Below are positions 1 to 64,000 of a stretch of DNA of 64,000 bases, piece after piece. The translations under genes were made by a program, and so were the position numbers. Source of the DNA: Dysgonamonadaceae bacterium (lineage in GTDB: Bacteria > Bacteroidota > Bacteroidia > Bacteroidales > Dysgonomonadaceae); the NCBI GenBank assembly GCA_031254645.1, contig JAIRUA010000017.1, forward strand, positions 1-64,000. The letters are read 5' to 3'. Below the pieces are notes generated by a model. It did not search any database, was not told the DNA's origin, and saw only the letters and a program-made list of their open reading frames with translations. Every line of letters begins with the position of its first letter. Within the stretch, counting starts at the first letter, position 1.

Positions 1-28
1 GTTCTGATAGAAAATAAAGGCAAAACAC

Positions 29-60
29 AAAAAAGACAGGAAAAATTTCCTGTCTTTTTT
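29..60. terminator. Rho-independent terminator
   Basis: A perfect hairpin: the arm at 29-43 (A-run plus GACAGGAAA) pairs with 46-60 (TTTCCTGTC plus T-run). It lies just downstream of the minus-strand gene ending at 93 and has a T-run on either strand, so it could act in both directions. Confidence 0.8.
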
Positions 61-92
61 GTATCACAAGTTTTCAGTAAACCGATACTTTC

Positions 93-995
93 TTATTTTG
101 AGTAGCTGGCTCTAAACCAAGAGGCATCATTCAAAAAGTCAAAGCTTACTCCAACACTCTCTAATGGGGTCATTCCTTCAGAATATCTTTCAACCTCAAC
201 TACCATATATCTAGCTCCTGAGTTATCAAGATTATTGAAGATGTGTTCAAAATCCATTAATCCACTTTCACCTAACTCCATTTCATCTTTGATGTGAAGA
301 AGGTCGAAACGACCGGGGTATTTGTTGAAATAATCTACAACATCATATCCGCCTTCCATTACCCAATATACGTCTAACTGGAAGAATACTTTTGCTGGAT
401 CGGTATTTTGAATCATATAATCTAAAACGGGCATTCCGTCCACTTCAATTGTAAGTTCAAAGTCGTGATTATGATATCCAAAACGAAGTCCGGCTGCATT
501 GGTTCTTTCACCGATTTTATTGAAATAATCAACGTAAGCCTGTACGTTTTCTACCGTCCGAAGTTGATCGGGATTAATATAAGGTAATATCATATATGTT
601 ATTCCTGCTTCTTTGTGCGCTTGAATTGCGGTATCCCACCAAGCCCAAAGCTCGTCCCAATCGGTGTCAGCCGGATTATCGGGCAAACCTCTTCCTACGT
701 GCGACGAAATTAGTGTCATATCTACATCTTCAATAGATCGCTTGAATTCTGTTGGCGACATTCCAAACCATTGTCCATTGTTGTATCCGAATGCCTCCAC
801 GCCTGTGAAGCCTATCTCGGCTAAAGCTGCGATTGTTGCCGAATAGTCGGCACGTATATCATCGCGCACCGAGTACAATTGGATATAAATTTCTTTGTCC
901 GTTTTTGACTGTTCTTTCTTTGCTTCGTTGCAAGAGGTGAACATACTTGCACATATTAATAGAGCAAGCGTAAGAAGAAAATAATTTCTTTTCAT
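93..995 (-). CDS. Sugar phosphate isomerase/epimerase-like TIM-barrel lipoprotein
   Basis: A 300-residue protein of the AP endonuclease 2/xylose-isomerase-like TIM-barrel superfamily (family usually sugar isomerases or epimerases). It starts with a lipoprotein signal peptide (LICASMFTSC; Cys near residue 21), so it should be membrane-anchored outside the cytoplasm. Barrel segments seen are FTGVEAFGYNN, ISSHVGRG, FGYHNHDFEL, FQLDVYWV and DLLHIKDE; the H, E and D residues in these fit metal binding in the family. The ATG at 995 is chosen because it directly precedes the signal peptide; an in-frame ATG at 1037 would add 14 charged residues. It is the last gene of a three-gene minus-strand group with a DUF1080 protein and a Gfo/Idh/MocA oxidoreductase, which points to sugar modification in the envelope. 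The substrate cannot be read from the sequence. Confidence 0.85.
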   Translation of the reverse strand: MKRNYFLLTLALLICASMFTSCNEAKKEQSKTDKEIYIQLYSVRDDIRADYSATIAALAEIGFTGVEAFGYNNGQWFGMSPTEFKRSIEDVDMTLISSHVGRGLPDNPADTDWDELWAWWDTAIQAHKEAGITYMILPYINPDQLRTVENVQAYVDYFNKIGERTNAAGLRFGYHNHDFELTIEVDGMPVLDYMIQNTDPAKVFFQLDVYWVMEGGYDVVDYFNKYPGRFDLLHIKDEMELGESGLMDFEHIFNNLDNSGARYMVVEVERYSEGMTPLESVGVSFDFLNDASWFRASYSK

Positions 996-1044
996 ACAAT
1001 TTTTACTTTTTCTTTTTGATGTATTGTCGAAATTCAACTATTAA

Positions 1045-1983
1045 TTAACGGAGTTTCACTCTGATGTTGCGGAACCATACGTCATCGCCGTGGTCTTGCA
1101 AACCAAAATAACCACTCGTGGTTTCACGACCTAATTTATTAAGCAGTGTAAATGCAAGGGGCCAAGCTTCTTCTCTAAATTTACTTGCCTGCAGCATATC
1201 CGTCCATTTTTGATTGCCGAGATTGTAGCTTACAACTCTTTCACCATTTTGGAAGTGCAAAACATTTCCTCTATCCACGATAATTCTTGTATTGTTCCAC
1301 TCGCCATAAGGATTAGCATTTTGCGGATCAGCTGCAATCATATCATACAAAGATGAAGACATACGGTTAGCACCTGCCAATGCATCCATGTGATGTTCGT
1401 TGTCCAAAATCTGCGACTCAGGTGCAGAAATGTAGATAGGCTCCAAACGCCAGTTTCCTTCTCTGTTTCTGGCTTCTACCTCCTGTGCTAAATAAAAAAT
1501 ACCGGAGTTACCTGCTCTCGACACTTTCCAATCAATCGAAAACTCGAAATTACTGAACTGATGCGCAAAGATAATGTCGCCGCCTTCATTGGTTTGTGCT
1601 TCGCCTGTACCGGCACCATTAAATTTCATAGTACCATCTTCGATAGTCCATTTACCCGGAACGTCGGGTCTTCCGTAGCCACGCCAGCCGTTGAAAGTTA
1701 GACCATCAAAAAGTACGATATAGCCTTCGTCATCAACCGGTAACAAACTCAAATCCATTTGCGGATTATCAAGTATTCTGTATTCGGGAACATTTCCTTG
1801 TGCAGGAAAAACTGTTGCTGTCGCTTCCGGATCGTTTAATGTTCTGATTGCCGGTTGCTCCACCACATTGGGAATGATAATAACTTCGCTGCTTTCATTA
1901 TTACCTGCTTGTCTATTTGCATTGCCACCACAAGATGTCAATAGTAAAGCTGCTGCCATTGCTGTATAAATAACTTTTTTCAT
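1045..1983 (-). CDS. DUF1080 (3-keto-disaccharide hydrolase-type) lipoprotein
   Basis: A 312-residue lipoprotein (MKKVIYTAMAAALLLTSCGG; Cys18). From about residue 85 it carries a DUF1080 concanavalin-like domain: the opening GYIVLFDGLTFNGWRGYG, the internal NFEFSIDWKVSRAGNSGIFY and the closing FGLQDHGDDVWFRNIRVK are typical of the family. Family members characterised in Bacteroides and relatives cleave 3-keto-glycosides made by Gfo/Idh/MocA dehydrogenases. The neighbours fit: such an oxidoreductase lies upstream and an isomerase-like TIM barrel lies 49 bp downstream. The inferred role is hydrolysis or lysis of an oxidised glycoside in the periplasm. Residues 20-80 are a low-complexity linker. 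Confidence 0.88.
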   Translation of the reverse strand: MKKVIYTAMAAALLLTSCGGNANRQAGNNESSEVIIIPNVVEQPAIRTLNDPEATATVFPAQGNVPEYRILDNPQMDLSLLPVDDEGYIVLFDGLTFNGWRGYGRPDVPGKWTIEDGTMKFNGAGTGEAQTNEGGDIIFAHQFSNFEFSIDWKVSRAGNSGIFYLAQEVEARNREGNWRLEPIYISAPESQILDNEHHMDALAGANRMSSSLYDMIAADPQNANPYGEWNNTRIIVDRGNVLHFQNGERVVSYNLGNQKWTDMLQASKFREEAWPLAFTLLNKLGRETTSGYFGLQDHGDDVWFRNIRVKLR

Positions 1984-2093
1984 CTGATTATTTATTTTTC
2001 TAATTAAATTATTTTTTATCGAACAAAACTGTTAGACCTAAAAATCGAAAGATATAAAGGTCTAACAGTCAAAAAAATTAAGCATAAATTAGA

Positions 2094-3563
2094 TTATGGC
2101 ATTGCCGGTAATCTAAATCCGTTTTGATATGTGCTGTTGATCAAACTTTCAGCGAACTGGTTTGCATTAACGCGGTCTGTCCAAGCTCTATCGAATGACG
2201 GGTGTCCGTCTGTGATGGAGAATTTGTCTTCGATGATGGTTCTGATGGTAGCGTCGGAAGGAATGTTGGTGAATTTCATATTTTCACCGTCCCAATGCAA
2301 CTCTTGGTTGAGCGATTGAAGTCTTACCGCAAGTACACCCATTACCACCATTTCGTTGAACGGACCTGCTTCACCGAAGTAAGAAGCTGTCTCAACACGG
2401 TTTGCGGGGCTTTCTTTACAAGCGCGCACCCAGTCTTCATAATGCGAAAGGGTCACAACACGCTGAGTTTGTGGAGATTCTGGCTTGCGTCCTGAAACTA
2501 ACCAAGGATTCACACCGTAACAACCGCAAACGAGTATATCTTTCGTTCCGTAGAAAATAACACCACCACCTGCATCGTTCAAATTATGTCCGGCAGGAAT
2601 ACCTTCGGGACGGTCAGGTAATAAACCGCCGTCATACCAGTTTACTTCCACTTCAGGGAATGCTATTTTGGGTAGATTTTTACGAGCGGGGAAAGTCAAT
2701 TTCACTTTTTGCGCTACCGGAGCACAGTCCGTTAATAGCAGGGTAGAAGAACCTTGCACTTTGGTCGGATAACCTAAATTCAATGCTTTAAATACCGGAT
2801 GCAAAACGTGGCAAGCCATATCGCCAAGCGCACCTGTACCGAAATCCCACCATCCACGGAAGTTCCATGGTGTATAGATTGAGTTGAACGGACGCATTGG
2901 AGCCGGACCAACAAACAAATCCCATCTCATCGTTCTTGGAACGCGCATTACTTCTGTCGGGCGATTCAAACCTTGTGGCCAAATAGGACGGTCTGTAAAA
3001 GCGTCCACTCTTGTTATTTCTCCGATTTGTCCGTCTTGAATCCAGTCAATTACCTGTCTTACACCGGGACCTGATGATCCTTGGTTACCCATTTGGGTAG
3101 CAATTTTATGCTTTTCGGCAAGCTTGGTAAGAAGACGCGACTCATACACATTGTGTGTCAATGGCTTCTCCACATATACGTGTTTGCCCATTGTGATAGC
3201 ATCAGCAGCTTGAATGGCGTGCGTGTGGTCGGAACCTGCAACCATAACAGCGTCTATTGAACTGCCAAGTTTCTCATACATTTCACGATAATCGAAAAAT
3301 CTTTCCGCATTTGGATAATCACCAAATACTCCCTGTGCATATCTGTGGTCAGTGTCGCAAAGACCAACGATATTTTCACTGTTCATTCCTCTAAGTACAG
3401 CACGTCCACGTCCACCAACACCAACACCTACGATGTTGAGTTTATCACTTGGAGCTTTGTAACCCATACTTTTACCAAGTACCGTTGATGGTACAATAGT
3501 TAAACCGGCAGCAGCAACTGCGCCACTTGCTAAAAACTTTCTTCTTGAAATTTTTGACGACAT
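2094..3563 (-). CDS. Tat-exported Gfo/Idh/MocA family oxidoreductase
   Basis: A 489-residue NAD(P)-dependent oxidoreductase. The N-terminus has a twin-arginine signal (SRRKFLASGAVAAAG), so it should be exported already folded with its cofactor. A Rossmann fold follows at about residues 42-160 (LNIVGVGVGGRGRAVL; then KHVYVEKPLTHNVYE, with the conserved EKP), and then the Gfo/Idh/MocA C-terminal sheet domain. It is the first gene of a minus-strand trio with DUF1080 and TIM-barrel proteins. Family knowledge suggests oxidation of a sugar hydroxyl, often at C3; the substrate is unknown. A paralogous Tat-exported enzyme lies at 25740-27107. Confidence 0.9.
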   Translation of the reverse strand: MSSKISRRKFLASGAVAAAGLTIVPSTVLGKSMGYKAPSDKLNIVGVGVGGRGRAVLRGMNSENIVGLCDTDHRYAQGVFGDYPNAERFFDYREMYEKLGSSIDAVMVAGSDHTHAIQAADAITMGKHVYVEKPLTHNVYESRLLTKLAEKHKIATQMGNQGSSGPGVRQVIDWIQDGQIGEITRVDAFTDRPIWPQGLNRPTEVMRVPRTMRWDLFVGPAPMRPFNSIYTPWNFRGWWDFGTGALGDMACHVLHPVFKALNLGYPTKVQGSSTLLLTDCAPVAQKVKLTFPARKNLPKIAFPEVEVNWYDGGLLPDRPEGIPAGHNLNDAGGGVIFYGTKDILVCGCYGVNPWLVSGRKPESPQTQRVVTLSHYEDWVRACKESPANRVETASYFGEAGPFNEMVVMGVLAVRLQSLNQELHWDGENMKFTNIPSDATIRTIIEDKFSITDGHPSFDRAWTDRVNANQFAESLINSTYQNGFRLPAMP

Positions 3564-3949
3564 AAGTTCATTTTTAAGTAATTAAACTTCTTATAATTAT
3601 TATTTAATATATTAATTCATCCATTCTCTTAAATTACAGAATAATCCCCTTTGGGAAATGCTTTTGATAGAGAGAACTCCCAAAAAACTATGACTTTATG
3701 CCCATAGAAGTCTACAAGCACCACAAATAAAGCCGTAAAAATAGAACAAATAATTTTGAAAACAAAATTTTCGATGCAATAAATAACAAAAAATATGGTT
3801 TTAATATATTCGCACAAAAATAATCAATCCATTTTCTACTATTCTTTGGTATATTTTGGTCTATTAAAAAAAAGGCTTTCCCGAAAAAATCAATACAATT
3901 TATTGTTTCAATTTTTTCGGGAAAGTTCTTTCTTCGCTTTTTACTTCAT
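3564..3949. other. Intergenic region, AT-rich, no gene
   Basis: This 386-bp gap lies between the oxidoreductase start (3563) and the GH92 stop (3950). Only one structure stands out, the terminator at 3876-3925. I see no convincing small gene and no clear promoter for the minus-strand trio. Confidence 0.5.
3876..3925 (-). terminator. Terminator of the GH92 gene
   Basis: A perfect 15-bp inverted repeat: 3876-3890 (CTTTCCCGAAAAAAT) with 3911-3925, and a 20-nt loop. Read on the minus strand it follows the GH92 stop and is followed by a run of T. Confidence 0.8.
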
Positions 3950-6253
3950 TTATTTATTCTCATTCGAAAATGAATAAGGAAAATCGGATTTATTAATACC
4001 TCTCAATTTATTCGGTGTATTCGACATTGTGATGTCTATTTTGGTGCCTTTCATCAACTCCTCGTGGGTAAAATAGTTTTTGGTGTGCATCCTGCCGTTC
4101 AGTTTCATTTCGGAAATGTATCTTCTGAAATGTGTGTTATTCGGTGCATTGATTTCTATTTTGTTTCCGTTTTCCAAATGAATGGTTACTTTGGGGAACA
4201 ATGGCGAGCCGATTACATATTCACCGCTTCCGGGGCAAACGGGATAAAATCCGAGTGCTGAGAAGACGTACCAAGCCGATGTTTGTCCGTTGTCTTCATC
4301 ACCGCAATATCCATCGGGAGCGGCGCTGTAGAGTTTATCCATCACTTCACGTGCCCAATATTGCGTTTTCCAAGGCTCTCCGGCGTAGTTGTAGAGATAA
4401 ATCATATGCTGAATGGGTTGATTGCCGTGTGCGTATTGCCCCATATTCATAATTTGCATTTCGCGAATTTCGTGAATGGGAAATCCGTAATAACTGTCGT
4501 CAAACGTGGGTGGCATAATAAATACGGAGTCAAGCATTTGAACAAATTTCTTTTGTCCGCCCATCAAGTCGATTAATCCTTGCGGGTCGTGGAAAACCGA
4601 CCAGGTGTAATGCCAGCTGTTTCCTTCAGTAAAGGCATCGCCCCATTTGAAGGGATTGAACGGCGACTGAAAAGTGTCATCTTTGTTGCGTCCGCGCATC
4701 AGATTGTATTCCGATGAGAAAACGTTGCGGTAGTTTTGGCTACGTTTGGCAAATAGATCAATTTCTTCTTGCGGACGCCCCAACTCTTTTGCCAATTTAT
4801 AAATTGTCCAATCGGCATAAGCATATTCGAGCGTTCGAGCAGCATTTTCGTGAATTCCTACATCGTATGGTATGTATCCGAGTGTGTTGTAATATTCGTG
4901 TCCGAGTCGTCCGGTGGAAGATACTGTAGGATGTACGTTTTCTGTTCCGTGCAACATTGCTTCGTAGAGTATATTAATATCGTAGCCGCGAAGTCCTTTC
5001 AAATAGGCATCGGCTACTACCGAAGCGGAATTGTTACCAATCATAATACCTCTATGTCCGGGACTTGCCCATTCGGGCAAAAATCCGCTCTGTTTGTAGG
5101 CGTTAATCAATCCTTGTTGAATTTCTTGATTAACTGACGGATACACCAAGTTCAACATCGGAAACAATGCGCGGAATGTATCCCAAAAGCCGGTATCGGT
5201 GTACATATAGCCGGGAAGCACTTCACCGTTGTAGGGACTGTAATGGTAGATATCGCCGTTGGCATCGATTTCATAGAATTTTCTTGGAAACAGGGTCGCA
5301 CGATATAACATTGAGTAGAATGTACGCATTTGGTCAAGACTTCCTCCTTCTACTTCAATCCGTCCGAGTACATCGTTCCACGCTTTTCTGCCTTCGGCTT
5401 TGACGGTTTCAAAACTTCTGCCTTCAACCTCTTTCAAATTTTGCCAAGCTTGCTCATAGCTGATAAATGACGAAGCTACGTTTGCAATAACTTGTTCGCC
5501 ACGTTTGGTGGAAAAGCCGATAAATGCACCTGCGTGGTTCACTTCTGCTTTGGTTTCACCGGCAACAATTTCGCCGTCTTTTACTATATATCGGTATTCG
5601 AACGGTTTATCGAAAACTACCACAAAATAGTTTTTGAAGTTATCAGGCACACCGCCACTATTACGTGTTGTGTAGCCGATAATAGCATTCCTTTCGGGGA
5701 TAATTTCGATAGCCGAACCTCTGTTGAAGGCATCTACTACTACAAATGCGCTATCGGTTTCGGGAAATGTGAAACGGAAAACGGCGGCACGTTCGGTAGG
5801 CGTAATTTCAGTGGTCATATCATAATCGGAAAGATACACACTATAATAATGTGGACGTGCAATTTCTGCTTTGTGCGAGAACCAACTGGCTCTATCGGCT
5901 TGGGCAAACGCCATTTTACCAACCATGGGCATAATGGCAAATTGTCCGTAATCGTTCATCCACGGACTTGGTTGGTGTGTTTGTTTGAAACCGTTGATTT
6001 TGTGGGCGCTATATACATACTGCCAGCCATCACCCATTCTTCCGGTTTGCGGTGTCCAGAAATTCATTCCCCATGGGCGCGCGGTTGCAGGATAGGTATT
6101 TCCGTTTGACAGTAAAAACTCGGACAGGCTGCCTACGAGTGTACTGACGTAATCCACAGGCTCGTCAAATCCGTGATTGTATGTTTCTTTTTTGACGCAA
6201 GAGAATAATAGCAAAAGGGCTGCTGCTAACAGACTTAATTTTTTTATTTGCAT
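3950..6253 (-). CDS. GH92 family glycosyl hydrolase (alpha-mannosidase type), lipoprotein
   Basis: A 767-residue protein of glycoside hydrolase family 92, a Ca2+-dependent exo-alpha-mannosidase family common in Bacteroidota. It has a lipoprotein signal (MQIKKLSLLAAALLLLFSC) and then the N-terminal beta-domain opening YVSTLVGS. The helical catalytic domain shows GFWDTFRALFPMLNLVYP, GFLPEWASPGHRGIMIGN, PYDVGIHENAARTLEYAYADW, NEDNGQTSAWYVFSALGFYPVCPG-like segments (here GDEDNGQTSAWYVF) and the C-terminal YVIGSPLFPKVTIHL. The ATG at 6253 is used because it precedes the signal peptide; a longer reading to 6418 adds 55 non-homologous residues. It is monocistronic with its own terminator. The probable role is trimming alpha-mannose from host or yeast glycans at the cell surface or periplasm. 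Confidence 0.92.
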   Translation of the reverse strand: MQIKKLSLLAAALLLLFSCVKKETYNHGFDEPVDYVSTLVGSLSEFLLSNGNTYPATARPWGMNFWTPQTGRMGDGWQYVYSAHKINGFKQTHQPSPWMNDYGQFAIMPMVGKMAFAQADRASWFSHKAEIARPHYYSVYLSDYDMTTEITPTERAAVFRFTFPETDSAFVVVDAFNRGSAIEIIPERNAIIGYTTRNSGGVPDNFKNYFVVVFDKPFEYRYIVKDGEIVAGETKAEVNHAGAFIGFSTKRGEQVIANVASSFISYEQAWQNLKEVEGRSFETVKAEGRKAWNDVLGRIEVEGGSLDQMRTFYSMLYRATLFPRKFYEIDANGDIYHYSPYNGEVLPGYMYTDTGFWDTFRALFPMLNLVYPSVNQEIQQGLINAYKQSGFLPEWASPGHRGIMIGNNSASVVADAYLKGLRGYDINILYEAMLHGTENVHPTVSSTGRLGHEYYNTLGYIPYDVGIHENAARTLEYAYADWTIYKLAKELGRPQEEIDLFAKRSQNYRNVFSSEYNLMRGRNKDDTFQSPFNPFKWGDAFTEGNSWHYTWSVFHDPQGLIDLMGGQKKFVQMLDSVFIMPPTFDDSYYGFPIHEIREMQIMNMGQYAHGNQPIQHMIYLYNYAGEPWKTQYWAREVMDKLYSAAPDGYCGDEDNGQTSAWYVFSALGFYPVCPGSGEYVIGSPLFPKVTIHLENGNKIEINAPNNTHFRRYISEMKLNGRMHTKNYFTHEELMKGTKIDITMSNTPNKLRGINKSDFPYSFSNENK

Positions 6254-6416
6254 ACTTTTTTTATTTTGATTTTGTAAATTCGTATTATATATTATTCCAT
6301 TTTCGTTTCTAGTGTGCAAAATAACAATAATTTTTCCCAACCTCAAAAAAATCGTCTCAAAAATAAAACGAAAAATGGAGAATACCGGTAAACTAACACT
6401 TTTTCTATAAAAAAAC

Positions 6417-6444
6417 ATCCGATATTCTCACGAATACCGGATGA
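6417..6444. repeat. Hairpin CATCCG/CGGATG
   Basis: An inverted repeat with arms CATCCGATATTC and GAATACCGGATG around a 4-nt loop, one mismatch. It lies in the leader of the GH92 gene on the minus strand, so it could be a regulatory hairpin or a terminator of an incoming transcript. Confidence 0.45.
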
Positions 6445-6578
6445 CAAATATGTTTATACTTTCTCTGTTGTTACAATTCCTGCACTTAGGGCACAAGAAT
6501 GAGAAGATACAAACAGAACATTGAGTGTGTACTTTTTGAATGCAATTCAAAATTCATAAAGTTATCAATCCCATATCA

Positions 6579-6605
6579 GGGCACGGTTTGCAAAACCGCG
6601 CCAGC
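6579..6605. repeat. Short dispersed repeat, copy 1
   Basis: A copy of the GGCACGGATTGCAAATCCG-type element (here GGGCACGGTTTGCAAAACCG followed by CGCCAGC). Its core is a small hairpin in which compensatory changes keep the pairing. Other copies are at 6882, 7266, 27159 and 27192. Confidence 0.7.
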
Positions 6606-6641
6606 GGGGGGATAGTGTCTGAACTGACAGCAAATCGCGCC

Positions 6642-6830
6642 TTAGCCCGAATGGGCTTAATCTTCATAACCGTGGGCGAGCGAAGCGTTGCCTGCGGATA
6701 CGAAAGACGAAATCCTCTGCCTGAAAGGCAGAACAAGACAGGAATAGTCCTGCCTTTCAGGCAGAAGTCAGCTGTTACAATGTCCGTAGGTCGATGACCT
6801 GCGGTTATGAAAATCAGGCTTTTCAAGCCT
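6642..6830. repeat. Multi-hairpin dispersed element, copy A
   Basis: About 190 bp, strongly similar to 11505-11704. It is built of successive small palindromes: AGCCCGAATGGGCT, GGCGAGCGAAGCGTTGCC, TCTGCCTGAAAGGCAGA, CCTGCCTTTCAGG and AGGCTTTTCAAGCCT. The palindromic ends are better conserved than the middle. It has no gene and looks like a non-autonomous repeat or a structured intergenic RNA element. Confidence 0.75.
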
Positions 6831-6881
6831 TTTTGTGCCCTGCCGTCCAACAAAAGACGGCAGAGTTATTGTTTTGTCTAT

Positions 6882-6905
6882 GGCACGGATTGCAATCCGC
6901 GCCGG
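6882..6905. repeat. Short dispersed repeat, copy 2
   Basis: GGCACGGATTGCAATCCG followed by CGCCGGC; the same hairpin family as 6579-6605, with one base lost in the loop. Confidence 0.7.
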
Positions 6906-7186
6906 CAGGGGATATTTTTTTGGTTTAAAGTTTAAGGTAAATCAATAACCTTGAATCTTTAAACTTTTAAATCTTTAAATTCGCGCAGCCCAAAGGACGC
7001 AACGATATAACACCTACAACCCCAACACATTACACTACATATTTACTACAAAAACCAACCCAAACCACTATTTAAGCTCCCTAAGTCCTCCTTAATGGGA
7101 CCTTGCAATATCCATCATTCTATTTGAGTATCAGGTGATAAAGTCCCCCTTGAGGGGGATTGAGGGGGCTTTACCCTTTTTGCTAA

Positions 7187-7218
7187 ACCATAGGGTAGCG
7201 CTACCGCTACCCTATGGT
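7187..7218. repeat. Perfect 14-bp hairpin
   Basis: The arm at 7187-7200 (ACCATAGGGTAGCG) is perfectly complementary to 7205-7218, with a CTAC loop. It lies 3' of the large tip-protein gene on the minus strand. A plus-strand A-run on one side only weakly suggests a terminator. Confidence 0.7.
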
Positions 7219-7265
7219 AGAAAGGGAAAACAAGACTAAACCTTCTGTTGGTTTTTGCTTTATCT

Positions 7266-7292
7266 GGGCACGGATTGCAAATCCGCGCCAGC
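7266..7292. repeat. Short dispersed repeat, copy 3
   Basis: GGGCACGGATTGCAAATCCG followed by CGCCAGC, a near-identical member of the short hairpin repeat family. It sits just downstream of the tip-protein stop codon. Confidence 0.7.
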
Positions 7293-7310
7293 CAAAGGAT
7301 GTATACATAT

Positions 7311-10300
7311 TCAGCGATTTATGCAGCGGATGGCATACCCGTTAGAAAAAGCGTACTGATTTCGATTATCTGGGGCAAAGTTACTGACATCAAAGAAGAA
7401 TCCGCTCGCGTTAGTAGCGTTGGTGGGTGTTGATGACCAATATCTTCCGCCGGTACCGCTATGAGGGTTGCCAGTCCCGCCACGGGAGGAGGCGGCGGGG
7501 AGGAATGTTCCCCCCGAGTTGACTCCCATCGCAACTCGTGGCAACCTGACGCCGGGAAGTCGGGTGCCGGACGTAACAGCTGGCCATAGAGCCCCAGCAG
7601 CAACCCATGGATTTGCACCTACTCCGGCAAATGCAATATTTTCAGCACTTGTCGGCAAGCGCCAGCCGCTATCGTGTTGCATCAACTCAGTCTGAGACAT
7701 CGTCCGCGCCTGTGTGGCAGTCAAACCTACCAACATACAAATATCACCCTTACCGGCACGAATATTAGTAAAAGTGTGGTAAGCCAAAGGACCGGAAGTT
7801 TGGGAAACATTGCTGATGCCTGCGTTCCAGTCACTAGCAATGAAATTTGGTATGTCTGCATACGTAGTCGGAGCTAACGTAGTAGGGTCGAACCTAATGC
7901 TTGTAGCATTCAAAGTGGTTGGAGTTATGCTGAAACCGATAACACCACCAAACTTAGCATAAACCATATTATTCGAAGTGACAGCCTCTTCACCATTAAC
8001 AGCCTCTGCCCATCTACCCACGCGTAAAGTTCCATTGCTGTGCAGATACAGGATATCGGCAAAACCGGCATTGAATTCATTACGTGCTTGCGTCCAAGTA
8101 CCTATAACTTCCGTATAATCAAACTCGGTACTGAAAATACGAAGTTCCAAATTCCGAGCCGTAGCATCGGAAGCATTATTAGCAGTAATGTTGACAGTGG
8201 ATTGGGGGTTGACGGGGTTTAGTCCTGTACCACCCGTCCCATTCCAAAAACTCAATCTGCTGGGAGTAGAGGTAACATCCCAAAGCTCCCAGCCCCAAGT
8301 ACCATTGGCACTGATCAGATTGCTCGTGAGGTTGAGGGTGAAAGATTGTGCACTATTACCCAATGCGCCGTTGGCAGGCTGAGTGGTGGCACTGCGGAAT
8401 AGCACCGGCAAGTGTTGCGTAACCTCAATCGGACTACCGTTCAATATAGAGATACCCGAGCCGCCTTGGTCAGGATTCTGGTCTAAGTTGGTGAAAGAAA
8501 CAGTCACCGTACGAGCCTGACCGGTAGTGGTTGTTACCAAGTTTGTTGCCACACCCGAAGGCACTGCAGGAACGATGATAGTGAACGGTGTATTTCTGAC
8601 AAGCGCAGCAGCCGTACCGGGAGTCTCAGTGATGACGCGGTCGTTGCGCGTAGTACCTGCGGTTGGCGTGGCAGCAGGCGTGACAGGTGTACCGTCTGTG
8701 CCCAACTGTACGGACACCCAGTTGGCCGGCGTAGCAGGAACCCAGCTGGCAGCAGTTACTCCCCACGTTACATTATTGGTAATGGTGTAAGCCTGAGGAG
8801 TCGAAAGACCGGTGTAAGGAACTGCGAGCGACTCGGTGGTCGGCACACGACCCCACACCTGGTTGGAGCGCGTGAAGCCCATAGAGAGCGGCTTAGACGT
8901 AGCGCCGTCCATTGCCGTAAAGGCAAACGAAAAAATAACCGGCGACGAGAAATTGGTGTTATTGAGCATAACAAAGTTACCTTCGTAAACCGGCAAATTG
9001 TCGGGGCTATAAGTAGTGCCATCCCAAGGCGAGAGTGTCAGGGTTCCGCCGTGCAAAGTAGAATTGACGGTATTGACCACCGGGTCTTGATGACTTGTTA
9101 CCACGTCGAAAGTAATGGCAGTGGTGTTCCAAGGGAATAAATACCCGGTCGTACCATCGCTGTATCTGGCAGGACTCCACTGCGGCGTGCCGAAGAACGA
9201 GCTTTGGTTCCAGAAGAAATCAAAGACATCGGCTTCGCTCGGAATAGTAACGGTAGTAGTAGCGGCTTGTAAATCGCCATACTTACCTGCCGGAGGCAAA
9301 ACGCTGAACACGCGACTGGAAAGCATCGGACTTGCAGCGCTACTGACCGAGATGGTAAAACGCTGATAACGGGCGTTCATCGCATCGCCAATGGGAGACA
9401 ATCCGGAACTGGTAATGTTCGGAGCGTCATCGCCGAAGTCCGTACCGCCAACGTTGAAGTCGATAGAAAGATCGCCTAACGGCAAGTTGGTCAACACATC
9501 AATCGGCGGATAGGTTATTCCCCCTCCCGGCACCGGTCGCTGAACACGTATAGCAGGCTCGCTGACAATAAGAATAGGTCTGCGCTGAGTGATGGTGTAT
9601 TCAACAGTGCTCTCATTATCGGGCGTAATCTTCACAATTGCTGCACGGTCATAAGTGCCGCTGACCCAGTTGTAAGGCTGTACTGTGAGCGCAAGCTGCC
9701 CGATGTAGAGATTATTTGCATCGCGATCAGTGAGATCGCCGAAGCCTTCTACCCAATTTACCGGAATGCCGGTAATGGCATCTACCACCTCAACCGTTAC
9801 CGGTACCTGAGATACGATGGCGATAGGAATAGACGTGATTTCACGACCTGCGCCCACACCTTCCGGAAATACGGTAGTGGAAGAACCGTTCACAACCGAT
9901 ACATAAAGCCTCGTCCACTCCTGTCTGACGGTGAACGCTGCTTTGAGGCGAGCGGCAGTAATGCCCCACTCCTCAAGCCTGTTTGTCTGCACCGGCGAAA
10001 CATTGGGCAAGCGGGGTGCGATTGTGAAGGTGTAGCTGTTGCCGCCGTTGGGCGTGATGGTGTAAAGGTAATAAGGCGTGGCTACCGTAACGCCGTTGTT
10101 ACGAATGGTATGATTACCCATTGTCAGTGTAAAGTCGGAGACGTTGGTCTCAATGATCACCTCTCGCTCGCTGACGAAAGGAGAGAAAACAATACGCTGA
10201 TCCGAAATACGGAAATAATTGGTGCCATCGAAATAGATATTGTCCAAATCGCTGTCGTTCCAGTTCAGGATATCGGCTTCCATATTCATCGCCGTAGATT

Positions 10301-11450
10301 CGTAAGCTGTGATGGGGTCGCCGTAGCCATCGCCCGAAACGCTGATGATATTGAACTGATACAGGAAGTTGCGGTACACGTCAATCAAACTGCCGCCTTT
10401 TGCAAAATCGAGACGGTAATAAGTGGTTGGATTGCCGTTGAAACTGCCGCCCACCACAATAGCCATACGCTCGGTGTGATTGTCGTCCATAGACGCACCG
10501 CCCAGCGGATTCATATTGATATCAGCCTCGGGAACGTAAATACTGCGCGCAGTCCAAGTACCGGTACCAACGGCGGCAGTGGTGATGCCGGTAAATAAAA
10601 AGTCGGTTTCGGAATCTGTGGCGCTAAACGCAGTCGTTCCTGCAGGAACAGTCGGTGCATTGATAGTAGTACCGGTACGGTTAGCCGCAGCAGGCGCCAC
10701 AGCATACCGGTTATTGGGGCGCATCACATACACTTCCTGAAGCACGAACGGAATCTCTGTGCCGCCTGCATCTTCACCGTTCCACGTCCAATCGTCGGTA
10801 GTGTCGGTAGAAGCGCGAGACGGGAATCCTACCCCCACATCAATACGCGCAATAGCGCGCATCAGCTCCACCGATTGGCTGGCGCCGGGATCGATAGAAA
10901 TCTGTCCGGTTTCGCCCCACATCGGAATCACACTGCCGGGAGCAGTAAACATTTTGCCGGTGATGGAGGTGAAAATCGCACGCATCACGTTGTCGTAGTT
11001 CGGTGTAGCAGGGAGGGTAGCCGTTGCAAAATCGGTGCCGACAGTGGCATCCAATATCGCACCGGCATTTGCCAATACAACTAAATTCACGGTTGCATTA
11101 CCCATCGTTTGCGGAAGCGTAATGGAAAACTCACCCGTACCGCTGTAGATGCCGGAAGAAGGGTCAACGGTTCCATTATCAATAACCAAACCTTCTTTGA
11201 TATCCATCAGCGCACTGTTGTCACTGTTGAAAACCAGTACATAAACGTCGGAAATAGCATTTTCCTGCGCAAAACTCAAACTGCGCATAGCGGGCGCTTT
11301 AAAACCGCCCGGGGTACGGAGGCGAAGCTTCACTTCGGCTTCACCGGGTTTAACGTTGGGGTTATCGTTCCCCCAAGGTATTTCGCTGATACAGGAGGCG
11401 GTGAATGCCAACACTGATAACAGCAATAGAAAATTAAAAATCTTGTTCAT
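7311..11450 (-). CDS. Very large fimbrial tip-like lipoprotein with C-terminal FISUMP domain
   Basis: A 1379-residue secreted protein. The signal peptide is of lipoprotein type (MNKIFNFLLLLSVLAFTASC; Cys20). Residues of about 38-390 resemble fimbrillin/Mfa-family N-terminal domains (AEVKLRLRTPGGF, then ISDVYVLVFNSDN). The middle, about 400-1150, is a series of beta-rich segments with BACON/Ig-like features (NVTWGVTAASWVPATPANWV). The last roughly 200 residues form a FISUMP-type domain (GDICMLVG, DSGWRLPTSAEN, RYWSSTP, GYAIRCINR). It is the last gene of the type V pilus cluster, which is where accessory or tip proteins lie. An Arg at 56 (APAMRSLSF) could be the processing site. The inferred role is an adhesive tip subunit; the ligand is unknown. 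Its GC content is visibly higher than that of the flanking regions. Confidence 0.75.
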   Translation of the reverse strand: MNKIFNFLLLLSVLAFTASCISEIPWGNDNPNVKPGEAEVKLRLRTPGGFKAPAMRSLSFAQENAISDVYVLVFNSDNSALMDIKEGLVIDNGTVDPSSGIYSGTGEFSITLPQTMGNATVNLVVLANAGAILDATVGTDFATATLPATPNYDNVMRAIFTSITGKMFTAPGSVIPMWGETGQISIDPGASQSVELMRAIARIDVGVGFPSRASTDTTDDWTWNGEDAGGTEIPFVLQEVYVMRPNNRYAVAPAAANRTGTTINAPTVPAGTTAFSATDSETDFLFTGITTAAVGTGTWTARSIYVPEADINMNPLGGASMDDNHTERMAIVVGGSFNGNPTTYYRLDFAKGGSLIDVYRNFLYQFNIISVSGDGYGDPITAYESTAMNMEADILNWNDSDLDNIYFDGTNYFRISDQRIVFSPFVSEREVIIETNVSDFTLTMGNHTIRNNGVTVATPYYLYTITPNGGNSYTFTIAPRLPNVSPVQTNRLEEWGITAARLKAAFTVRQEWTRLYVSVVNGSSTTVFPEGVGAGREITSIPIAIVSQVPVTVEVVDAITGIPVNWVEGFGDLTDRDANNLYIGQLALTVQPYNWVSGTYDRAAIVKITPDNESTVEYTITQRRPILIVSEPAIRVQRPVPGGGITYPPIDVLTNLPLGDLSIDFNVGGTDFGDDAPNITSSGLSPIGDAMNARYQRFTISVSSAASPMLSSRVFSVLPPAGKYGDLQAATTTVTIPSEADVFDFFWNQSSFFGTPQWSPARYSDGTTGYLFPWNTTAITFDVVTSHQDPVVNTVNSTLHGGTLTLSPWDGTTYSPDNLPVYEGNFVMLNNTNFSSPVIFSFAFTAMDGATSKPLSMGFTRSNQVWGRVPTTESLAVPYTGLSTPQAYTITNNVTWGVTAASWVPATPANWVSVQLGTDGTPVTPAATPTAGTTRNDRVITETPGTAAALVRNTPFTIIVPAVPSGVATNLVTTTTGQARTVTVSFTNLDQNPDQGGSGISILNGSPIEVTQHLPVLFRSATTQPANGALGNSAQSFTLNLTSNLISANGTWGWELWDVTSTPSRLSFWNGTGGTGLNPVNPQSTVNITANNASDATARNLELRIFSTEFDYTEVIGTWTQARNEFNAGFADILYLHSNGTLRVGRWAEAVNGEEAVTSNNMVYAKFGGVIGFSITPTTLNATSIRFDPTTLAPTTYADIPNFIASDWNAGISNVSQTSGPLAYHTFTNIRAGKGDICMLVGLTATQARTMSQTELMQHDSGWRLPTSAENIAFAGVGANPWVAAGALWPAVTSGTRLPGVRLPRVAMGVNSGGTFLPAASSRGGTGNPHSGTGGRYWSSTPTNATNASGFFFDVSNFAPDNRNQYAFSNGYAIRCINR

Positions 11451-11504
11451 ATTTATTTTATTTTTATTGTTAAATCGTTGAACTGTTGAATTGTCTTAGC
11501 CCGT

Positions 11505-11704
11505 TTAGCCCGAATGGGCTTAATCTTCATAACCGTAGGCGAGCGTAGCGTTGCCTGCGGATAGACGAAAAACGAAATCTTCTGCCTGAAAGGCAGGACT
11601 TATCCTGTTCTGTCCTGCCTTTCAGGCAGAGTTCTTTAGTTTGGGTTATACCGCAAACAACGCTTCGCTCGTATGCGGTTACGAAAATCAGGCTTTTCAA
11701 GCCT
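11505..11704. repeat. Multi-hairpin dispersed element, copy B
   Basis: The second copy of the element at 6642-6830, with the same order of palindromes (AGCCCGAATGGGCT ... AGGCTTTTCAAGCCT). It fills the gap between the Mfa2-like stop (11710) and the tip-protein start (11450), so the two copies bracket the tip gene. Recombination between them would delete or duplicate that gene. Confidence 0.75.
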
Positions 11705-11709
11705 CTTGC

Positions 11710-12750
11710 TTATGCAACCACCGAATAAATATACTCCATTGTCCAACCCTTCACCGAAATGCGAATGACGAGGTTACCCTCATTGTTATTCCGAAATTCA
11801 ATGTCTATCAAGAAGGTATCCTCGCGGTCAATGTATCCCTGATTGGGATAGAGCGGATTACCGGCATCATCTTTCATCTGCTGGATGAGGTATACTACAT
11901 CCAAAGGTGGAATCAAGGCAGTATTCGTTGCCGCATCGCGCACATACAGTATGGGGCGTGCTGCGACAGGGTTTTGGCTCAAACGCTGTTGACGGATATT
12001 GAAAACTTCGGTTATCTTGCCGCCGGCTTCGTCTCGGTTGCCGTCGTGTGGCAGGAAGAGCATACGTGGCGTATCGGCAAACAGGTTATTGTCGTTACCG
12101 TAGAGCCAGTTACGCCCTACGGTGAAAACATCAAGCTCCATACCGGTCAGCGCGCGTGTTGAGAGATTCTCCAAACCGGCAACATTCACAGTCAGCGTAT
12201 TGGTATTACGAATCAGGTCGAAGTCAACCGACTGGTCACGACCGCTGCTCAACACCGTAACATCCTTCGCAATTGCCCAAAAGAGGTCGCCAAAACCGGC
12301 TGTCTGCGGAACAACGTCTGCCAAGCCTGCGTACGGACTGCCTGAAGGAAGGGAAGCGGTGGCGAGCGTCATACGGAAATCGTTTAACGTGGTCTGACCC
12401 ACTGTTCCGGCTGCTGCATATCCGCCGTTTGTAATATTGGTGTTACTGCCCCAAGCGACAAACGTATAACGTCCGCCCAGAAGATCAACGTCAATATACC
12501 CACGAGCAATATCCTGCTCCGTTACATTGATCATATCAACCAAAAGACCGGTTACCTGATCGAAGACGTAAACACGAATGTTACGCACTTCGTCCGCTAA
12601 CAGATCTTCGTGCTGATTATTCAGCGTAAAGCTGAACTGCAGCCGGAAATCCAACCGACCACAATCGTCTAAATTATCCTTTATACAGCTGCTTAACAAA
12701 AGAACAAGCAACGGAAGAAGGAGAATCTTTTTTAAAATATCCATATTCAT
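11710..12750 (-). CDS. FimB/Mfa2-family fimbrial anchor lipoprotein
   Basis: A 346-residue lipoprotein (LLVLLLSSC, with a second ATG two codons in). The body begins CGRLDFRLQFSFTLNN and NIRVYVFDQVTGLLVDM, the pattern of the FimB/Mfa2 (DUF1812) family that anchors type V pili and ends their growth at the outer membrane. Unlike the two fimbrillins upstream it has no Arg-Ala processing site after the lipobox, which fits an anchor that keeps its lipid. It lies between the fimbrillins and the tip-like gene, as in Bacteroidales pilus clusters. Confidence 0.85.
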   Translation of the reverse strand: MNMDILKKILLLPLLVLLLSSCIKDNLDDCGRLDFRLQFSFTLNNQHEDLLADEVRNIRVYVFDQVTGLLVDMINVTEQDIARGYIDVDLLGGRYTFVAWGSNTNITNGGYAAAGTVGQTTLNDFRMTLATASLPSGSPYAGLADVVPQTAGFGDLFWAIAKDVTVLSSGRDQSVDFDLIRNTNTLTVNVAGLENLSTRALTGMELDVFTVGRNWLYGNDNNLFADTPRMLFLPHDGNRDEAGGKITEVFNIRQQRLSQNPVAARPILYVRDAATNTALIPPLDVVYLIQQMKDDAGNPLYPNQGYIDREDTFLIDIEFRNNNEGNLVIRISVKGWTMEYIYSVVA

Positions 12751-12772
12751 ATTTTGTCAATTAATTTTTTTG

Positions 12773-12859
12773 AGTAAACGAGTGGACAAGTAGACGAGTA
12801 AACGAGAGTGAACAAAGCTTGCCTACTTGTTTACTCGTCTACTTGTCCACTCGTTTACT
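12773..12859. repeat. Perfect 31-bp inverted repeat with 8-bp phased arms
   Basis: The arm at 12773-12803 is exactly complementary to 12829-12859, with 25 nt between. Each arm is itself made of roughly 8-bp units of the type GAGTAAAC, GAGTGGAC, AAGTAGAC, GAGTAAAC. It fills the gap between the second fimbrillin and the anchor gene and would form a very stable RNA stem. It could set relative expression within the operon. Confidence 0.85.
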
Positions 12860-12862
12860 AAT

Positions 12863-13996
12863 TTATAAATTATGATACATATCTTCAACATTCCAATCCA
12901 ACACATCAACATCTGTGGTAACCGTCACATCTTCCGAAGGATTCGGAGTGAAGCTCAGGTTATTGATGTTAAACTGTACACCGTTTATCCGGTAAATATT
13001 ACCGCGTTCAAAAGCGGTGATGGCAGCGCCACTCACATTGTTATGCCTGTAACTGACTACGGTTACAAAACGGATTTGACCGGCGAAATTAACGGTACCC
13101 GAACCGCCGCTGTCGCTCCACGAAGCAGAGATATTCTCCAACCTGAGAATCAGGCGGGGCATATTGCCGGTCATCGCCGGAAGATTGTAAGCCCATACGT
13201 TATCGTTACCCGGAATTGCTGTGCCGGCAACGGCGCCCCACGAATCCTCATCACCGATACCATCAAACTGCTTAAACTCCGTACCCTGCGAGAACAACTC
13301 GTCGCCGACACCCGCAAGCGTGAACTCCTCGTAGTAATTATCCGCAAAAACACCGGTTACGGTAAAACCGGTAATGGTGTAGGTACGATTGGGGTTTACC
13401 GCAGCAGCACCGGTGGTATAATCGACAGCGACTGCGCTAACCAATTCCAAACGACCAACAAGCGGCGAAAGGTTGACACTCACCGAAGCTGTAGTAGCGC
13501 CGGACACGTGGTTGATGGGAATGGCATTGCCACTCTCGTTTGCCAAAGTAACGCCGGTGTGCCCTCTGCCGTCCTGACCTTCTGTGTTCAACACATAGTT
13601 TTGGATAGCGGAAAGGGTTGCAAGGTTTTTGATAGCGTCATAGTTACCCGGGTAAGCGCCGGGCAGGTTACCCACAATGTATATACGCGCGTTGGACGGA
13701 ACACCTGTAACAATCTGACCGGTACCGGCTCCGGACTGTAACGCCTCGCCCACATTCAACTCCACACTCCTAACCACGTTACCAGTAGTGGAACTGACCA
13801 AGAATATCCATCCGTCGGTAAGGGTGGCGGCAACAGCCGTACCGGGAGCCTCTACGGCTCTGCCGCTTATGCTTGTGTTGGTAATCCTGACGGTGAGGTT
13901 TATCGTTTCGTCTTTTGTGCCCGAATTGTCTTGGGAGCAGGAGACGAATGTAAATACGATTGCCGCAATGGTGATTAATAAAAATATATTCCTCAT
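12863..13996 (-). CDS. Fimbrillin family protein (type V pilin), second copy
   Basis: A 377-residue protein with a lipoprotein signal (MRNIFLLITIAAIVFTFVSC; Cys20), then TINLTVRITNTSISGRAVEA. Type V pilins travel as lipoproteins and are cut after an Arg by a surface protease, which frees a strand groove for polymerisation; here the candidate site is Arg46-Ala47, the same position as in the neighbouring fimbrillin. The body is beta-rich, with PNRTYTITGFTVTGVFADNYYEEF, VWAYNLPAM and a C-terminal VDVLDWNVEDMY. The ATG at 13996 places the lipobox and Arg46 correctly; a longer reading to 14050 adds 18 polar residues. It is likely a structural or accessory pilin. Confidence 0.82.
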   Translation of the reverse strand: MRNIFLLITIAAIVFTFVSCSQDNSGTKDETINLTVRITNTSISGRAVEAPGTAVAATLTDGWIFLVSSTTGNVVRSVELNVGEALQSGAGTGQIVTGVPSNARIYIVGNLPGAYPGNYDAIKNLATLSAIQNYVLNTEGQDGRGHTGVTLANESGNAIPINHVSGATTASVSVNLSPLVGRLELVSAVAVDYTTGAAAVNPNRTYTITGFTVTGVFADNYYEEFTLAGVGDELFSQGTEFKQFDGIGDEDSWGAVAGTAIPGNDNVWAYNLPAMTGNMPRLILRLENISASWSDSGGSGTVNFAGQIRFVTVVSYRHNNVSGAAITAFERGNIYRINGVQFNINNLSFTPNPSEDVTVTTDVDVLDWNVEDMYHNL

Positions 13997-14070
13997 ATCA
14001 TTTAATTTATTTATTTCTTTGTGATGTGCGGAAATATCACTTTTCTGCACATCTTTTTTTGGTTTAAAGA

Positions 14071-14124
14071 TTTAAGGATTAAGGTTTAAAGTTCAAGGCA
14101 AACTTTGAACCTTAATCCTTTAAA
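14071..14124. repeat. Imperfect inverted repeat with phased TTTAAG units
   Basis: The arm at 14071-14093 pairs with 14101-14124 with one mismatch and one bulge. The surrounding 14061-14160 is low-complexity TTTAAA/CTTGAAC repeats. It lies between the two fimbrillin genes. Confidence 0.6.
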
Positions 14125-14161
14125 CTTTGATCTTTAAACCTTGAACTTTTAAACCTTGAAT

Positions 14162-15289
14162 TTATTGAACCACCGCCCAAGTAGGATTAAGCGTCCACTG
14201 TCTAACCGTAACTTCTACGCGAGTATCAGCAATAATCGGATTCGGTGTAGAGTGCAGTTTATCCGCAGAGAACATAATATTTGCCACTTGATAAACATTA
14301 GCCCTACTAAAGGTGCTAAGCGCGTTGGTACCTGCTGCGTTTGTTGCCCAAGTAACGGTCAAATAGCGAACAGATGTGTCAGGAGCAGAACTCGCTGACC
14401 ACGCTGCGTTATCAAGCGAAGTTTGGGTTACAACGTTCGTTACCGGAATAATCAAACGTGGTGCCGCGCCTGCTGCAAGGTTGTATGCCCATACAGTACC
14501 TGCCGGAGTAGGTGTTACAGCCGGAGTAGCATTCGAACTCCAAGGACCGTTATCGCCAAGTCCGGTGTTAGCAAAGGTCTGATCCATCTCGGCCAAAGTA
14601 CCCGAACCTGCGCCGGCAAATGTATAGTTGGGGGAATAACCATCAACATAAACACCATTTACATCAAAAGAAACAATACGCGTGTAAACAAGGGTAGCCG
14701 TATTATAGAATACACCCGTGCTAATTTGAGTAACCTCTAAACGTGAGATAGCCGGAGAAACCTCGATAACAGCCTGGTAATCGGCATCACCGGCAGGCGT
14801 ACCGGCAGTACCGCCTGTATTCGGAACCATAGAAGCGGCATCAGTGTGGTTAGACATAGGTACAAAACCGTTGGCTTCCAAACTCGTAAGACCGGTAACA
14901 GCACCACCTGCAGCCTTAATGGCGGTAAGTGTAGTAAGTGTGTTCACACTGGTAGGAGCGTTAAGCACAACATAAACACGCCAAGAAGCTACAACATCTG
15001 AAATAACCTGACCTTCACCATCAATAGCTTGAGTAGGATCTAAAGCTATTGACCGAATTACATTATCACCGGCGTCTACAAAGAAAATACGGTGGTTGCC
15101 GGCAGGATCCACATCGGCATAGACAGCACCTGTCGTGGGAGCCTGAGTAGCCCTGTTTGCCGTACCCGGTGTTACAATTTTAACGGCAAGAGCGCCTTTA
15201 CCCGGATCAATTACCGGCACTTCTTCGTTGTTACACGAAGCGAACATCATTGCAACCGCTATGGCTGCCAAAAATAATTTACTTTTCAT
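14162..15289 (-). CDS. Fimbrillin family protein (type V pilin), first copy
   Basis: A 375-residue protein with a lipoprotein signal (MKSKLFLAAIAVAMMFASC; Cys19), then ALAVKIVTPGTANRATQAP. The Arg46-Ala47 bond matches the kind of Arg site cut by a protease during type V pilin maturation. The body has pilin-like features: HRIFFVDAGDNVIRSIAL, SWRVYVVLNAPTSV, ISRLEVTQIS, SFDVNGVYVDGY, VWAYNLAAGAAPRLIIPV and a C-terminal EVTVRQWTLNPTW. It shares a layout with the downstream fimbrillin at 12863-13996 (VWAYNL, terminal W-rich strand), so the two are probably paralogues. As the gene nearest the anchor cluster's start it is the best candidate for the main shaft pilin; which copy dominates cannot be told from sequence. 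Confidence 0.85.
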   Translation of the reverse strand: MKSKLFLAAIAVAMMFASCNNEEVPVIDPGKGALAVKIVTPGTANRATQAPTTGAVYADVDPAGNHRIFFVDAGDNVIRSIALDPTQAIDGEGQVISDVVASWRVYVVLNAPTSVNTLTTLTAIKAAGGAVTGLTSLEANGFVPMSNHTDAASMVPNTGGTAGTPAGDADYQAVIEVSPAISRLEVTQISTGVFYNTATLVYTRIVSFDVNGVYVDGYSPNYTFAGAGSGTLAEMDQTFANTGLGDNGPWSSNATPAVTPTPAGTVWAYNLAAGAAPRLIIPVTNVVTQTSLDNAAWSASSAPDTSVRYLTVTWATNAAGTNALSTFSRANVYQVANIMFSADKLHSTPNPIIADTRVEVTVRQWTLNPTWAVVQ

Positions 15290-15331
15290 CTTGAAAAAAA
15301 TTTAATTAATTAATAAAATTGATTGTTTTGT

Positions 15332-15343
15332 GCCCCGAAGGGC
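15332..15343 (-). promoter_or_regulatory. UUCG-tetraloop hairpin in the fimbrillin leader
   Basis: Read on the minus strand this is GCCC-TTCG-GGGC, a C(UUCG)G tetraloop stem. It lies 43 nt upstream of the first fimbrillin start codon. It could protect the 5' end of the pilin mRNA or partly terminate transcription from upstream. Confidence 0.5.
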
Positions 15344-15409
15344 GGGTTTTGTTTTTTGTTGATTTGTTGTTTACTTTGAACCTTGAACTTTAAACCTTGA
15401 ATCTTTAAA

Positions 15410-15598
15410 TTATTGAATTACAGTTTCGACATTCCTGTTTGCGCGATAATTGACCGTATCGACAATGAAAAGCGTGAACACCAAAATCATAATAATGCAG
15501 AGAATAATCAAAAACGTTTTTTGTTTGGCGATACTCCGCTGCCGCAAGATGCTGTTGTGTCGCTTTGTGTATTGAATGGGGGATGAAAATTTCTCCAT
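15410..15598 (-). CDS. Small single-pass membrane protein in pilus cluster
   Basis: A 62-residue protein with a basic N-terminus (KRHNSILRQRSIAKQK) and one transmembrane helix (about residues 27-48, TFLIILCIIMILVFTLFIVD), then a short polar tail. I do not recognise a family. It lies between the DUF3575/OmpA gene and the first fimbrillin, in the same direction with 64 bp upstream, so it is probably co-transcribed. No function can be assigned; a role in pilus assembly or in the inner membrane is only a guess from context. Confidence 0.5.
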   Translation of the reverse strand: MEKFSSPIQYTKRHNSILRQRSIAKQKTFLIILCIIMILVFTLFIVDTVNYRANRNVETVIQ

Positions 15599-15662
15599 GA
15601 TTTTTGAACCTTGCGCTTCGGCTCCGCTCAGCGACCGGCTTGAATTTTGAATCTTTGAATTT

Positions 15663-17825
15663 TTATAACGATTGAATATGTCTGTTCAACCCCTCCGCAT
15701 TGCTTGCACCTGCTCCGCCGCTGCGTCTGAAACTTTCTGCCGCTGCCGCTTTATCGCCTTGCAAAAATTGTAAGATGCCCATATTGTTCCAATACTCACT
15801 GTTGTGCTCCCGTACCCTGCTCAGGTGTCTTGCAGCCGTCGTTGTATCTTTTCTGTCTAACGCTGCCGCTGCCGCATTCAGATTGGCGATATCGCTGTCG
15901 GGGAACAATCGCGCGGCAGTCTCAAACACTTCGTTTGATTCCGGACTTCCCGGTGCATAGGTTTGCGCAATTTGGAACATCTCGTCCAACGACAAGTTAC
16001 CCGGTCGGGTACGAAATACCTCTTTACCTGTTTCTACCGTAAACGGCAGAATCGTATAGTGCAATGTATAATCCACACGACGAAGAAGAGGGAAGAATTG
16101 ATCTCTCATTTGTCGATAAGGATTGCCGCCGGCAAGATCCATTAATCGTCTTTCGCGTCCGTCGAAAATATCCGTACCCCTGATGATTTCCAAAATACGG
16201 AATCTGTCGGGCATATTGGATGCTGCCACAAGGCTGTCAAGTGTTGCCCAGTCTTCACCTGCGCCATGCACAGTAAAGAGACGTTCCGGCAGGTTATGTA
16301 TTGTTCTGATATGATTTTTGAGCGCTGCGGCGCGACGTTCCGAAAGCGTCAGGTTGGAGGCATACGAACCGTCAATAGATGCGTGTCCTACGATGCTGAT
16401 ACCGGTAATGGTGGTGTACGTGTCGCGTATTGCCGCTTCGAGCTGGTCGTGAATCTTTTGCAATTCCGATGCATTGTTTCTAAACGCAGGATTGATGGTA
16501 GAATTACCTGAAGCAAATTCCAAAAACAGACTGCCTGCTTCTCCGCGCGCTTTGACTTCTTCCACAGGAGGCGTTACGAAACTCGCTATGAATGTGGGGT
16601 GATAAACCTCAACAACCGGAGGTGTCGGAGGTAATATCGGCTGAACAGGTATCGGTGCAGGCGCAGGTGTTGCGCCTCGTCTACCGCCAATACCATATAT
16701 CAATGACAATCCTGCTTTGGTAGGACCAAAATAGTTCTTTTTGTGACTGCTTAAAAATTCACCGCAATTGCCGCACTCATATTTGTCATAATCCAAATAG
16801 GCATAACCTACACCAACAGTAGCTTCCATTGCCCAACGGTTGAAGTTCCAGCGATGACCGTAGCTTACGCCCGCACCGGCAAGCCAGCCTTGAAAACGGT
16901 GTTCCTGCATATACGGTGAAAAGGGTTTGGGAAGATTGCCTGCGTTATAATAGGCATAGTGTCCGTGCAGACCGAAAAAGTGTCCGTCAAAGGTCTCTCG
17001 TGTCCAATAGCGAAATTCGGGTTGAATCAGGAAGTGCTTCCACTTGCGATTATCGCTAAAGGTAAACGGATTATAGTTCAACGGAAGGTCTAACGATGTT
17101 TTTTCGCCTGTGCGAAACTCAACAGCTAAGTTGAAGGTAGTGGTAGCATCGTACAATAAGTTGGTTTTGATACCCCACGAAGGCAAAGCCACTCCGTTGG
17201 TTCGAGCGTTTCTTTGCCTTCGCTGTGCGTGCTGAATCTCCTCCATTCGCTGTACCATATGCTCTTCCGTCAATACACGACCGGTGTTCATATCCACAAA
17301 TACACGACGTTCGGCATCATCTACCACAGCAGTGATTACGGTATATACGCCGCTCGAATGATACGAATAGGCTCTGCCGCTAAGCACCTGACCGACGAGC
17401 ATATCGCCAATCAGTACATCTCTGCCCGCAAAAGAAACGGGGTGGCCGAACACATCATCAATGCGAACAACCCTGCCGTCGGAATCCACAAAAACCTGTT
17501 CAATGACGCGTTCGCCCTGTTCGTTTTCACGTTCTATCGTGATAAGGGAATAAGTGGCACGAGAATCAAAGACAAAATCGGTACCGGCAAGCATTTGGTC
17601 GACCGCTTCGCGAACCATTTCGGGAGAGGTAATATCACCGATCACCTCATCGCGGTTCAGGTAGATGCTGCGATTCATAATACGGATATCGGTCTGCGCT
17701 TCAACTTCACGAATGAGCTCGCCGATAGTAAAACTTGTCCCCTCGAGAGAGATACGACGGTCTTGGGAGAGCAACGGCGCAACACATAACATCAGAAGGA
17801 ATACGAGTGAAAAAATAGATTTCAT
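15663..17825 (-). CDS. DUF3575 outer-membrane barrel protein with OmpA-like domain
   Basis: A 720-residue envelope protein found with fimbrial operons. Order: signal peptide (1-21), an STN-like segment (ISLEGTSFTIGELIREVEAQT, about 25-100), a DUF3575 beta-barrel (about 215-390; WGIKTNLLYDATTTFNLAVEF, GYAYLDYDKYEC), a Pro-rich linker (PAPAPIPVQPILPPTPP), an OmpA-like peptidoglycan-binding domain (about 430-560; SIVGHASIDGSYASNLTLSE, RRAAALKNHI), and a C-terminal helical repeat region (about 620-720). It probably anchors or exports pilus components at the outer membrane. The four upstream 22-bp repeats at 17911-17998 separate it from the HU-like gene. Confidence 0.8.
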   Translation of the reverse strand: MKSIFSLVFLLMLCVAPLLSQDRRISLEGTSFTIGELIREVEAQTDIRIMNRSIYLNRDEVIGDITSPEMVREAVDQMLAGTDFVFDSRATYSLITIERENEQGERVIEQVFVDSDGRVVRIDDVFGHPVSFAGRDVLIGDMLVGQVLSGRAYSYHSSGVYTVITAVVDDAERRVFVDMNTGRVLTEEHMVQRMEEIQHAQRRQRNARTNGVALPSWGIKTNLLYDATTTFNLAVEFRTGEKTSLDLPLNYNPFTFSDNRKWKHFLIQPEFRYWTRETFDGHFFGLHGHYAYYNAGNLPKPFSPYMQEHRFQGWLAGAGVSYGHRWNFNRWAMEATVGVGYAYLDYDKYECGNCGEFLSSHKKNYFGPTKAGLSLIYGIGGRRGATPAPAPIPVQPILPPTPPVVEVYHPTFIASFVTPPVEEVKARGEAGSLFLEFASGNSTINPAFRNNASELQKIHDQLEAAIRDTYTTITGISIVGHASIDGSYASNLTLSERRAAALKNHIRTIHNLPERLFTVHGAGEDWATLDSLVAASNMPDRFRILEIIRGTDIFDGRERRLMDLAGGNPYRQMRDQFFPLLRRVDYTLHYTILPFTVETGKEVFRTRPGNLSLDEMFQIAQTYAPGSPESNEVFETAARLFPDSDIANLNAAAAALDRKDTTTAARHLSRVREHNSEYWNNMGILQFLQGDKAAAAESFRRSGGAGASNAEGLNRHIQSL

Positions 17826-17910
17826 ATTTATAATGATTAATGGTTAGTGATTAATGATTAATGGTTAATCATTCGTCATTAACATTTGTTATTAGCTATT
17901 CGTTGGCTGA

Positions 17911-17998
17911 TGAGTAGCTACTTATTCGTCCATGAGTAGCTACTCATTCGTCTGTGAGTAGCTACTCATTTGCCCGTGTGTGGCTACTCGTTTTTTAT
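17911..17998. repeat. Four tandem 22-bp repeats, each with a palindrome
   Basis: Units start at 17911, 17933, 17955 and 17977. The first three carry TGAGTAGCTACT(T/C)A, which as TGAGTAGCTACTCA is a perfect 14-bp palindrome; the fourth is diverged. A part unit precedes them (about 17893-17910). The array lies directly 3' of the HU-like stop codon (18001) and 5' of the DUF3575 gene. It could be a set of binding sites for a dimeric regulator or a stack of hairpins that limits read-through. Confidence 0.8.
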
Positions 17999-18000
17999 TA

Positions 18001-18387
18001 TCAATTGACTTTCTGAAAGCGTGCATTCTTCAGCATATCCTGCATCTTCTTGCCGGGTGTAAAAATAACACCGGTTCGTCTGATTGCCGATGAGGTCACC
18101 TCTTCGGGCGTATCTCTGCCGTCACTGCTAAGGCTGATACGAAGGCTGCCCAAATCGCCCAGGCGAATAACGCGACCTTCAGCCAAACCGTCAGCCGCCT
18201 GTTCTACCATTGCGTAGAGTACCGCGCGAATATCCGCGCCGCTGAGGGTGCTTTTGCGTTCGATAGCACGGGTAAGCGCTTCGAGGGTTACTTCTCTGCC
18301 CAATACGGGAGTGGCGTAGAATTTTCTGGTGCCGCCGCCGGATACCCCCGGCTGCGGGCGTTCGATTGTTTTGAATTGAATGGACAT
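18001..18387 (-). CDS. HU/IHF-like DNA-binding protein
   Basis: A 128-residue protein of the Bacteroidota HU-like family. After the N-terminal KFYATPVLGREVTLEALTRA it shows a helix-turn region (IRAVLYAMVEQAADGLAEGRVIRLGDLGSLRISL) matching the HU fold's dimer core (HU: the G-x-F-x-L-F-like arm base, here GDLGSLRI), then GVIFTPGKKMQDML, which matches the end of the HU saddle. The Gly-rich lead (QPGVSGGGTRK) is typical of this subfamily. It is the first gene of the pilus cluster and the only obvious DNA-binding protein there. Its target is unknown; the palindromic repeats just downstream are candidates. Confidence 0.85.
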   Translation of the reverse strand: MSIQFKTIERPQPGVSGGGTRKFYATPVLGREVTLEALTRAIERKSTLSGADIRAVLYAMVEQAADGLAEGRVIRLGDLGSLRISLSSDGRDTPEEVTSSAIRRTGVIFTPGKKMQDMLKNARFQKVN

Positions 18388-18467
18388 AATAGTTTATGTT
18401 TTAAGTGATGTAATTATTAATCAAATTATGTATTGTAACAAAGAATGAATAAATAGCTTTCTGACAT

Positions 18468-18861
18468 TGACTAAACTATACGACCGATTATTTTCGATAG
18501 ATTTAATACATGTGAAACTGTGAAGGATGCACTTTGTTAAAATGATAGCATATCATTGCAAATTGAGTAAATCTACAATTTATCCTAGCGGCTTTCTTTT
18601 GTTAAATATTTATAATCATCAAAATAAAACTATGAAATAATTTTTTAATTCCAAAAGAAGCAATACCTTTGCAGCCGTTCATTGATTCAAAATACAAGAA
18701 AAAGAACAAAGTAAAGAACAAAAAAATACTTTTGATGTACAAAAGCATTTGAACAAATTGTCAAGATAATTGTTACAATAATTATAAGGCAAGAATGAAC
18801 AAAATAAACACAAAAACGTTGATAAAATATGATGCATTTAATCGGTCGTTTAATTTAGTCA
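18468..18861. repeat. Segment bounded by 23-bp imperfect inverted repeats
   Basis: The left arm 18468-18490 (reverse complement begins TAATCGGTCGT) matches the right arm 18839-18861 at 21 of 23 positions; the shared ends are TAATCGGTCGT and TTTAGTCA. They enclose 348 bp of AT-rich DNA with no gene. No target-site duplication is obvious. It could be an invertible promoter segment, a small transposon-like element, or paired operators. Confidence 0.6.
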
Positions 18862-19059
18862 GTTTTGACAAAAAACTGTTTAGGTACTTCTCTACTTTAA
18901 GGCTGTACTAATCTATATATCAGAAAATAGAGGTATAAAATCTACATGAATAACAATAATCCTTTCACAAACTTCACTACTATAAGTTGGTGTATACCTA
19001 AAATTCGTACAATGAGAATTTTAATACTTTCTTAAACATTCATCATCAAATTTTTTAAT

Positions 19060-19067
19060 TACCTTTG
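19060..19067 (+). promoter_or_regulatory. -7 promoter element of CPBP gene
   Basis: TACCTTTG matches the Bacteroidota TAnnTTTG element, 24 nt before the ATG at 19092. No clear TTG lies at the -33 position. Confidence 0.5.
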
Positions 19068-19091
19068 TAATCTCAATAATTTAAAGAAAGT

Positions 19092-19976
19092 ATGTGCCAG
19101 ATTTTTCCGGCAGCAACACCGGCAGTCAAGATATTTTATCTATTTATATTCTTGATACCCTGCACAATTGTTGCCGTTGTGTCTATTGGCTTAATAACGA
19201 TGGTGATAGGCAAAAGCGAACAGTCCGGATTATGGACGCTTTACGCAAGTATGTTTGTGCAAGGCGTTTGTATGTTTGTTTTGCCTGTCTATTTCGCACT
19301 AAAAGCAACAAATTCGCAACCAATAACGTATCTGAAATTGAATAAAAATGAACGATTAGACGAAAAAATTCTGTTCGGCTTGTTCGTGTTTTTCGCTGCA
19401 TACGTATTCGTTTTGTTTCTAACGCATTGGAATAAAACAATCGAATTGCCCGAATCGATGCGCGGTATTGAGCAATGGATGCACACAAAAGAAGATATGG
19501 CAATAGCTACAACAGAGCGACTATTGTCTGTGCAAACTATTGGCGAATTACTGATGAATATTCTTATCATCGGTGTTGTGGCGGCGGTAGCAGAGGAAAT
19601 TATTTTTCGCGGCGCTTTACAGCAATTTTTGCAAGAATGGACACGAAACGGACACATTGCCGTATGGATTTCGGCATTTATTTTCAGCGCGGTACATTTA
19701 CAATTTTTCGGCTTTTTTCCGAGACTTGTATTGGGTGCACTGTTGGGTTATCTATTTTTATATACGCAAAATTTATGGATACCGATTTTCGTGCATTTTT
19801 TCAATAACACATTAGTTGTGATAGTGAACTACTTTTGGAAAAATGCAGAGTGGTTGAAAAATACGGAAAAAATAGAGATCACACCAACATTTTTTGTTTT
19901 GGCAATGGTGAGTTTAGCAACAACTATTCTACTATTTCATAAATTCCGGAAAAGCGAAAATCCCAAGGTCTTATAG
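19092..19976 (+). CDS. CPBP family intramembrane metalloprotease
   Basis: A 294-residue polytopic membrane protein of the CPBP/CAAX-protease (Abi) family. The core motifs are present: AEEIIFRGALQQFL (E168, E169, R173), FSAVHLQF (H202) and FVHFFNNT. There are about eight hydrophobic segments; the first starts near residue 12. In bacteria these enzymes cut membrane substrates or modify bacteriocins and prenylated peptides; the substrate here is unknown. It is followed 34 bp later by a DUF3109 gene in the same direction, with a short run of CTTATAGT repeats between. Confidence 0.9.
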   Translation: MCQIFPAATPAVKIFYLFIFLIPCTIVAVVSIGLITMVIGKSEQSGLWTLYASMFVQGVCMFVLPVYFALKATNSQPITYLKLNKNERLDEKILFGLFVFFAAYVFVLFLTHWNKTIELPESMRGIEQWMHTKEDMAIATTERLLSVQTIGELLMNILIIGVVAAVAEEIIFRGALQQFLQEWTRNGHIAVWISAFIFSAVHLQFFGFFPRLVLGALLGYLFLYTQNLWIPIFVHFFNNTLVVIVNYFWKNAEWLKNTEKIEITPTFFVLAMVSLATTILLFHKFRKSENPKVL

Positions 19977-20010
19977 TCTTATCTCTTATAGTCTTATAGT
20001 CTCAAAAAAA

Positions 20011-20625
20011 ATGATACAAATTCAACATACAATTTTATCACGTGATATATTTGAAGAATGCTTCATTTGCGACCTCGCCAAATGCAAAGGACAATGTTGC
20101 ATTGACGGCGAATCGGGCGCACCACTCACACAAGAAGAATATGAGCAAATAAATAAAATTCTTCCCGCAATTTGGAATGAACTTTCGCCAACAGCGCAGC
20201 AATTAATTGAGAAACAAGATGTCGCTTACACCGATTACGACGGCGAACTGGTAACTTCCATTATCAACGGCGAAGAATGTGTGTTTACCTATTTCGATGC
20301 CGAAGGTGTATGTAAATGTGCCATTGATACAGCATATAGAGAGGGGCGAATTGCAGTGCAAAAACCGGTTTCGTGTCATCTTTATCCCATTCGATTGCAA
20401 GAATATGAGGATTTTACGGCTGTGAATTATAACAGATGGTCTGTTTGTTCTTCTGCTGTAAAATTAGGAAAAAAAGAGGGCATGCCGTTGTATCAATTTT
20501 TGAAAGAGCCGTTATTGCGAAAATTCGGCGAAGAGTGGTATGAAGAAGTGTGCGAGGCGGCAGAATTATTGAAAATATCTGAACCGGGATTTTCACAAGA
20601 TTTGCAAGATGAACAAGATTTTTAA
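20011..20625 (+). CDS. DUF3109 family protein
   Basis: A 204-residue cytoplasmic protein conserved in Bacteroidota (DUF3109, related to the YkgJ Cys-rich family). A cluster of Cys residues is visible: FICDLAKCKGQCCID at about 18-32, then CVFTYF, VCKCAID, VSCHLYPI and WSVCSSA, which suggests a metal or Fe-S site. No signal peptide. It may be co-transcribed with the CPBP gene upstream and the ATPase 72 bp downstream. Biochemical function is not known to me. Confidence 0.85.
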   Translation: MIQIQHTILSRDIFEECFICDLAKCKGQCCIDGESGAPLTQEEYEQINKILPAIWNELSPTAQQLIEKQDVAYTDYDGELVTSIINGEECVFTYFDAEGVCKCAIDTAYREGRIAVQKPVSCHLYPIRLQEYEDFTAVNYNRWSVCSSAVKLGKKEGMPLYQFLKEPLLRKFGEEWYEEVCEAAELLKISEPGFSQDLQDEQDF

Positions 20626-20697
20626 TCTTGGAAATCTTGATACTCCTGTTAAAATCTTGGTTCAGACAAAATAAACAATAAAAAAATATCAATATAT

Positions 20698-23415
20698 ATG
20701 CAACCAATACAAAACGACAACCCAATCACCAACAAATGGTACACATTTAATACCGCAAAGGTTGTCAGCCTTCTAAAAACCGATACAGGCGAAGGTTTAT
20801 CAGACAACGAAGCAACCAATCGCCTACAAAAATATGGCAAAAATGCACTGCCCGAACGAAAAAAAGAGAGTCTAGTTTTCAAATTTTTGAAACAATTCAA
20901 TGACATTTTTATCTATATTCTTCTCGGAGCGGCGATGATTACGCTTGCCATCGGCGATTACGTCGAAACAATTGTTATCGTGGGCGTTGCGGTTATCAAC
21001 GCATTCATCGGCTTTATTCAAGAAAACAAAGCAGAAGCAGCGCTGGAAGGTATCCGGAAAATGCTTTCGCTGAAAGCGCACGTCATTCGCAATGGAAAAC
21101 GCACGGAAATAGACGCATCAGACTTGACCGTAGGCGATATTGTAATAATAAGTCCGGGAAGTAAAGTGCCGGCGGATTTACGACTCATTCGCGCAGATAA
21201 TCTTCACATCGAAGAATCGGCACTCACAGGCGAATCCGTTGCAAGCGAGAAAAATATCGAAATCTTACCTGATGACACTGTGTTGGGAGACCGCTTGAAT
21301 ATGGCGTTTTCGGGCACTTCGGTAAGCACAGGTACAGGTGTTGGCATTGTGGTTGCTACAGGTGGGGAAACCGAAATCGGCAAAATCAACCAAATGATGT
21401 CCAATGTAGAAACGCTGAAGACTCCATTATTAAAACAAACGGCACAATTTGCGAAATGGCTGTCAATTATCATCTTGTCCGGCTCTGTTTTAATATATAT
21501 CTTCGGTTATTTCTTCCGCGATTACGAACCGGTTGAGCTTTTACTTGCCATTATCGGACTCGCTATTGCTGCCGTTCCCGAAGGACTTCCGGCAATTCTT
21601 TCCATCATTCTTGCCATTGGCGTGCAAAATATGGCAAAACGAAAAAGCATTGTACGCACCTTGCCGTCGGTGGAAACATTGGGCTCGGTTTCGGTCATCT
21701 GTTCTGATAAAACAGGCACATTGACCAAAAACGAAATGACCGTTAAAACACTGAAAACCAAAGACGGTGAATACCAAGTAACCGGAACAGGTTACGCACC
21801 CGAAGGCGATATTCTCATCAATAACACAAAAGTCGATTTTGAAAAAGAGCCTGTTCTGCGCGAATTGATTGAAAGTTTCGATATCTGTAACGAAGCTTCT
21901 ATCGGAAAAGATGCCGATGGACATTGGATTGTAAACGGCGCACCTACCGAAGGCTCGTTGGTTACAGTGGTGCAAAAGGCAAACCTCAATCTGCCGCATG
22001 TGGAGCGAATTTCGACTATTCCGTTCGATTCGGCATACAAATATATGGCTACCTTAGTTGAAAAAGACACGCATAATGTTATCTATATAAAAGGTGCGCC
22101 CGACAGATTATTGCAAATGGCGAAATTTGAAAAAACCGCCGCAGGCGAAAAGCCGCTTAAAAAAGAATATTGGGAAAACGAAATTCACGACATCGCCATT
22201 CGCGGACAACGGCTTATCGGGGCTGCATATAAAATTGTGCCAAAAAGTATTACAGCCATTTCGCACAAAGACATTCAAAACGGGGCTGTATTTCTCGGAC
22301 TTGCCGGCATTATCGACCCTCCACGCGAAGAGGTAATCGCCTCAATAAAAGAGTGCAAAGATGCGGGAATTACGGTAAAAATGATTACAGGCGACCACGC
22401 CGACACCGCCCGCACCATTGCGAAAGAACTCGGTATCGGTGATGGGATAACAGCTTTGGAAGGTAAGGAATTGGAAGCAATGACCGATGCCGAAATGGAA
22501 GAAGCGGTAATGAATTGCGACGTTTTTGCCCGCACAAGTCCCGAACACAAATTACGACTGGTCAAAGCATTACAAGCTCGCGGTGCCATTTGTGCAATGA
22601 CAGGTGACGGTGTAAATGATGCACCTGCACTAAAACAAGCCGACATTGGCGTAGCAATGGGCATCAAAGGAACGGAAGTAACGAAAGATGCGGCAAAAAT
22701 CGTATTGGCTGACGATAATTTCAGCACCATAGTTGCCGCCGTAGAAGAAGGTCGCCGCGTGTACGATAATTTGAAAAAAACAATCCTGTTTATTTTGCCA
22801 ACAAATGGTGCACAAGCATTTATAATCATTGCCAGTATTCTTTTCGGATTTGTGATGCCGCTCACAGCCGTACAAATTTTGTGGGTAAATATGGTGATTG
22901 CCGTTACCGTTTCGCTGGCATTGGCGTTTGAGCCGTTAGAATCCGGTACAATGCACCGACCACCGCGCAGTCCGAAATCGCCATTATTGAGTAACTATTT
23001 CATTGGGCGCGTCTTATTTGTTATTTTCCTCATCGGAATCAGCACACTTTGGCTCAATATCTATCTTCTAAATAAAGAAGCTGATATAGAAATTGTTCGA
23101 ACAATCACATTGAATGCCATCGTTTTGGCGCAGATGTTCCATTTATTCAATTGTCGCAGTATCAGAGAAAGTGCATTCAAAAAAGGATTTTTCAACAACA
23201 ATGCTGTTTGGGTTGTATGTGGAATATTGATTGTGTTGCAATTAGGCATCACATATCTTCCATTTATGAATGCAGCATTCGCTACTGTTCCGCTAGAGGC
23301 GAAGGATTGGATTTTCCCATTTGTGTTGGGTGTCGCCGTTTTCTTGATTGTTGAAGTAGAAAAAGCGATAATGAGAAAAATAGATAAAGTAAAAGGGCGG
23401 ATGTTGCAAGTGTAG
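20698..23415 (+). CDS. P2A-type (SERCA-like) Ca2+-translocating P-type ATPase
   Basis: A 905-residue cation pump. The order is classic: N-terminal cation ATPase domain, actuator domain with LTGESV (about 177-182), transmembrane M4 motif AAVPEGLPAILSI typical of Ca2+ pumps, phosphorylation site DKTGTLT (Asp337), nucleotide-binding domain with KGAPD, hinge MTGDGVNDAPALKQADIG, then six C-terminal helices. ATP hydrolysis drives Ca2+ (or possibly Mn2+) out of the cytoplasm. The family's usual length is about 880-920, so it looks complete. A promoter for the next gene overlaps its 3' end. Confidence 0.92.
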   Translation: MQPIQNDNPITNKWYTFNTAKVVSLLKTDTGEGLSDNEATNRLQKYGKNALPERKKESLVFKFLKQFNDIFIYILLGAAMITLAIGDYVETIVIVGVAVINAFIGFIQENKAEAALEGIRKMLSLKAHVIRNGKRTEIDASDLTVGDIVIISPGSKVPADLRLIRADNLHIEESALTGESVASEKNIEILPDDTVLGDRLNMAFSGTSVSTGTGVGIVVATGGETEIGKINQMMSNVETLKTPLLKQTAQFAKWLSIIILSGSVLIYIFGYFFRDYEPVELLLAIIGLAIAAVPEGLPAILSIILAIGVQNMAKRKSIVRTLPSVETLGSVSVICSDKTGTLTKNEMTVKTLKTKDGEYQVTGTGYAPEGDILINNTKVDFEKEPVLRELIESFDICNEASIGKDADGHWIVNGAPTEGSLVTVVQKANLNLPHVERISTIPFDSAYKYMATLVEKDTHNVIYIKGAPDRLLQMAKFEKTAAGEKPLKKEYWENEIHDIAIRGQRLIGAAYKIVPKSITAISHKDIQNGAVFLGLAGIIDPPREEVIASIKECKDAGITVKMITGDHADTARTIAKELGIGDGITALEGKELEAMTDAEMEEAVMNCDVFARTSPEHKLRLVKALQARGAICAMTGDGVNDAPALKQADIGVAMGIKGTEVTKDAAKIVLADDNFSTIVAAVEEGRRVYDNLKKTILFILPTNGAQAFIIIASILFGFVMPLTAVQILWVNMVIAVTVSLALAFEPLESGTMHRPPRSPKSPLLSNYFIGRVLFVIFLIGISTLWLNIYLLNKEADIEIVRTITLNAIVLAQMFHLFNCRSIRESAFKKGFFNNNAVWVVCGILIVLQLGITYLPFMNAAFATVPLEAKDWIFPFVLGVAVFLIVEVEKAIMRKIDKVKGRMLQV

Positions 23416-23432
23416 AAAAATGTGTACATTTG
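23404..23432 (+). promoter_or_regulatory. Bacteroidota promoter for broken lipoprotein gene
   Basis: TTG at 23404-23406, an 18-nt spacer and TACATTTG at 23425-23432. The start codon at 23460 follows by 27 nt. The promoter is intact although the gene behind it carries a stop. Confidence 0.6.
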
Positions 23433-23459
23433 TGGAATATAAATTTAAAACTTATAGAT

Positions 23460-23780
23460 ATGAAACAAAGTTTGAAGATATTTTTTTATTGTGCTTTTGT
23501 AGCATTGATGTTGTCCTCTTGTAGTGCGTTATCCTTCCCTGTTAATAGCTCAAAAATATAAAGACTTGAACTGGGAATGACAAGAGAAAAAGCAACCGGA
23601 ATTTTAGGGCAAGACTTCCAAATTGTAGAGAAGCGCATAGAAAATGGCGATGAAATAGAGGTTTTATCTTATGTTTACAGTCACCAAGAGTTTTTCTTGT
23701 TTCGATTTGTAAATGACAGATTAGAAGAGTGGTATCGAGAATTTTTCCCTAGAACAGAAACAATTATAAGACAAAATTAA
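23460..23780 (+). pseudogene. BamE/SmpA-like lipoprotein broken by an in-frame stop
   Basis: One reading frame runs from 23460 to 23780 apart from a TAA at 23559-23561. The first part is a lipoprotein signal (MKQSLKIFFYCAFVALMLSSC, then SALSFPVNSSKI). After the stop it continues in the same frame with RLELGMTREKATGILGQDF and ends RTETIIRQN. The motif LxLGMTxExxxxILG is the usual start of a BamE/SmpA-like fold, normally 10-15 residues after the lipid Cys, so the two halves belong together. The TAA fits a change from a Lys, Gln or Glu codon. Restart at ATG 23577 would give a 67-residue protein without a signal. This may be a true nonsense mutation or a sequencing error. Confidence 0.75.
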
Positions 23781-23781
23781 A

Positions 23782-24015
23782 ATGGACAACGAAAAATTAA
23801 TCACTATTCTCACATTCGAATTCGCACACGAAGCACCGATTGTGAAAGGCAAATTAGAATCAGAAGGGATTCCCTGTTTCCTAAAAGATGAACTGACTGC
23901 TCAAGTTACACCTTTTTATTCGAATGCAATCGGTGGCGTAAAACTGCAAGTGATAGAAAGCAATGTGCCGCGAGCCATCGAAATTCTGAAAGAAGGCGGA
24001 TATATCAAAGAATAG
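23782..24015 (+). CDS. DUF2007 domain protein
   Basis: A 77-residue protein of the DUF2007 (putative signal-transducing) family. Typical features are an opening TILTFEFAHEAPIVKGKLESEG, then GIPCFLKDE, GGVKLQVIESNVPRAIEIL and the end EGGYIKE. It resembles a small ferredoxin-like fold. It starts one base after the stop of the broken lipoprotein gene, so they form one unit. A perfect 26-bp palindrome follows as the likely terminator. Confidence 0.85.
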   Translation: MDNEKLITILTFEFAHEAPIVKGKLESEGIPCFLKDELTAQVTPFYSNAIGGVKLQVIESNVPRAIEILKEGGYIKE

Positions 24016-24108
24016 TGTGCTAATAAATAATGTGCTAATGCAATTATCATATTGATTACAATTAGAGAATCCGTGAACTTGCGCATTAGCACATTATTTA
24101 TTAGCACA
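24016..24108. terminator. 26-bp perfect inverted repeat between convergent genes
   Basis: The arm at 24016-24041 (TGTGCTAATAAATAATGTGC and six more bases) is exactly complementary to 24083-24108, around a 41-nt loop. The arms are built from repeated TGTGCTAAT units. It separates genes that converge here (plus strand ending 24015, minus strand ending 24117), so it probably ends both transcripts. Confidence 0.75.
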
Positions 24109-24116
24109 TTAGCACA

Positions 24117-24710
24117 TTATTTGACACAGCGAATATTAAATCCGTAAGCTCGATTAGTAGCACTCAAACTTACAGAATTTCGCAGAAAACCTAAATAACG
24201 GGCAAAACCACTTCCGGTACGGGAACTACTCCAATAATATCCATTCACGCCTACATTAACCAGCGCTCCATCATATTCAAGACGCCAACCGGTGGAAGGC
24301 AGGAAAATCTGATTAGGTGCATTACCAAAAAGGCGACCGTTTACACCATTCAATGTTTTTTGTTCGCTGTCTACATATCGAAGCAAGCGTAATTCTTCAC
24401 TCGTAGGCATACGCCAACCTGCCGGACAAGGGTCATCAACACGTCCCCAAGTCGTACCTTCAAATGAAACAGAACTATCCCAGCCGGTAACCGTACCTGT
24501 TACTGCCCAACCTTGTGCCCTACCCCATTGATAAAATTGTCCCACATTTTCAGGATTAGCAGTAAAAGTGCCGGGCGCATCAACATTGCGAGTTGCCCAA
24601 CGAATACCGGAAATAACTACACCCTCATCAACCGGCGCATTTGTGCCGTAGGCAACAAAAATAAAGTTTACCATAAGCAGCAAACCAAATAAATAAGATA
24701 ATTTTCTCAT
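24117..24710 (-). CDS. Secreted FISUMP-domain protein
   Basis: A 197-residue protein with a signal peptide (MRKLSYLFGLLLMVNFIFVAYG) and one FISUMP-type (Fibrobacter succinogenes major paralogous) domain. Hallmarks seen are VVISGIRWATRNVDAPGTF, FYQWGRAQGW, DPCPAGWRMPTSEELRLL, FLPSTGWR, GYYWSSSRTG and the end AYGFNIRCVK. The fold is probably related to C-type lectin/sulfatase-modifying domains and is common in surface proteins; function is unknown. The same domain type forms the C-terminus of the tip-like protein at 7311-11450. Confidence 0.85.
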   Translation of the reverse strand: MRKLSYLFGLLLMVNFIFVAYGTNAPVDEGVVISGIRWATRNVDAPGTFTANPENVGQFYQWGRAQGWAVTGTVTGWDSSVSFEGTTWGRVDDPCPAGWRMPTSEELRLLRYVDSEQKTLNGVNGRLFGNAPNQIFLPSTGWRLEYDGALVNVGVNGYYWSSSRTGSGFARYLGFLRNSVSLSATNRAYGFNIRCVK

Positions 24711-24794
24711 CGCTGTTTGTTCCTATTACTAAAAAATGGGCGACAGTACCTTACTTCCGCCCATTCTTTATAATTATTGTTTCGCTTAAAATGA

Positions 24795-25715
24795 TTAAAT
24801 CACAGCCTCTTCCCACTGTTTTCTCAACAATTCCAAAGCTGCAGGTAAAACCACATTTCTATCACCCCGAGGACCACATTCGAAACTGACATATTTGTCA
24901 TATCCCAACATTTTCAAACCCTTGAATCCGGCTATGTAGTTATCTGCTTCGCCGTCTTCGCCTGGCATATTGCGATGTGCGCGACTGGCAACGTGTACGT
25001 GTTGCAAATATTTTCCGGCTGAAAGGAACGCTGCCATATCGCACGTTTCTTCCCAAGTCATATGCCAGAAATCGCCCATACACGTTACGCCCGGATTATC
25101 AATATCACGACATAACGATGCCGCGTCGGCAACTTGACGTAGATAAAACGTTTCACGACGATTCAACGGCTCAAAAATAACAGTCGTTCCGTGTTTTTGC
25201 GCAAAATCACCCAGTTTACCAATCTGTTCACAAAGGAAATCTCTTGTTTCCATTGTGTGTGGCAATACAGGCACTTGCCGGTTAAATGCCGGCACGAAAA
25301 TAACACCTGTCGATTCGAGTTCACCCGCACCGATAATGATTTCTTCCATTGTGTTGTGAAACTGTTTCAATATGTCGGGATCGGTAGAAAGAACAAATCC
25401 ATCGAATCCGGCACAAATGGCATTTACTTTTATATTACGCCCACTGAGTGCCTCTTTGATCTCACCCACTCTTTCTCTCAATCTTCTGCCGCCGGGCTCG
25501 AAACCAACCACGCCGTGCTTCTCCATATAATCGAACTTTTCGTTCAAATTCGCACCGGGTGCAGTACCCTCTTGAAACGAGATTTTCAGCTTCGCCGATT
25601 TCGGAGAAGTTACACTTTGCTCTTTCGCCGAAACCAATGCCGGATAACCACCAATAGCAGCTACTGCTGTACCTGCAAGGCTTGTTTTAAGAAAATTCCT
25701 TCTGTTAAGTTCCAT
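24795..25715 (-). CDS. Tat-exported TIM-barrel (hydroxypyruvate isomerase-like) protein
   Basis: A 306-residue TIM-barrel protein of the sugar phosphate isomerase/epimerase superfamily. A twin-arginine signal is clear (NRRNFLKTSLAGTAVAA). Barrel motifs are ISFQEGT, GVVGFEPGG, VNAICAGFDG, TVIFEPLNRRETFY, CMGDFWHM and HVHVASRAHRN, with E, D and H residues in the usual metal-binding positions. It lies 24 bp behind a Tat-exported Gfo/Idh/MocA oxidoreductase, so both probably act together on a sugar outside the cytoplasm. Hydroxypyruvate isomerase is the nearest named family, but the real substrate is likely different. Confidence 0.87.
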   Translation of the reverse strand: MELNRRNFLKTSLAGTAVAAIGGYPALVSAKEQSVTSPKSAKLKISFQEGTAPGANLNEKFDYMEKHGVVGFEPGGRRLRERVGEIKEALSGRNIKVNAICAGFDGFVLSTDPDILKQFHNTMEEIIIGAGELESTGVIFVPAFNRQVPVLPHTMETRDFLCEQIGKLGDFAQKHGTTVIFEPLNRRETFYLRQVADAASLCRDIDNPGVTCMGDFWHMTWEETCDMAAFLSAGKYLQHVHVASRAHRNMPGEDGEADNYIAGFKGLKMLGYDKYVSFECGPRGDRNVVLPAALELLRKQWEEAVI

Positions 25716-25739
25716 AAGATTTAATTTTTGCGTTGAAAA

Positions 25740-27107
25740 CTATCCTCCCGTTCCCGGTACCGGCACAACAAACGTACTCATATCCATACGACCGTTTATA
25801 TTCAAATCCTTCGGAGTGAAATCTTGCGGTGAAGCAGACATTGCGTCCCACGTGATTTCTTGCCCCGTGTAAGCTGCTTCGCGTCCCATAATAGCTACCA
25901 AATTCGAAATGGCTGTTTCCGTTGCTTGCTCAAGTCCTCTGTTTGCTCTGATAGAACTGATTAAATCAACATGCTCCAATGTATAAGGGTCGTGTTGCGT
26001 GTAAATTTCTCTGGCAGCCGCATCGTCGTAGCGCCAAATTTCATTTCCTTCAAGGTCTCTGATAACGTGTCCGTTGCTCGTCCATGAGCCTTTTGTGCCT
26101 TGTATAAATTCACTTACATTGTTGGCGCAACCGTTTATTTGGCGACACATACTATGCAAATGAATGCCATTTTCCATTGTAAAATCAATACTGAAATTGT
26201 CATACTGGTCGCCTGTTACACGGCGATGACGCGATCCGTTACCTACTGCCGATGCAGCTCTTAATCCCGAAAACCAACAGAATACATCAATATTATGGTG
26301 ATGCTGCTCTACGATATGGTCGCCCGAAAGCCATTTCCAATTTACCCAGTCGCGTACCATCCATTCAAAATCGCTCCAACCGGCTTGGCGTTCTCTAAAC
26401 CAAAGTTGAGCTTGATTCCAATACACCACACCACCTGTTATCTCACCGATAGCACCGTTCATAATCTGCTGAAAAGATGCAACATAAGGACGTTGATGAT
26501 GGCGCTGCGTTCCTGTAACTACCGACAATCTTTTTGCCTGTGCCTGACGCGCCGCCGCTATAACTGTACGGTATCCAACAGCATCCACACAAATTGGTTT
26601 TTCAAGGAAACTATGTACACCTTTCTCTACTGCATATCTAAAAATTTCAGGGCGAAAAAATGGAGGTACTGCTTCAATAATCACATCTACTCCACTATCA
26701 ATCACCTGCTTATAAGCGTCTAATCCTGAAAATCGCTTTTCGGGAGGAACAATAATACCTCTGTCGGCAGCTAATCTGTCGGCTAATCTGTCAGCGTTTG
26801 GCAAATAAGCATCACCCAATGCTGTAATCGTAACATTGTTTGCTGCATTTAAGAAATTGAAAGCTGCACCCGAGCCACGTCCACCACAGCCTATTATACC
26901 TGCTTTGATTTCTCTTCCGTCTGGCGTCAAATCGGGTAATTCGGGAACGTAATATGTGCCCGGCTCTCTCAATGGTCGGTTTGCATTGTCTTTATTACCA
27001 CCTCCTGTGCAGGAAGTGAACAAACCACCGGTTCCTACCACACCAACTGCTCCGGCAGCGACAGATGTTTTTAGGAATGTTCTTCTGCTTACGTTATTCT
27101 CTTTCAT
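25740..27107 (-). CDS. Tat-exported Gfo/Idh/MocA family oxidoreductase
   Basis: A 455-residue NAD(P)-dependent oxidoreductase. The signal is twin-arginine (SRRTFLKTSVAAGAVG), followed by a Cys (LFTSC) that might also make it a lipoprotein. The Rossmann fold begins IKAGIIGCGGRGSGAAFNFL; the conserved EKP is in HSFLEKPICVDAVG. The C-terminal domain has HHHNIDVFCWFSG and HMLxC-like HSMCRQING. It is the first gene of a two-gene unit with a TIM-barrel protein and paralogous to the enzyme at 2094-3563. The substrate is not evident. Confidence 0.9.
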   Translation of the reverse strand: MKENNVSRRTFLKTSVAAGAVGVVGTGGLFTSCTGGGNKDNANRPLREPGTYYVPELPDLTPDGREIKAGIIGCGGRGSGAAFNFLNAANNVTITALGDAYLPNADRLADRLAADRGIIVPPEKRFSGLDAYKQVIDSGVDVIIEAVPPFFRPEIFRYAVEKGVHSFLEKPICVDAVGYRTVIAAARQAQAKRLSVVTGTQRHHQRPYVASFQQIMNGAIGEITGGVVYWNQAQLWFRERQAGWSDFEWMVRDWVNWKWLSGDHIVEQHHHNIDVFCWFSGLRAASAVGNGSRHRRVTGDQYDNFSIDFTMENGIHLHSMCRQINGCANNVSEFIQGTKGSWTSNGHVIRDLEGNEIWRYDDAAAREIYTQHDPYTLEHVDLISSIRANRGLEQATETAISNLVAIMGREAAYTGQEITWDAMSASPQDFTPKDLNINGRMDMSTFVVPVPGTGG

Positions 27108-27158
27108 TTTTTTATTTTGATGATGTTTTAAATAGTTTATTTGAAATTCTCCGTTGCC

Positions 27159-27186
27159 GGCACAGATTTGTAATCTGTGCTTTTTT
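27159..27186. repeat. Short dispersed repeat, copy 4, with T-run
   Basis: GGCACAGATTTGTAATCTGT then GCTTTTTT. This variant keeps the hairpin by paired changes (ACAGATT/AATCTGT) and is followed by a T-run on the plus strand. Confidence 0.6.
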
Positions 27187-27191
27187 AGCTT

Positions 27192-27220
27192 GGGACACGG
27201 ATTGTAAATCCGAGCCAGCG
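27192..27220. repeat. Short dispersed repeat, copy 5
   Basis: GGGACACGGATTGTAAATCC followed by GAGCCAGC, directly beside copy 4, between the cytochrome-fusion stop (27236) and the oxidoreductase start (27107). Confidence 0.65.
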
Positions 27221-27235
27221 ACGAAAGACAACGTT

Positions 27236-28804
27236 TTATTTTATTACTGAATCCATTTCTGCCACTACACGAAATCCGATACCTCTAACATCGGTGTACC
27301 ACCAAATACTTTGTGGTTGCTGTGGATCGGTTCTTAACCAAGCCGCGTGCTGTGTGTGCGCACGAGCGGCGCTACGCACCTGCGAGGCATCGGAGCCGAA
27401 AAATCCGCCACGTACAACCCATTCTTCGCCTTCCGTTACAATCGGGTCAACGGTTATGCCTGTACGATTTCGATAAGCATTTGGGTCGTATTTATCGGCT
27501 GTATATTCCATCACGTTTCCGAGCATATTGACCAATCCAAATGGGTTGGGGCGTACTTCCGAAGGTAGTTGTGTGCGTCCGTTACTATTGTAGTCAAAAA
27601 TCACGTATGGGGTTATGTTGTCCATTTTCGGTCTGGAAAATATTCTCCAAAATCCGCGTTCAGAAAAATCTCTCGGGCTTCCGGGAAAGAAATAAGCGGT
27701 TTGTGTGCCGCCGCGTGCAGCGTATTCCCACTCCGCTTCAGTGGGAAGACGATATGTTTTGCCTGTTTTTTCAGACAGCCACTGACAGAATATCTGTGCG
27801 GCATAATGTGTCATCGTAATGGCGGGACGATCACCACCCCCCCAGCCTTGCTCGGCATTACCAAACGGTGATGATGGTCCTGATATTCCATCTACATCAG
27901 TTGCATTTAGATTATTGGCAATTACTATATTGGGGGGTGTTTTTTCACCTGTTGTTTCCGCATAGAATGCCCAAAATTGCTCCCACGTAGTTTCTACTTC
28001 TGCCATAAAGAATGGACTAATTTGAACTTCGTGTTGCGGCGACTCATCGGCATTACGATATGGCTCATTTTCAGGACTTCCCATCAAAAATGTTCCACCC
28101 GGAATGGCAATCATATTTAATGAAACGGCTGTACCCGGTATTTGTTCGGTGTAATTGACAAATGCTGTTACTGTTGCCGGTTGTCTGAAAAACAGACTTG
28201 TATCAACGGCGGCACTCGACATTCCGGGTACGCCTATCATTTGTCCGTGAGAATAATTGGGATTGAAATGCCCTGCATATAAATGGCAATTGATACATTG
28301 CAAGTTTAGCCGTGCGTGATTTTCTTCATAGTATAAGTGAGCCGTGATGCCGGCATCCGAAATACCTTGCGGAAACATATTTTGGTGGCAGGCTATACAC
28401 GATGCGTTGTAAACATAGTGTTGAGCGTTTTCCACCCCTCTTTTTCTTTCCCAATCAATGCTTTCGGTATCTTTTGTGAGATAGCCCCACACGTGATGCA
28501 GTCCGTGATATGCTTTTGCATAGTAGTACGCTATTGTATTATCTCTTGGTGGAAGATGACAGTCAACGCAATTTACCATTACACCACTGTTATTATTACC
28601 GCCGTGCTTGCCCATTCTCCAACTTTCTTCTGCGTGCGGGTGAACGTGACACATCATACACGATTCATTGCTCGAAAAATAAACCGTTGTTTGATATAAT
28701 GCACTAAATAGCACTACTCCGATGAAAACTCCGATAAAAAGGAATAAACCTCGTCTATTTTTATTGGAACTGCCTGTGTTCCTTGTATAACTTGACTTTT
28801 TCAT
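27236..28804 (-). CDS. Tetraheme NapC/NirT-type cytochrome c fused to SUMF1 domain
   Basis: A 522-residue fusion. The N-terminal part has one membrane anchor (about 19-42) and four heme-binding CxxCH sites: CMMCH, CVDCH, CIACH and CINCH, the layout of NapC/NirT/NrfH quinol-oxidising cytochromes. From about residue 235 it continues into an SUMF1/FGE-type domain (MIAIPGGTFLMGSPENE, YRLPTEAEWEYAARGG, MLGNVMEYTADKYDP, RGIGFRVV). The two catalytic Cys of formylglycine-generating enzyme seem absent: the segment before AAR reads ASQVRS where the enzyme has CxxxxC. So the SUMF1 part probably binds or scaffolds or does other chemistry. ATG at 28804 is preferred to the TTG one codon earlier. It is likely on the periplasmic face of the inner membrane; the electron acceptor is unknown. 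Confidence 0.88.
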   Translation of the reverse strand: MKKSSYTRNTGSSNKNRRGLFLFIGVFIGVVLFSALYQTTVYFSSNESCMMCHVHPHAEESWRMGKHGGNNNSGVMVNCVDCHLPPRDNTIAYYYAKAYHGLHHVWGYLTKDTESIDWERKRGVENAQHYVYNASCIACHQNMFPQGISDAGITAHLYYEENHARLNLQCINCHLYAGHFNPNYSHGQMIGVPGMSSAAVDTSLFFRQPATVTAFVNYTEQIPGTAVSLNMIAIPGGTFLMGSPENEPYRNADESPQHEVQISPFFMAEVETTWEQFWAFYAETTGEKTPPNIVIANNLNATDVDGISGPSSPFGNAEQGWGGGDRPAITMTHYAAQIFCQWLSEKTGKTYRLPTEAEWEYAARGGTQTAYFFPGSPRDFSERGFWRIFSRPKMDNITPYVIFDYNSNGRTQLPSEVRPNPFGLVNMLGNVMEYTADKYDPNAYRNRTGITVDPIVTEGEEWVVRGGFFGSDASQVRSAARAHTQHAAWLRTDPQQPQSIWWYTDVRGIGFRVVAEMDSVIK

Positions 28805-28913
28805 CAACTCTATATGAATTTGAAAACTACGTATATGAATTCAACGGCGAAATTACAACAATTTTGTGAGGTAGAAAAGGTGTTGAATCAACAAGCGCGA
28901 ATTTTACGATAAT

Positions 28914-29921
28914 TTAATTGTTTTTTATAATCCCTCTCGCTTTTTCAATAATTGTGTCAATATTTTTCTTCATATCGTCTTCGCTCATTGATACAAAAAT
29001 GTCGGGGTCAACACCAAACTCAATATGCTCTTTATTAGCATTGAACATTGGCGAAGCCGAAAAACGTACCGACCAGCCATTGGGCAATTCCGACGAAAAC
29101 GGTAAACCACTACCACCTCCCGTTCTGTCTCCGATAATAGTAACGTTTGGTGCATGTTTCATTATACTTACGAATTGGTTGGTCGCACTGTAACAAGCTC
29201 TGTTTGTAAGCACTACGACGGGTTTTTGATAACGTACCCGATTAGAACTTTCAATGTATTTGGGGAGCAGTGGTGAAAAATCGTTATGTCCCGGTCCTGT
29301 TTTGTGAGAAATGTACCCAATATGTTGACGTTCATTGAAAAAACGGCTTGCTATTCGCTCTACATTCACCAAACTGCCGCCACCGTTATTTCTCACATCA
29401 AAAATAATTCCTTTACATACTGCCATACGATTCAACACTTGGTCGAGATTTCCATCGCCTACTCCACTCGAAAAACTACCATAATAAATGTACCCGATAT
29501 TGTCTTCCAATATTCTCCAACGAAGTCCGGCAGCAATGCCAAAATCATCTCCCGTTCCCAGATAATGCCGTTGAATATTTATATCGAAATTTGCCGGATA
29601 ATCTTCGTGCCATCGCCAATAGCGAGTAATATTGTGGGAGGCAATTAAGTTGACATGTCCATCTCTCAATTCAGCAAGCATTTCTCCCATTAGTTTGAAA
29701 AGTGCATCGTTCGTAATATCGGGTGTAATGCGAGCACTATATTTATGGTAAACCGCGTTCCAATCAATATCTTTATATTCGAAGAAACAATAACTTCTGT
29801 CCAATATTGTCCACAAGGCGTCGAAATTTCCTCGTGGAGTGTTGTCAAACTCCATATCATTATCACAACTCGGAAGTGTGATGAGACAGAAGGCGAAAAA
29901 GAGGAAAATAAATTTCTTCAT
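28914..29921 (-). CDS. S41 family C-terminal processing peptidase-like lipoprotein
   Basis: A 335-residue lipoprotein (MKKFIFLFFAFCLITLPSC). It has the S41 tail-specific protease layout without a clear PDZ domain: FDALWTILDRSYCFFEYKDIDW, LRDGHVNLIAS, IGYIYYGSF, GIIFDVRNNGGGSLVN, then the nucleophile region PVVVLTNRACYSATNQFV (Ser in CYSATN) and IIGDRTGGGSGLPFS. The start at 29921 is used because it fits the signal peptide and lies 10 bp after the rpiB stop; a reading from 29978 would overlap rpiB. Probable third gene of a tkt-rpiB unit; its substrate is unknown. Confidence 0.88.
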   Translation of the reverse strand: MKKFIFLFFAFCLITLPSCDNDMEFDNTPRGNFDALWTILDRSYCFFEYKDIDWNAVYHKYSARITPDITNDALFKLMGEMLAELRDGHVNLIASHNITRYWRWHEDYPANFDINIQRHYLGTGDDFGIAAGLRWRILEDNIGYIYYGSFSSGVGDGNLDQVLNRMAVCKGIIFDVRNNGGGSLVNVERIASRFFNERQHIGYISHKTGPGHNDFSPLLPKYIESSNRVRYQKPVVVLTNRACYSATNQFVSIMKHAPNVTIIGDRTGGGSGLPFSSELPNGWSVRFSASPMFNANKEHIEFGVDPDIFVSMSEDDMKKNIDTIIEKARGIIKNN

Positions 29922-29931
29922 ATTTTTTCTT

Positions 29932-30390
29932 TTATGCTTTGTAGGGAATTTTTTCAATCCGTTTTTCGTGTCGTCCACCTTCGAATGCCGTATTGAGAAA
30001 CATTACCAAGATTTCGTAAATCTCCTCTTCATTCAACAATCGTCCGGGAAGTGAAAGTACATTTGCATCATTGTGTGCTCGTGCATAATAAGCTACTTTC
30101 GTATTCCAACACAATGCACCGCGAATACCTTGATGCTTATTTACCGTCATATTGATGCCGTTTCCAGTGCTACAAATAGCAATGCCAGGGTAACATTCGC
30201 CACATTCTACAGCTGTTGCCATTGGATGAGCAAAGTCAGGGTAATCACTACTTTCATCGGTATATGTTCCGAAATCCTTGTAGGGTATTCCTTTGTCTTT
30301 GAGCACTTTAATAACGTACTCTTTAGCGAAAAATCCTGCGTGATCGGAAGCAAGTCCGATGGGTTTTTCTGAATTGTTGAACAAACTCAT
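29932..30390 (-). CDS. rpiB: Ribose 5-phosphate isomerase B
   Basis: A 152-residue enzyme that interconverts ribose 5-phosphate and ribulose 5-phosphate in the pentose phosphate pathway. The RpiB/LacAB fold is clear: IGLASDHAGFFAKE, DFGTYTDESSDYPDFAHPMA, the active-site loop ICSTGNGINMTVNK (Cys base), RGALCWN and ARAHNDANVLSLPGR. The length is normal for RpiB. It follows the transketolase gene in the same direction, a common pairing in Bacteroidota. Confidence 0.95.
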   Translation of the reverse strand: MSLFNNSEKPIGLASDHAGFFAKEYVIKVLKDKGIPYKDFGTYTDESSDYPDFAHPMATAVECGECYPGIAICSTGNGINMTVNKHQGIRGALCWNTKVAYYARAHNDANVLSLPGRLLNEEEIYEILVMFLNTAFEGGRHEKRIEKIPYKA

Positions 30391-30487
30391 AGTTTATAGT
30401 TTTATAGTTAATAGTTCAATAGTTGATAGTTTGATAGTTGATAGTTCCGGCAGATGCAGACACTAAAAACTATCAAACTATAAACTA
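30391..30487. repeat. Imperfect palindrome of TTGATAGT/ACTATCAA repeats
   Basis: The 97-bp gap between tkt and rpiB is a row of AGTT(T/G)ATAGTT units (30391-30446), followed after a 25-nt loop by the complementary AACTATCAAACTATAAACTA row (30468-30495). It would form a long imperfect RNA stem between two co-directional genes. Confidence 0.6.
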
Positions 30488-32512
30488 TCAAACTAATTTC
30501 TTAACTTGCTCATATACATTTTTGCCCGTATAACCGAGTTTTTCATCGAGAATGTTGTAAGGTGCTGAAAATCCGAAAGAATTCATTCCCCAAACAGTTC
30601 CGTCTTCGGCAACGAGTCCTTCTAGTGTAACAGGTAATCCGGCGGTAAGACCGAATTTCTTTTTGCCTTTCGGCAATACAAGCTGCTGATACTCTTTCGA
30701 TTGAGCGCGGAATAATCCTTCTGACGGAACGGATACGATTCGTACTTTTACACCATCGGCACGAAGCAATTCCGCACCTTCTACCAATGAGGAAACTTCT
30801 GACCCCGATGCCAATAAAATCACATCATAGTCGGCTTCATCCTGCACAATGTAAGCACCCTTTTCGATTTGCAATGCTTCTGTATAGCGACATTCTTTTA
30901 CCGGCAAATCTTTGATATTCTGACGCGAAAGAATTAATCCTGTCGGCGTTTTTGCGTTTTCCATTGCCATTTTCCACGCAACGGTTGTTTCGTGTACATC
31001 GGCAGGACGAAGCACAAGCATTGAGTTGTTTCCGCTATGGTTTTGCAGTTTTTCCATTAAGCGAATTTGCGCCTCTTGTTCAACCGGTTGATGTGTAGGT
31101 CCGTCTTCACCAACGCGGAAAGCATCGTGTGTCCAAATGAAAATCACAGGTTTTTCCATTAACGCCGCCACACGAATAGCGGGTTTCATATAATCGGAGA
31201 AAACGAAGAATGTTCCGCAAGCAGGAATCACACCACCGTGCAAACTCATTCCAATACACAAACACGCCATTGTAAATTCAACAACACCGGCTTGAAGGAA
31301 TGCACCCGAAAAATCACCCTTCTCAAGCGCTTTTGTATATTTAAGGAATCCGTCGGTTTTATCCGAATTAGACAAATCAGCAGATGAAACAATCATATTT
31401 TCAACCTGTTGTGCCAATGCACCTAACACTGTTGCCGATGCTGCGCGCGTTGCCTGACCCGATTTTTGTTCGATTTTTGCCCAATCAATCGCGGGAAGTT
31501 CACGTGAAAACCACTGGCGTTTCTTTTCGGCAAGTTCGGGATTCGCTTTTGCCCACGCATCAATAGTTGCATTTTTGGTAGCAACGATTTTTTTCAATTC
31601 TGCTTTTCTTTTCTCGTAAAGAGCCACCGTTTCGGGGAAAATCACGAAAGGATTTTCGTGGTTTCCGCCTAAACCTGTAATTGTAGCATTAAAATCCGCA
31701 CCGGCTGCGCTCAACGGTTGTCCGTGTGTAGAGACTTGATTTTCAAAATTTAATCCTTCTTTTCCAACAGCGCCTTTCCCCATAATTGTTTGACCGATAA
31801 TGAGTGTCGGTTTTTCTTTTTCGGCTTTTGCTTCGATCAATGCTTTGCGAATTTGCTCGGGACAATTACCGTCGATAGAAATCACATTCCACTGCCAAGC
31901 CTTGTATTTTTTCGCCACATCTTCGCTCGTAACGACATCGCAAGTGGTGGAAAGCTGTATATTGTTGGAATCGTAAAACATAATAAAGTTGTTCAATCCC
32001 AAATGTCCTGCGATTCGACCCACACCCTGCGAAATTTCTTCTTGAATACCACCGTCGGAAATGAAAGCGTAAATTTTGTAATCTACTTGGTCGTTAAGTC
32101 GCGCTTGCAAAAATTTTGCTGCAATTGCCGCACCTGCACCATAAGCGTGCCCTTGTCCTAACGGCCCGGAAGTATTTTCGATACCACGCGCTATATCTAT
32201 TTCCGGATGTCCGGGTGTTGGACTTCCCCATTGACGAAAATTTGCCAATTCTTCCATCGAAAATTTGCCTGTCAAACTGAGTACTGAATAGAGCATCGGC
32301 GACATATGTCCGGGATCGAGGAAAAAGCGATCTCTCACTTCCCACGCAGGATTCTCGGGATCATATTCCAAAAATTCGGAAAAAAGCACATTTATAAAAT
32401 CTGCGCCCCCCATTGCGCCGCCGGGGTGTCCCGATTTTGCTTTTTCTACCATTGCCGCCGAAAGAATACGGATATTGTCGGCAGCCTTGTTTATCAACGT
32501 GTTATCGCTCAT
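30488..32512 (-). CDS. tkt: Transketolase
   Basis: A 674-residue thiamine diphosphate enzyme moving two-carbon units between ketoses and aldoses in the pentose phosphate pathway. Visible: N-terminal AKSGHPGGAMGGADF, DRFFLDPGHMSPMLYS, TPGHPE, GPLGQGHAYGAGAA, the ThDP motif SDGGIQEEISQ (near 155), the pyrimidine domain CLCIGMSLHGGVIPACGTF, DAFRVGEDGPTHQPVEQ and RPADVHET. The C-terminal domain ends YTGKNVYEQVKKL. It leads the tkt-rpiB-S41 unit. The ATG is followed directly by a normal N-terminal helix. Confidence 0.96.
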   Translation of the reverse strand: MSDNTLINKAADNIRILSAAMVEKAKSGHPGGAMGGADFINVLFSEFLEYDPENPAWEVRDRFFLDPGHMSPMLYSVLSLTGKFSMEELANFRQWGSPTPGHPEIDIARGIENTSGPLGQGHAYGAGAAIAAKFLQARLNDQVDYKIYAFISDGGIQEEISQGVGRIAGHLGLNNFIMFYDSNNIQLSTTCDVVTSEDVAKKYKAWQWNVISIDGNCPEQIRKALIEAKAEKEKPTLIIGQTIMGKGAVGKEGLNFENQVSTHGQPLSAAGADFNATITGLGGNHENPFVIFPETVALYEKRKAELKKIVATKNATIDAWAKANPELAEKKRQWFSRELPAIDWAKIEQKSGQATRAASATVLGALAQQVENMIVSSADLSNSDKTDGFLKYTKALEKGDFSGAFLQAGVVEFTMACLCIGMSLHGGVIPACGTFFVFSDYMKPAIRVAALMEKPVIFIWTHDAFRVGEDGPTHQPVEQEAQIRLMEKLQNHSGNNSMLVLRPADVHETTVAWKMAMENAKTPTGLILSRQNIKDLPVKECRYTEALQIEKGAYIVQDEADYDVILLASGSEVSSLVEGAELLRADGVKVRIVSVPSEGLFRAQSKEYQQLVLPKGKKKFGLTAGLPVTLEGLVAEDGTVWGMNSFGFSAPYNILDEKLGYTGKNVYEQVKKLV

Positions 32513-32594
32513 ACAATTGTATAGTAATTAAGTTATTATATTATTTTAAAACAAAATCTGCTCATGTTTTCACAACACTTCTACTGATTATCGG

Positions 32595-32602
32595 CAAAGA
32601 TA
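32595..32602 (-). promoter_or_regulatory. -7 promoter element of tkt
   Basis: On the minus strand TATCTTTG, 83 nt before the tkt start. No TTG is visible at -33. Confidence 0.45.
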
Positions 32603-32706
32603 CGATTTTTTGAGTTGAAAAGGGTAGAAATATTTTTTTTTGATGTAATTTTTATGATTTGTGAAATGAAATAGCTAATTTTACGCTCACAATTATATAT
32701 TAGAAT

Positions 32707-33495
32707 ATGGCACTCAGCAAAAACAAAATAAAATATATTCAATCACTCAAAGACAAAAAACATCGTTTGGAATACGGTGTATTTGTAGCGGAAGGCACAA
32801 AATTAGTGTTCGATTTACTCGCTACGTGCAAGTGTCAATTCATTGCAGCATTGCCCGAAATTATTGCCAAATATCCAAAAATAATTGCTGAGGAAGTAAT
32901 TATTGCCGATGAAAATGAATTGAAAAAAGCAACTTTTCTGAAAACACCACCACAAATTATCGGCGTTTTTTATCAGCCCGATTTTGATATTTCTACAACA
33001 AATTTCGATAAAAAACTCTCGCTTGTGCTTGATGGCATTCAAGATCCGGGCAATATAGGAACGATTGTTCGCCTGGCAGATTGGTTTGGTATGGAGGACG
33101 TTATTTGTTCGCCCGATACGGTTGATATTTACAATCCGAAAACTGTACAGGCAACAATGGGCGCTATTGCGCGAGTGAAAGTGCATTATACGAATTTGAC
33201 GGATTTTCTGCAAAAACACAATCACTTGCCTATTTACGGCACGTTTTTGGAAGGAAAAAATATTTATAACGAATCACTTTCCGAAAATGGTTTTATTGTG
33301 ATGGGAAATGAGGGAAACGGCATTCGTTCCGAAACGGAAAAAGCGATTAATCGTAAATTATTTATTCCGAGTTTTCCGTCCGAAAGAGAGACATCGGAGT
33401 CGTTGAATGTGGGTGTGGCTACGGGAATTATTTGTGGAGAGTTTAGGCGTAGGTACGACTTTAATCCCTCGCCAACAGCCAATCCACCACATTAA
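32707..33495 (+). CDS. TrmH/SpoU family RNA methyltransferase
   Basis: A 262-residue SAM-dependent 2'-O-ribose methyltransferase with the SPOUT knot. The N-terminal substrate-binding domain (KIKYIQSLKDKKHRLEYGVF, VAEGTKLV) precedes the catalytic domain with LDGIQDPGNIGTIVRLADWF (motif 1), VMGNEGNGIR (motif 2) and SLNVGVATGIICGEFRRR (motif 3). It probably modifies 23S rRNA, but tRNA cannot be excluded. The last ten residues after FRRR look like read-through of non-homologous sequence. Confidence 0.92.
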   Translation: MALSKNKIKYIQSLKDKKHRLEYGVFVAEGTKLVFDLLATCKCQFIAALPEIIAKYPKIIAEEVIIADENELKKATFLKTPPQIIGVFYQPDFDISTTNFDKKLSLVLDGIQDPGNIGTIVRLADWFGMEDVICSPDTVDIYNPKTVQATMGAIARVKVHYTNLTDFLQKHNHLPIYGTFLEGKNIYNESLSENGFIVMGNEGNGIRSETEKAINRKLFIPSFPSERETSESLNVGVATGIICGEFRRRYDFNPSPTANPPH

Positions 33496-33567
33496 CCGAT
33501 TTTACTCCTTTTTGGCTATAATCAAATTTATCGGTGGTAATCAATAATTTTTTTTCGGTATACCTTG

Positions 33568-33596
33568 AAAAACTCTGCAAATCTATAGAGTTTTTT
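33568..33596 (+). terminator. Weak A/T-rich hairpin terminator
   Basis: AAAAACTCT (33568-33576) pairs with AGAGTTTTT (33587-33595) around a 10-nt loop and runs into T's. It lies 70 bp after the methyltransferase gene. Two copies of TTTTTTCGGTATA flank it (about 33550 and 33591). Confidence 0.4.
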
Positions 33597-33722
33597 CGGT
33601 ATAGTAATAAAAACTCTTCAGAAAACGTTTTTTTTGCGAATATAGTGGGAAAAAGTTGCCGAGATTTTGATAAGAACCATTTTCACTCTCGACTCTGCCA
33701 CATTTTGGCAACATTTTTTTAT

Positions 33723-33730
33723 TATCTTTG
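33723..33730 (+). promoter_or_regulatory. -7 promoter element of WYL gene
   Basis: TATCTTTG, 20 nt before the preferred ATG at 33750. It supports that start over the longer reading from 33534, which would begin upstream of the promoter. Confidence 0.55.
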
Positions 33731-33749
33731 TACAAAAACTTCAAAAACA

Positions 33750-34652
33750 ATGGCAAAAGACCTTTTCAAACGCTACATTTGGCTCATAGACACTATTTAT
33801 CGGTCAAAGAAAATTACGCTCAAAGAGATAAATAACAAATGGTTACGTGCCGACAGCGAACACGAGCCGATACCCAACCGCACATTTCACAACCACCGTG
33901 CGGCAATCGAAGATTTTTTCGACATTATTATTGATTGCGATAAAAGTACTAACGAGTATTATATTGAAAATGCAGAACAACTTGTAGGCAGTACAGCGCG
34001 AAATTGGCTATTGAACACGCTTACGGTAAGCAATCTTGTAAACGAAAGTCATAAGTTGAAAAACCGAATTTTGTTTGAAAACATACCGAGTGGACAGCAA
34101 TATTTGACAACAATAATCGAAGCGATGCGTGATGAATTGACGCTCGAAATCACGTACCAACCTTTTTGGCACGATGAAGCACATACTTTTGAAATTGAGC
34201 CATACACGCTCAAAATTTTCAAACAGCGTTGGTATTTGTTGGCGTATAATCCTTCTGTTGAAGGGTTTCGTATTTATTCGTTGGATAGGGTACAAGATTT
34301 GTGTGCGACTGAAAAAACGTTCAAACTGCCGAAAGATTTTGATGCGGAAATATATTTTGAAAATAGTTTCGGCATTATTGTTGATGAAAATATCGAGCCT
34401 TGTGTGGTAAAAATCAAAACATTTGGGCAAAAAAGCAAGTATTTTCAAACGTTGCCTTTGCACGCTTCGCAAGAGGAAGTGGAAAGGGCGGAAGATTATT
34501 CGGTTTTTAGTTATTTTATTTCGCCAACATATGATTTCAGGCAGGAAATTTTGTCGCACAGCGATGAGGTTGAGGTATTAGAGCCGATGTGGTTTCGGGA
34601 GGAAATTAGAGGAGTTATGGAGCGAATGGGGGAAATGTATTTTGAAAAATAA
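33750..34652 (+). CDS. WYL domain-containing transcriptional regulator
   Basis: A 300-residue protein with an N-terminal helix-turn-helix-like part (KDLFKRYIWLIDTIYRSKKITLKEINNKW) and a WYL domain (about 125-215; LTLEITYQPFWHDEAHTFEIEPYTLKIFKQRWYLLAYN, FRIYSLDRV). WYL domains bind ligands such as nucleotides or nucleic acid and regulate phage defence, CRISPR and DNA-damage genes. A C-terminal WCX-like part follows. A -7 element directly upstream and the WYL fold fix the start at 33750. Its neighbours include a PD-(D/E)XK protein and an AAA ATPase, so it could regulate them. Confidence 0.85.
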   Translation: MAKDLFKRYIWLIDTIYRSKKITLKEINNKWLRADSEHEPIPNRTFHNHRAAIEDFFDIIIDCDKSTNEYYIENAEQLVGSTARNWLLNTLTVSNLVNESHKLKNRILFENIPSGQQYLTTIIEAMRDELTLEITYQPFWHDEAHTFEIEPYTLKIFKQRWYLLAYNPSVEGFRIYSLDRVQDLCATEKTFKLPKDFDAEIYFENSFGIIVDENIEPCVVKIKTFGQKSKYFQTLPLHASQEEVERAEDYSVFSYFISPTYDFRQEILSHSDEVEVLEPMWFREEIRGVMERMGEMYFEK

Positions 34653-34689
34653 TTTTGTGTATCTGCCGCGTTTTGGCATAGTCAGGCTG

Positions 34690-34697
34690 TAATTTTG
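34690..34697 (+). promoter_or_regulatory. -7 promoter element of ZapA-like gene
   Basis: TAATTTTG, 17 nt before the start codon at 34715. The nearest TTG (34673-34675) is only 14 nt away, shorter than usual. Confidence 0.4.
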
Positions 34698-34714
34698 CAG
34701 TCAAAAAATTCAAG

Positions 34715-35053
34715 ATGAAAACAAAAATTATAAACGACGAGCAGCTCCAAATAGAAGAGCTAACTATTAACGGAAAAAAGTTACCCACACTCATCATCAA
34801 AAGAAGCGAAGAAGAGTTTTTTCGCAAAGCAGAAAAATTGCTGAACAAGATGATAATCCAAATGCACGCAAAATTTGAGAAGAATCCCGAATGGGAAATA
34901 CAGGACTTTTTGGTTATGATTGCTTTGCAGGCAATAGCAGAAACCTTTACATTGGAAGAAAGAAATGACACGAAACCTTATGATGTTAAAATACAGAAGA
35001 TGATAGATGAATTAGATGATTATGAAAAAAAATACGGCATCAAAATGGGATAA
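34715..35053 (+). CDS. ZapA-like cell-division protein (tentative)
   Basis: A 112-residue protein whose order resembles Bacteroidota ZapA: a beta-rich N-terminus (LTINGKKLPTLIIKRSEEEFFRKAEKLL), then long helices with QDFLVMIALQAIAETFTLEERND and a C-terminal charged coil (IQKMIDELDDYEKKYG). ZapA dimers or tetramers crosslink FtsZ filaments. The usual zapA neighbours (phenylalanyl-tRNA synthetase, rny) are absent, and the first 10 residues differ, so this may be a divergent paralogue. The call rests on pattern resemblance only. Confidence 0.5.
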   Translation: MKTKIINDEQLQIEELTINGKKLPTLIIKRSEEEFFRKAEKLLNKMIIQMHAKFEKNPEWEIQDFLVMIALQAIAETFTLEERNDTKPYDVKIQKMIDELDDYEKKYGIKMG

Positions 35054-35078
35054 CGATAGGAAAATGGAATAAAATATG

Positions 35079-35086
35079 TATATTTG
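35079..35086 (+). promoter_or_regulatory. -7 promoter element of frameshifted OB/WG gene
   Basis: TATATTTG, 17 nt before the ATG at 35103. It suggests the damaged gene behind it was, or is, a real transcription unit. Confidence 0.5.
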
Positions 35087-35102
35087 TAAAAAAATGAGAG
35101 AT

Positions 35103-35864
35103 ATGAAATTATTCAAAGTAGTAAATACGCAAAAACTGCAAAATTTAGATAAACTGAATGAAACAGAAATATCGTTTAGCGGAACAATTATCGCTGTGCG
35201 TGAGGGACAAACGAAAAAGGAGTTCCGTTTGCTATTTTCGAAATTGAAGATAACGTGGGCAATTACGAAATTCCGCTGTTTGGCGAAGATTACATTGAGT
35301 ACAGCAAATTTGTGCACATCGGGGTATTGGTTCACATCACGGCAAGAGTGCAACCGAAAGAGTGGAATCCGACTGAATTTGAATTGAAAGTACTGTCTGT
35401 CAAGCCTATTATTCCTTGCGAATACAATGAGGGAAGCCATTTGATAACATTAAAAGACGGGCGATACATTATAATGGTAGAAAAAACCAAAAATGGGGTG
35501 TGATTGATATTCACAACAATATTATGATACCTTTTGAGTATGAAGATTTTATTTATTTTTGGGGCTCTGTTCGCATTTTTATTGAGAACGAAAACAAAAA
35601 ACGGACTGAAAAGGAAGTCTTCATTTTTGAGGTGAGAAAAGAAGATAAACTTGGTTTTGTTGATTGGGAAGGGAATATTTTACTTCCTTGTGAATATGAA
35701 GAAATTGATATTGTTTGCAGGGACACAAAACTATATTTTGAAACCAAAAAGGGAAAATAGTGAAGAAACCCGGAATTGTTGATGAGGACATAATAGTATC
35801 TATGGTAGATGTTTATGAGTTTGAAGAAGAAATTGAATTTTGTGAGGGATATATTCCTGATTAA
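35103..35864 (+). pseudogene. DnaE-type OB fold joined to WG-like repeats, three frameshifts
   Basis: Restoring one A in each of three A-runs (35214-35218, 35481-35486, 35746-35750) gives one open frame of 254 residues from ATG 35103 to TAA 35862. The first roughly 105 residues match the C-terminal OB domain of Bacteroidota DNA polymerase III alpha (TEISFSGTIIAVREGQTKKG, then VPFAIFEIEDNVGNYEIPLF, GEDYIEYSKF and ITARVQPKEWNPTEFELKVL). The rest resembles WG-repeat proteins: KPIIPCEYNEG, KNQKWGVIDIHNNIMIPFEY, KLGFVDWEGNILLPCEYEEI. All three errors are the loss of one A. Either the gene is decayed or these are homopolymer errors, or slippage restores the frame. The unshifted pieces at 35255-35503 and 35500-35760 are parts of this gene. 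Confidence 0.72.
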
Positions 35865-35907
35865 AAAATAAATGTCCGCAAAAGGAGTGGACGTAAAATG
35901 AAAAAAT

Positions 35908-36663
35908 ATGAAATATGAAAACTACCAACGAAATCACGTCATAGTAAAAGGACGTGAAGAGGAATTAGAAAAATTTCTTGATGCGACAATGAAAGGTACA
36001 GGAATAAAGCATAAACGGAAACATAGCACAAGTTCAAATAGTGAAGATGCTTTAACGTGGTCTTGTTTCGATATATTAAGAAGTCAATCGCAAGAAAAAG
36101 TGAAACAAGCATTAAATGAGATTTTAGAAGATGCATTTGACAATAACAAACCATTTGACTCCAATAATGAGCAAAACATTAAAATTGAAATTGGGAAAGA
36201 ATACTTTTCCCTAACAACAAAAGAAGAAACAGAAGTAGATGCAAGTATTGAAACCGATGATAAGTTGATTTTTTTTGAAGCAAAACTATACTCATCAATG
36301 AGTTTGAAAAAAGGAAAACAACCATACGACCAAATTGCAAATAAATTAAGGGTCGGATTAGATTATGCTCGCAAAGAGCAAAAGCTATTTTATTTCATTT
36401 TTCTTGATATTGCGCCATTAGAAAAACTATCACTGCACAAATCAAAAAAGGAAGCGGAAAATAAAGGTAGTAGTTTTGCCGACAAGTGGAAAAGTGCTTG
36501 GTGGTTTAAGTATTATAGAGATGGTAGGAATAATAGTATAAAGCCGTTGAGAAAAATTTTGAAAGGTATTGCTAACGAAGAAGAATTAAATCAAGTACGT
36601 CAAAATATGGGTTGGCTCACTTGGGCAAGTCTTTTCAAAACAACATTAAGAGCAGTAATATAA
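35908..36663 (+). CDS. PD-(D/E)XK nuclease-like protein (restriction-type)
   Basis: A 251-residue protein with a probable PD-(D/E)XK core: EVD at 109-111 and EAK at 124-126, separated by a hairpin (DASIETDDKLIFFEAKLYSS). An earlier motif, SEDALTWSCFDIL (45-57), is typical of PGN_0703-like putative restriction endonucleases. No methyltransferase lies nearby, so if it is a nuclease it may act as a defence or repair enzyme. AT-rich like the genes around it; starts 43 bp after the frameshifted gene. The nuclease call is from motifs only. Confidence 0.65.
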   Translation: MKYENYQRNHVIVKGREEELEKFLDATMKGTGIKHKRKHSTSSNSEDALTWSCFDILRSQSQEKVKQALNEILEDAFDNNKPFDSNNEQNIKIEIGKEYFSLTTKEETEVDASIETDDKLIFFEAKLYSSMSLKKGKQPYDQIANKLRVGLDYARKEQKLFYFIFLDIAPLEKLSLHKSKKEAENKGSSFADKWKSAWWFKYYRDGRNNSIKPLRKILKGIANEEELNQVRQNMGWLTWASLFKTTLRAVI

Positions 36664-36761
36664 AGTGAAAATCCTCCACCTTTCCGACACGTACAATCAA
36701 CACTGTTTGTTACAGCAACTTTGAACTGAACAAAAAAATCAAGACAATTATCAATGCTTGT

Positions 36762-36807
36762 GTTGATAAATAATCTCAGTTTATTTATCAACATACTGAT
36801 AAATAAT
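36762..36807. promoter_or_regulatory. Operator-like palindrome upstream of AAA ATPase
   Basis: GTTGATAAATA (36762-36772) is perfectly repeated in inverted form at 36782-36792, and a third half-site TGATAAATAA follows at 36797-36806, just before the -7 element at 36811. The arrangement suits a repressor site. The candidate regulator is not known. Confidence 0.5.
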
Positions 36808-36810
36808 TAA

Positions 36811-36818
36811 TATCTTTG
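36811..36818 (+). promoter_or_regulatory. -7 promoter element of AAA ATPase gene
   Basis: TATCTTTG followed by CACC, 26 nt before the ATG at 36844 and directly beside the TTGATAAATAA sites. Confidence 0.55.
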
Positions 36819-36843
36819 CACCAAAACACAAACATTGTTTACG

Positions 36844-38118
36844 ATGGACAAAGAAATAATAAAAAGAATTATTCTTGAAAAGCAAAAAGAAATTGTTAGT
36901 ATTGAGCTTTTTAAGCGAGATATTGTACTTGAACCGAGTGCAAATTATGTATTTGTCGGGCTACGACGCGCGGGCAAATCGTATTTGATGTATCAACATA
37001 TCCAACATCTGCTACAAACAAAACAAGCGCATCTCGAAGATATTTTATATATAAATTTTGAAGATGAGCGAATTTCATCTGTAAAAGCCGAAAATTTAGG
37101 CGTTTTTCTTGATGCATACAACGAAATGTTTGACAGAAAACCAATTTTATTTTTAGATGAAATTCAAAATATTGTTGGTTGGGAAAAGTTTGCACGTCGG
37201 TTGGCGGACTCAAAATATCGGATTTTTATAACCGGAAGTAATGCTAAAATGCTTAGTCGTGAGATATATACTACACTTGGCGGACGTTTTATTGCAAAAG
37301 AGATATATCCTTTTACATTTTTGGAGTACCTAAATTATCACAGTATCGAGTTAGTGAAAAATTGGGAATATAGCGACTTGTCGAATAAGGTGTTTAAGCT
37401 TTTCAGCAACTATTTTTATTATGGTGGATTTGCCGAGTCGTTTACGATGAACGATAAGCGAAGTTGGCTTAACGCTTTGTATCAAAAGATATTGCTCGGC
37501 GATATTGTTTTGCGAAACGATATTCGCAATGAAAATGCTATCCGTGTTTTGGTTAAAAAGCTGGCAGAAAGCGTTATGCAGCCTTCCTCATTATCAAGAA
37601 TAAACAATGTTGTGAATTCATCAGGTGCCACCATTGCTCGCAATACTATGGTAGATTATTTACGTTTTTTAAGTGATTCGTATTTGACGTTCAGTATATC
37701 AAATTATTCGGATAAATTAAGCGAAAAGGAGACTTTCAAAAAACGCTATTTTTTTGATAACGGCTTGTTAAATAACTTTTTGATAGACCCCGAAACAAAA
37801 TTATTGGAAAATCTGGCGGCAATAACATTAAAAAAACAATACGATGAAGAGTTGTTTTATTACAACAAAAATGTGGAGGTCGATTTTTATATCCCAAAAG
37901 AGAAATTGGCACTACAAGTTTCATACAGTATTAAAGATGATTTTACGCGGGAAAGAGAAGTATCAGCACTTTTGAAATTGGCACATAGTGCTGATTTGAA
38001 CAATCTCATAATCATTACATTCAATGAAGAAAGCACCATCATTGAAAAAGATAAAACAATTAACGTAACACCCATTTGGAAATGGTTGTTGTCTGAAAAA
38101 AGAGAAAATAATGAATAG
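36844..38118 (+). CDS. AAA_14/DUF4143 family ATPase
   Basis: A 424-residue P-loop protein. Walker A is GLRRAGKSYL (about 36-45), Walker B ILFLDEIQNIVGWEKF, sensor region RIFITGSNAKMLSREI, then TLGGRFIAKEIYPFTFLEYL. The C-terminal DUF4143 part holds a PD-(D/E)XK-like core (NVEVDFYIPKEKLALQVSYS). Such ATPases are widespread in Bacteroidota accessory DNA and have no settled function; a link to mobile DNA or defence is often proposed. The ATG at 36844 is better than the TTG at 36835. Its 3' end overlaps the exonuclease gene by 8 bp. Confidence 0.88.
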   Translation: MDKEIIKRIILEKQKEIVSIELFKRDIVLEPSANYVFVGLRRAGKSYLMYQHIQHLLQTKQAHLEDILYINFEDERISSVKAENLGVFLDAYNEMFDRKPILFLDEIQNIVGWEKFARRLADSKYRIFITGSNAKMLSREIYTTLGGRFIAKEIYPFTFLEYLNYHSIELVKNWEYSDLSNKVFKLFSNYFYYGGFAESFTMNDKRSWLNALYQKILLGDIVLRNDIRNENAIRVLVKKLAESVMQPSSLSRINNVVNSSGATIARNTMVDYLRFLSDSYLTFSISNYSDKLSEKETFKKRYFFDNGLLNNFLIDPETKLLENLAAITLKKQYDEELFYYNKNVEVDFYIPKEKLALQVSYSIKDDFTREREVSALLKLAHSADLNNLIIITFNEESTIIEKDKTINVTPIWKWLLSEKRENNE

Positions 38119-38608
38119 CTTCGCCGCCATCGACTTCGAAATCGCCAACGGCTACCGCACAAGCATTTGTTCCGTAGGCATCATTATTGTGCGCAATGGC
38201 GAAATCATCGAAAAAATCTACCGCCTCATCCGTCCCGAGCCGGAATATTATTGGCGGTCGTTTACCAAAATTCACGGATTAACGCTTGAAGATACTGAAA
38301 ATGCTGAAATCTTCCCCGCCGTATGGGCAGAAATTGCACCGAAAATCGAAGGTTTGCCATTGGTAGCACACAACAGCGCATTCGATGAAGGCTGTCTGCG
38401 AGCCGTACACAAAATGTATCAAATGGATTACCCCAATTATGAATTTCACTGCACCGTTCGCGCTTCGCGTAAGGTTTTCGGCAAAAAATTACCCAATCAT
38501 AAGCTACCAACCGTTGCTTTACATTGCGGTTTCGATTTGACGAATCATCATAACGCTTTGGCTGATGCGGAAGCGTGTGCATATATTTATAGGTCGATAG
38601 TTTTATAG
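38111..38608 (+). CDS. DEDDh 3'-5' exonuclease (DnaQ-like)
   Basis: A 165-residue exonuclease of the DEDDh family (epsilon/RNase T fold). Motifs: ExoI AAIDFEIANG (D and E), ExoII LVAHNSAFDEGCL (D), ExoIII with HHNALADAEACAYIY (H and D). It removes nucleotides from DNA 3' ends using two metal ions; it may serve in proofreading or repair. No polymerase lies beside it. It overlaps the AAA ATPase by 8 bp and is probably translationally coupled. Confidence 0.9.
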   Translation: MNSFAAIDFEIANGYRTSICSVGIIIVRNGEIIEKIYRLIRPEPEYYWRSFTKIHGLTLEDTENAEIFPAVWAEIAPKIEGLPLVAHNSAFDEGCLRAVHKMYQMDYPNYEFHCTVRASRKVFGKKLPNHKLPTVALHCGFDLTNHHNALADAEACAYIYRSIVL

Positions 38609-38638
38609 CACATAACCCGCCAGCTATAAAACTATAAA

Positions 38639-40816
38639 CTACCTAATAAACAACAATTCTCGATACTTTGCCAGTGGCCACATTTCATTATCCACAATCA
38701 ATTCCAATTTATCAACGTAGTAACGAATGTCTTCTAAATACGGCGCCACATTATCGTGATAAGCAATTGCTTTTGTGCGTTCGCATTCAATATTATTCGC
38801 TATTTTGCGAGCATCAATCATTTCGTGTACTTTTGCGTTAATAGCATTTACGTTTGTCGATATTTTTTCGATTAATCGCATTTGTTCTGCGCCAAGTGTT
38901 TTATAATGCTCCGAAATTTCTTTCAGTTTTGATACATTTGTCAATAAAACGGATTGATAAGAAATAGCGACAGGAATAATGTGATTCAACGCCAAATCAC
39001 TCAACACACGCGATTCGATTTGAATTTTTTTCGTATAAATTTCCCATTTCACCTCGTTGCGTGCGTGAAGTTCTACTTCCGATAAAACATACTCGAACGT
39101 TTTGATACTTTGTGCCGAAGTATAGGCATCGTAAATGAGCGGAACGCTTGTTTCACAGTCCAATCCACGCTGTTCAGCTTCGATTTTCCACTCATCGCTA
39201 TAGCCGTTTCCGTTGAAGCGAATGGGGCGCGATGCTTCGATGTATTTTTTCAGAATTTCGTACAACGCTTCATCTTTCGATTTGCCTTTTTCGATAAGCG
39301 CGTCCACCTCTTTTTTAAATGTGCGCAACTGTTCTGCCATTGATGCGTTTAACGCAATCATCGCCGCAGCACAGTTGGCGGAAGAGCCTACGGCACGAAA
39401 TTCGAAACGATTTCCAGTAAAAGCAAATGGCGATGTACGATTACGGTCAGTATTATCAAGCAAAAGCTCAGGTATTTGTCCAACACCAAGACTGACTTGT
39501 TTTTTGCTATCAACCACAATCGCATCTTTTACCGAACTTCTTTCAAATTTATCCAAAATATCACTCACTTCTGCGCCGAGAAACACCGAAATAATTGCCG
39601 GTGGCGCTTCATTTGCACCCAAACGATGTGCATTGGTTGCCGACGAAATAGACGCTTTCAACAATGCGTTATTTTTGTGAACAGCTGCTAATGCATTTAC
39701 TACAAATGTAATAAAACGAAGATTTGCTTCTTTATTTCTTCCCGGCGAAAACAAATTAATTCCGGTATCGGTAGAGAGCGACCAATTGTTGTGCTTGCCC
39801 GATCCATTGATTCCTTTGAACGGTTTTTCGTGGAAAAGCACGCGAAAAGAATGTTTACGAGCAACCCTGTCCATAACAGACATTATCAGCAAGTTATGAT
39901 CGATGGCGAGGTTACATTCTTCATAAATCGGTGCTAACTCGAATTGCTGCGGTGCTACTTCGTTGTGGCGGGTTTTTACGGGAATCCCCAATGAATACGA
40001 TTCATATTCAAGCTCTTCCATAAATTTTAGTACTCGCAATGGGATTGAGCCGAAATAATGGTCTTCCAATTGTTGATTTTTCGCACTTTCGTGGCTCATC
40101 AACGTTCTGCCTGTAAGCGCCAAATCGGGACGAGCCATAAAAAGGTCTTCATCTACAAGGAAATACTCTTGCTCCCAACCCAGATTAGTTTGTACTTTTT
40201 TGACATCTTCGTTGAAATAATGCATCACTTCGGTTGCCGCTTTATCAACAGCTGTAAGTGCTTTAAGTAAAGGTGTTTTGTAGTCTAGCGCTTCGCCTGT
40301 ATAAGAAATAAAAACGGTGGGAATACAAAGTGTATCGCCAACGATAAATGCCGGTGATGATGGATCCCAAGCTGAATATCCGCGCGCTTCAAACGTATTT
40401 CGAAGTCCGCCCGACGGGAAACTCGATGCGTCAGGCTCCTGCTGAGCAAGCAATTTCCCTTCAAACTCTTCAATCATACCGCCTTGTCCGTCGTGTTCCA
40501 CGAAAGCGTCGTGCTTTTCAGCAGTACCGTCTGTGAGCGGGTGAAACCAATGTGTATAATGCGTTGCACCGTTTTCCAACGCCCACATTCGCATTCCGGC
40601 GGCAACGTGTTCCGCCAAATTGCGTTCAACCGATTTTCCTTGCTCTATGGCATCGTTTAATGCGGCGAATGTTTCTTTCGACAAATATTTCGTCATTGCC
40701 TTGCGATTAAACACTTTTTCGCCGTAATATTCAGATACTTTCCCTTTCGGTTTTACTACTTCAATCGGTTTTCTTTCCGATGCTAACGCTACTGCTTTAA
40801 AACGTAACTTTGTCAT
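38639..40816 (-). CDS. glnN: Glutamine synthetase type III
   Basis: A 725-residue GSIII, which makes glutamine from glutamate, ammonia and ATP; this long type is typical of Bacteroides and cyanobacteria. Visible are the N-terminal domain (KVSEYYGEKVFNRKAMTKYL, HYTHWFHPLT), GGMIEEFEG, FPSGGLRNTFEARGY, GWEQEYFLVDEDLF, the catalytic ATP/Glu region KHSFRVLFHEKPFKGINGSG, KHNNWSLSTDTGINLF, NAHRLGANEAPPAI and NRTSPFAFTGNRFEFRAVG. A full Bacteroidota promoter lies upstream at 40842-40871. No adjacent amt or glnB gene is seen. Confidence 0.96.
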   Translation of the reverse strand: MTKLRFKAVALASERKPIEVVKPKGKVSEYYGEKVFNRKAMTKYLSKETFAALNDAIEQGKSVERNLAEHVAAGMRMWALENGATHYTHWFHPLTDGTAEKHDAFVEHDGQGGMIEEFEGKLLAQQEPDASSFPSGGLRNTFEARGYSAWDPSSPAFIVGDTLCIPTVFISYTGEALDYKTPLLKALTAVDKAATEVMHYFNEDVKKVQTNLGWEQEYFLVDEDLFMARPDLALTGRTLMSHESAKNQQLEDHYFGSIPLRVLKFMEELEYESYSLGIPVKTRHNEVAPQQFELAPIYEECNLAIDHNLLIMSVMDRVARKHSFRVLFHEKPFKGINGSGKHNNWSLSTDTGINLFSPGRNKEANLRFITFVVNALAAVHKNNALLKASISSATNAHRLGANEAPPAIISVFLGAEVSDILDKFERSSVKDAIVVDSKKQVSLGVGQIPELLLDNTDRNRTSPFAFTGNRFEFRAVGSSANCAAAMIALNASMAEQLRTFKKEVDALIEKGKSKDEALYEILKKYIEASRPIRFNGNGYSDEWKIEAEQRGLDCETSVPLIYDAYTSAQSIKTFEYVLSEVELHARNEVKWEIYTKKIQIESRVLSDLALNHIIPVAISYQSVLLTNVSKLKEISEHYKTLGAEQMRLIEKISTNVNAINAKVHEMIDARKIANNIECERTKAIAYHDNVAPYLEDIRYYVDKLELIVDNEMWPLAKYRELLFIR

Positions 40817-40841
40817 ATTGCGAGATTTCTAATTTTTTACA

Positions 40842-40871
40842 CAAAAGTACTATTTTCATTTTGAGAGACAA
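40842..40871 (-). promoter_or_regulatory. Bacteroidota promoter of glnN
   Basis: On the minus strand TTG (40871-40869), a 19-nt spacer and TACTTTTG (40849-40842), 26 nt before the glnN ATG. Confidence 0.65.
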
Positions 40872-40892
40872 GAAAAATTCGTTGAAAATTGC

Positions 40893-40900
40893 TACCTTTG
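40893..40900 (+). promoter_or_regulatory. -7 promoter element of FtsX-type gene
   Basis: TACCTTTG, 33 nt before the ATG at 40933. No TTG at the -33 position. Confidence 0.45.
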
Positions 40901-40932
40901 TTTTCTTAAAATATCCGCATACACGATAACGA

Positions 40933-42180
40933 ATGAATACAGAGTTATTTATCGCACGCCGTATTTATCGAGGCGACAAAAAAAACGACAAATTAGTCTC
41001 ATCGCCGGCAATACGAATTGCCATTGCAGGCATTTCCGTAGGGTTGGCTGTGGTGATTTTGGCTGTGAGCATTATCGTGGAATTCAAGAACGAAGTTCGC
41101 GGAAAAGTAATCGGCTTTGGTGCACATATTCAAATTACGGCATTCGATAATAATTCGTCACACGAACACACGCCTATTGCCCTTTCCGGCACACTTATCG
41201 AGAAATTTTCATCGAATCCGGAGATTCGCCATATTCAAGAATTTATCACAAAACCGGGTATTATCAAAACCGAAGATGATTTTATGGGCATCGTTTTCAA
41301 AGGCGTTTCGGATAGTTACGATTGGAATTTTTTTCGTCAAAACCTCATCGAAGGCTCCATCATCAACCCAAATGATACTACATCAGGCAATCAAGTAATT
41401 ATCTCAAAATATATCGCCGATAAACTTCATTTGGAACTCGGCGACAGGTTTGATACGTATTTCGTGCAAGACCCGCCACGCATACGACGATTTACGATTG
41501 TGGGTATTTACGAAACCGGATTTGAAAGTTACGACAAATTGTTTGTAATGTCAGAAATGCCCATTCTTGCCCGACTCAACGGCTGGGACGATGATATGGT
41601 CAGCGGAATCGAGCTTTTGGTGCACAATTTCAACCGATTAAACCGCACCACGCAAGAGCTTTTTTTCGAAATGGCTACCTTTCAAGACCGTTTCGGAAAT
41701 TCACTTCACACACTTTCAATAAAAGACATCAATCCAATGATATTCAACTGGTTGGAATTACTGGATATGAACGTATGGATAACCGTTATTCTGATACTCA
41801 TTGTATCGGGATTTACAATGATTTCCGGTTTACTGATTATTATTTTGGAGCGCACGAATATGATTGGCATGTTGAAATCAATGGGTGCGCGAGATGTTAG
41901 TATTCGAAAAGTATTTCTCTATCTTTCAGCCTTCCTTATCGGAAAAGGGATGTTTTGGGGGAATGTTATTGCGCTGACACTCTGTATTATTCAAGATAAA
42001 TTTCAAGTTGTAAAACTCAATCCTGCTACTTATTATGTATCAGCAGTGCCCATTGATTTGAGTTTATTGCACATTCTTCTTTTAAATATCGGAACGTTGA
42101 CTGTTTCGTTGTTGATGCTGATTGCACCATCGTTTTTAGTTGCGAAAATTACGCCGGCGAAGTCGATAAAGTTCGAATAA
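40933..42180 (+). CDS. FtsX-like permease (LolC/LolE or MacB type)
   Basis: A 415-residue ABC-transporter permease with four transmembrane helices: one near residue 30-55 (IAIAGISVGLAVVILAVSIIVEF) and three from about 275 on, with a large periplasmic loop between. The layout and the start MNTELFIARRIY with SSPAIRIAIAGISVG fit the LolC/LolE family, which releases lipoproteins from the inner membrane. The ATP-binding subunit is not in this neighbourhood, so it must be encoded elsewhere. The end is ITPAKSIKFE. Confidence 0.88.
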   Translation: MNTELFIARRIYRGDKKNDKLVSSPAIRIAIAGISVGLAVVILAVSIIVEFKNEVRGKVIGFGAHIQITAFDNNSSHEHTPIALSGTLIEKFSSNPEIRHIQEFITKPGIIKTEDDFMGIVFKGVSDSYDWNFFRQNLIEGSIINPNDTTSGNQVIISKYIADKLHLELGDRFDTYFVQDPPRIRRFTIVGIYETGFESYDKLFVMSEMPILARLNGWDDDMVSGIELLVHNFNRLNRTTQELFFEMATFQDRFGNSLHTLSIKDINPMIFNWLELLDMNVWITVILILIVSGFTMISGLLIIILERTNMIGMLKSMGARDVSIRKVFLYLSAFLIGKGMFWGNVIALTLCIIQDKFQVVKLNPATYYVSAVPIDLSLLHILLLNIGTLTVSLLMLIAPSFLVAKITPAKSIKFE

Positions 42181-42290
42181 ACAGCTAATAATGAATGTGA
42201 ATGATGGGGTGAGAAACAACTTTAAAAACCTTATTTTCAACTTGTCATTCGCATTAATAACAAGAACATTTACTACACACTAGGTAAAAT

Positions 42291-42322
42291 TGTTGAAAAC
42301 CCTGTTGATAACTTGTTGATAA
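42291..42322. other. Cluster of DnaA-box-like 9-mers
   Basis: TGTTGAAAA at 42291-42299 and TGTTGATAA at 42303-42311 and 42314-42322, spaced 12 and 11 bp. The reverse complement TTATCAACA fits the relaxed DnaA box TTATNNACA. They could be part of an origin or a DnaA-regulated or titrating site; by themselves they are not enough to call an origin. Confidence 0.4.
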
Positions 42323-43375
42323 TTATCACGAACAAAAAAGAACATATCTTCCTTCTTACACGTTATAATGACAAAGAGCAATCATAAGCGGTTTTCAAAA
42401 TCGTAAAAAGATACTAGGAGTTCTTTGACATTTTGCCCATTAACGTCCGGAAAGTATTTTTCACTGAGAGATGAACAAAAGAGATTATTCGACTTGAAAA
42501 GAAAGATATTTTATCGCATAACAAAAAAAGCAACGGTCTTTATTTTTACTTTTGCAATGCTGCAGAATCATATCGATTGAGTCGCCAAGTTAAAAGAAAA
42601 ATAATCGACTGAAATGTAAAAAGGATTTTCGGATATTTTGCAGCTATTTCCGTTCTAAAACTTAAATCGTAATTATACAGGAAATCGGCTAATAATGTTC
42701 CGAAAAGTACAGAAAGATTACTTCAAACAGTATTTTCTTAAAAAGAATATTGTTCGGGCTATTTCTCGAATTTAATTCATTCCGAAACAAAGATGTCTTT
42801 TTCAATCCAACGTGGATTGTGTGAATGCAAACACCTTTGACAAATAGTTTTTTCTAAGTAACTTTCTTGTTTCAAGAAAAGGAATTTTACTGCAAAACCG
42901 TTTCCTAACAGGGGAAATGATAACAAGATGTAAAATATCCAAAGCCTAAACATTTTTTATGTTCAGCAGTATTGTTTCAAAATCCGAAGTAATTATCATC
43001 AAAAAAGTAAACTTGTAATTTTTCACTATTTCTAACCAGGTGGTAAACAAGACTTCACAGGATAGCTTTAATGGTTTACAACAAGCTGTTTTAGATGTTT
43101 TTTGAAGTATTCGTATTTTGAAGTATATGCGTTGTGGAAGCTAAAAGAAATGTCAAATATCATTCTTTTATATTCCGAGAGATTTGCTTAATCTTATTTT
43201 TATTTTGTCATTCAAGGAACTCTTTGACTACAAAATAGTTGCTAAGATTGTTTTTTTATAATTTTAGGCAAACTCAAAGGCTATTCTGAAACAGCCCTTT
43301 GAAAGCAAAAAGCGTTTGTTTTGACGATAAATCCGTGTAAATGATGCAAAACGATTTGAACTCCTACCGAACACG

Positions 43376-43409
43376 AAAAAGCTGACTTTTCAAGAAAAGT
43401 CAGCTTTTT
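43376..43409. terminator. Strong rho-independent terminator
   Basis: A perfect 15-bp stem (AAAAAGCTGACTTTT with AAAAGTCAGCTTTTT) and a CAAG loop, T-run on the plus strand. No plus-strand gene lies within 1.2 kb upstream, so it probably ends a non-coding transcript or one from the FtsX-type gene. Confidence 0.8.
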
Positions 43410-43457
43410 TGCTTTCAAATAATCAAATCGCAAATACTAATAGCCATTCATCAAAAA

Positions 43458-43493
43458 AAGTGCCTTAGATAGCAAATCGCTACTAAGGCACTT
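43458..43493 (-). terminator. Terminator of the ECF sigma operon
   Basis: The hairpin AAGTGCCTTAG ... CTAAGGCACTT has an inner stem TAGC/GCTA. On the minus strand a T-run follows. It lies 28 bp after the stop of the Spy-like gene. Confidence 0.8.
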
Positions 43494-43520
43494 TCTCAAT
43501 TCGTGAAATGTGAAATCTAC

Positions 43521-43982
43521 TTATGATTCATCATCTTCTTCTTTTTCTCTAAAATTTGCCAATTCTCTTTGTATAAAAACTCTTTCGGCTTGTTGTGCTT
43601 TGAAAAGTTTTTCAGAAGAAAGCACTGTTTTGAATTTCTCGCTATAGAGTTTGTCAAGCGCTGCTTGTTGCTGTCTGACCTCTACATCGTTTTCCAAAAG
43701 CTTTCTATACTCTTCGTCCGTCATTCCGGCTTGGCTTTCTTTTATCTTTTCTATTTTTTCGAGATGATTTCTGTGAAGCTCGAGTTTTCTTCGTGTCAAT
43801 TCTCTACTCAATGGAAAATATTTATCCGCTTCCTCTTGCGTAAGTCCTGCTTCTTTTGTTACATATTCCATTTTTCGCTTTTCAAACTCTTCCATATTCA
43901 TTCGTCTGTTTTGAGCGGAAAGCGTGAATGAAAATACGCTAAGAATGAGGATACTACATAGTAATATAATACCTTTTCCCAT
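43521..43982 (-). CDS. Spy/CpxP-like periplasmic protein
   Basis: A 153-residue protein with a signal peptide (ILLCSILILSVFSFTLSAQ) and an all-helical, highly charged body (MNMEEFEKRKMEYVTKEAGLTQEEADKYFPL, LHRNHLEKIEKIKES). The Lx(2)TxEE pattern, with LTQEEADK and MTDEEYRK, is that of Spy/CpxP/heavy-metal-resistance (LTXXQ-like) chaperones. It is the third gene after an ECF sigma factor and a small membrane protein. In such operons it may serve as an envelope stress chaperone or sensor. Confidence 0.75.
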   Translation of the reverse strand: MGKGIILLCSILILSVFSFTLSAQNRRMNMEEFEKRKMEYVTKEAGLTQEEADKYFPLSRELTRRKLELHRNHLEKIEKIKESQAGMTDEEYRKLLENDVEVRQQQAALDKLYSEKFKTVLSSEKLFKAQQAERVFIQRELANFREKEEDDES

Positions 43983-44014
43983 ATCGCAATTTCTTTATTT
44001 GATTATTATATTGT

Positions 44015-44434
44015 TTAGTTCAGATGCAGTTGGTTGAGAAACTCATGATAGCTATATTCTGCAAGTTGAGCTTCTACAAATTGAAAAAATTCTTCTTCCG
44101 TAATATGCAGGCTTGCCCAGTGATTATCAATATTTGGCGAGTTAAGTGTTTGCTGCTGTTCTGCTTGTCTGTTAGTTAGTAAATTGAAATCGCTATTTTT
44201 TGTCAGCAAATTAATAGAAAAATATAAACCGGCAAACATAGCTGCCATATATACCAAAGGCTTCGCTTTATCCCACATAGACACTCTTTTCGTTTTTTGT
44301 GGAGCCACCTTTTTTTCTTTTTCCGGTAAACGACTCATTATCTCTTCATTGAAGTGCGAAAAATAATTATTGGGCACCTTGAAAGGGTTGTTTGTCTTGT
44401 AGCTATTTATTATTTTGTCTAGTTTAGTTTCCAT
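44015..44434 (-). CDS. Small single-pass membrane protein, possible anti-sigma factor
   Basis: A 139-residue protein with a cytoplasmic N-terminus (METKLDKIINSYKTNNPFKVPNNYFSHFNEEI), one transmembrane helix (about 77-97; PLVYMAAMFAGLYFSINLL) and an extracytoplasmic Gln/Asn-rich tail. The NNPFKVPxxYF motif is seen in small Bacteroidota proteins that accompany ECF sigma factors. Lying between the sigma gene and the Spy-like gene, it is the likely membrane-bound regulator of the sigma factor. No zinc-binding anti-sigma motif is visible. Confidence 0.6.
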   Translation of the reverse strand: METKLDKIINSYKTNNPFKVPNNYFSHFNEEIMSRLPEKEKKVAPQKTKRVSMWDKAKPLVYMAAMFAGLYFSINLLTKNSDFNLLTNRQAEQQQTLNSPNIDNHWASLHITEEEFFQFVEAQLAEYSYHEFLNQLHLN

Positions 44435-44484
44435 AACTTCATTCCAATTTTCTTATTATATAGACTTCTATGTTAGCAAATGGT

Positions 44485-45036
44485 TTAATCCGATTCTTCA
44501 ATCTTTTTTTCTATTTTCTTAACGGCGTGATGATAGGAGGCTTTCAGTGCACCGACCGATGTACCGAGAATTTCAGACATATCTTCGTATTTCATTTCTT
44601 CGAAGTATTTCATTTGAAATACGATTCGCTGTTTTTCGGGAAGTGATTCAATGGCTTGCTGTAATTGAAGTTGGGCTTCATCGCCGTCAAAATAATCATC
44701 GCTACTCAAAGTATTGAATACGAGAGATTCTTCGTCATCAATAGAGATACTGTTTTGATTTCGCTTTTTGTTCAAAAACGTAATGCTTTCATTAATAGCG
44801 ATACGATATAGCCACGTAGTCAGCTTGGCATCGCCTCGAAAGTTTTCGAGATTTGTCCACACTTTGATAAATACATCTTGCAGAATATCATTTGCATCGT
44901 CGTGCGAGAGTACCATTTTACGTATCTGCCAATACAGTTTCTCGCTGTATTCAGATACTAACTTCGAAAACGCCTGACGTTCTTTGCCGGGCGTTCGTAA
45001 TTCTATGAGAAGTTGTTCTTCGCTAGTTTTTTCCAT
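44485..45036 (-). CDS. ECF-family RNA polymerase sigma factor
   Basis: A 183-residue extracytoplasmic-function sigma factor. Region 2 shows FSKLVSEYSEKLYWQIRKMV, DDANDILQDVFIKVWTNLENF and TWLYRIAINESITFLN; region 4 has IESLPEKQRIVFQMKYFEEM, KYEDMSEILGTSVGALKASYHHAVKKI. The ATG at 45036 is closest to the promoter (TSS expected near 45050); the longer reading to 45060 overlaps the -7 element. It probably senses envelope stress with the two genes behind it and is likely to control its own operon. Confidence 0.93.
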   Translation of the reverse strand: MEKTSEEQLLIELRTPGKERQAFSKLVSEYSEKLYWQIRKMVLSHDDANDILQDVFIKVWTNLENFRGDAKLTTWLYRIAINESITFLNKKRNQNSISIDDEESLVFNTLSSDDYFDGDEAQLQLQQAIESLPEKQRIVFQMKYFEEMKYEDMSEILGTSVGALKASYHHAVKKIEKKIEESD

Positions 45037-45057
45037 ATTAAAATGGTAAATTCGTCG

Positions 45058-45087
45058 CAAAGGTACAGATTTTTATCTGTTCTGCAA
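45058..45087 (-). promoter_or_regulatory. Bacteroidota promoter of the ECF sigma operon
   Basis: On the minus strand TTG (45087-45085), a 19-nt spacer and TACCTTTG (45065-45058). The expected start of transcription is about 15 nt before ATG 45036. Confidence 0.65.
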
Positions 45088-45194
45088 ACTTTATGAGATA
45101 ATCACGTACAATTTTCTGTTGGCTGTTGTTCAATTCAACTTGTGATTCGAAATAGTTAAAAATATAAATGTGAATAAAAATATTCGTTTTTTTA

Positions 45195-45225
45195 TTGTTG
45201 ATATTAAAATTTTACACTACATTTG
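45195..45225 (+). promoter_or_regulatory. Bacteroidota promoter of the susCD operon
   Basis: TTG (45195-45197), a 20-nt spacer and TACATTTG followed by C (45218-45225). The start codon is at 45428, so the 5' leader would be about 195 nt, long enough for post-transcriptional control; I see no known riboswitch in it. Confidence 0.65.
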
Positions 45226-45427
45226 CAAAGTCATTACTATTTTAGCGAGAGTAAAATTAATCACATTGCTTACATAAAGCTAAATTAATGCGTAAAAAAC
45301 AAATTTATATTGTCTAGAAATGCGCGATATATCATCGATCTACTAATTTCAATAGACTATTTGTTATTTTTCATCAAATTATTGACCACGTATTATTATT
45401 TAAAATTATAACTCTAAAACGAATGAA

Positions 45428-48400
45428 ATGAAAAGAATGTTGTATTTAATCAAAACACAAGGGGCTTTTCTTATGCTTCTTTGGGCATTCTCCATGAGTG
45501 CCAGTGCACAAAACATTACCATAAGGGGTAATATTACCGACACCGGCGGCGAACCGCTTATCGGTGTTACCATTCAAATTGCCGGTACTGCACATGGTGT
45601 AGTAACCGATTACGACGGCGACTACGTGTTGAGTAATGTATCGCCGGAAGCCACATTGCAAGTATCATACATCGGTATGGTAACACAAACCATCGCCGTA
45701 AATGGAAGAACAGTCATCAACATTGTGTTGAACAGCACATTGACCGATTTGGACGAATTAGTTGTTATCGGCTATGGCGTTCAACGAAGGGCATTGGTAA
45801 CAGGAGCCAACTTGAACGTAAGCGGTGAACAAGTAGCTAATCTGAGAACAACCACCGCGATGGAAGCACTGCAAGGCGTAACGCCCGGTGTGCAAATCAC
45901 GAGAAATCACGGAGCACCAGGAGCAGGTACAAGGGTTACCATTCGCGGACAGGGTACCATCGGTAACTCTTCGCCACTTTACATTGTGGATGGAGTTGCT
46001 GTTGGGGATATCAATTTCCTCAATCCTTCCGATATTGAAAGCATCAACGTACTGAAAGATGCGGCATCGGCAGCCATTTATGGTTCGCGGGCTGCCAACG
46101 GTGTTATCCTCGTTACCACAAGAAGAGGGCGTGCCGGCGCACCACCTCGAATCACTTACGACGGATATTTCGGTGTACAAAATATGTATCGCAAGCCTGC
46201 AGTGTTGAATGCCCAAGAGTATATGTATCTTTTCGACGAAGCTCGCCTGAATGACGGTGCTGCCCCTTACAACTGGGAACAAATGGTGAAAACCAACGCT
46301 TGGCTCGAAAGCATTTCGCCCGGTCTTGGTACAGAGTACGGAAATTATGTGTGGAACAAGTTGCAATCGGGCTGGAAAGGTACTGATTGGGTAGATGAAA
46401 TGACGATGCGCAATGCTCCCGTGCAAAGCCACGCCTTGAACATTACGGGCGGAAAAGAAGATTATATCTACGCACTCGGCGTTTCGTATCTCGACCAAGC
46501 GGGTATCATCGGCGGTGATGTTTTCGATGCAGGTTTCAAACGCTTGACAGCACGGATAAATACCGAAATGGTGCTCTTCAAAACCGGTAGCCACAACATC
46601 CTTACCATCGGTCAAAACCTCACGTATACGAACTCTCAAAACCGTGCGGCAGCAACGGGTAATATTTATTGGAATGATTTGCACAATGCTATTGTCGGTA
46701 ATCCGTTATTGCCGCTTCATTACGACAATCGCAGAATCAATTCACTTACAGGCGGCTATGCACCGACATTGGAAGGAGTCAGCCCCGTATTAAGCAATCC
46801 TGTTGCACGGATGTATTTCGGTCGAAACTTCAACTGGGGTAAGGGCAACACTATTGTCGGGAATGTGTACGGTATTTTGGAACCGATTAAGAATTTGAAA
46901 TACCGTTCATCTTTCGGTATCAATGCGTGGTTTGGGCACAGCAGACAGTACGGACCTATCAGTAGGCTTGATGGTCGGTCAGGAAGCGATATCGATGTAG
47001 CTATCCAATCGATGTACCAAGGTGTCAATTATACATTTACCAATACATTGACGTACGATTGGCGAATGAATGACGTGCACAGTTTCAGCGCACTCATTGG
47101 TAGCGAAATGCTTCAAAACGTACTGAGTACCGAAATGAGTGCTTCAAGACGCAACACAGTTTTCGGACTGCCCGATTATGCGTATCTCGACAATACGGCA
47201 ACGCCCGGAAGCGCTTCTGAAATTTCCGCAACGGGGCGCGACTGGTCGGCAGGTGGCGGCGGACTGATGTCGTATATGACCCGCGTATCGTACAACTACG
47301 CTGAAAGGTATATACTAGATGCCACTTTCCGTGCCGACGGTTCTTCAAACTTTGCCCGAAACAACCGTTGGGGATACTTCCCATCCCTATCGGCAGGTTG
47401 GAATTTCACGGAAGAAGAATTTTTTCCACACGTCGACTGGTTTAACTTCGGAAGATTACGCGCAAGTTGGGGGCAAAACGGTAATCAGTCTATCCCTAAC
47501 TTCATCTATTTGGCAAACATCGCCTATATGGAAGGAGGCTACTATTTCGGACCCAATAAATTAGCTCCCCTGCCGGCAGCTGTTCCGGCAAATATTCCCA
47601 ATTCAAACGTCAAATGGGAAACGTCAGAACAGATAAACTTCGGGTTGGACACCCGAATGTTCAATTCGCGTATGGGCTTCACTTTCGACTGGTACAGAAA
47701 ACAAACCAAAGACTGGTTGGTAAGAGCCCCCATATTGGGCACAAGTGGTGCCGCTGCCCCCTATATCAACGGTGGCGATGTGGAAAACAAAGGATTTGAA
47801 TTGATGATTTCGTGGAACGACAAAGTAGGTAACTTTAGTTACGGCGCAACCGTGAGTGGTGCTGCCAACAGAAATAAAGTAACCCGTATAGCCAATGCCG
47901 AAGGCATCATACATGGCACAAGCGGTACTTTGGCAGAAGGTACGGCGTATGTATCGCGCGTATCGGTAGGAAAACCCATCGGTTATTTTTGGGGATACAA
48001 AACCGACGGCATTTTCCAAAACCAACGAGAAGTAGATGCTTGGATTACGGCTGACGGAAAACCAATCGTCATCGGGTCGGAGCCAAACATTCCTCGTCGT
48101 CCGGGTGATGTGCGTTTCGTTGACCAAAACGGCGATGGCGTTATCAACGAAAACGATAAAGTGATGCTCGGCAGTCCACACCCCAAATTTGAACTGGGTT
48201 TACAGTTGAATGCTGAATGGAAAGGCATTTATATGAATACCACCCTTGTAGGGAAATTCGGAATGCAGGTAATGCAATCATATCGTGATTTTACAGGACA
48301 ACCAATGGAAAACTTCCCTACCTCAGCTTTCAATCGCTGGCACGGCGAAGGCACGTCCAACAGGTTGCCGCGCCTCAGTGCAGTTGTCAATGCAAATAAT

Positions 48401-48673
48401 GCCCTTATGTCGGACATTTATTTGTACAATGCCGACTTCCTGAGAGTAGCAAACCTGACGTTTGGATATCGGTTCGACAATTTGCTCAAATCCGTGAACT
48501 GGATGCAGGCGGCATCGATATATATATCTGTCAATAACCTGCATACGTTTACAAAATATGATGGAATGGACCCCGAAGTCGGTTATGCACCCGATTCGTG
48601 GGCAAGCGGTATCGACTTGGGCTTGTACCCATTGCCACGTACAGTTATGTTTGGCGTGAACCTCACATTTTAA
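45428..48673 (+). CDS. SusC/RagA family TonB-dependent outer membrane transporter
   Basis: A 1081-residue TonB-dependent receptor. Order: signal peptide (to about 27), a carboxypeptidase-D-like domain (about 30-110; GNITDTGGEPLIGVTIQIAG), the TonB-interacting stretch DLDELVVIGYGVQRR, the plug (about 135-245; LRTTTAMEALQGVTPGVQIT, YIVDGVAVGDINFLNPSDIE, ILVTTRRGRAG) and a large beta-barrel ending with Phe (VMFGVNLTF). With the SusD-like protein it forms a pedal-bin importer for oligosaccharides or peptides. The operon also encodes a serine-protease-like lipoprotein, so a peptide or glycoprotein substrate is possible, as for RagAB. The strong promoter at 45195-45225 starts the operon. Confidence 0.95.
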   Translation: MKRMLYLIKTQGAFLMLLWAFSMSASAQNITIRGNITDTGGEPLIGVTIQIAGTAHGVVTDYDGDYVLSNVSPEATLQVSYIGMVTQTIAVNGRTVINIVLNSTLTDLDELVVIGYGVQRRALVTGANLNVSGEQVANLRTTTAMEALQGVTPGVQITRNHGAPGAGTRVTIRGQGTIGNSSPLYIVDGVAVGDINFLNPSDIESINVLKDAASAAIYGSRAANGVILVTTRRGRAGAPPRITYDGYFGVQNMYRKPAVLNAQEYMYLFDEARLNDGAAPYNWEQMVKTNAWLESISPGLGTEYGNYVWNKLQSGWKGTDWVDEMTMRNAPVQSHALNITGGKEDYIYALGVSYLDQAGIIGGDVFDAGFKRLTARINTEMVLFKTGSHNILTIGQNLTYTNSQNRAAATGNIYWNDLHNAIVGNPLLPLHYDNRRINSLTGGYAPTLEGVSPVLSNPVARMYFGRNFNWGKGNTIVGNVYGILEPIKNLKYRSSFGINAWFGHSRQYGPISRLDGRSGSDIDVAIQSMYQGVNYTFTNTLTYDWRMNDVHSFSALIGSEMLQNVLSTEMSASRRNTVFGLPDYAYLDNTATPGSASEISATGRDWSAGGGGLMSYMTRVSYNYAERYILDATFRADGSSNFARNNRWGYFPSLSAGWNFTEEEFFPHVDWFNFGRLRASWGQNGNQSIPNFIYLANIAYMEGGYYFGPNKLAPLPAAVPANIPNSNVKWETSEQINFGLDTRMFNSRMGFTFDWYRKQTKDWLVRAPILGTSGAAAPYINGGDVENKGFELMISWNDKVGNFSYGATVSGAANRNKVTRIANAEGIIHGTSGTLAEGTAYVSRVSVGKPIGYFWGYKTDGIFQNQREVDAWITADGKPIVIGSEPNIPRRPGDVRFVDQNGDGVINENDKVMLGSPHPKFELGLQLNAEWKGIYMNTTLVGKFGMQVMQSYRDFTGQPMENFPTSAFNRWHGEGTSNRLPRLSAVVNANNALMSDIYLYNADFLRVANLTFGYRFDNLLKSVNWMQAASIYISVNNLHTFTKYDGMDPEVGYAPDSWASGIDLGLYPLPRTVMFGVNLTF

Positions 48674-48707
48674 GAAGCAAACAGTTTAATAATTTAACGA
48701 TTTAACA

Positions 48708-50444
48708 ATGAAAAAAATAATATATCTCGCAACCATTTTCATAGGCTTATTAATAAGCGGTTGCACCGATTTTCTTAATACAAGAAATCTGTTCGAAAAA
48801 AATACTGAAAATTTCTATCGAACGCCCACCGATGTGAATGAAGCATTGAGAGGTGTGTACAGCGCGCTCTACTCGGATGCCGAACAATTAGTAGCTACCG
48901 TTTTGGAAGACCTTACCCTTGGCGGCGGTGGAAACGATGATGCCGCTATACATAGCATAGCTGCTTTTACTTATCACCCACACAATATCTATCAAGAGCT
49001 GTGGAACGAAACATATAGAGGTGTGCGTCGCGCCAACACACTTATAGAAGCGTTACAAAGAATCAACTACAGCGAGTTTTTTTCCTCCGATGCCGAAACC
49101 GCGGCATTTGTAAATAACACACTGGGAGAAACCTACTTTCTGCGTGGATTTTTTATGTTTCGTGCAGCACGGTTTTTCGGCGAAATGCCGTTAATCATTT
49201 CTACCGAAACACCACTCAACGTACCTCGTTCGTCGATTAGCGCCACATTTGGACAAATTGCCGAAGACTTCAACAAAGCCATCTCCCTTTTGCCCGAAGT
49301 AGATGTCAATTTACTCAATATCAACACTTACGGACACACAAACAAGTGGATTGCAAAAGCCTATCTGGCACGTACATTCCTGCACTACACAGGATATATG
49401 ACCAATATTGAAAAAACGTCCACTACAGAACTGACGTTGCCCGACGGCTCAAAAATCAACAAAGCACAGATCATAACGCATTTGGAAGATATTATGAGTA
49501 AAAGCGGACATAAGCTGATTGACGATTTCCGTAACCTGTGGCCCTACTCGTATGTAAACACCAGTGCGGGAAGGGATGTCTTGCCGTGGGCAGCCAACGA
49601 AGGTTTGTCGTGGGCAGGTCAAGACGGACCTCGCTCCAACACCACTTTCGGTACTGGCAACCCCGAAGTAATGTTTGCACTAAGGTATGCCTTTGGCGAA
49701 TGGTTGTACCGACAAAGGTATCAAAACGGTGCTGTTCTCGGATTTTCGATTCGTGGTAATAACAACCTTGTACCCTACGGTGAGGGATGGGGATTTGCAC
49801 CCGTGCACCCTGTGTTTTACAGTGAATGGAACGATGCCGACAAACGGAAAAGAGGTTCTGTGCTTAATATACACAATCCCGACGAAGGAATAGCAGGTGG
49901 CTATAATCCCGCAACTAACAACGGATTTCACCAAACCGGACTATCTATCAAAAAATACATCAATTTACAGCACGAAACCACACGAGAAGGCGCGTCTGGT
50001 ATACGAGGTATGTTTTTCGAAATGTATAGAGCTGGAGGAGGTTCTCAAAACTTTATGCTCTGGAACGCACAAGATTTCTTCTATCTACGTTATGCCGATA
50101 TTCTGTTGATGCACGCCGAATTGACCGAAACGGTAGATGGTATCAATGCCGTTCGCCAAAGAACAGGCTTGCCTTCCGTTCCAGGCTACTCGTTGCAAGC
50201 ATTGAAAGACGAGCGTAAATACGAATTTGCTTTCGAGGGTATCCGCTGGTTTGACCTTGTAAGGTGGGGCGATATAGAAAATAGCGCCAATAACTATTAC
50301 TCGCGAATAGCCGACGTGCTCAACAACAATGTACCGGCTCAATATTCTGTTACGTATCGTCCCGAAACAAAAGGATTGGTCGCCATTCCGGAATCGGAGA
50401 TTCGTTTGTCGAACGGAGTTTATAGACAAAATCCGGGGTGGTAA
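48708..50444 (+). CDS. SusD/RagB family nutrient-binding outer membrane lipoprotein
   Basis: A 578-residue lipoprotein (MKKIIYLATIFIGLLISGC). It has the SusD N-terminal pattern (NTENFYRTPTDVNEALRGVYSALY) and TPR helices (ETYFLRGFFMFRAARFFGEMPL), then the C-terminal RagB/SusD domain (FFYLRYADILLMHAELTETV, INAVRQRTGLPSV, LKDERKYEFAFEGIRWFDLVRWG, IPESEIRLSNGVYRQNPGW). It captures the ligand at the cell surface and caps the SusC-like channel. It is 34 bp behind that gene in one operon. Confidence 0.95.
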   Translation: MKKIIYLATIFIGLLISGCTDFLNTRNLFEKNTENFYRTPTDVNEALRGVYSALYSDAEQLVATVLEDLTLGGGGNDDAAIHSIAAFTYHPHNIYQELWNETYRGVRRANTLIEALQRINYSEFFSSDAETAAFVNNTLGETYFLRGFFMFRAARFFGEMPLIISTETPLNVPRSSISATFGQIAEDFNKAISLLPEVDVNLLNINTYGHTNKWIAKAYLARTFLHYTGYMTNIEKTSTTELTLPDGSKINKAQIITHLEDIMSKSGHKLIDDFRNLWPYSYVNTSAGRDVLPWAANEGLSWAGQDGPRSNTTFGTGNPEVMFALRYAFGEWLYRQRYQNGAVLGFSIRGNNNLVPYGEGWGFAPVHPVFYSEWNDADKRKRGSVLNIHNPDEGIAGGYNPATNNGFHQTGLSIKKYINLQHETTREGASGIRGMFFEMYRAGGGSQNFMLWNAQDFFYLRYADILLMHAELTETVDGINAVRQRTGLPSVPGYSLQALKDERKYEFAFEGIRWFDLVRWGDIENSANNYYSRIADVLNNNVPAQYSVTYRPETKGLVAIPESEIRLSNGVYRQNPGW

Positions 50445-50488
50445 AATTATCAAGAAACAAAGAATATACAACATAAAAAGAAATTGTT

Positions 50489-52351
50489 ATGAAATTATAT
50501 AAAACAATAAACGCAATAATATTGGGCATTTTCGTTCTGATGATGTCCTGTACCTCGATTATCGACCAAGGTATGGAGGTAATGGTTGAAGAAGAAGTTT
50601 ATACTTCAAGATTTCACGTTCACTATGTTGATAACTGTGGCTACCTTCTTTTAGAAGACATCGAAGGCTTGGATAATACAGGGTTTTACAAACCCGTCAA
50701 TTTGCCGGAAGAATATAAACAAGAGGGACTTCGTGTGGATGTAACATACCGGTATCGTCTTCTACGAGGCGAAACATGTAACTGTTCCGAGCGCTCTATA
50801 GAAATAGAAGGGATTATGGAAACACCTGAAACACAAACGAGAATTACCGGCGGCTATACCGTCAATATATCTCAAATACCATGGCAGGTAGCAGTTGTAA
50901 GGATGGGTAATCTAGACTGCGGCGGAGTCATTATTGCACCCGGATTTATCTTAACGGCAAAGCATTGTGTTACTATCCCTGACACTCAAATTCCGCTTCC
51001 GCCCAGTTTCATACAGGTTAGAGCCGGCGTTTCCTGCCCGATAGATCCGAATAGCGGCAATAGGTTTGATGTTGCCCGTATCATAGTTCATCCTAACGAT
51101 AGCGTAGATGCAGCGTTGCTGCAACTGTCAAGCAACATTACATACAGCGATAATATGAAATCCATCAACTATTGGGCTTCCAGCAATAGCACTCTTTATT
51201 CTCCCGGTAACCAAGTACGTACTTCCGGCTGGGGGTTAATGGACATCACCCCGGGAGGAGCTCTAATTGCTGCTCCCTGTTTGCAGGCTGTGGATCTGAC
51301 TATCGTTCCTAATGAAACTACGATTAATGTATGGAAGGAACGTCTGCCCGCCCATGAAATGGTTGCTACCGGTACTGGCAATATTCGTCAAGGTGGCTGT
51401 AATGGTGACAGTGGCGGTCCCTTGACCATTCGTTCTGCCTCTGGCGAGCACTTGCTCATCGGTATTGTAAGGGGAGGGGTAACTTGTGAAGGTAGCAATG
51501 AATTCGCTCTATCGGTATTTACGCGCGTTTCGAGTCTTTTGGATTGGATTCTTCCTCACACTGCCGCCATCACCGGACCTTCTGTGATTTATCCTAATTC
51601 ATCTGCCTCTTTCACCGTATCCAATATTCAGAGTAGTAGCATAATGTGGACAAGCAGTTCTAATTTGGTTCGGACAAGCCCCTCAATTCCTGTAGGTGAA
51701 ACTGCCACTTTTTCGTGGATTGACACCAAACAAAGTGAAGGCTGGATAAACGTCCGTCTACTAGATTCGGGTGTGCAGTTAAGGCATATCGTGCGGAGTA
51801 GCGATGATCCAGCACCTCCCGTACCTCCAAATCAAAAAATATTTGTACGGTATATTGATTTTGGTGTTGAAAGCCATCCTTCCGCCTTTGTTGGTCTTGG
51901 GCAACCAATCGTAGGGTGGCAATTCTATGACCGCGGTATACCGCCACAGAATATTCCTATTATGCCATTTGGTGGACGCCGGTTTGGAGGAGTAACTTTT
52001 GTTGAATTGGTAGCAGATTTCACCAACGATGACTTTGTCGCTCACACTATTACACCTGAGGTCTTACAAATGGAGATGGCATTACACGGATCAACATCAA
52101 GGATTACTATGCGCGATGGTGGGTTTACTCATTCTCCCATTATTACTTCCAAACAGATAGCCTCCGGAGCTACAGTCCGGTTACGCTTTTCGGGCACTAT
52201 TGATAATATGACAAATTACACACTTCCTCCTCAAACCGCTTTTGCATCTCAATATGCCGAAATGCATGTTACTCTGAGTTATAAACTTCAAGGAGCACAG
52301 GCAATCCACTTTCCGCGCCAAAAGGTAGAGCGACGCTTGGCATGGCGATAG
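50489..52351 (+). CDS. Chymotrypsin-fold serine protease lipoprotein with zymogen-like site
   Basis: A 620-residue lipoprotein (lipobox Cys21). Residues 22-115 form an N-terminal domain of unknown type; a trypsin-like (S1) domain follows. The triad is visible: His159 (TAKHC), Asp207 (SVDAALLQL) and Ser308 (CNGDSGGPL). The domain opens R118-ITGG, which looks like the zymogen activation bond of trypsin-type enzymes (R|IVGG). The residue at the S1 specificity position (six before Ser308) is Gly302, not Asp, so cleavage after Arg/Lys is not expected. A C-terminal half (about 345-620) has Ig-like and beta-sandwich segments. It sits in the SusCD operon, 44 bp after SusD, and might cut proteins for uptake; whether it is active is unproven. 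Confidence 0.82.
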   Translation: MKLYKTINAIILGIFVLMMSCTSIIDQGMEVMVEEEVYTSRFHVHYVDNCGYLLLEDIEGLDNTGFYKPVNLPEEYKQEGLRVDVTYRYRLLRGETCNCSERSIEIEGIMETPETQTRITGGYTVNISQIPWQVAVVRMGNLDCGGVIIAPGFILTAKHCVTIPDTQIPLPPSFIQVRAGVSCPIDPNSGNRFDVARIIVHPNDSVDAALLQLSSNITYSDNMKSINYWASSNSTLYSPGNQVRTSGWGLMDITPGGALIAAPCLQAVDLTIVPNETTINVWKERLPAHEMVATGTGNIRQGGCNGDSGGPLTIRSASGEHLLIGIVRGGVTCEGSNEFALSVFTRVSSLLDWILPHTAAITGPSVIYPNSSASFTVSNIQSSSIMWTSSSNLVRTSPSIPVGETATFSWIDTKQSEGWINVRLLDSGVQLRHIVRSSDDPAPPVPPNQKIFVRYIDFGVESHPSAFVGLGQPIVGWQFYDRGIPPQNIPIMPFGGRRFGGVTFVELVADFTNDDFVAHTITPEVLQMEMALHGSTSRITMRDGGFTHSPIITSKQIASGATVRLRFSGTIDNMTNYTLPPQTAFASQYAEMHVTLSYKLQGAQAIHFPRQKVERRLAWR

Positions 52352-52429
52352 GATTCGGTTGAAAGTAATCAAATCGCTATATAATTCTGAAAAGAAAATT
52401 ATAACAAACATAATTAAAGAAATAATCGT

Positions 52430-53281
52430 ATGAAACTATATAAAACAATAAACGCAATATTGGGCATCAGTTTAATGCTAATGACAGCTTGTGCTCCAAT
52501 CGAAAACAGGGAAACGTTGAAAAACGCTTACGAACCCAATAACATTGAACTCACAGTTATTCATAATTTGCCCGGAAGTAATATTTTCACATTGAAAATG
52601 AACACTCCGGGTGTCATCGGATATTGGGATTACAATATAGGTAGAAAATTTAGTGACGAAGTTCGAGTAATATATCCAATTGTAGGAAAACAAACATTCA
52701 AGTACATTGTTTCATCCCCTTATATCGTCAACGGCGATATTACTAATAGTCAGCTCATCACAAAAGAGATTGAAGTAGATATCACATTTATAGAAGAGGG
52801 ATCTATTCCTCCTCATCCGGGAGCAGAATATTTGACTGGTGACGGAAGTAAAACTTGGGTTTTTAACGTATCAAATCCGGCTACAGACCTTTGGTGGTAT
52901 ATGACAGATTCCGATCCGAGCGCATTTTGGTGGCAGCCTCGTCCCGGAGATGATCTTCCTTCAGATATAAATGGTCGTATGGTTTTTAGTAGGAATGAGG
53001 ATATAGACAGTTTTACCTACTACGCCTCACCCAATGACACAGGTATAGGTAACACGAGATGGCAAGCAAATATCGATTGGACAGAACTACGATTAGTGGG
53101 CGATGCCAATATTTTGGGTATTTCCTATGGTGCCGTAAGAGTTCCTGATGCTACTCCTAATGATGGTGACCCTCTAAGGCAAGTATTTCAGATTTTGGAA
53201 CTTACAGAAAACCGATTAGTGTTATTTCAAACACCGATGGCGTGGAGCCCCGGTTGGGTATGGGTATTTAAACCAGAGTAG
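52430..53281 (+). CDS. Lipoprotein of unknown function in susCD operon
   Basis: A 283-residue lipoprotein (MKLYKTINAILGISLMLMTAC). Its first dozen residues (MKLYKTINAI) and their codons nearly equal those of the protease-like gene upstream. After a beta-rich part (TFKYIVSSPYIVNG) comes a Trp-rich C-terminal half (DLWWYMTDSDPSAFWWQPRP, WSPGWVWVFKPE), as seen in surface binding proteins. I do not recognise a named family. As the last gene before a strong terminator it is probably a surface accessory protein of the operon. Confidence 0.6.
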   Translation: MKLYKTINAILGISLMLMTACAPIENRETLKNAYEPNNIELTVIHNLPGSNIFTLKMNTPGVIGYWDYNIGRKFSDEVRVIYPIVGKQTFKYIVSSPYIVNGDITNSQLITKEIEVDITFIEEGSIPPHPGAEYLTGDGSKTWVFNVSNPATDLWWYMTDSDPSAFWWQPRPGDDLPSDINGRMVFSRNEDIDSFTYYASPNDTGIGNTRWQANIDWTELRLVGDANILGISYGAVRVPDATPNDGDPLRQVFQILELTENRLVLFQTPMAWSPGWVWVFKPE

Positions 53282-53296
53282 TTTAGATAAGATAAC

Positions 53297-53332
53297 AGAG
53301 GCTGTCCTAAACGTATTTTAGGACAGTCTCTT
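53297..53332 (+). terminator. Terminator of the susCD operon
   Basis: A 15-bp stem (AGAGGCTGTCCTAAA with TTTAGGACAGTCTCT, one G-U pair) just after the 52430-53281 gene. It lacks a long T-run but is stable. Confidence 0.65.
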
Positions 53333-53350
53333 CCAACACATCAACTAAAA

Positions 53351-53409
53351 TGTGGCAAAACACCCTATTCGCCACAAAAATGCGATAAATATTTTGTATA
53401 TTTGCCACA
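53351..53409. promoter_or_regulatory. Inverted repeat around a -7 element
   Basis: TGTGGCAAA (53351-53359) is perfectly inverted at 53401-53409 (TTTGCCACA), and the second arm overlaps the -7 element TATATTTG (53397-53404). A further GCCACAAA half-site lies at 53371-53378. It may be an operator for the gene at 53437. Confidence 0.5.
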
Positions 53410-53436
53410 AATTTATTTTGGTCTAAAATAAAAACG

Positions 53437-54498
53437 ATGAATATGAAAAAAACAAACATAATTGTAATAACGCTATGTCTATTATTAGGACTCGTTGGAT
53501 GCGATAATGAAGCGAACCAAGAGATTAGCAGCGAAAAACTCTGCCTGTATCTCGATTCGGAAGATATGAGCAAGGCAATGTCCGTTATTAATGAGTTTTT
53601 GGCAGGTTTGCCGAACAACAAGGGACAAGGTTTCGCGGAAGACGAACGAAACTTGCACCGTTTTGCGGAATGGTTAAAATCAAGCACTTGCATTATTGAT
53701 GCAAAAGTTTTGTGTATCGGTTGTATTTATACACTCCCGGCAATAAGTGAGGTCGAATTTTCATTTAGGGAGAATGGCGTAGTCAAGAATGTAGTTCTTG
53801 ATATTGTGATGTCTTATCCATTACAGGCAGGGATATGTTCTATACAACAAGAAGATGACGACTCTATTGTTGATGATTGCGAATGTAACGACGAGCTAGA
53901 TGGAGAAGACCTCTCTTCGCAACTCTACTCAGGGAATATGGATAAAGCAATGCTCATTATTAATGAGTTTTTAGCAGGATTACCGCAATCAGAGAATGAA
54001 AGTCAGCATTCGCAAAATGTGCAATCCTTTGTAAATTGGCTAAATGATGCGCCTTGTATTCTTCGCGCATACCAGAGGGGCGTTATCTTTACTCTTCCCG
54101 GCATACAAGAAATCGGATTTATATTCAAAGAAAAAAATGCCATTAGGTCAGTAATGCTTGACATACCTTTGGTTTTCCCTTGGAAAGCATATATATGCTC
54201 ATTTCAACAGGATGTTTCTGTTTCTGCAGATTGCGAAGTTGACAAGAGATTGGTACAAGCCCATGGATTATATTATTTCTTTGAAAACGGTAAACTTATC
54301 CCTGTCCATCAATACCAGATAACTGTAAAATTGAAATCCGGCGAATATATCGGCAATGAGTTCGAAGTGATTAGTTCTAACGAATTAGGTTTTATTACCC
54401 TTGCCGTTCCAAATGGCGTTAATGTTTTGAATTACTTTTGCAGGCTTCAAAGAACAGGAAAATTTGAAATAGTAAGGTTGAATTATTGGGAGTTATAA
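53437..54498 (+). CDS. Lipoprotein with two tandem homologous domains
   Basis: A 353-residue lipoprotein (LCLLLGLVGC). Residues of about 30-145 and 160-270 are duplicates: DMSKAMSVINEFLAGLPNN against NMDKAMLIINEFLAGLPQS, IYTLPAISEVEFSF against IFTLPGIQEIGFIF, and CSIQQ against CSFQQ. Each copy keeps two or more Cys and a short acidic linker lies between. The last roughly 80 residues are a beta-rich end (ITVKLKSGEYIGNEFEVIS). I do not recognise the family. It precedes the GH78 gene by 11 bp and may be co-transcribed with it. Confidence 0.65.
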   Translation: MNMKKTNIIVITLCLLLGLVGCDNEANQEISSEKLCLYLDSEDMSKAMSVINEFLAGLPNNKGQGFAEDERNLHRFAEWLKSSTCIIDAKVLCIGCIYTLPAISEVEFSFRENGVVKNVVLDIVMSYPLQAGICSIQQEDDDSIVDDCECNDELDGEDLSSQLYSGNMDKAMLIINEFLAGLPQSENESQHSQNVQSFVNWLNDAPCILRAYQRGVIFTLPGIQEIGFIFKEKNAIRSVMLDIPLVFPWKAYICSFQQDVSVSADCEVDKRLVQAHGLYYFFENGKLIPVHQYQITVKLKSGEYIGNEFEVISSNELGFITLAVPNGVNVLNYFCRLQRTGKFEIVRLNYWEL

Positions 54499-54509
54499 GA
54501 AGCTTTTTT

Positions 54510-57176
54510 ATGACACGCATCATTTACACTATTATCACACTATTAACAATCTGCCTAAGCTGCAACAATTCACCCAATCTTCAAATTTACGATTTACGCT
54601 GCGAAAACTTAACTGCTCCCTTAGGTATCAACACTACAACGCCGCGTTTCAGTTGGAAATTAGCGTCCGATAAAAATGGATCACATCAGGTAATGTATCA
54701 AATTTTGGCGGCAACCGATAGTCTTTTGCTGAGCGACGGAAAAGCCGATTTGTGGAACTCGGGGCGGGTCAGTTCGTCGGCATCGGTAATGGTGCCATAC
54801 TTAGGTAAAGAGTTACAGGCACGTTCCAATGTTTACTGGAAAGTTGGAGTGTGGGATGATGGAGCGAAACGTCCGGTATGGAGTAAGGTTTCCCATTTTA
54901 GTGTGGGATTGTTAGAGCCTGCGGATTGGTACGGCGCATCTTACATTGGGTTTCCGGATGAAGCGGGCGATCCGCAAAGTCCGCTTCTGCGAAAGCAATT
55001 TGAGATGAAATCTTTGTCCGAGAAGACTTATTTATATGTCAATTCGTTGGGCTATCACGAAATTTATATCAATGGCGAAAAAGTAGGCATAGATGTTTTA
55101 TCACCTGCCGTATCGCAACTCGACAAGCGTTCGCACGTGATTACTTACGATGTTTCGTCTTACGTTAGTCAAGGACGTAATGATTTGATAATATGGCTCG
55201 GTCGCGGTTGGTTTCAACCCAAACATCCCGGAGTAGTATACGATGGTCCTGTGGTAAAAGCGCAATTGGAAACGCTGACCAAAGGAAGTTGGAACACGCT
55301 GTTCGTAACCGACACTACTTGGAGTGCACGAGAGAGCGGATACACGGGAACTAGTGATAGCTGGAGTATGTGGCGATTAGGTGGAGACCGAATTGATGCT
55401 CGCAGTGTGCTGGCTGATTTCAATGCTGCTACGTTGGATGCCGCTTCGTGGGTTTCGGCAAATGTAATAAATATACCCGCTCATATTGTATCACCGCAGA
55501 TGGTAGAACCAAACAGGATTGTTGAGAAAATTCGCCCGGTGAGCATCACTCCTTACGAAATTGAGGGCAGGTGGTTGGTTGATATGGGAAGAACATTAAC
55601 AGGACAGGTAGAAATCACCTTTCCGCAGTTAACCGAAGGGCAAGAAATTGTGATGTTTTATGCCTGTCATCTGTTAGACGGCAGACCGTACAATCCCGGA
55701 CAGGTTGACCGTTATATTGCATCGGGCAAAAGCGGCGAAAAATTCAGAAATAAGTTCCATTATCACGGATTTCGTTACATCACGATATCCAACCTGCACA
55801 CCGAGCCTTCCCTTGATGACATTACGGCTTACCTCATTCAAACCAATTTTAGAGATGCTTCTTCGTTCGAAAGCTCGGATGCCGATATGAACGCCATTCA
55901 CGATATGGTGAAATATACCTTGCGTTTGGTTGGTTTGGGCGGATATATGGTCGATTGTCCGCAATTTGAACGAATCGGATATGGCGGCGACGGCAACGCA
56001 AGTTCGATGACTGCGCAAACGATGTTCGATCTCTCACCCCTGTATTACAATTGGATGCAGGCGTGGGCGGATGTTATGCGCGAAGACGGTGGATTGCCAC
56101 ATACAGCTCCTAACCCGTTCAGCGCGGGCGGAGGACCTTATTGGTGCGGTTTTTTCATCACCGGCTCGTGGGATACATATATCAATTATGGCGATTCGCG
56201 ACTGATAGAAAAATATTATCCGCTGATGCAACGCTGGATGGAATATGTACAACGATATAGCGTGAACGGGCTTCTTCAACAATGGGGCGATGTCTATTAT
56301 CGCAATTGGTATCTCGGCGATTGGGCGGCTCCCGATGGTGTTGACCAAACGAACAAGGCTTCGATTGATTTGGTGGTGAACAGTTTCATTAGCGTATGCT
56401 ACGAAACGATGGCAAAAATAGCCGCCTTTTTAGGAAAAGAAGACGATGCCGCCATTTATACAACCCAAAAAGAACAACTTAGAAACACGACACACAAACG
56501 GTTTTTCGACAGTGCCACAAACAGTTACGCCACAGGTTCACAAATCGACCTTATTTACCCGATGCTTGTGCAGGCAACGCCTCCATCACTCATACCGGCT
56601 ATAACCAATACTTTGTACACAATGACCGAACAAGACAAAAATGGACATTTGGCTACCGGATTGGTTGGCATTGCCGTGCTCACGGAATGGGCAATCAAAA
56701 ACCACGCCGTAGATTGGGTATATGATATGCTCAAAAAGCGAACATATCCCGGCTATCTTTATATGATTGACAACGGTGCAACAGCCGTGTGGGAACATTG
56801 GGAAGGAACACGTAGCCACATCCACAATTGCTACAACGGCATCGGACAATGGTTTTATGAGGCAATAGGCGGCATTCGTCCCGACAGAAATTTTCCCGGA
56901 TACCAACGTGTTATTATTTCTCCGCAAATTCCACACGGAATCACTTGGGCAAAAACATCGAAAGAAACGCCTTACGGGACTGTTGTTGTGCATTGGGAGC
57001 TTACAGAAGATAAGACGCTTCATATTGACCTCATTATTCCTCCCGGAAGCACAGCTATGTTAGAATTTCCCGAAAATGTTGAAGATTACACGGTAAACGG
57101 CACAAAATTCCGGGTATCAACAGACGCGATAAATCCGATAGTAAGTGGTAAACACAGGATTGTTTATAAACTATGA
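54510..57176 (+). CDS. GH78 family alpha-L-rhamnosidase
   Basis: An 888-residue secreted or lipidated enzyme (signal to Cys near 17, TICLSC). The family 78 layout is visible: an N-terminal Fn3-like domain (LRCENLTAPLGINTTTPRFSW), a rhamnosidase N-domain (YVNSLGYHEIYINGEKVG, VITYDVSSYVSQGRNDLIIWLG), a sheet domain (LVDMGRTLTGQVEI), then the (alpha/alpha)6 catalytic domain with MVDCPQFERIGYGGDG, WCGFFITGSW, LGDWAAPDGVD and TAVWEHWEGTRSHIHN. It releases terminal L-rhamnose. The ATG at 54510 starts 11 bp after the previous stop; an upstream reading overlaps it. Confidence 0.93.
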   Translation: MTRIIYTIITLLTICLSCNNSPNLQIYDLRCENLTAPLGINTTTPRFSWKLASDKNGSHQVMYQILAATDSLLLSDGKADLWNSGRVSSSASVMVPYLGKELQARSNVYWKVGVWDDGAKRPVWSKVSHFSVGLLEPADWYGASYIGFPDEAGDPQSPLLRKQFEMKSLSEKTYLYVNSLGYHEIYINGEKVGIDVLSPAVSQLDKRSHVITYDVSSYVSQGRNDLIIWLGRGWFQPKHPGVVYDGPVVKAQLETLTKGSWNTLFVTDTTWSARESGYTGTSDSWSMWRLGGDRIDARSVLADFNAATLDAASWVSANVINIPAHIVSPQMVEPNRIVEKIRPVSITPYEIEGRWLVDMGRTLTGQVEITFPQLTEGQEIVMFYACHLLDGRPYNPGQVDRYIASGKSGEKFRNKFHYHGFRYITISNLHTEPSLDDITAYLIQTNFRDASSFESSDADMNAIHDMVKYTLRLVGLGGYMVDCPQFERIGYGGDGNASSMTAQTMFDLSPLYYNWMQAWADVMREDGGLPHTAPNPFSAGGGPYWCGFFITGSWDTYINYGDSRLIEKYYPLMQRWMEYVQRYSVNGLLQQWGDVYYRNWYLGDWAAPDGVDQTNKASIDLVVNSFISVCYETMAKIAAFLGKEDDAAIYTTQKEQLRNTTHKRFFDSATNSYATGSQIDLIYPMLVQATPPSLIPAITNTLYTMTEQDKNGHLATGLVGIAVLTEWAIKNHAVDWVYDMLKKRTYPGYLYMIDNGATAVWEHWEGTRSHIHNCYNGIGQWFYEAIGGIRPDRNFPGYQRVIISPQIPHGITWAKTSKETPYGTVVVHWELTEDKTLHIDLIIPPGSTAMLEFPENVEDYTVNGTKFRVSTDAINPIVSGKHRIVYKL

Positions 57177-57258
57177 AGCATCTTTTTCAATGCGTATGAG
57201 ATATGAAGGATTTTTTTTGTAATTTTGGATTTTTATTTTCACTAAAATCATTTGTAGT

Positions 57259-58137
57259 ATGAAGCAATATTTATCATTATTCATCTCATTTTTCTTCATA
57301 TCCGCTTTACAAGCGCAAGAATTACCTTTCAAATTAGAAGAATTGACGGCTCCCGAATTTATAGAAGCCGTAGAAAAAAGCTCCAAAACAATTATCTTGC
57401 CAATTGGTGTTTTCGAAAAACACGGTGCGCATTTGCCATTGGGCACGGATTTATACATCGCTCGCGAAATGGCGCTTCGCGCTGCGGAACAGGAATATAC
57501 GGTAGTATTTCCATCGTATTATTTCAGCCAAATCAACGAGGCGCGTCATCAGCCCGGTACTATCGCTTACTCACCCGAATTGATATGGAAAGTGCTGCAA
57601 GAGACCTTAGACGAACTAAGCCGCAACGGTTTCAAAAAGATTATCATTGTAAATGGGCATGGCGGAAACAACGCCTTTCTCAACTATTTCGGTATGGCAC
57701 AACTATCCGAACGAAGAGATTATGCCTTGTATCTGTTTCAGCCAACATATCCGCAAGATATTCTACGTCAAGTAGAGGCACTCACTATGCACGACCAATA
57801 TGACCAACACGGCGGAAATCGCGAAACATCAATAGCCAAAGCCATTGTGCCGCATTTGGTGCATACGGACAGAGCTGCGCAACAATCGGGCATTGACCTC
57901 AACCGGCTGAACAATCTGCCGAATGTCTATTCCGGCATTTGGTGGTATGCGCGCTATCCCAACCACTATTCGGGCGATGGTAGCAAAGCATCTGCGGGAG
58001 CTGGCGAGCTTTTATTAAATGCTGTTGTTGAACAACTTATAAAAAGTATTCGCGATATTAAAGCCGATACGAATGTGCCGGCATTACAAAAACAATTTTT
58101 CGATGAAGCGGAAAATCCGTTAAAAACAAAACAGTAA
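57259..58137 (+). CDS. Creatininase family protein, exported
   Basis: A 292-residue metal-dependent amidohydrolase-like protein with a signal peptide (LFISFFFISALQAQ). Family motifs: PIGVFEKHGAHLPLGTDLYI (Glu, His and Asp metal ligands), IIIVNGHGGNN, and QHGGNRETSIAKAI where the second Glu lies. Bacterial relatives act on creatinine, riboflavin intermediates or N-formyl compounds; an exported member beside a GH78 gene probably acts on another small amide. The real substrate is unknown. A TAATTTTG motif lies at 57220-57227. Confidence 0.87.
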   Translation: MKQYLSLFISFFFISALQAQELPFKLEELTAPEFIEAVEKSSKTIILPIGVFEKHGAHLPLGTDLYIAREMALRAAEQEYTVVFPSYYFSQINEARHQPGTIAYSPELIWKVLQETLDELSRNGFKKIIIVNGHGGNNAFLNYFGMAQLSERRDYALYLFQPTYPQDILRQVEALTMHDQYDQHGGNRETSIAKAIVPHLVHTDRAAQQSGIDLNRLNNLPNVYSGIWWYARYPNHYSGDGSKASAGAGELLLNAVVEQLIKSIRDIKADTNVPALQKQFFDEAENPLKTKQ

Positions 58138-58143
58138 AAGATT

Positions 58144-58647
58144 ATGCCAAAACATATCTCCATCATCGTTATTGCAGACGAGCGAAACGCCATCGGGAAA
58201 AACGGCGATTTGCTCTGTCATCTACCCAACGACTTGAAATATTTCAAGCGAATAACCGAACATCATACCATTGTAATGGGACGAAAAACGTTTGAATCAC
58301 TGCCCAAGGGAGCATTGCCAAACCGACATAATATTGTGCTGACAAACGATAAAAACGCACATTTTAAAAATGCCACTGTTTGTCATTCTCTCAACGAGGT
58401 ATGGGAAAAATGTAAAAATGAAAGCGAAGTTTTTTTCGTTGGTGGCGGTCAAATTTACAAAACGGTTATTGATTATGCCGACAAACTTTATCTGACACGC
58501 ATTCACCACACTTTTGCAGGTGTCGATACGTTTTTCCCCGAAATTGACCTAAATAAATGGAAATTGATTGAAGAAGAAAAAAATAAAGCTGATGAAAAAC
58601 ATCAATATGATTATACATTTCTTACATACGTAAAGATTAAAGAATGA
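58144..58647 (+). CDS. folA: Dihydrofolate reductase
   Basis: A 167-residue DHFR that reduces dihydrofolate with NADPH. Seen: ISIIVIADERNAIGKNGDLLCHLPNDLKYF (Met20-loop region with the conserved acid-proximal D), HTIVMGRKTFESLPKGALPN, NIVLTN, EVFFVGGGQIYKTVIDYADKLYLTRI and the C-terminal strand. Length is normal. The stop overlaps the next start (ATGA). thyA is not beside it. Confidence 0.94.
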   Translation: MPKHISIIVIADERNAIGKNGDLLCHLPNDLKYFKRITEHHTIVMGRKTFESLPKGALPNRHNIVLTNDKNAHFKNATVCHSLNEVWEKCKNESEVFFVGGGQIYKTVIDYADKLYLTRIHHTFAGVDTFFPEIDLNKWKLIEEEKNKADEKHQYDYTFLTYVKIKE

Positions 58648-59525
58648 ATATCTTAATCGCCGACTGCGGCGCCACAAAATCCGAATGGTGTTTTCTTGAA
58701 AACGGAGAAGTCAAGCAACAATTTACCGAAAAAGGCATCAGTCCCATTTATCAAACGGAGGAGGAGATTGCCATCAATATTCGTTTGAATGTACTTCCGC
58801 ATCTTCTCGAATATAAGGCAGATGAAGTACATTTTTATGGTGCGGGGTGTATTCCCGAAAAAATCTTTAGCGTGCGCAGCGCTATTTTTCAATCTTTCCC
58901 AACGGACAAAATATTCGTATATAGCGATATTGTTGCGGCTGCACACGCGCTTTGCGGCGATTCGCCGGGTATTGCGTGTATTTTGGGGACGGGCAGTAAT
59001 TCATGCGAGTGGAACGGTGCGGAAATTGTGAAACAAGTGCCGCCGCTCGGTTTTATTTTGGGCGATGAAGGAAGCGGAGCTGCGTTGGGAAAACAATTGG
59101 TAAGTGATGCGCTTAAAAATCAATTGACTACCGGATTAAAAGAAAAATTATTGACAAAATATAACCTTACGACCGAAACAATTATCGACAAAGTATATCG
59201 ACAACCGTTTCCGAGTCGTTTCTTGGCAAACCTCTCGTTGTTTATGTTGGAATATCTCGATGATAAAACCATTCGTCGCATCTTAGAGAAAAGCTTTACC
59301 GATTTTTTCGAAAGAAACGTTATTCAGTATGATTATCGGAAAAATAAGAGTAATTTTACCGGCTCAATTGCGTGGTATTTTGCCGACGAAGTGCGTGAAG
59401 TAGCTGCAAATAAAGGAGTTGAAATTGGAAAAATAGAAAAATCACCGATGTCAGGATTGATAGATTATTATGGCAATTATTATTCAAACAAAAAATCCGC
59501 ACTTGTTGTTGGACAAAATATATGA
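58644..59525 (+). CDS. BadF/BadG-type ATPase, N-acetylglucosamine kinase-like
   Basis: A 293-residue ASKHA-fold kinase. Phosphate 1 motif LIADCGATKSEW, adenosine/phosphate 2 region ACILGTGSNSCEW and LGFILGDEGSGAALGKQL. These match Bacteroidota sugar kinases that phosphorylate N-acetylglucosamine (or other amino sugars) for recycling. Cytoplasmic; no signal. It is coupled to folA by a 4-bp overlap and overlaps the next short gene by 56 bp. Confidence 0.87.
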   Translation: MNILIADCGATKSEWCFLENGEVKQQFTEKGISPIYQTEEEIAINIRLNVLPHLLEYKADEVHFYGAGCIPEKIFSVRSAIFQSFPTDKIFVYSDIVAAAHALCGDSPGIACILGTGSNSCEWNGAEIVKQVPPLGFILGDEGSGAALGKQLVSDALKNQLTTGLKEKLLTKYNLTTETIIDKVYRQPFPSRFLANLSLFMLEYLDDKTIRRILEKSFTDFFERNVIQYDYRKNKSNFTGSIAWYFADEVREVAANKGVEIGKIEKSPMSGLIDYYGNYYSNKKSALVVGQNI

Positions 59526-59811
59526 AGCAATTGACACGAAGCGAGCCGATAAATGGCAACGAACTGCCGACGGACGAATCACTTACGGCACACTGCTTTT
59601 GAAAAATGAAGCGTTTTTTAAACCACAAATATGGCTCGACGAGAACCAATTGCGTTTTGGATTGTTGAAAAGAAAAGACAGGAAGCATATTTCGTCGAAA
59701 CTGTACACTGCTTTCCACACGAAATTTGTGGAAATGCTTTTGACAAACTTCGACACTATTTTTCATAGCGTTACTGCTACCGCTGTGCGCGAAGAACCTG
59801 ATGATTTTTAA
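59470..59811 (+). CDS. Conserved hypothetical protein
   Basis: A 113-residue protein (MAIIIQTKNPHLLLDKIYEAIDTKRADKW...). It has a simple alpha/beta pattern and the TFPxxW-like segment ADKWQRTADGRITY and KAFFKPQIWLD-like WLDENQ. Its 5' end overlaps the kinase gene by 56 bp in another frame, but the composition and the tight packing suggest it is real. No function is known to me. Confidence 0.55.
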   Translation: MAIIIQTKNPHLLLDKIYEAIDTKRADKWQRTADGRITYGTLLLKNEAFFKPQIWLDENQLRFGLLKRKDRKHISSKLYTAFHTKFVEMLLTNFDTIFHSVTATAVREEPDDF

Positions 59812-59832
59812 GACACTTAAAACATTACAAAT

Positions 59833-60426
59833 ATGGGAACGAAACATTTTTTCAAAATCAGCACATTATTGCTCATTGCATTGATTTTCAACAGCTGCAA
59901 TGCTCTCACATACATTGGAAAAGTGAAAGATAGCCGCTGGGAAAACGATATTGTTTATCAAACCCTCACGTGGAATAGTCGTTCTTCGGAAGAAGATATT
60001 CGACAGGACTTTACCGCTTTTGTGCGTGAAATATTATTTGAAAGCCGGTATTTAGACTATGTTTTGCTGTTTCAATCCAACCATCGACTAGAAGAAGGCG
60101 AGCGAACTTATGTGATAAAGATTTTTCAAACCACAGATGCAAAAAATATTTTTCTACGCGACTCGCAGGATATTATTCGGCGCACACGGGCACTTACCAC
60201 CAACGACTTTACAAATCGCTGGGAACAACTAAATACAAGAATGACGGTGGAAGAAGTGTACGGATTGCTGCCCGAGTTCGCTAATTTCAGAGCAGAACAG
60301 AGATTATATCTCAACAACTCCTTACTTCGCTTATCCAATCTTTGGCTTTCTTTCGACTTGAGGGGATTTTTAGTCGATTTTGGAAAGGGGAACGCCCCTA
60401 CACAAGCAAACGAGTGGGTATTTTGA
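59833..60426 (+). CDS. Lipoprotein of unknown function
   Basis: A 197-residue lipoprotein (LLIALIFNSC). The motif MTVEEVYGLLPEF in its second half resembles the BamE/SmpA entry helix but the rest is not diagnostic. It carries charged helices and many aromatic residues. It follows the hypothetical gene at 59470 by 21 bp and may be co-transcribed. No function can be given. Confidence 0.55.
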   Translation: MGTKHFFKISTLLLIALIFNSCNALTYIGKVKDSRWENDIVYQTLTWNSRSSEEDIRQDFTAFVREILFESRYLDYVLLFQSNHRLEEGERTYVIKIFQTTDAKNIFLRDSQDIIRRTRALTTNDFTNRWEQLNTRMTVEEVYGLLPEFANFRAEQRLYLNNSLLRLSNLWLSFDLRGFLVDFGKGNAPTQANEWVF

Positions 60427-60522
60427 TGAATAGAATATGAAACGAGCATTAAAATCAGTTCAAGTCAAAGAACATCATTATCGCGAGTTCCATACGACCG
60501 ACAAGAAAAAATAAATAATGGT

Positions 60523-61146
60523 ATGAAAAAAACAATTATACAACTATTTCTAATTATGTCGATCACGGCATACGGACAAACGATAAACGAAGTTTTCATT
60601 TCGATGCCGGCAAGTTTTCTGCCCGGCTCTTTCGAAGCAAACAGACGTGTACTTTTAGCAGATACCATCGGTACAACCGTGAGTACTACACTTGGCGAAA
60701 TCACGAAACTGAATCATTCTGATAACTTTCTTGAAATCAGAACATCAGCCGTAGGCACAACACAAATAAAATTGTTGCCCATTGCCGCAGATTCTATGAT
60801 TATCTGTCTCGTGCGCACCGTGTGCGGACCGACGTGCGACAGCCACATCTCGTTTTACACCACCGAATGGGAAAAATTAGAGACTTCCACGTTCTTACCT
60901 GAAATCTCGGCAAAAAATTTCTTCGATTCTTCCCAAAAAGATTCCGAAAATTATAAATATGCCGTATCTTTGTCGGATATTTTACCTATTTCGGCGCAAT
61001 TCAATGAAAGTAATACAGATATCGAATTGACATTCAATTACAAACAGCATCTTTCTGCCAATGTAATTGCCGAAATGACGCCATTTTTGAAAACTGATAC
61101 GATTGTTTTGCAATGGCGAAATAGAAAATTTCAAACTAATGATTAG
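60523..61146 (+). CDS. DUF3256 family secreted protein
   Basis: A 207-residue protein of the Bacteroidales-specific DUF3256 family, with a signal peptide (MKKTIIQLFLIMSITAYGQ). Family features include VFISMPASFLPGSFEANRRVLL, the Cys pair in CLVRTVCGPTCDSHISFY and the C-terminal IVLQWRNRKF. It is probably periplasmic; function unknown. It lies just before the tRNA gene. Confidence 0.85.
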   Translation: MKKTIIQLFLIMSITAYGQTINEVFISMPASFLPGSFEANRRVLLADTIGTTVSTTLGEITKLNHSDNFLEIRTSAVGTTQIKLLPIAADSMIICLVRTVCGPTCDSHISFYTTEWEKLETSTFLPEISAKNFFDSSQKDSENYKYAVSLSDILPISAQFNESNTDIELTFNYKQHLSANVIAEMTPFLKTDTIVLQWRNRKFQTND

Positions 61147-61185
61147 TGATTAATCATTAAACACTAACCATTAATCATTAAAAAC

Positions 61186-61257
61186 GCACCCGTAGTTCAA
61201 TGGATAGAATTTCAGATTCCGGTTCTGACGATATGAGTTCGAATCTCATCGGGTGTA
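61186..61257 (+). tRNA. tRNA-Arg (anticodon CCG)
   Basis: 72 nt folding into a cloverleaf: acceptor GCACCCG with CGGGTGT, D arm AGTTCAATGGAT, anticodon stem TCAGA/TCTGA with loop TTCCGGT (anticodon CCG at 61219-61221, reading CGG), T arm with GAGTTCGAATCTC. The discriminator base is A and CCA is not encoded. Confidence 0.93.
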
Positions 61258-61290
61258 CTCAAAGAGTGTTATTCACACCGAAAAATGTTA

Positions 61291-61298
61291 TATCTTTG
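61291..61298 (+). promoter_or_regulatory. -7 promoter element of sstT
   Basis: TATCTTTG, 27 nt before the ATG at 61325 and 33 nt after the tRNA end. It favours the ATG at 61325 over the reading from 61253, which starts inside the tRNA. Confidence 0.5.
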
Positions 61299-61324
61299 TT
61301 CTAAAATCAAAAAAGAGAAACGCA

Positions 61325-62554
61325 ATGAACATTTGGAAATCTTGGAACAAAATAAGTTTGGTAAAACGAATCCTTATCGGGCTCGTTATCGGTATTATGT
61401 TAGCCCTCACGCTGGGTGAGCACGTTGCTTTTATCACCATATTCGGTAACTTATTCGTGGGCGCACTCAAAGCCATTGCGCCAATATTGGTATTTATTCT
61501 CGTAATGGCTGCCATTTGCAAACAAAAAGGCGGAAGGCAAAATAGCTTAAAAGCGTTTATAATGCTTTCTTTTATCGGAATGTTATCTGCCGCCATATTG
61601 GGCATTACTGTCAGTTTCATTTTCCCTACCACACTGGAATTAAATAATATAACTGCCGAAGAAGTGAGCGCACCAAGGGGTATTACTGAAGTGCTATTGA
61701 ATATTCTAATGAATTTGGTAGATAATCCCGTAAATGCGTTAGCAAGAGCAAATTATATCGGAATCCTCGCTTGGTCAGTATTATTTGGTATTACATTGCA
61801 AAAAGTAGCGAGTGATAATACAAAAGAAGTGATTGCCAATTTCTCTGATTCGGTTACAAGCGTAGTGCGTTTCGTTATCGACCTCGCTCCCATTGGCATT
61901 ATGGGACTTGTTTATTCTTCGATAATGGAAAGCGGACTGGAAGTATTACTTGGCTACGGACGATTGATTATCATATTGGTATCAACAATGTTGTTTGCAG
62001 CGCTGGTAATGAATCCGTTGATTTCGTTTATTGTGATGCGCCAAAATCCGTATCCTTTGGTATTGAGAGCGTTGAAAGAAAGTGGTATCACTGCGTTTTT
62101 CACACGAAGCTCCGCTGCCAATATTCCAGTCAATATGGCATTATCCGAAAAGTTAAAGCTGAATAAAGATACCTATTCCGTTGCTATTCCTTTAGGTGCT
62201 ACCATTAATATGGCGGGTGCGGCGATAACCATTTCAGTACTTTCGATGGCTGCCGCCCATACACTTGGGATTACGGTTGATTTTCCCACAGCTCTTATTT
62301 TGAGCGTATTGGCTACGCTTAGTGCAACAGGTGCATCGGGAGTTGCAGGTGGTTCATTATTGCTTATTCCATTGGCTTGTAGCCTTTTCGGGATTCCTGA
62401 CAGTATTTCGATGCAAGTGGTTGGGGTTGGTTTTATTATCGGCGTGGTGCAAGATTCATGTGAAACTGCACTTAATTCTCATTCCGATATAGTTTATTTG
62501 GGAAGTTTGGAAGGAAGAAGATTGAGGAAAGAGGGAAAAAAATTCAGGGTTTAA
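61325..62554 (+). CDS. sstT: Serine/threonine:Na+ symporter
   Basis: A 409-residue member of the dicarboxylate/amino acid:cation symporter family, closest to SstT. Eight helices and two hairpins; signature [47 protein letters not shown] (hairpin 1), [19 protein letters not shown] and [20 protein letters not shown], then [19 protein letters not shown]. It imports L-serine and L-threonine with sodium. The start at 61325 is the first ATG after the tRNA and -7 element. Confidence 0.93.
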
Positions 62555-62640
62555 AGATTCAAAAGTTCAAAGATCAAGGGTTTAAAGTAATAAACAGTGT
62601 ACTCTCAAACCCTTGATCTTTGAACTTTTGAATCTTTAAA
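62550..62640. terminator. 34-bp perfect inverted repeat between convergent genes
   Basis: The arm 62550-62583 is exactly complementary to 62607-62640 with 23 nt between. The arms have an 8-bp phase (TTTAAAGA, TTCAAAAG, TTCAAAGA, TCAAGGGT). It overlaps the last bases of sstT and lies 9 bp from the yidC stop, so it probably ends both transcripts. Confidence 0.8.
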
Positions 62641-62649
62641 TCTTTGAAT

Positions 62650-63999
62650 TTATCTTCTCCCTTTTGTTGCTGCTTTCGCACGCTCGCGCGCTTGTTGCTC
62701 CTGCAATTTTTGTGCTTCAGCCAAACGAGCCATAAAGCCCGATTTCTTTTTCGGTTTGTTTTTGTTCGCCTCTAATTGCGCCAAAATTTTCTTCTCGTCA
62801 ACACTCTTTTTAATGATAAACATAATGATTACCGTGAAAAGTGTAGAGAGGAAATAATAGTAATTCAAACCTGCGGGATACGAGTTCAAGAAGAAGAACA
62901 TAAACACCGACATAAATATCGGCATATGTTTCATTCCGGGTAATGCTTGCTGTCCGGTATCGGCTCCTGCCATTGTATGACGCATATACAATACATTCGT
63001 TATCGTCATCAACACGCAGAATATACTAATATGATTACCCAAAAAGCGCGTAATCAACGGAATATTCGCGCTCCACGAAATTAAATCGTCATACGACGAA
63101 AGGTCGCTTGCCCAAAGGAAACTTTGCTGACGCAATTCTATCGCCGACGGGAAGAAGAAAAATAGTGAGATCAACACAGGCATTTGGATAAGCATCGGTA
63201 AACAACCACTCATCGGGTTGGCTCCCACTCGATTGTAGAGTTCCATTGTTGCCTGTTGACGTTTCATCATCATTTCGCGGTCTTGTCCGGGGTATTTCTT
63301 TTCGAGCTCCTGCACCTGCGGACGCAATACACGCATTTTTGCCGTTGACATAAATGATTTGTATGTGAGTGGCGATACAACGATTTTCACTATCAACGTC
63401 ATAATGAAAATAATCAACCCCATACCCCAACCTAACGACAAAAGATAGTCAAACAGCGGAATAACAAACCATTTGTTTATCCAACTCAACCAACGATAAC
63501 CTAAAAACACTAACTCTTCAAGTTTTAGTCGCTCATCACTCGCAACGCCGGCATCATAAGCTCGTAGCGTATTGAAGTGAACGGGACCGAAATAGAAGTT
63601 AAATCCGGCGGAAACAAGATCTTCGTTAGCATCTATCGTAGCCGGAGCCCATACTTCGGCTTTATAAGATTTGAGATAATTGGGATCTTGTAGCAAATTA
63701 GAAGTAAGAATAGTATTGTTAAACGGACGTTCGCCAATGACTGTCGAAGTGAAAAATTGGCTTTTAAACGCAAACCATCTTACCGGGTCGGAAAGCTCTA
63801 CTGTTTCGTTTTTAGTTTCGCTCAATCGTTTCACATCTTGCCTGTCGAACTTGTAATGTATACGCGAAAAACGGTTTTCAAAGGTACGTCCTTTTTCTTG
63901 TTGACGCACTTTCTGCTCCCAATTCATTCTGAAATTTTGAAGACTTTCGGGGTGCAATCCGTTTCGCATACCTACCACACGAACATCAAAATTCATCAT
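62650..63999 (-). CDS. yidC: Membrane protein insertase YidC, C-terminal part
   Basis: The visible 450 codons hold the end of the large periplasmic domain (DPVRWFAFKSQFFTST, NLLQDPNYLKSYKAEVWAP) and the five-helix insertase core: PLFDYLLSLGWGMGLIIFIM, TLIVKIVVSPLTYKSFMSTA (with the conserved hydrophilic-groove region), YNRVGANPMSGCLPMLIQMP, LISLFFFFPS and a tail KKKSGFMARLAEAQKLQEQQ rich in Lys/Arg for ribosome contact. It inserts proteins into the inner membrane with or without SecYEG. Bacteroidota YidC is about 620-640 residues, so the N-terminus lies beyond the window; the Met at 63999 is not the true start. Confidence 0.93.
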   Translation of the reverse strand: MMNFDVRVVGMRNGLHPESLQNFRMNWEQKVRQQEKGRTFENRFSRIHYKFDRQDVKRLSETKNETVELSDPVRWFAFKSQFFTSTVIGERPFNNTILTSNLLQDPNYLKSYKAEVWAPATIDANEDLVSAGFNFYFGPVHFNTLRAYDAGVASDERLKLEELVFLGYRWLSWINKWFVIPLFDYLLSLGWGMGLIIFIMTLIVKIVVSPLTYKSFMSTAKMRVLRPQVQELEKKYPGQDREMMMKRQQATMELYNRVGANPMSGCLPMLIQMPVLISLFFFFPSAIELRQQSFLWASDLSSYDDLISWSANIPLITRFLGNHISIFCVLMTITNVLYMRHTMAGADTGQQALPGMKHMPIFMSVFMFFFLNSYPAGLNYYYFLSTLFTVIIMFIIKKSVDEKKILAQLEANKNKPKKKSGFMARLAEAQKLQEQQARERAKAATKGRR

Positions 64000-64000
64000 A

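Follow-up and report, generated by a model that had tools for sequence, protein, structure and literature searches.

In the genome of Dysgonamonadaceae bacterium (GenBank assembly GCA_031254645.1; G000, our own genome in what follows, with 31 contigs and 92% completeness), we identified six promoter cassettes bounded by inverted repeats, all six of which are located upstream of pilus genes. One of these cassettes lies in the stretch of DNA that we analysed, which comprises positions 1 to 64,000 of contig JAIRUA010000017.1 (C1:1-64000) and is referred to here as the window. Based on the evidence presented below, it is highly likely that the cassettes are invertible promoters, whichever enzyme inverts them, and likely that they are Mpi-type invertible pilus promoters flipped by an enzyme of the Mpi family. 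The best reading of the cassettes as assembled is that all six are OFF. Under the proposed mechanism, window positions 18483-18846 are bounded by inverted sites of Mpi-type architecture, and an Mpi-family serine invertase encoded on contig C20 would flip this segment and thereby turn the neighbouring pilus operon on or off.

An earlier reading of this DNA, made from the sequence alone (the sequence-only reading), described two 23-bp arms around a possible invertible promoter. Our repeat scan recovered these arms, which are complementary at 21 of 23 positions and enclose 348 bp; a second scan reported the same pair as 40-nt arms with 75% matching. Allowing for up to three mismatches, the arm occurs twice in the 64-kb window, with no matches in 100 dinucleotide shuffles, and when the 704-bp intergenic stretch was shuffled 300 times, an equally good inverted repeat never appeared. 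The enclosed 348 bp are gene-free as described (no ORF of ≥60 aa between the arms), and both of the boxes described in that reading, TACCTTTG at 18664 and TACTTTTG at 18727, are present on the plus strand and point away from the HU-like and pilus genes. In line with the earlier remark that no promoter for the HU-like gene is visible on the minus strand, the 96-bp gap from the left crossover centre to the HU start codon contains no TAnnTT[T/C]G box facing that gene. The first box, P1, is at the exact midpoint of the segment in the window (18664) and in the two closest copies of the cassette, C3a (L023 6168) and C13 (L024 10517); a flip would therefore shift the start by 0-1 bp and reverse its direction alone. 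The outer part of the distal arm in the window (18849-18861, TTTAATTTAGTCA) resembles the corresponding portion of the distal arms at the other loci. Coordinates of the cassette and of the genes beside it are given in the table.

Table. Features of the window cassette and its surroundings (window positions unless a contig and locus are named).
Feature	Position	Strand	Remarks
Proximal (left) arm	18468..18490	-	crossover centre 18483-18484, GT read from inside to outside
Distal (right) arm	18839..18861	+	crossover centre 18845-18846, GT
Predicted invertible segment, centre to centre	18483..18846	.	inversion predicted; 80-84% identity at C3a and C13
P1, TACCTTTG box of the Bacteroidales promoter type	18664..18671	+	points away from the pilus genes
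P2, TACTTTTG box	18727..18734	+	same direction as P1; present in two of six cassettes (window, C3a)
HU-HIG family DNA-binding protein, head of the predicted pilus operon	18001..18387	-	PF18291, E 3.6e-32
Array of three GTAGCTAC palindromes, 22-bp spacing	17893..17980	.	separates the HU gene from the pilus gene that follows; palindromes at 17914-17965
DUF3575 + OmpA-like protein, 720 aa	15663..17825	-	paralogues at other pilus clusters
Pilin-like lipoprotein	14162..15289	-	by inspection; no Pfam match
Pilin-like lipoprotein	12863..14050	-	by inspection; no Pfam match
Mfa2-type anchor protein	11710..12750	-	PF08842, E 5.6e-34
Large protein, possible tip protein	7311..11450	-	FimA-type match below the cut-off, 20.6 vs 21.4 bits
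CPBP/Rce1-like gene, distal side	19092..19976	+	PF02517; own TACCTTTG box
GTAGCTAC array at C13	L024 9698-9771		4 copies
GTAGCTAC array at C3b	L025 7484-7557		4 copies

The minus-strand genes beside the window cassette make up a FimA/Mfa-type (type V) pilus cluster, based on the anchor protein, the weak FimA match, and the two pilin-like proteins; anchors were checked at the window and at C3a, and a PF08842 anchor is also encoded at C3a. The CPBP/Rce1-like gene on the distal side is not thought to be part of the switch. At all three pilus loci that are led by an HU-HIG gene, an array of GTAGCTAC palindromes with exact 22-bp spacing directly follows that gene. Outside these arrays, the own DNA that we scanned contains one copy of the palindrome at C21 (L073 3686) and otherwise isolated copies. 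It is possible that the arrays are operators, for instance for the HU-HIG protein.

Using the window cassette as a query against its own genome, we identified two near-full copies, C3:29968-30375 (84%; C3a) and C13:10334-10719 (81%; C13). Each precedes a paralogous pilus cluster encoding a protein with ~82% identity to the 720-aa protein of the window. Three diverged cassettes complete the set: C3b (locus L025), with exact 20-bp arms, precedes an HU-HIG gene; C6 (L077), with exact 25-bp arms, precedes a DUF3575-OmpA gene; and C21 (L073), with 10-bp exact arms, precedes a pilin-like gene. The sequence-only reading had named a lack of other arm copies in the genome, together with a lack of inverted reads, as a result that would speak against it; our search found such copies, and this half of the test did not refute the reading. 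The far-side neighbours differ at the six loci, with the CPBP gene (PF02517) at the window and, by inspection, panC, sugar-isomerase-like, PIN-like, dipeptidase-like, and protease-like genes at the others.

Contigs C21 (end of L073) and C30 (start of L074) both end in pilus genes with an identical protein stretch, so the assembly probably broke at a repeat, and more pilus loci may be missing from it. Elsewhere on contig C6, we observed a 93-bp inverted repeat (L203 1133-2201; score 84) with arms ~1 kb apart. On contig C22, L192 13696-15244 contains an exact 24-bp inverted repeat (14883-14906 and 15221-15244) directly after an integrase ORF; by its anatomy, this pair looks like an ordinary local inverton in a mobilisable-looking stretch.

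When the arms of the six cassettes are read from inside to outside, a single dyad, TAAWYG-NN-CRTWTWW, fits 12 of 12, nine of them exactly and three with one departure. The central dinucleotide is GT at the window, C3a, and C13, AA at C3b, and AC at C6 and C21. At each of the six loci, the centre is identical in both arms, in inverted orientation, and it differs between loci. A centre that is matched within a locus and variable between loci is as expected of serine-invertase crossover sites; the available text of PMC11607074 describes a cut with a 2-bp stagger by serine recombinases and only traces of recombinants when the central 2 bp differ.

We also used the dyad as a model to scan 468,331 bases of own DNA; this analysis identified six outward pairs with the same centre, which are exactly the cassette pairs. 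As the model was derived from the arms, their recovery is by construction, and the information in the scan is the scarcity of other pairs together with the matched centres. The other pairs in own DNA comprised eight outward pairs with unequal centres, one inward pair with the same centre, and 10 inward pairs with unequal centres; among direct pairs, none had the same centre, and 23 had unequal centres. The reversed dyad pattern, used as a control on own DNA, gave one outward same-centre pair. No outward same-centre pair was found in the loci of relatives (579,275 bases, some of them overlapping). A related loose site pattern showed no enrichment genome-wide (213 matches vs 416 for the reversed control); its four exact matches in the genome are each a distal arm belonging to the six-cassette set.

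Each of the six cassettes carries TACCTT[T/C]G, which in every case points away from the pilus genes. Between the proximal arm and the head gene, we found no gene-facing TAnnTT[T/C]G box at any of the six loci. Gene-facing box-like 8-mers do occur inside the C3a, C13, and C3b segments, at unlike places, and they look like chance matches. With its predicted promoter directed away from the pilus genes as assembled, the window operon is expected to be OFF. A seventh pilus locus, on contig C30, carries a homologous promoter-leader (71%, E 1.3e-13) that lacks arms and is oriented toward a DUF3575 gene, with its box ~250 nt from the ATG. Of all our observations, this locus speaks most strongly for the module being a pilus promoter and for the six cassettes being reversed. 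In a computed flip about the crossover centres, the conserved box would come to lie 196-413 nt upstream of the head start codons; at the window, the -7 box would be 278 nt upstream of the HU-HIG start codon. The distance of 332 nt at C3a presumes that translation starts at L023:6500; as the ORF opens at 6440, the distance may be ~50 nt less. The proposal that the window segment is an invertible promoter in its OFF orientation is thus supported by six loci of the same design and by the armless module on C30, and from these loci we infer inversion.

One observation that counts against a switch is that all six cassettes are in one orientation. One-sided assemblies are common, since the available text of PMC11892184 reports that 1011 of 1837 invertons in a defined gut community had a minor orientation at ≤1%, and that of PMC3090145 reports that the large-capsule promoter of B. 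fragilis was OFF in three of three genome sequences; these data are a defence of the switch rather than proof of it.

An improbable alternative is that the cassettes once flipped and that most of them (at least C3a, C13, and C21) have since been frozen OFF through erosion of the arms. The shared orientation fits this history, as do the outer halves of the proximal arms, which have drifted to T-runs at C3a, C13, C6, and C21. The single-locus shuffle test (300 shuffles) took in five pairs, with another palindrome ranking first at C13; taken alone, the inverted repeats were no better than shuffles at C3a (264 of 300 as good) and C21 (234 of 300), and the arms there are indistinct in that sense. 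However, the inverted repeat was significant alone at the window, C3b, and C6, where the arms are near-perfect or perfect, and each of the six loci retains matching centres and inner half-sites in its two arms. The elements are also more conserved than four-fold coding sites: among the window, C3a, and C13, the non-coding element (~376 bp) is 80-84% identical with 1-3 gap columns, whereas identity is 57-62% at four-fold degenerate sites of the adjacent gene and 42-55% in the distal flanks. Identity of the cassettes drops at the arms.

The same conservation, which extends over the entire element beyond the arms and promoter, speaks for another possibility, namely that the cassette is a pilus-linked control region whose orientation is permanently fixed and which serves as a pair of operators or as a divergent promoter for a leader RNA. 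We regard this as very improbable. The single orientation at six of six loci is compatible with it, and at C3a and C3b the terminator-like hairpins immediately beyond the distal arm would terminate a short transcript; at the window, C13, C6, and C21, however, the terminator scan found no hairpin in this position. If the arms were operators for one protein, their centres should not differ from locus to locus while agreeing inside each locus, and the C30 module is oriented toward its gene. An RNA element was rejected as well, since comparison of three copies showed no covariation and the folding energy was ordinary (z -0.46). The Rfam scan of the window returned a single match, a tRNA at 61186. 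A candidate small ORF in the leader (MNKINTKTLI...) was rejected since the C13 copy carries a stop codon, and sigma-70-type scans at the loci yielded nothing informative.

If the cassettes are invertible promoters, as we favour, both the repeats and the recombinase genes of the genome bear on which enzyme would flip them. In B. intestinalis, invertible capsule promoters of 183-186 bp are flanked by a perfect 10-bp repeat, GTTCGTTTAA, which overlaps in part with the Mpi repeat ARACGTTCGTN (both from the available text of PMC8375218). Both arms of C3b contain GTTCGTTTAA exactly, and they are the sole exact inverted pair in the own DNA scanned; both arms of C6 match it at 9 of 10 positions. With one mismatch allowed, the own DNA scanned contains seven inverted pairs of GTTCGTTTAA, of which two are arms (C3b and C6) and five are elsewhere. 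The B. fragilis Mpi repeat ARACGTTCGT formed no exact inverted pair in the same DNA; with one mismatch allowed, it formed three, none of them at pilus loci; by reading, the window arm (AATCGGTCGT) matches this repeat at 8 of 10 positions. In setting the arms apart from the known Mpi site, the sequence-only reading was therefore right about the letters of the B. fragilis repeat but not about the architecture. The dyad architecture fits 12 of 12 arms.

The sequence-only reading noted no recombinase gene in the window and proposed a search of the genome for a serine or tyrosine recombinase. This search identified 13 matches to PF00589 (tyrosine recombinase) and one to PF00239, and none of the 14 is inside C1:1-64000. 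The PF00239 match, which is the sole recombinase of that family detected in the assembly, is a 204-aa protein encoded on contig C20 between genes that, by inspection, are prfA-like and pyrF-like. It matches NCBIfam NF009949, the master DNA invertase Mpi family, with 346.7 bits vs a cut-off of 272, and it aligns with the solved DNA-invertases 4m6f and 3uj3 across the catalytic part. We infer that this Mpi-family enzyme acts on the cassette sites. An invertible promoter that is flipped by a tyrosine recombinase in place of the Mpi-family enzyme is hardly likely: the 13 PF00589 matches are in its favour, as is the frequency of local tyrosine-recombinase invertons in Bacteroidota (described in the available text of PMC11892184), but no PF00589 or PF00239 match was found in the stretches around the six loci, and the matched 2-bp centre of the dyad and the exact GTTCGTTTAA repeat indicate a serine invertase. 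It is extremely unlikely that the cassette is a MITE, a small transposable element with copies spread over the genome. The cassette is dispersed, ~390 bp long, and non-coding with terminal inverted repeats, as a MITE would be, but in the own-genome searches its near-full copies were found solely before pilus genes in one relative orientation and none at unrelated sites, the window flanks (GCTTTCTGACAT and GTTTTGACAAAA) have no adjoining target-site duplication, and the arms vary between loci and agree within a locus.

Across 101 genomes (own genome included), the cassette was represented in relatives by fragments of 29-72 bp alone, in 13 relatives, and no cassette in the opposite orientation was found in them. 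The distal-arm pattern (≤2 mismatches) gave 13 single matches in 13 relatives vs 19 for the reversed control. A search of the relatives' contigs with a single protein query returned no loci, and a search with an alignment query returned 25; of these, 21 had no repeat scoring ≥12 upstream (up to 1.8 kb, shorter at contig ends), and four had weak upstream repeats with scores of 12-14. An inverted-repeat scan of 51 loci of relatives identified one box bounded by inverted repeats, with arms unrelated to those of the cassette. In this locus (L188 3910-4153; genome G060, contig C8), exact 20-bp arms surround a TACCTTTG box that points away from a DUF3575 pilus cluster, and the box adjoins ORFs resembling pieces of an integrase; it may be another pilus switch, unrelated to the first kind. 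At L178 and L180, site-like pairs were rejected because they are within a coding gene.

Returning to the Mpi-type switch proposed here, serine recombinases require identical central 2 bp in the sites that they join, and the two arms of one locus should therefore recombine with each other but ignore sites that carry a different code. One enzyme would then switch at least six different pili individually. The genome contains three overlap classes (GT, AC, and AA), and HU-HIG genes head three of the six operons. A more elaborate scheme, which we consider doubtful, is that the overlap dinucleotide serves as an address for a single Mpi invertase, preventing recombination across classes while loci of the same class exchange promoter-leaders, and that the HU-HIG protein, acting via the GTAGCTAC arrays, exerts feedback on inversion or on the operon that encodes it.

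If the proposed mechanism is true, the Mpi principle of one trans-acting serine invertase for many dispersed promoters would extend from capsules to adhesive pili. The six paired sites, with three codes in one genome, would put the 2-bp overlap rule to the test in a natural experiment. A cheap sequence test for hidden phase-variable pilus loci would also follow, namely a scan for outward TAAWYG-NN-CRTWTWW pairs with the same centre, which is applicable to genomes known from assemblies alone.

Among known systems, the E. coli fimS switch is flipped by tyrosine recombinases. As proposed for the cassettes, it is a promoter segment of ~300 bp whose flipping turns a pilus operon on or off (available text of PMC5903667); unlike them, it is a single locus and is served by tyrosine recombinases (available text of PMC9993118), and the parts of the two systems are unrelated. 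Like the switch proposed here, the Hin/hix flagellar system of Salmonella depends on a serine DNA invertase acting on paired sites; it is assisted by HU, and an HU-like gene heads three of the pilus loci here. As described in the portions of PMC3798978 available, the DNA that Hin inverts is a single locus of ~1000 bp, and the reaction requires a Fis-bound enhancer. Invertons at fimbrillin genes of Bacteroidota (groups 137, 112, and 122 in the available text of PMC11892184) resemble the cassettes, as interpreted here, in being invertible promoters positioned to drive pilus genes. The same source links group 137 with site-specific integrases, and the likeness to the cassettes noted here is one of placement.

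The Mpi capsule promoters of B. fragilis and B. intestinalis (PMC4747536 and PMC8375218, in their available text) share with the cassettes a short promoter segment, inverted repeats, dispersed loci, and one trans-acting serine invertase, in the same NCBIfam family as the C20 enzyme; the exact 10-bp GTTCGTTTAA repeat is also present at C3b. The differences from the capsule promoters described in these sources are that the loci here are pilus operons instead of capsules, that the centres are 262-362 bp apart vs 183-186 bp, that three forms of the centre occur in one genome, and that exact ARACGTTCGT is unused at the pilus loci. Among the matches listed in the open literature, we found no Mpi-type switches at pilus operons. 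Our verdict is that the cassettes are likely of a known kind, the Mpi-type invertible promoter, with a variant target (pili) and a variable overlap.
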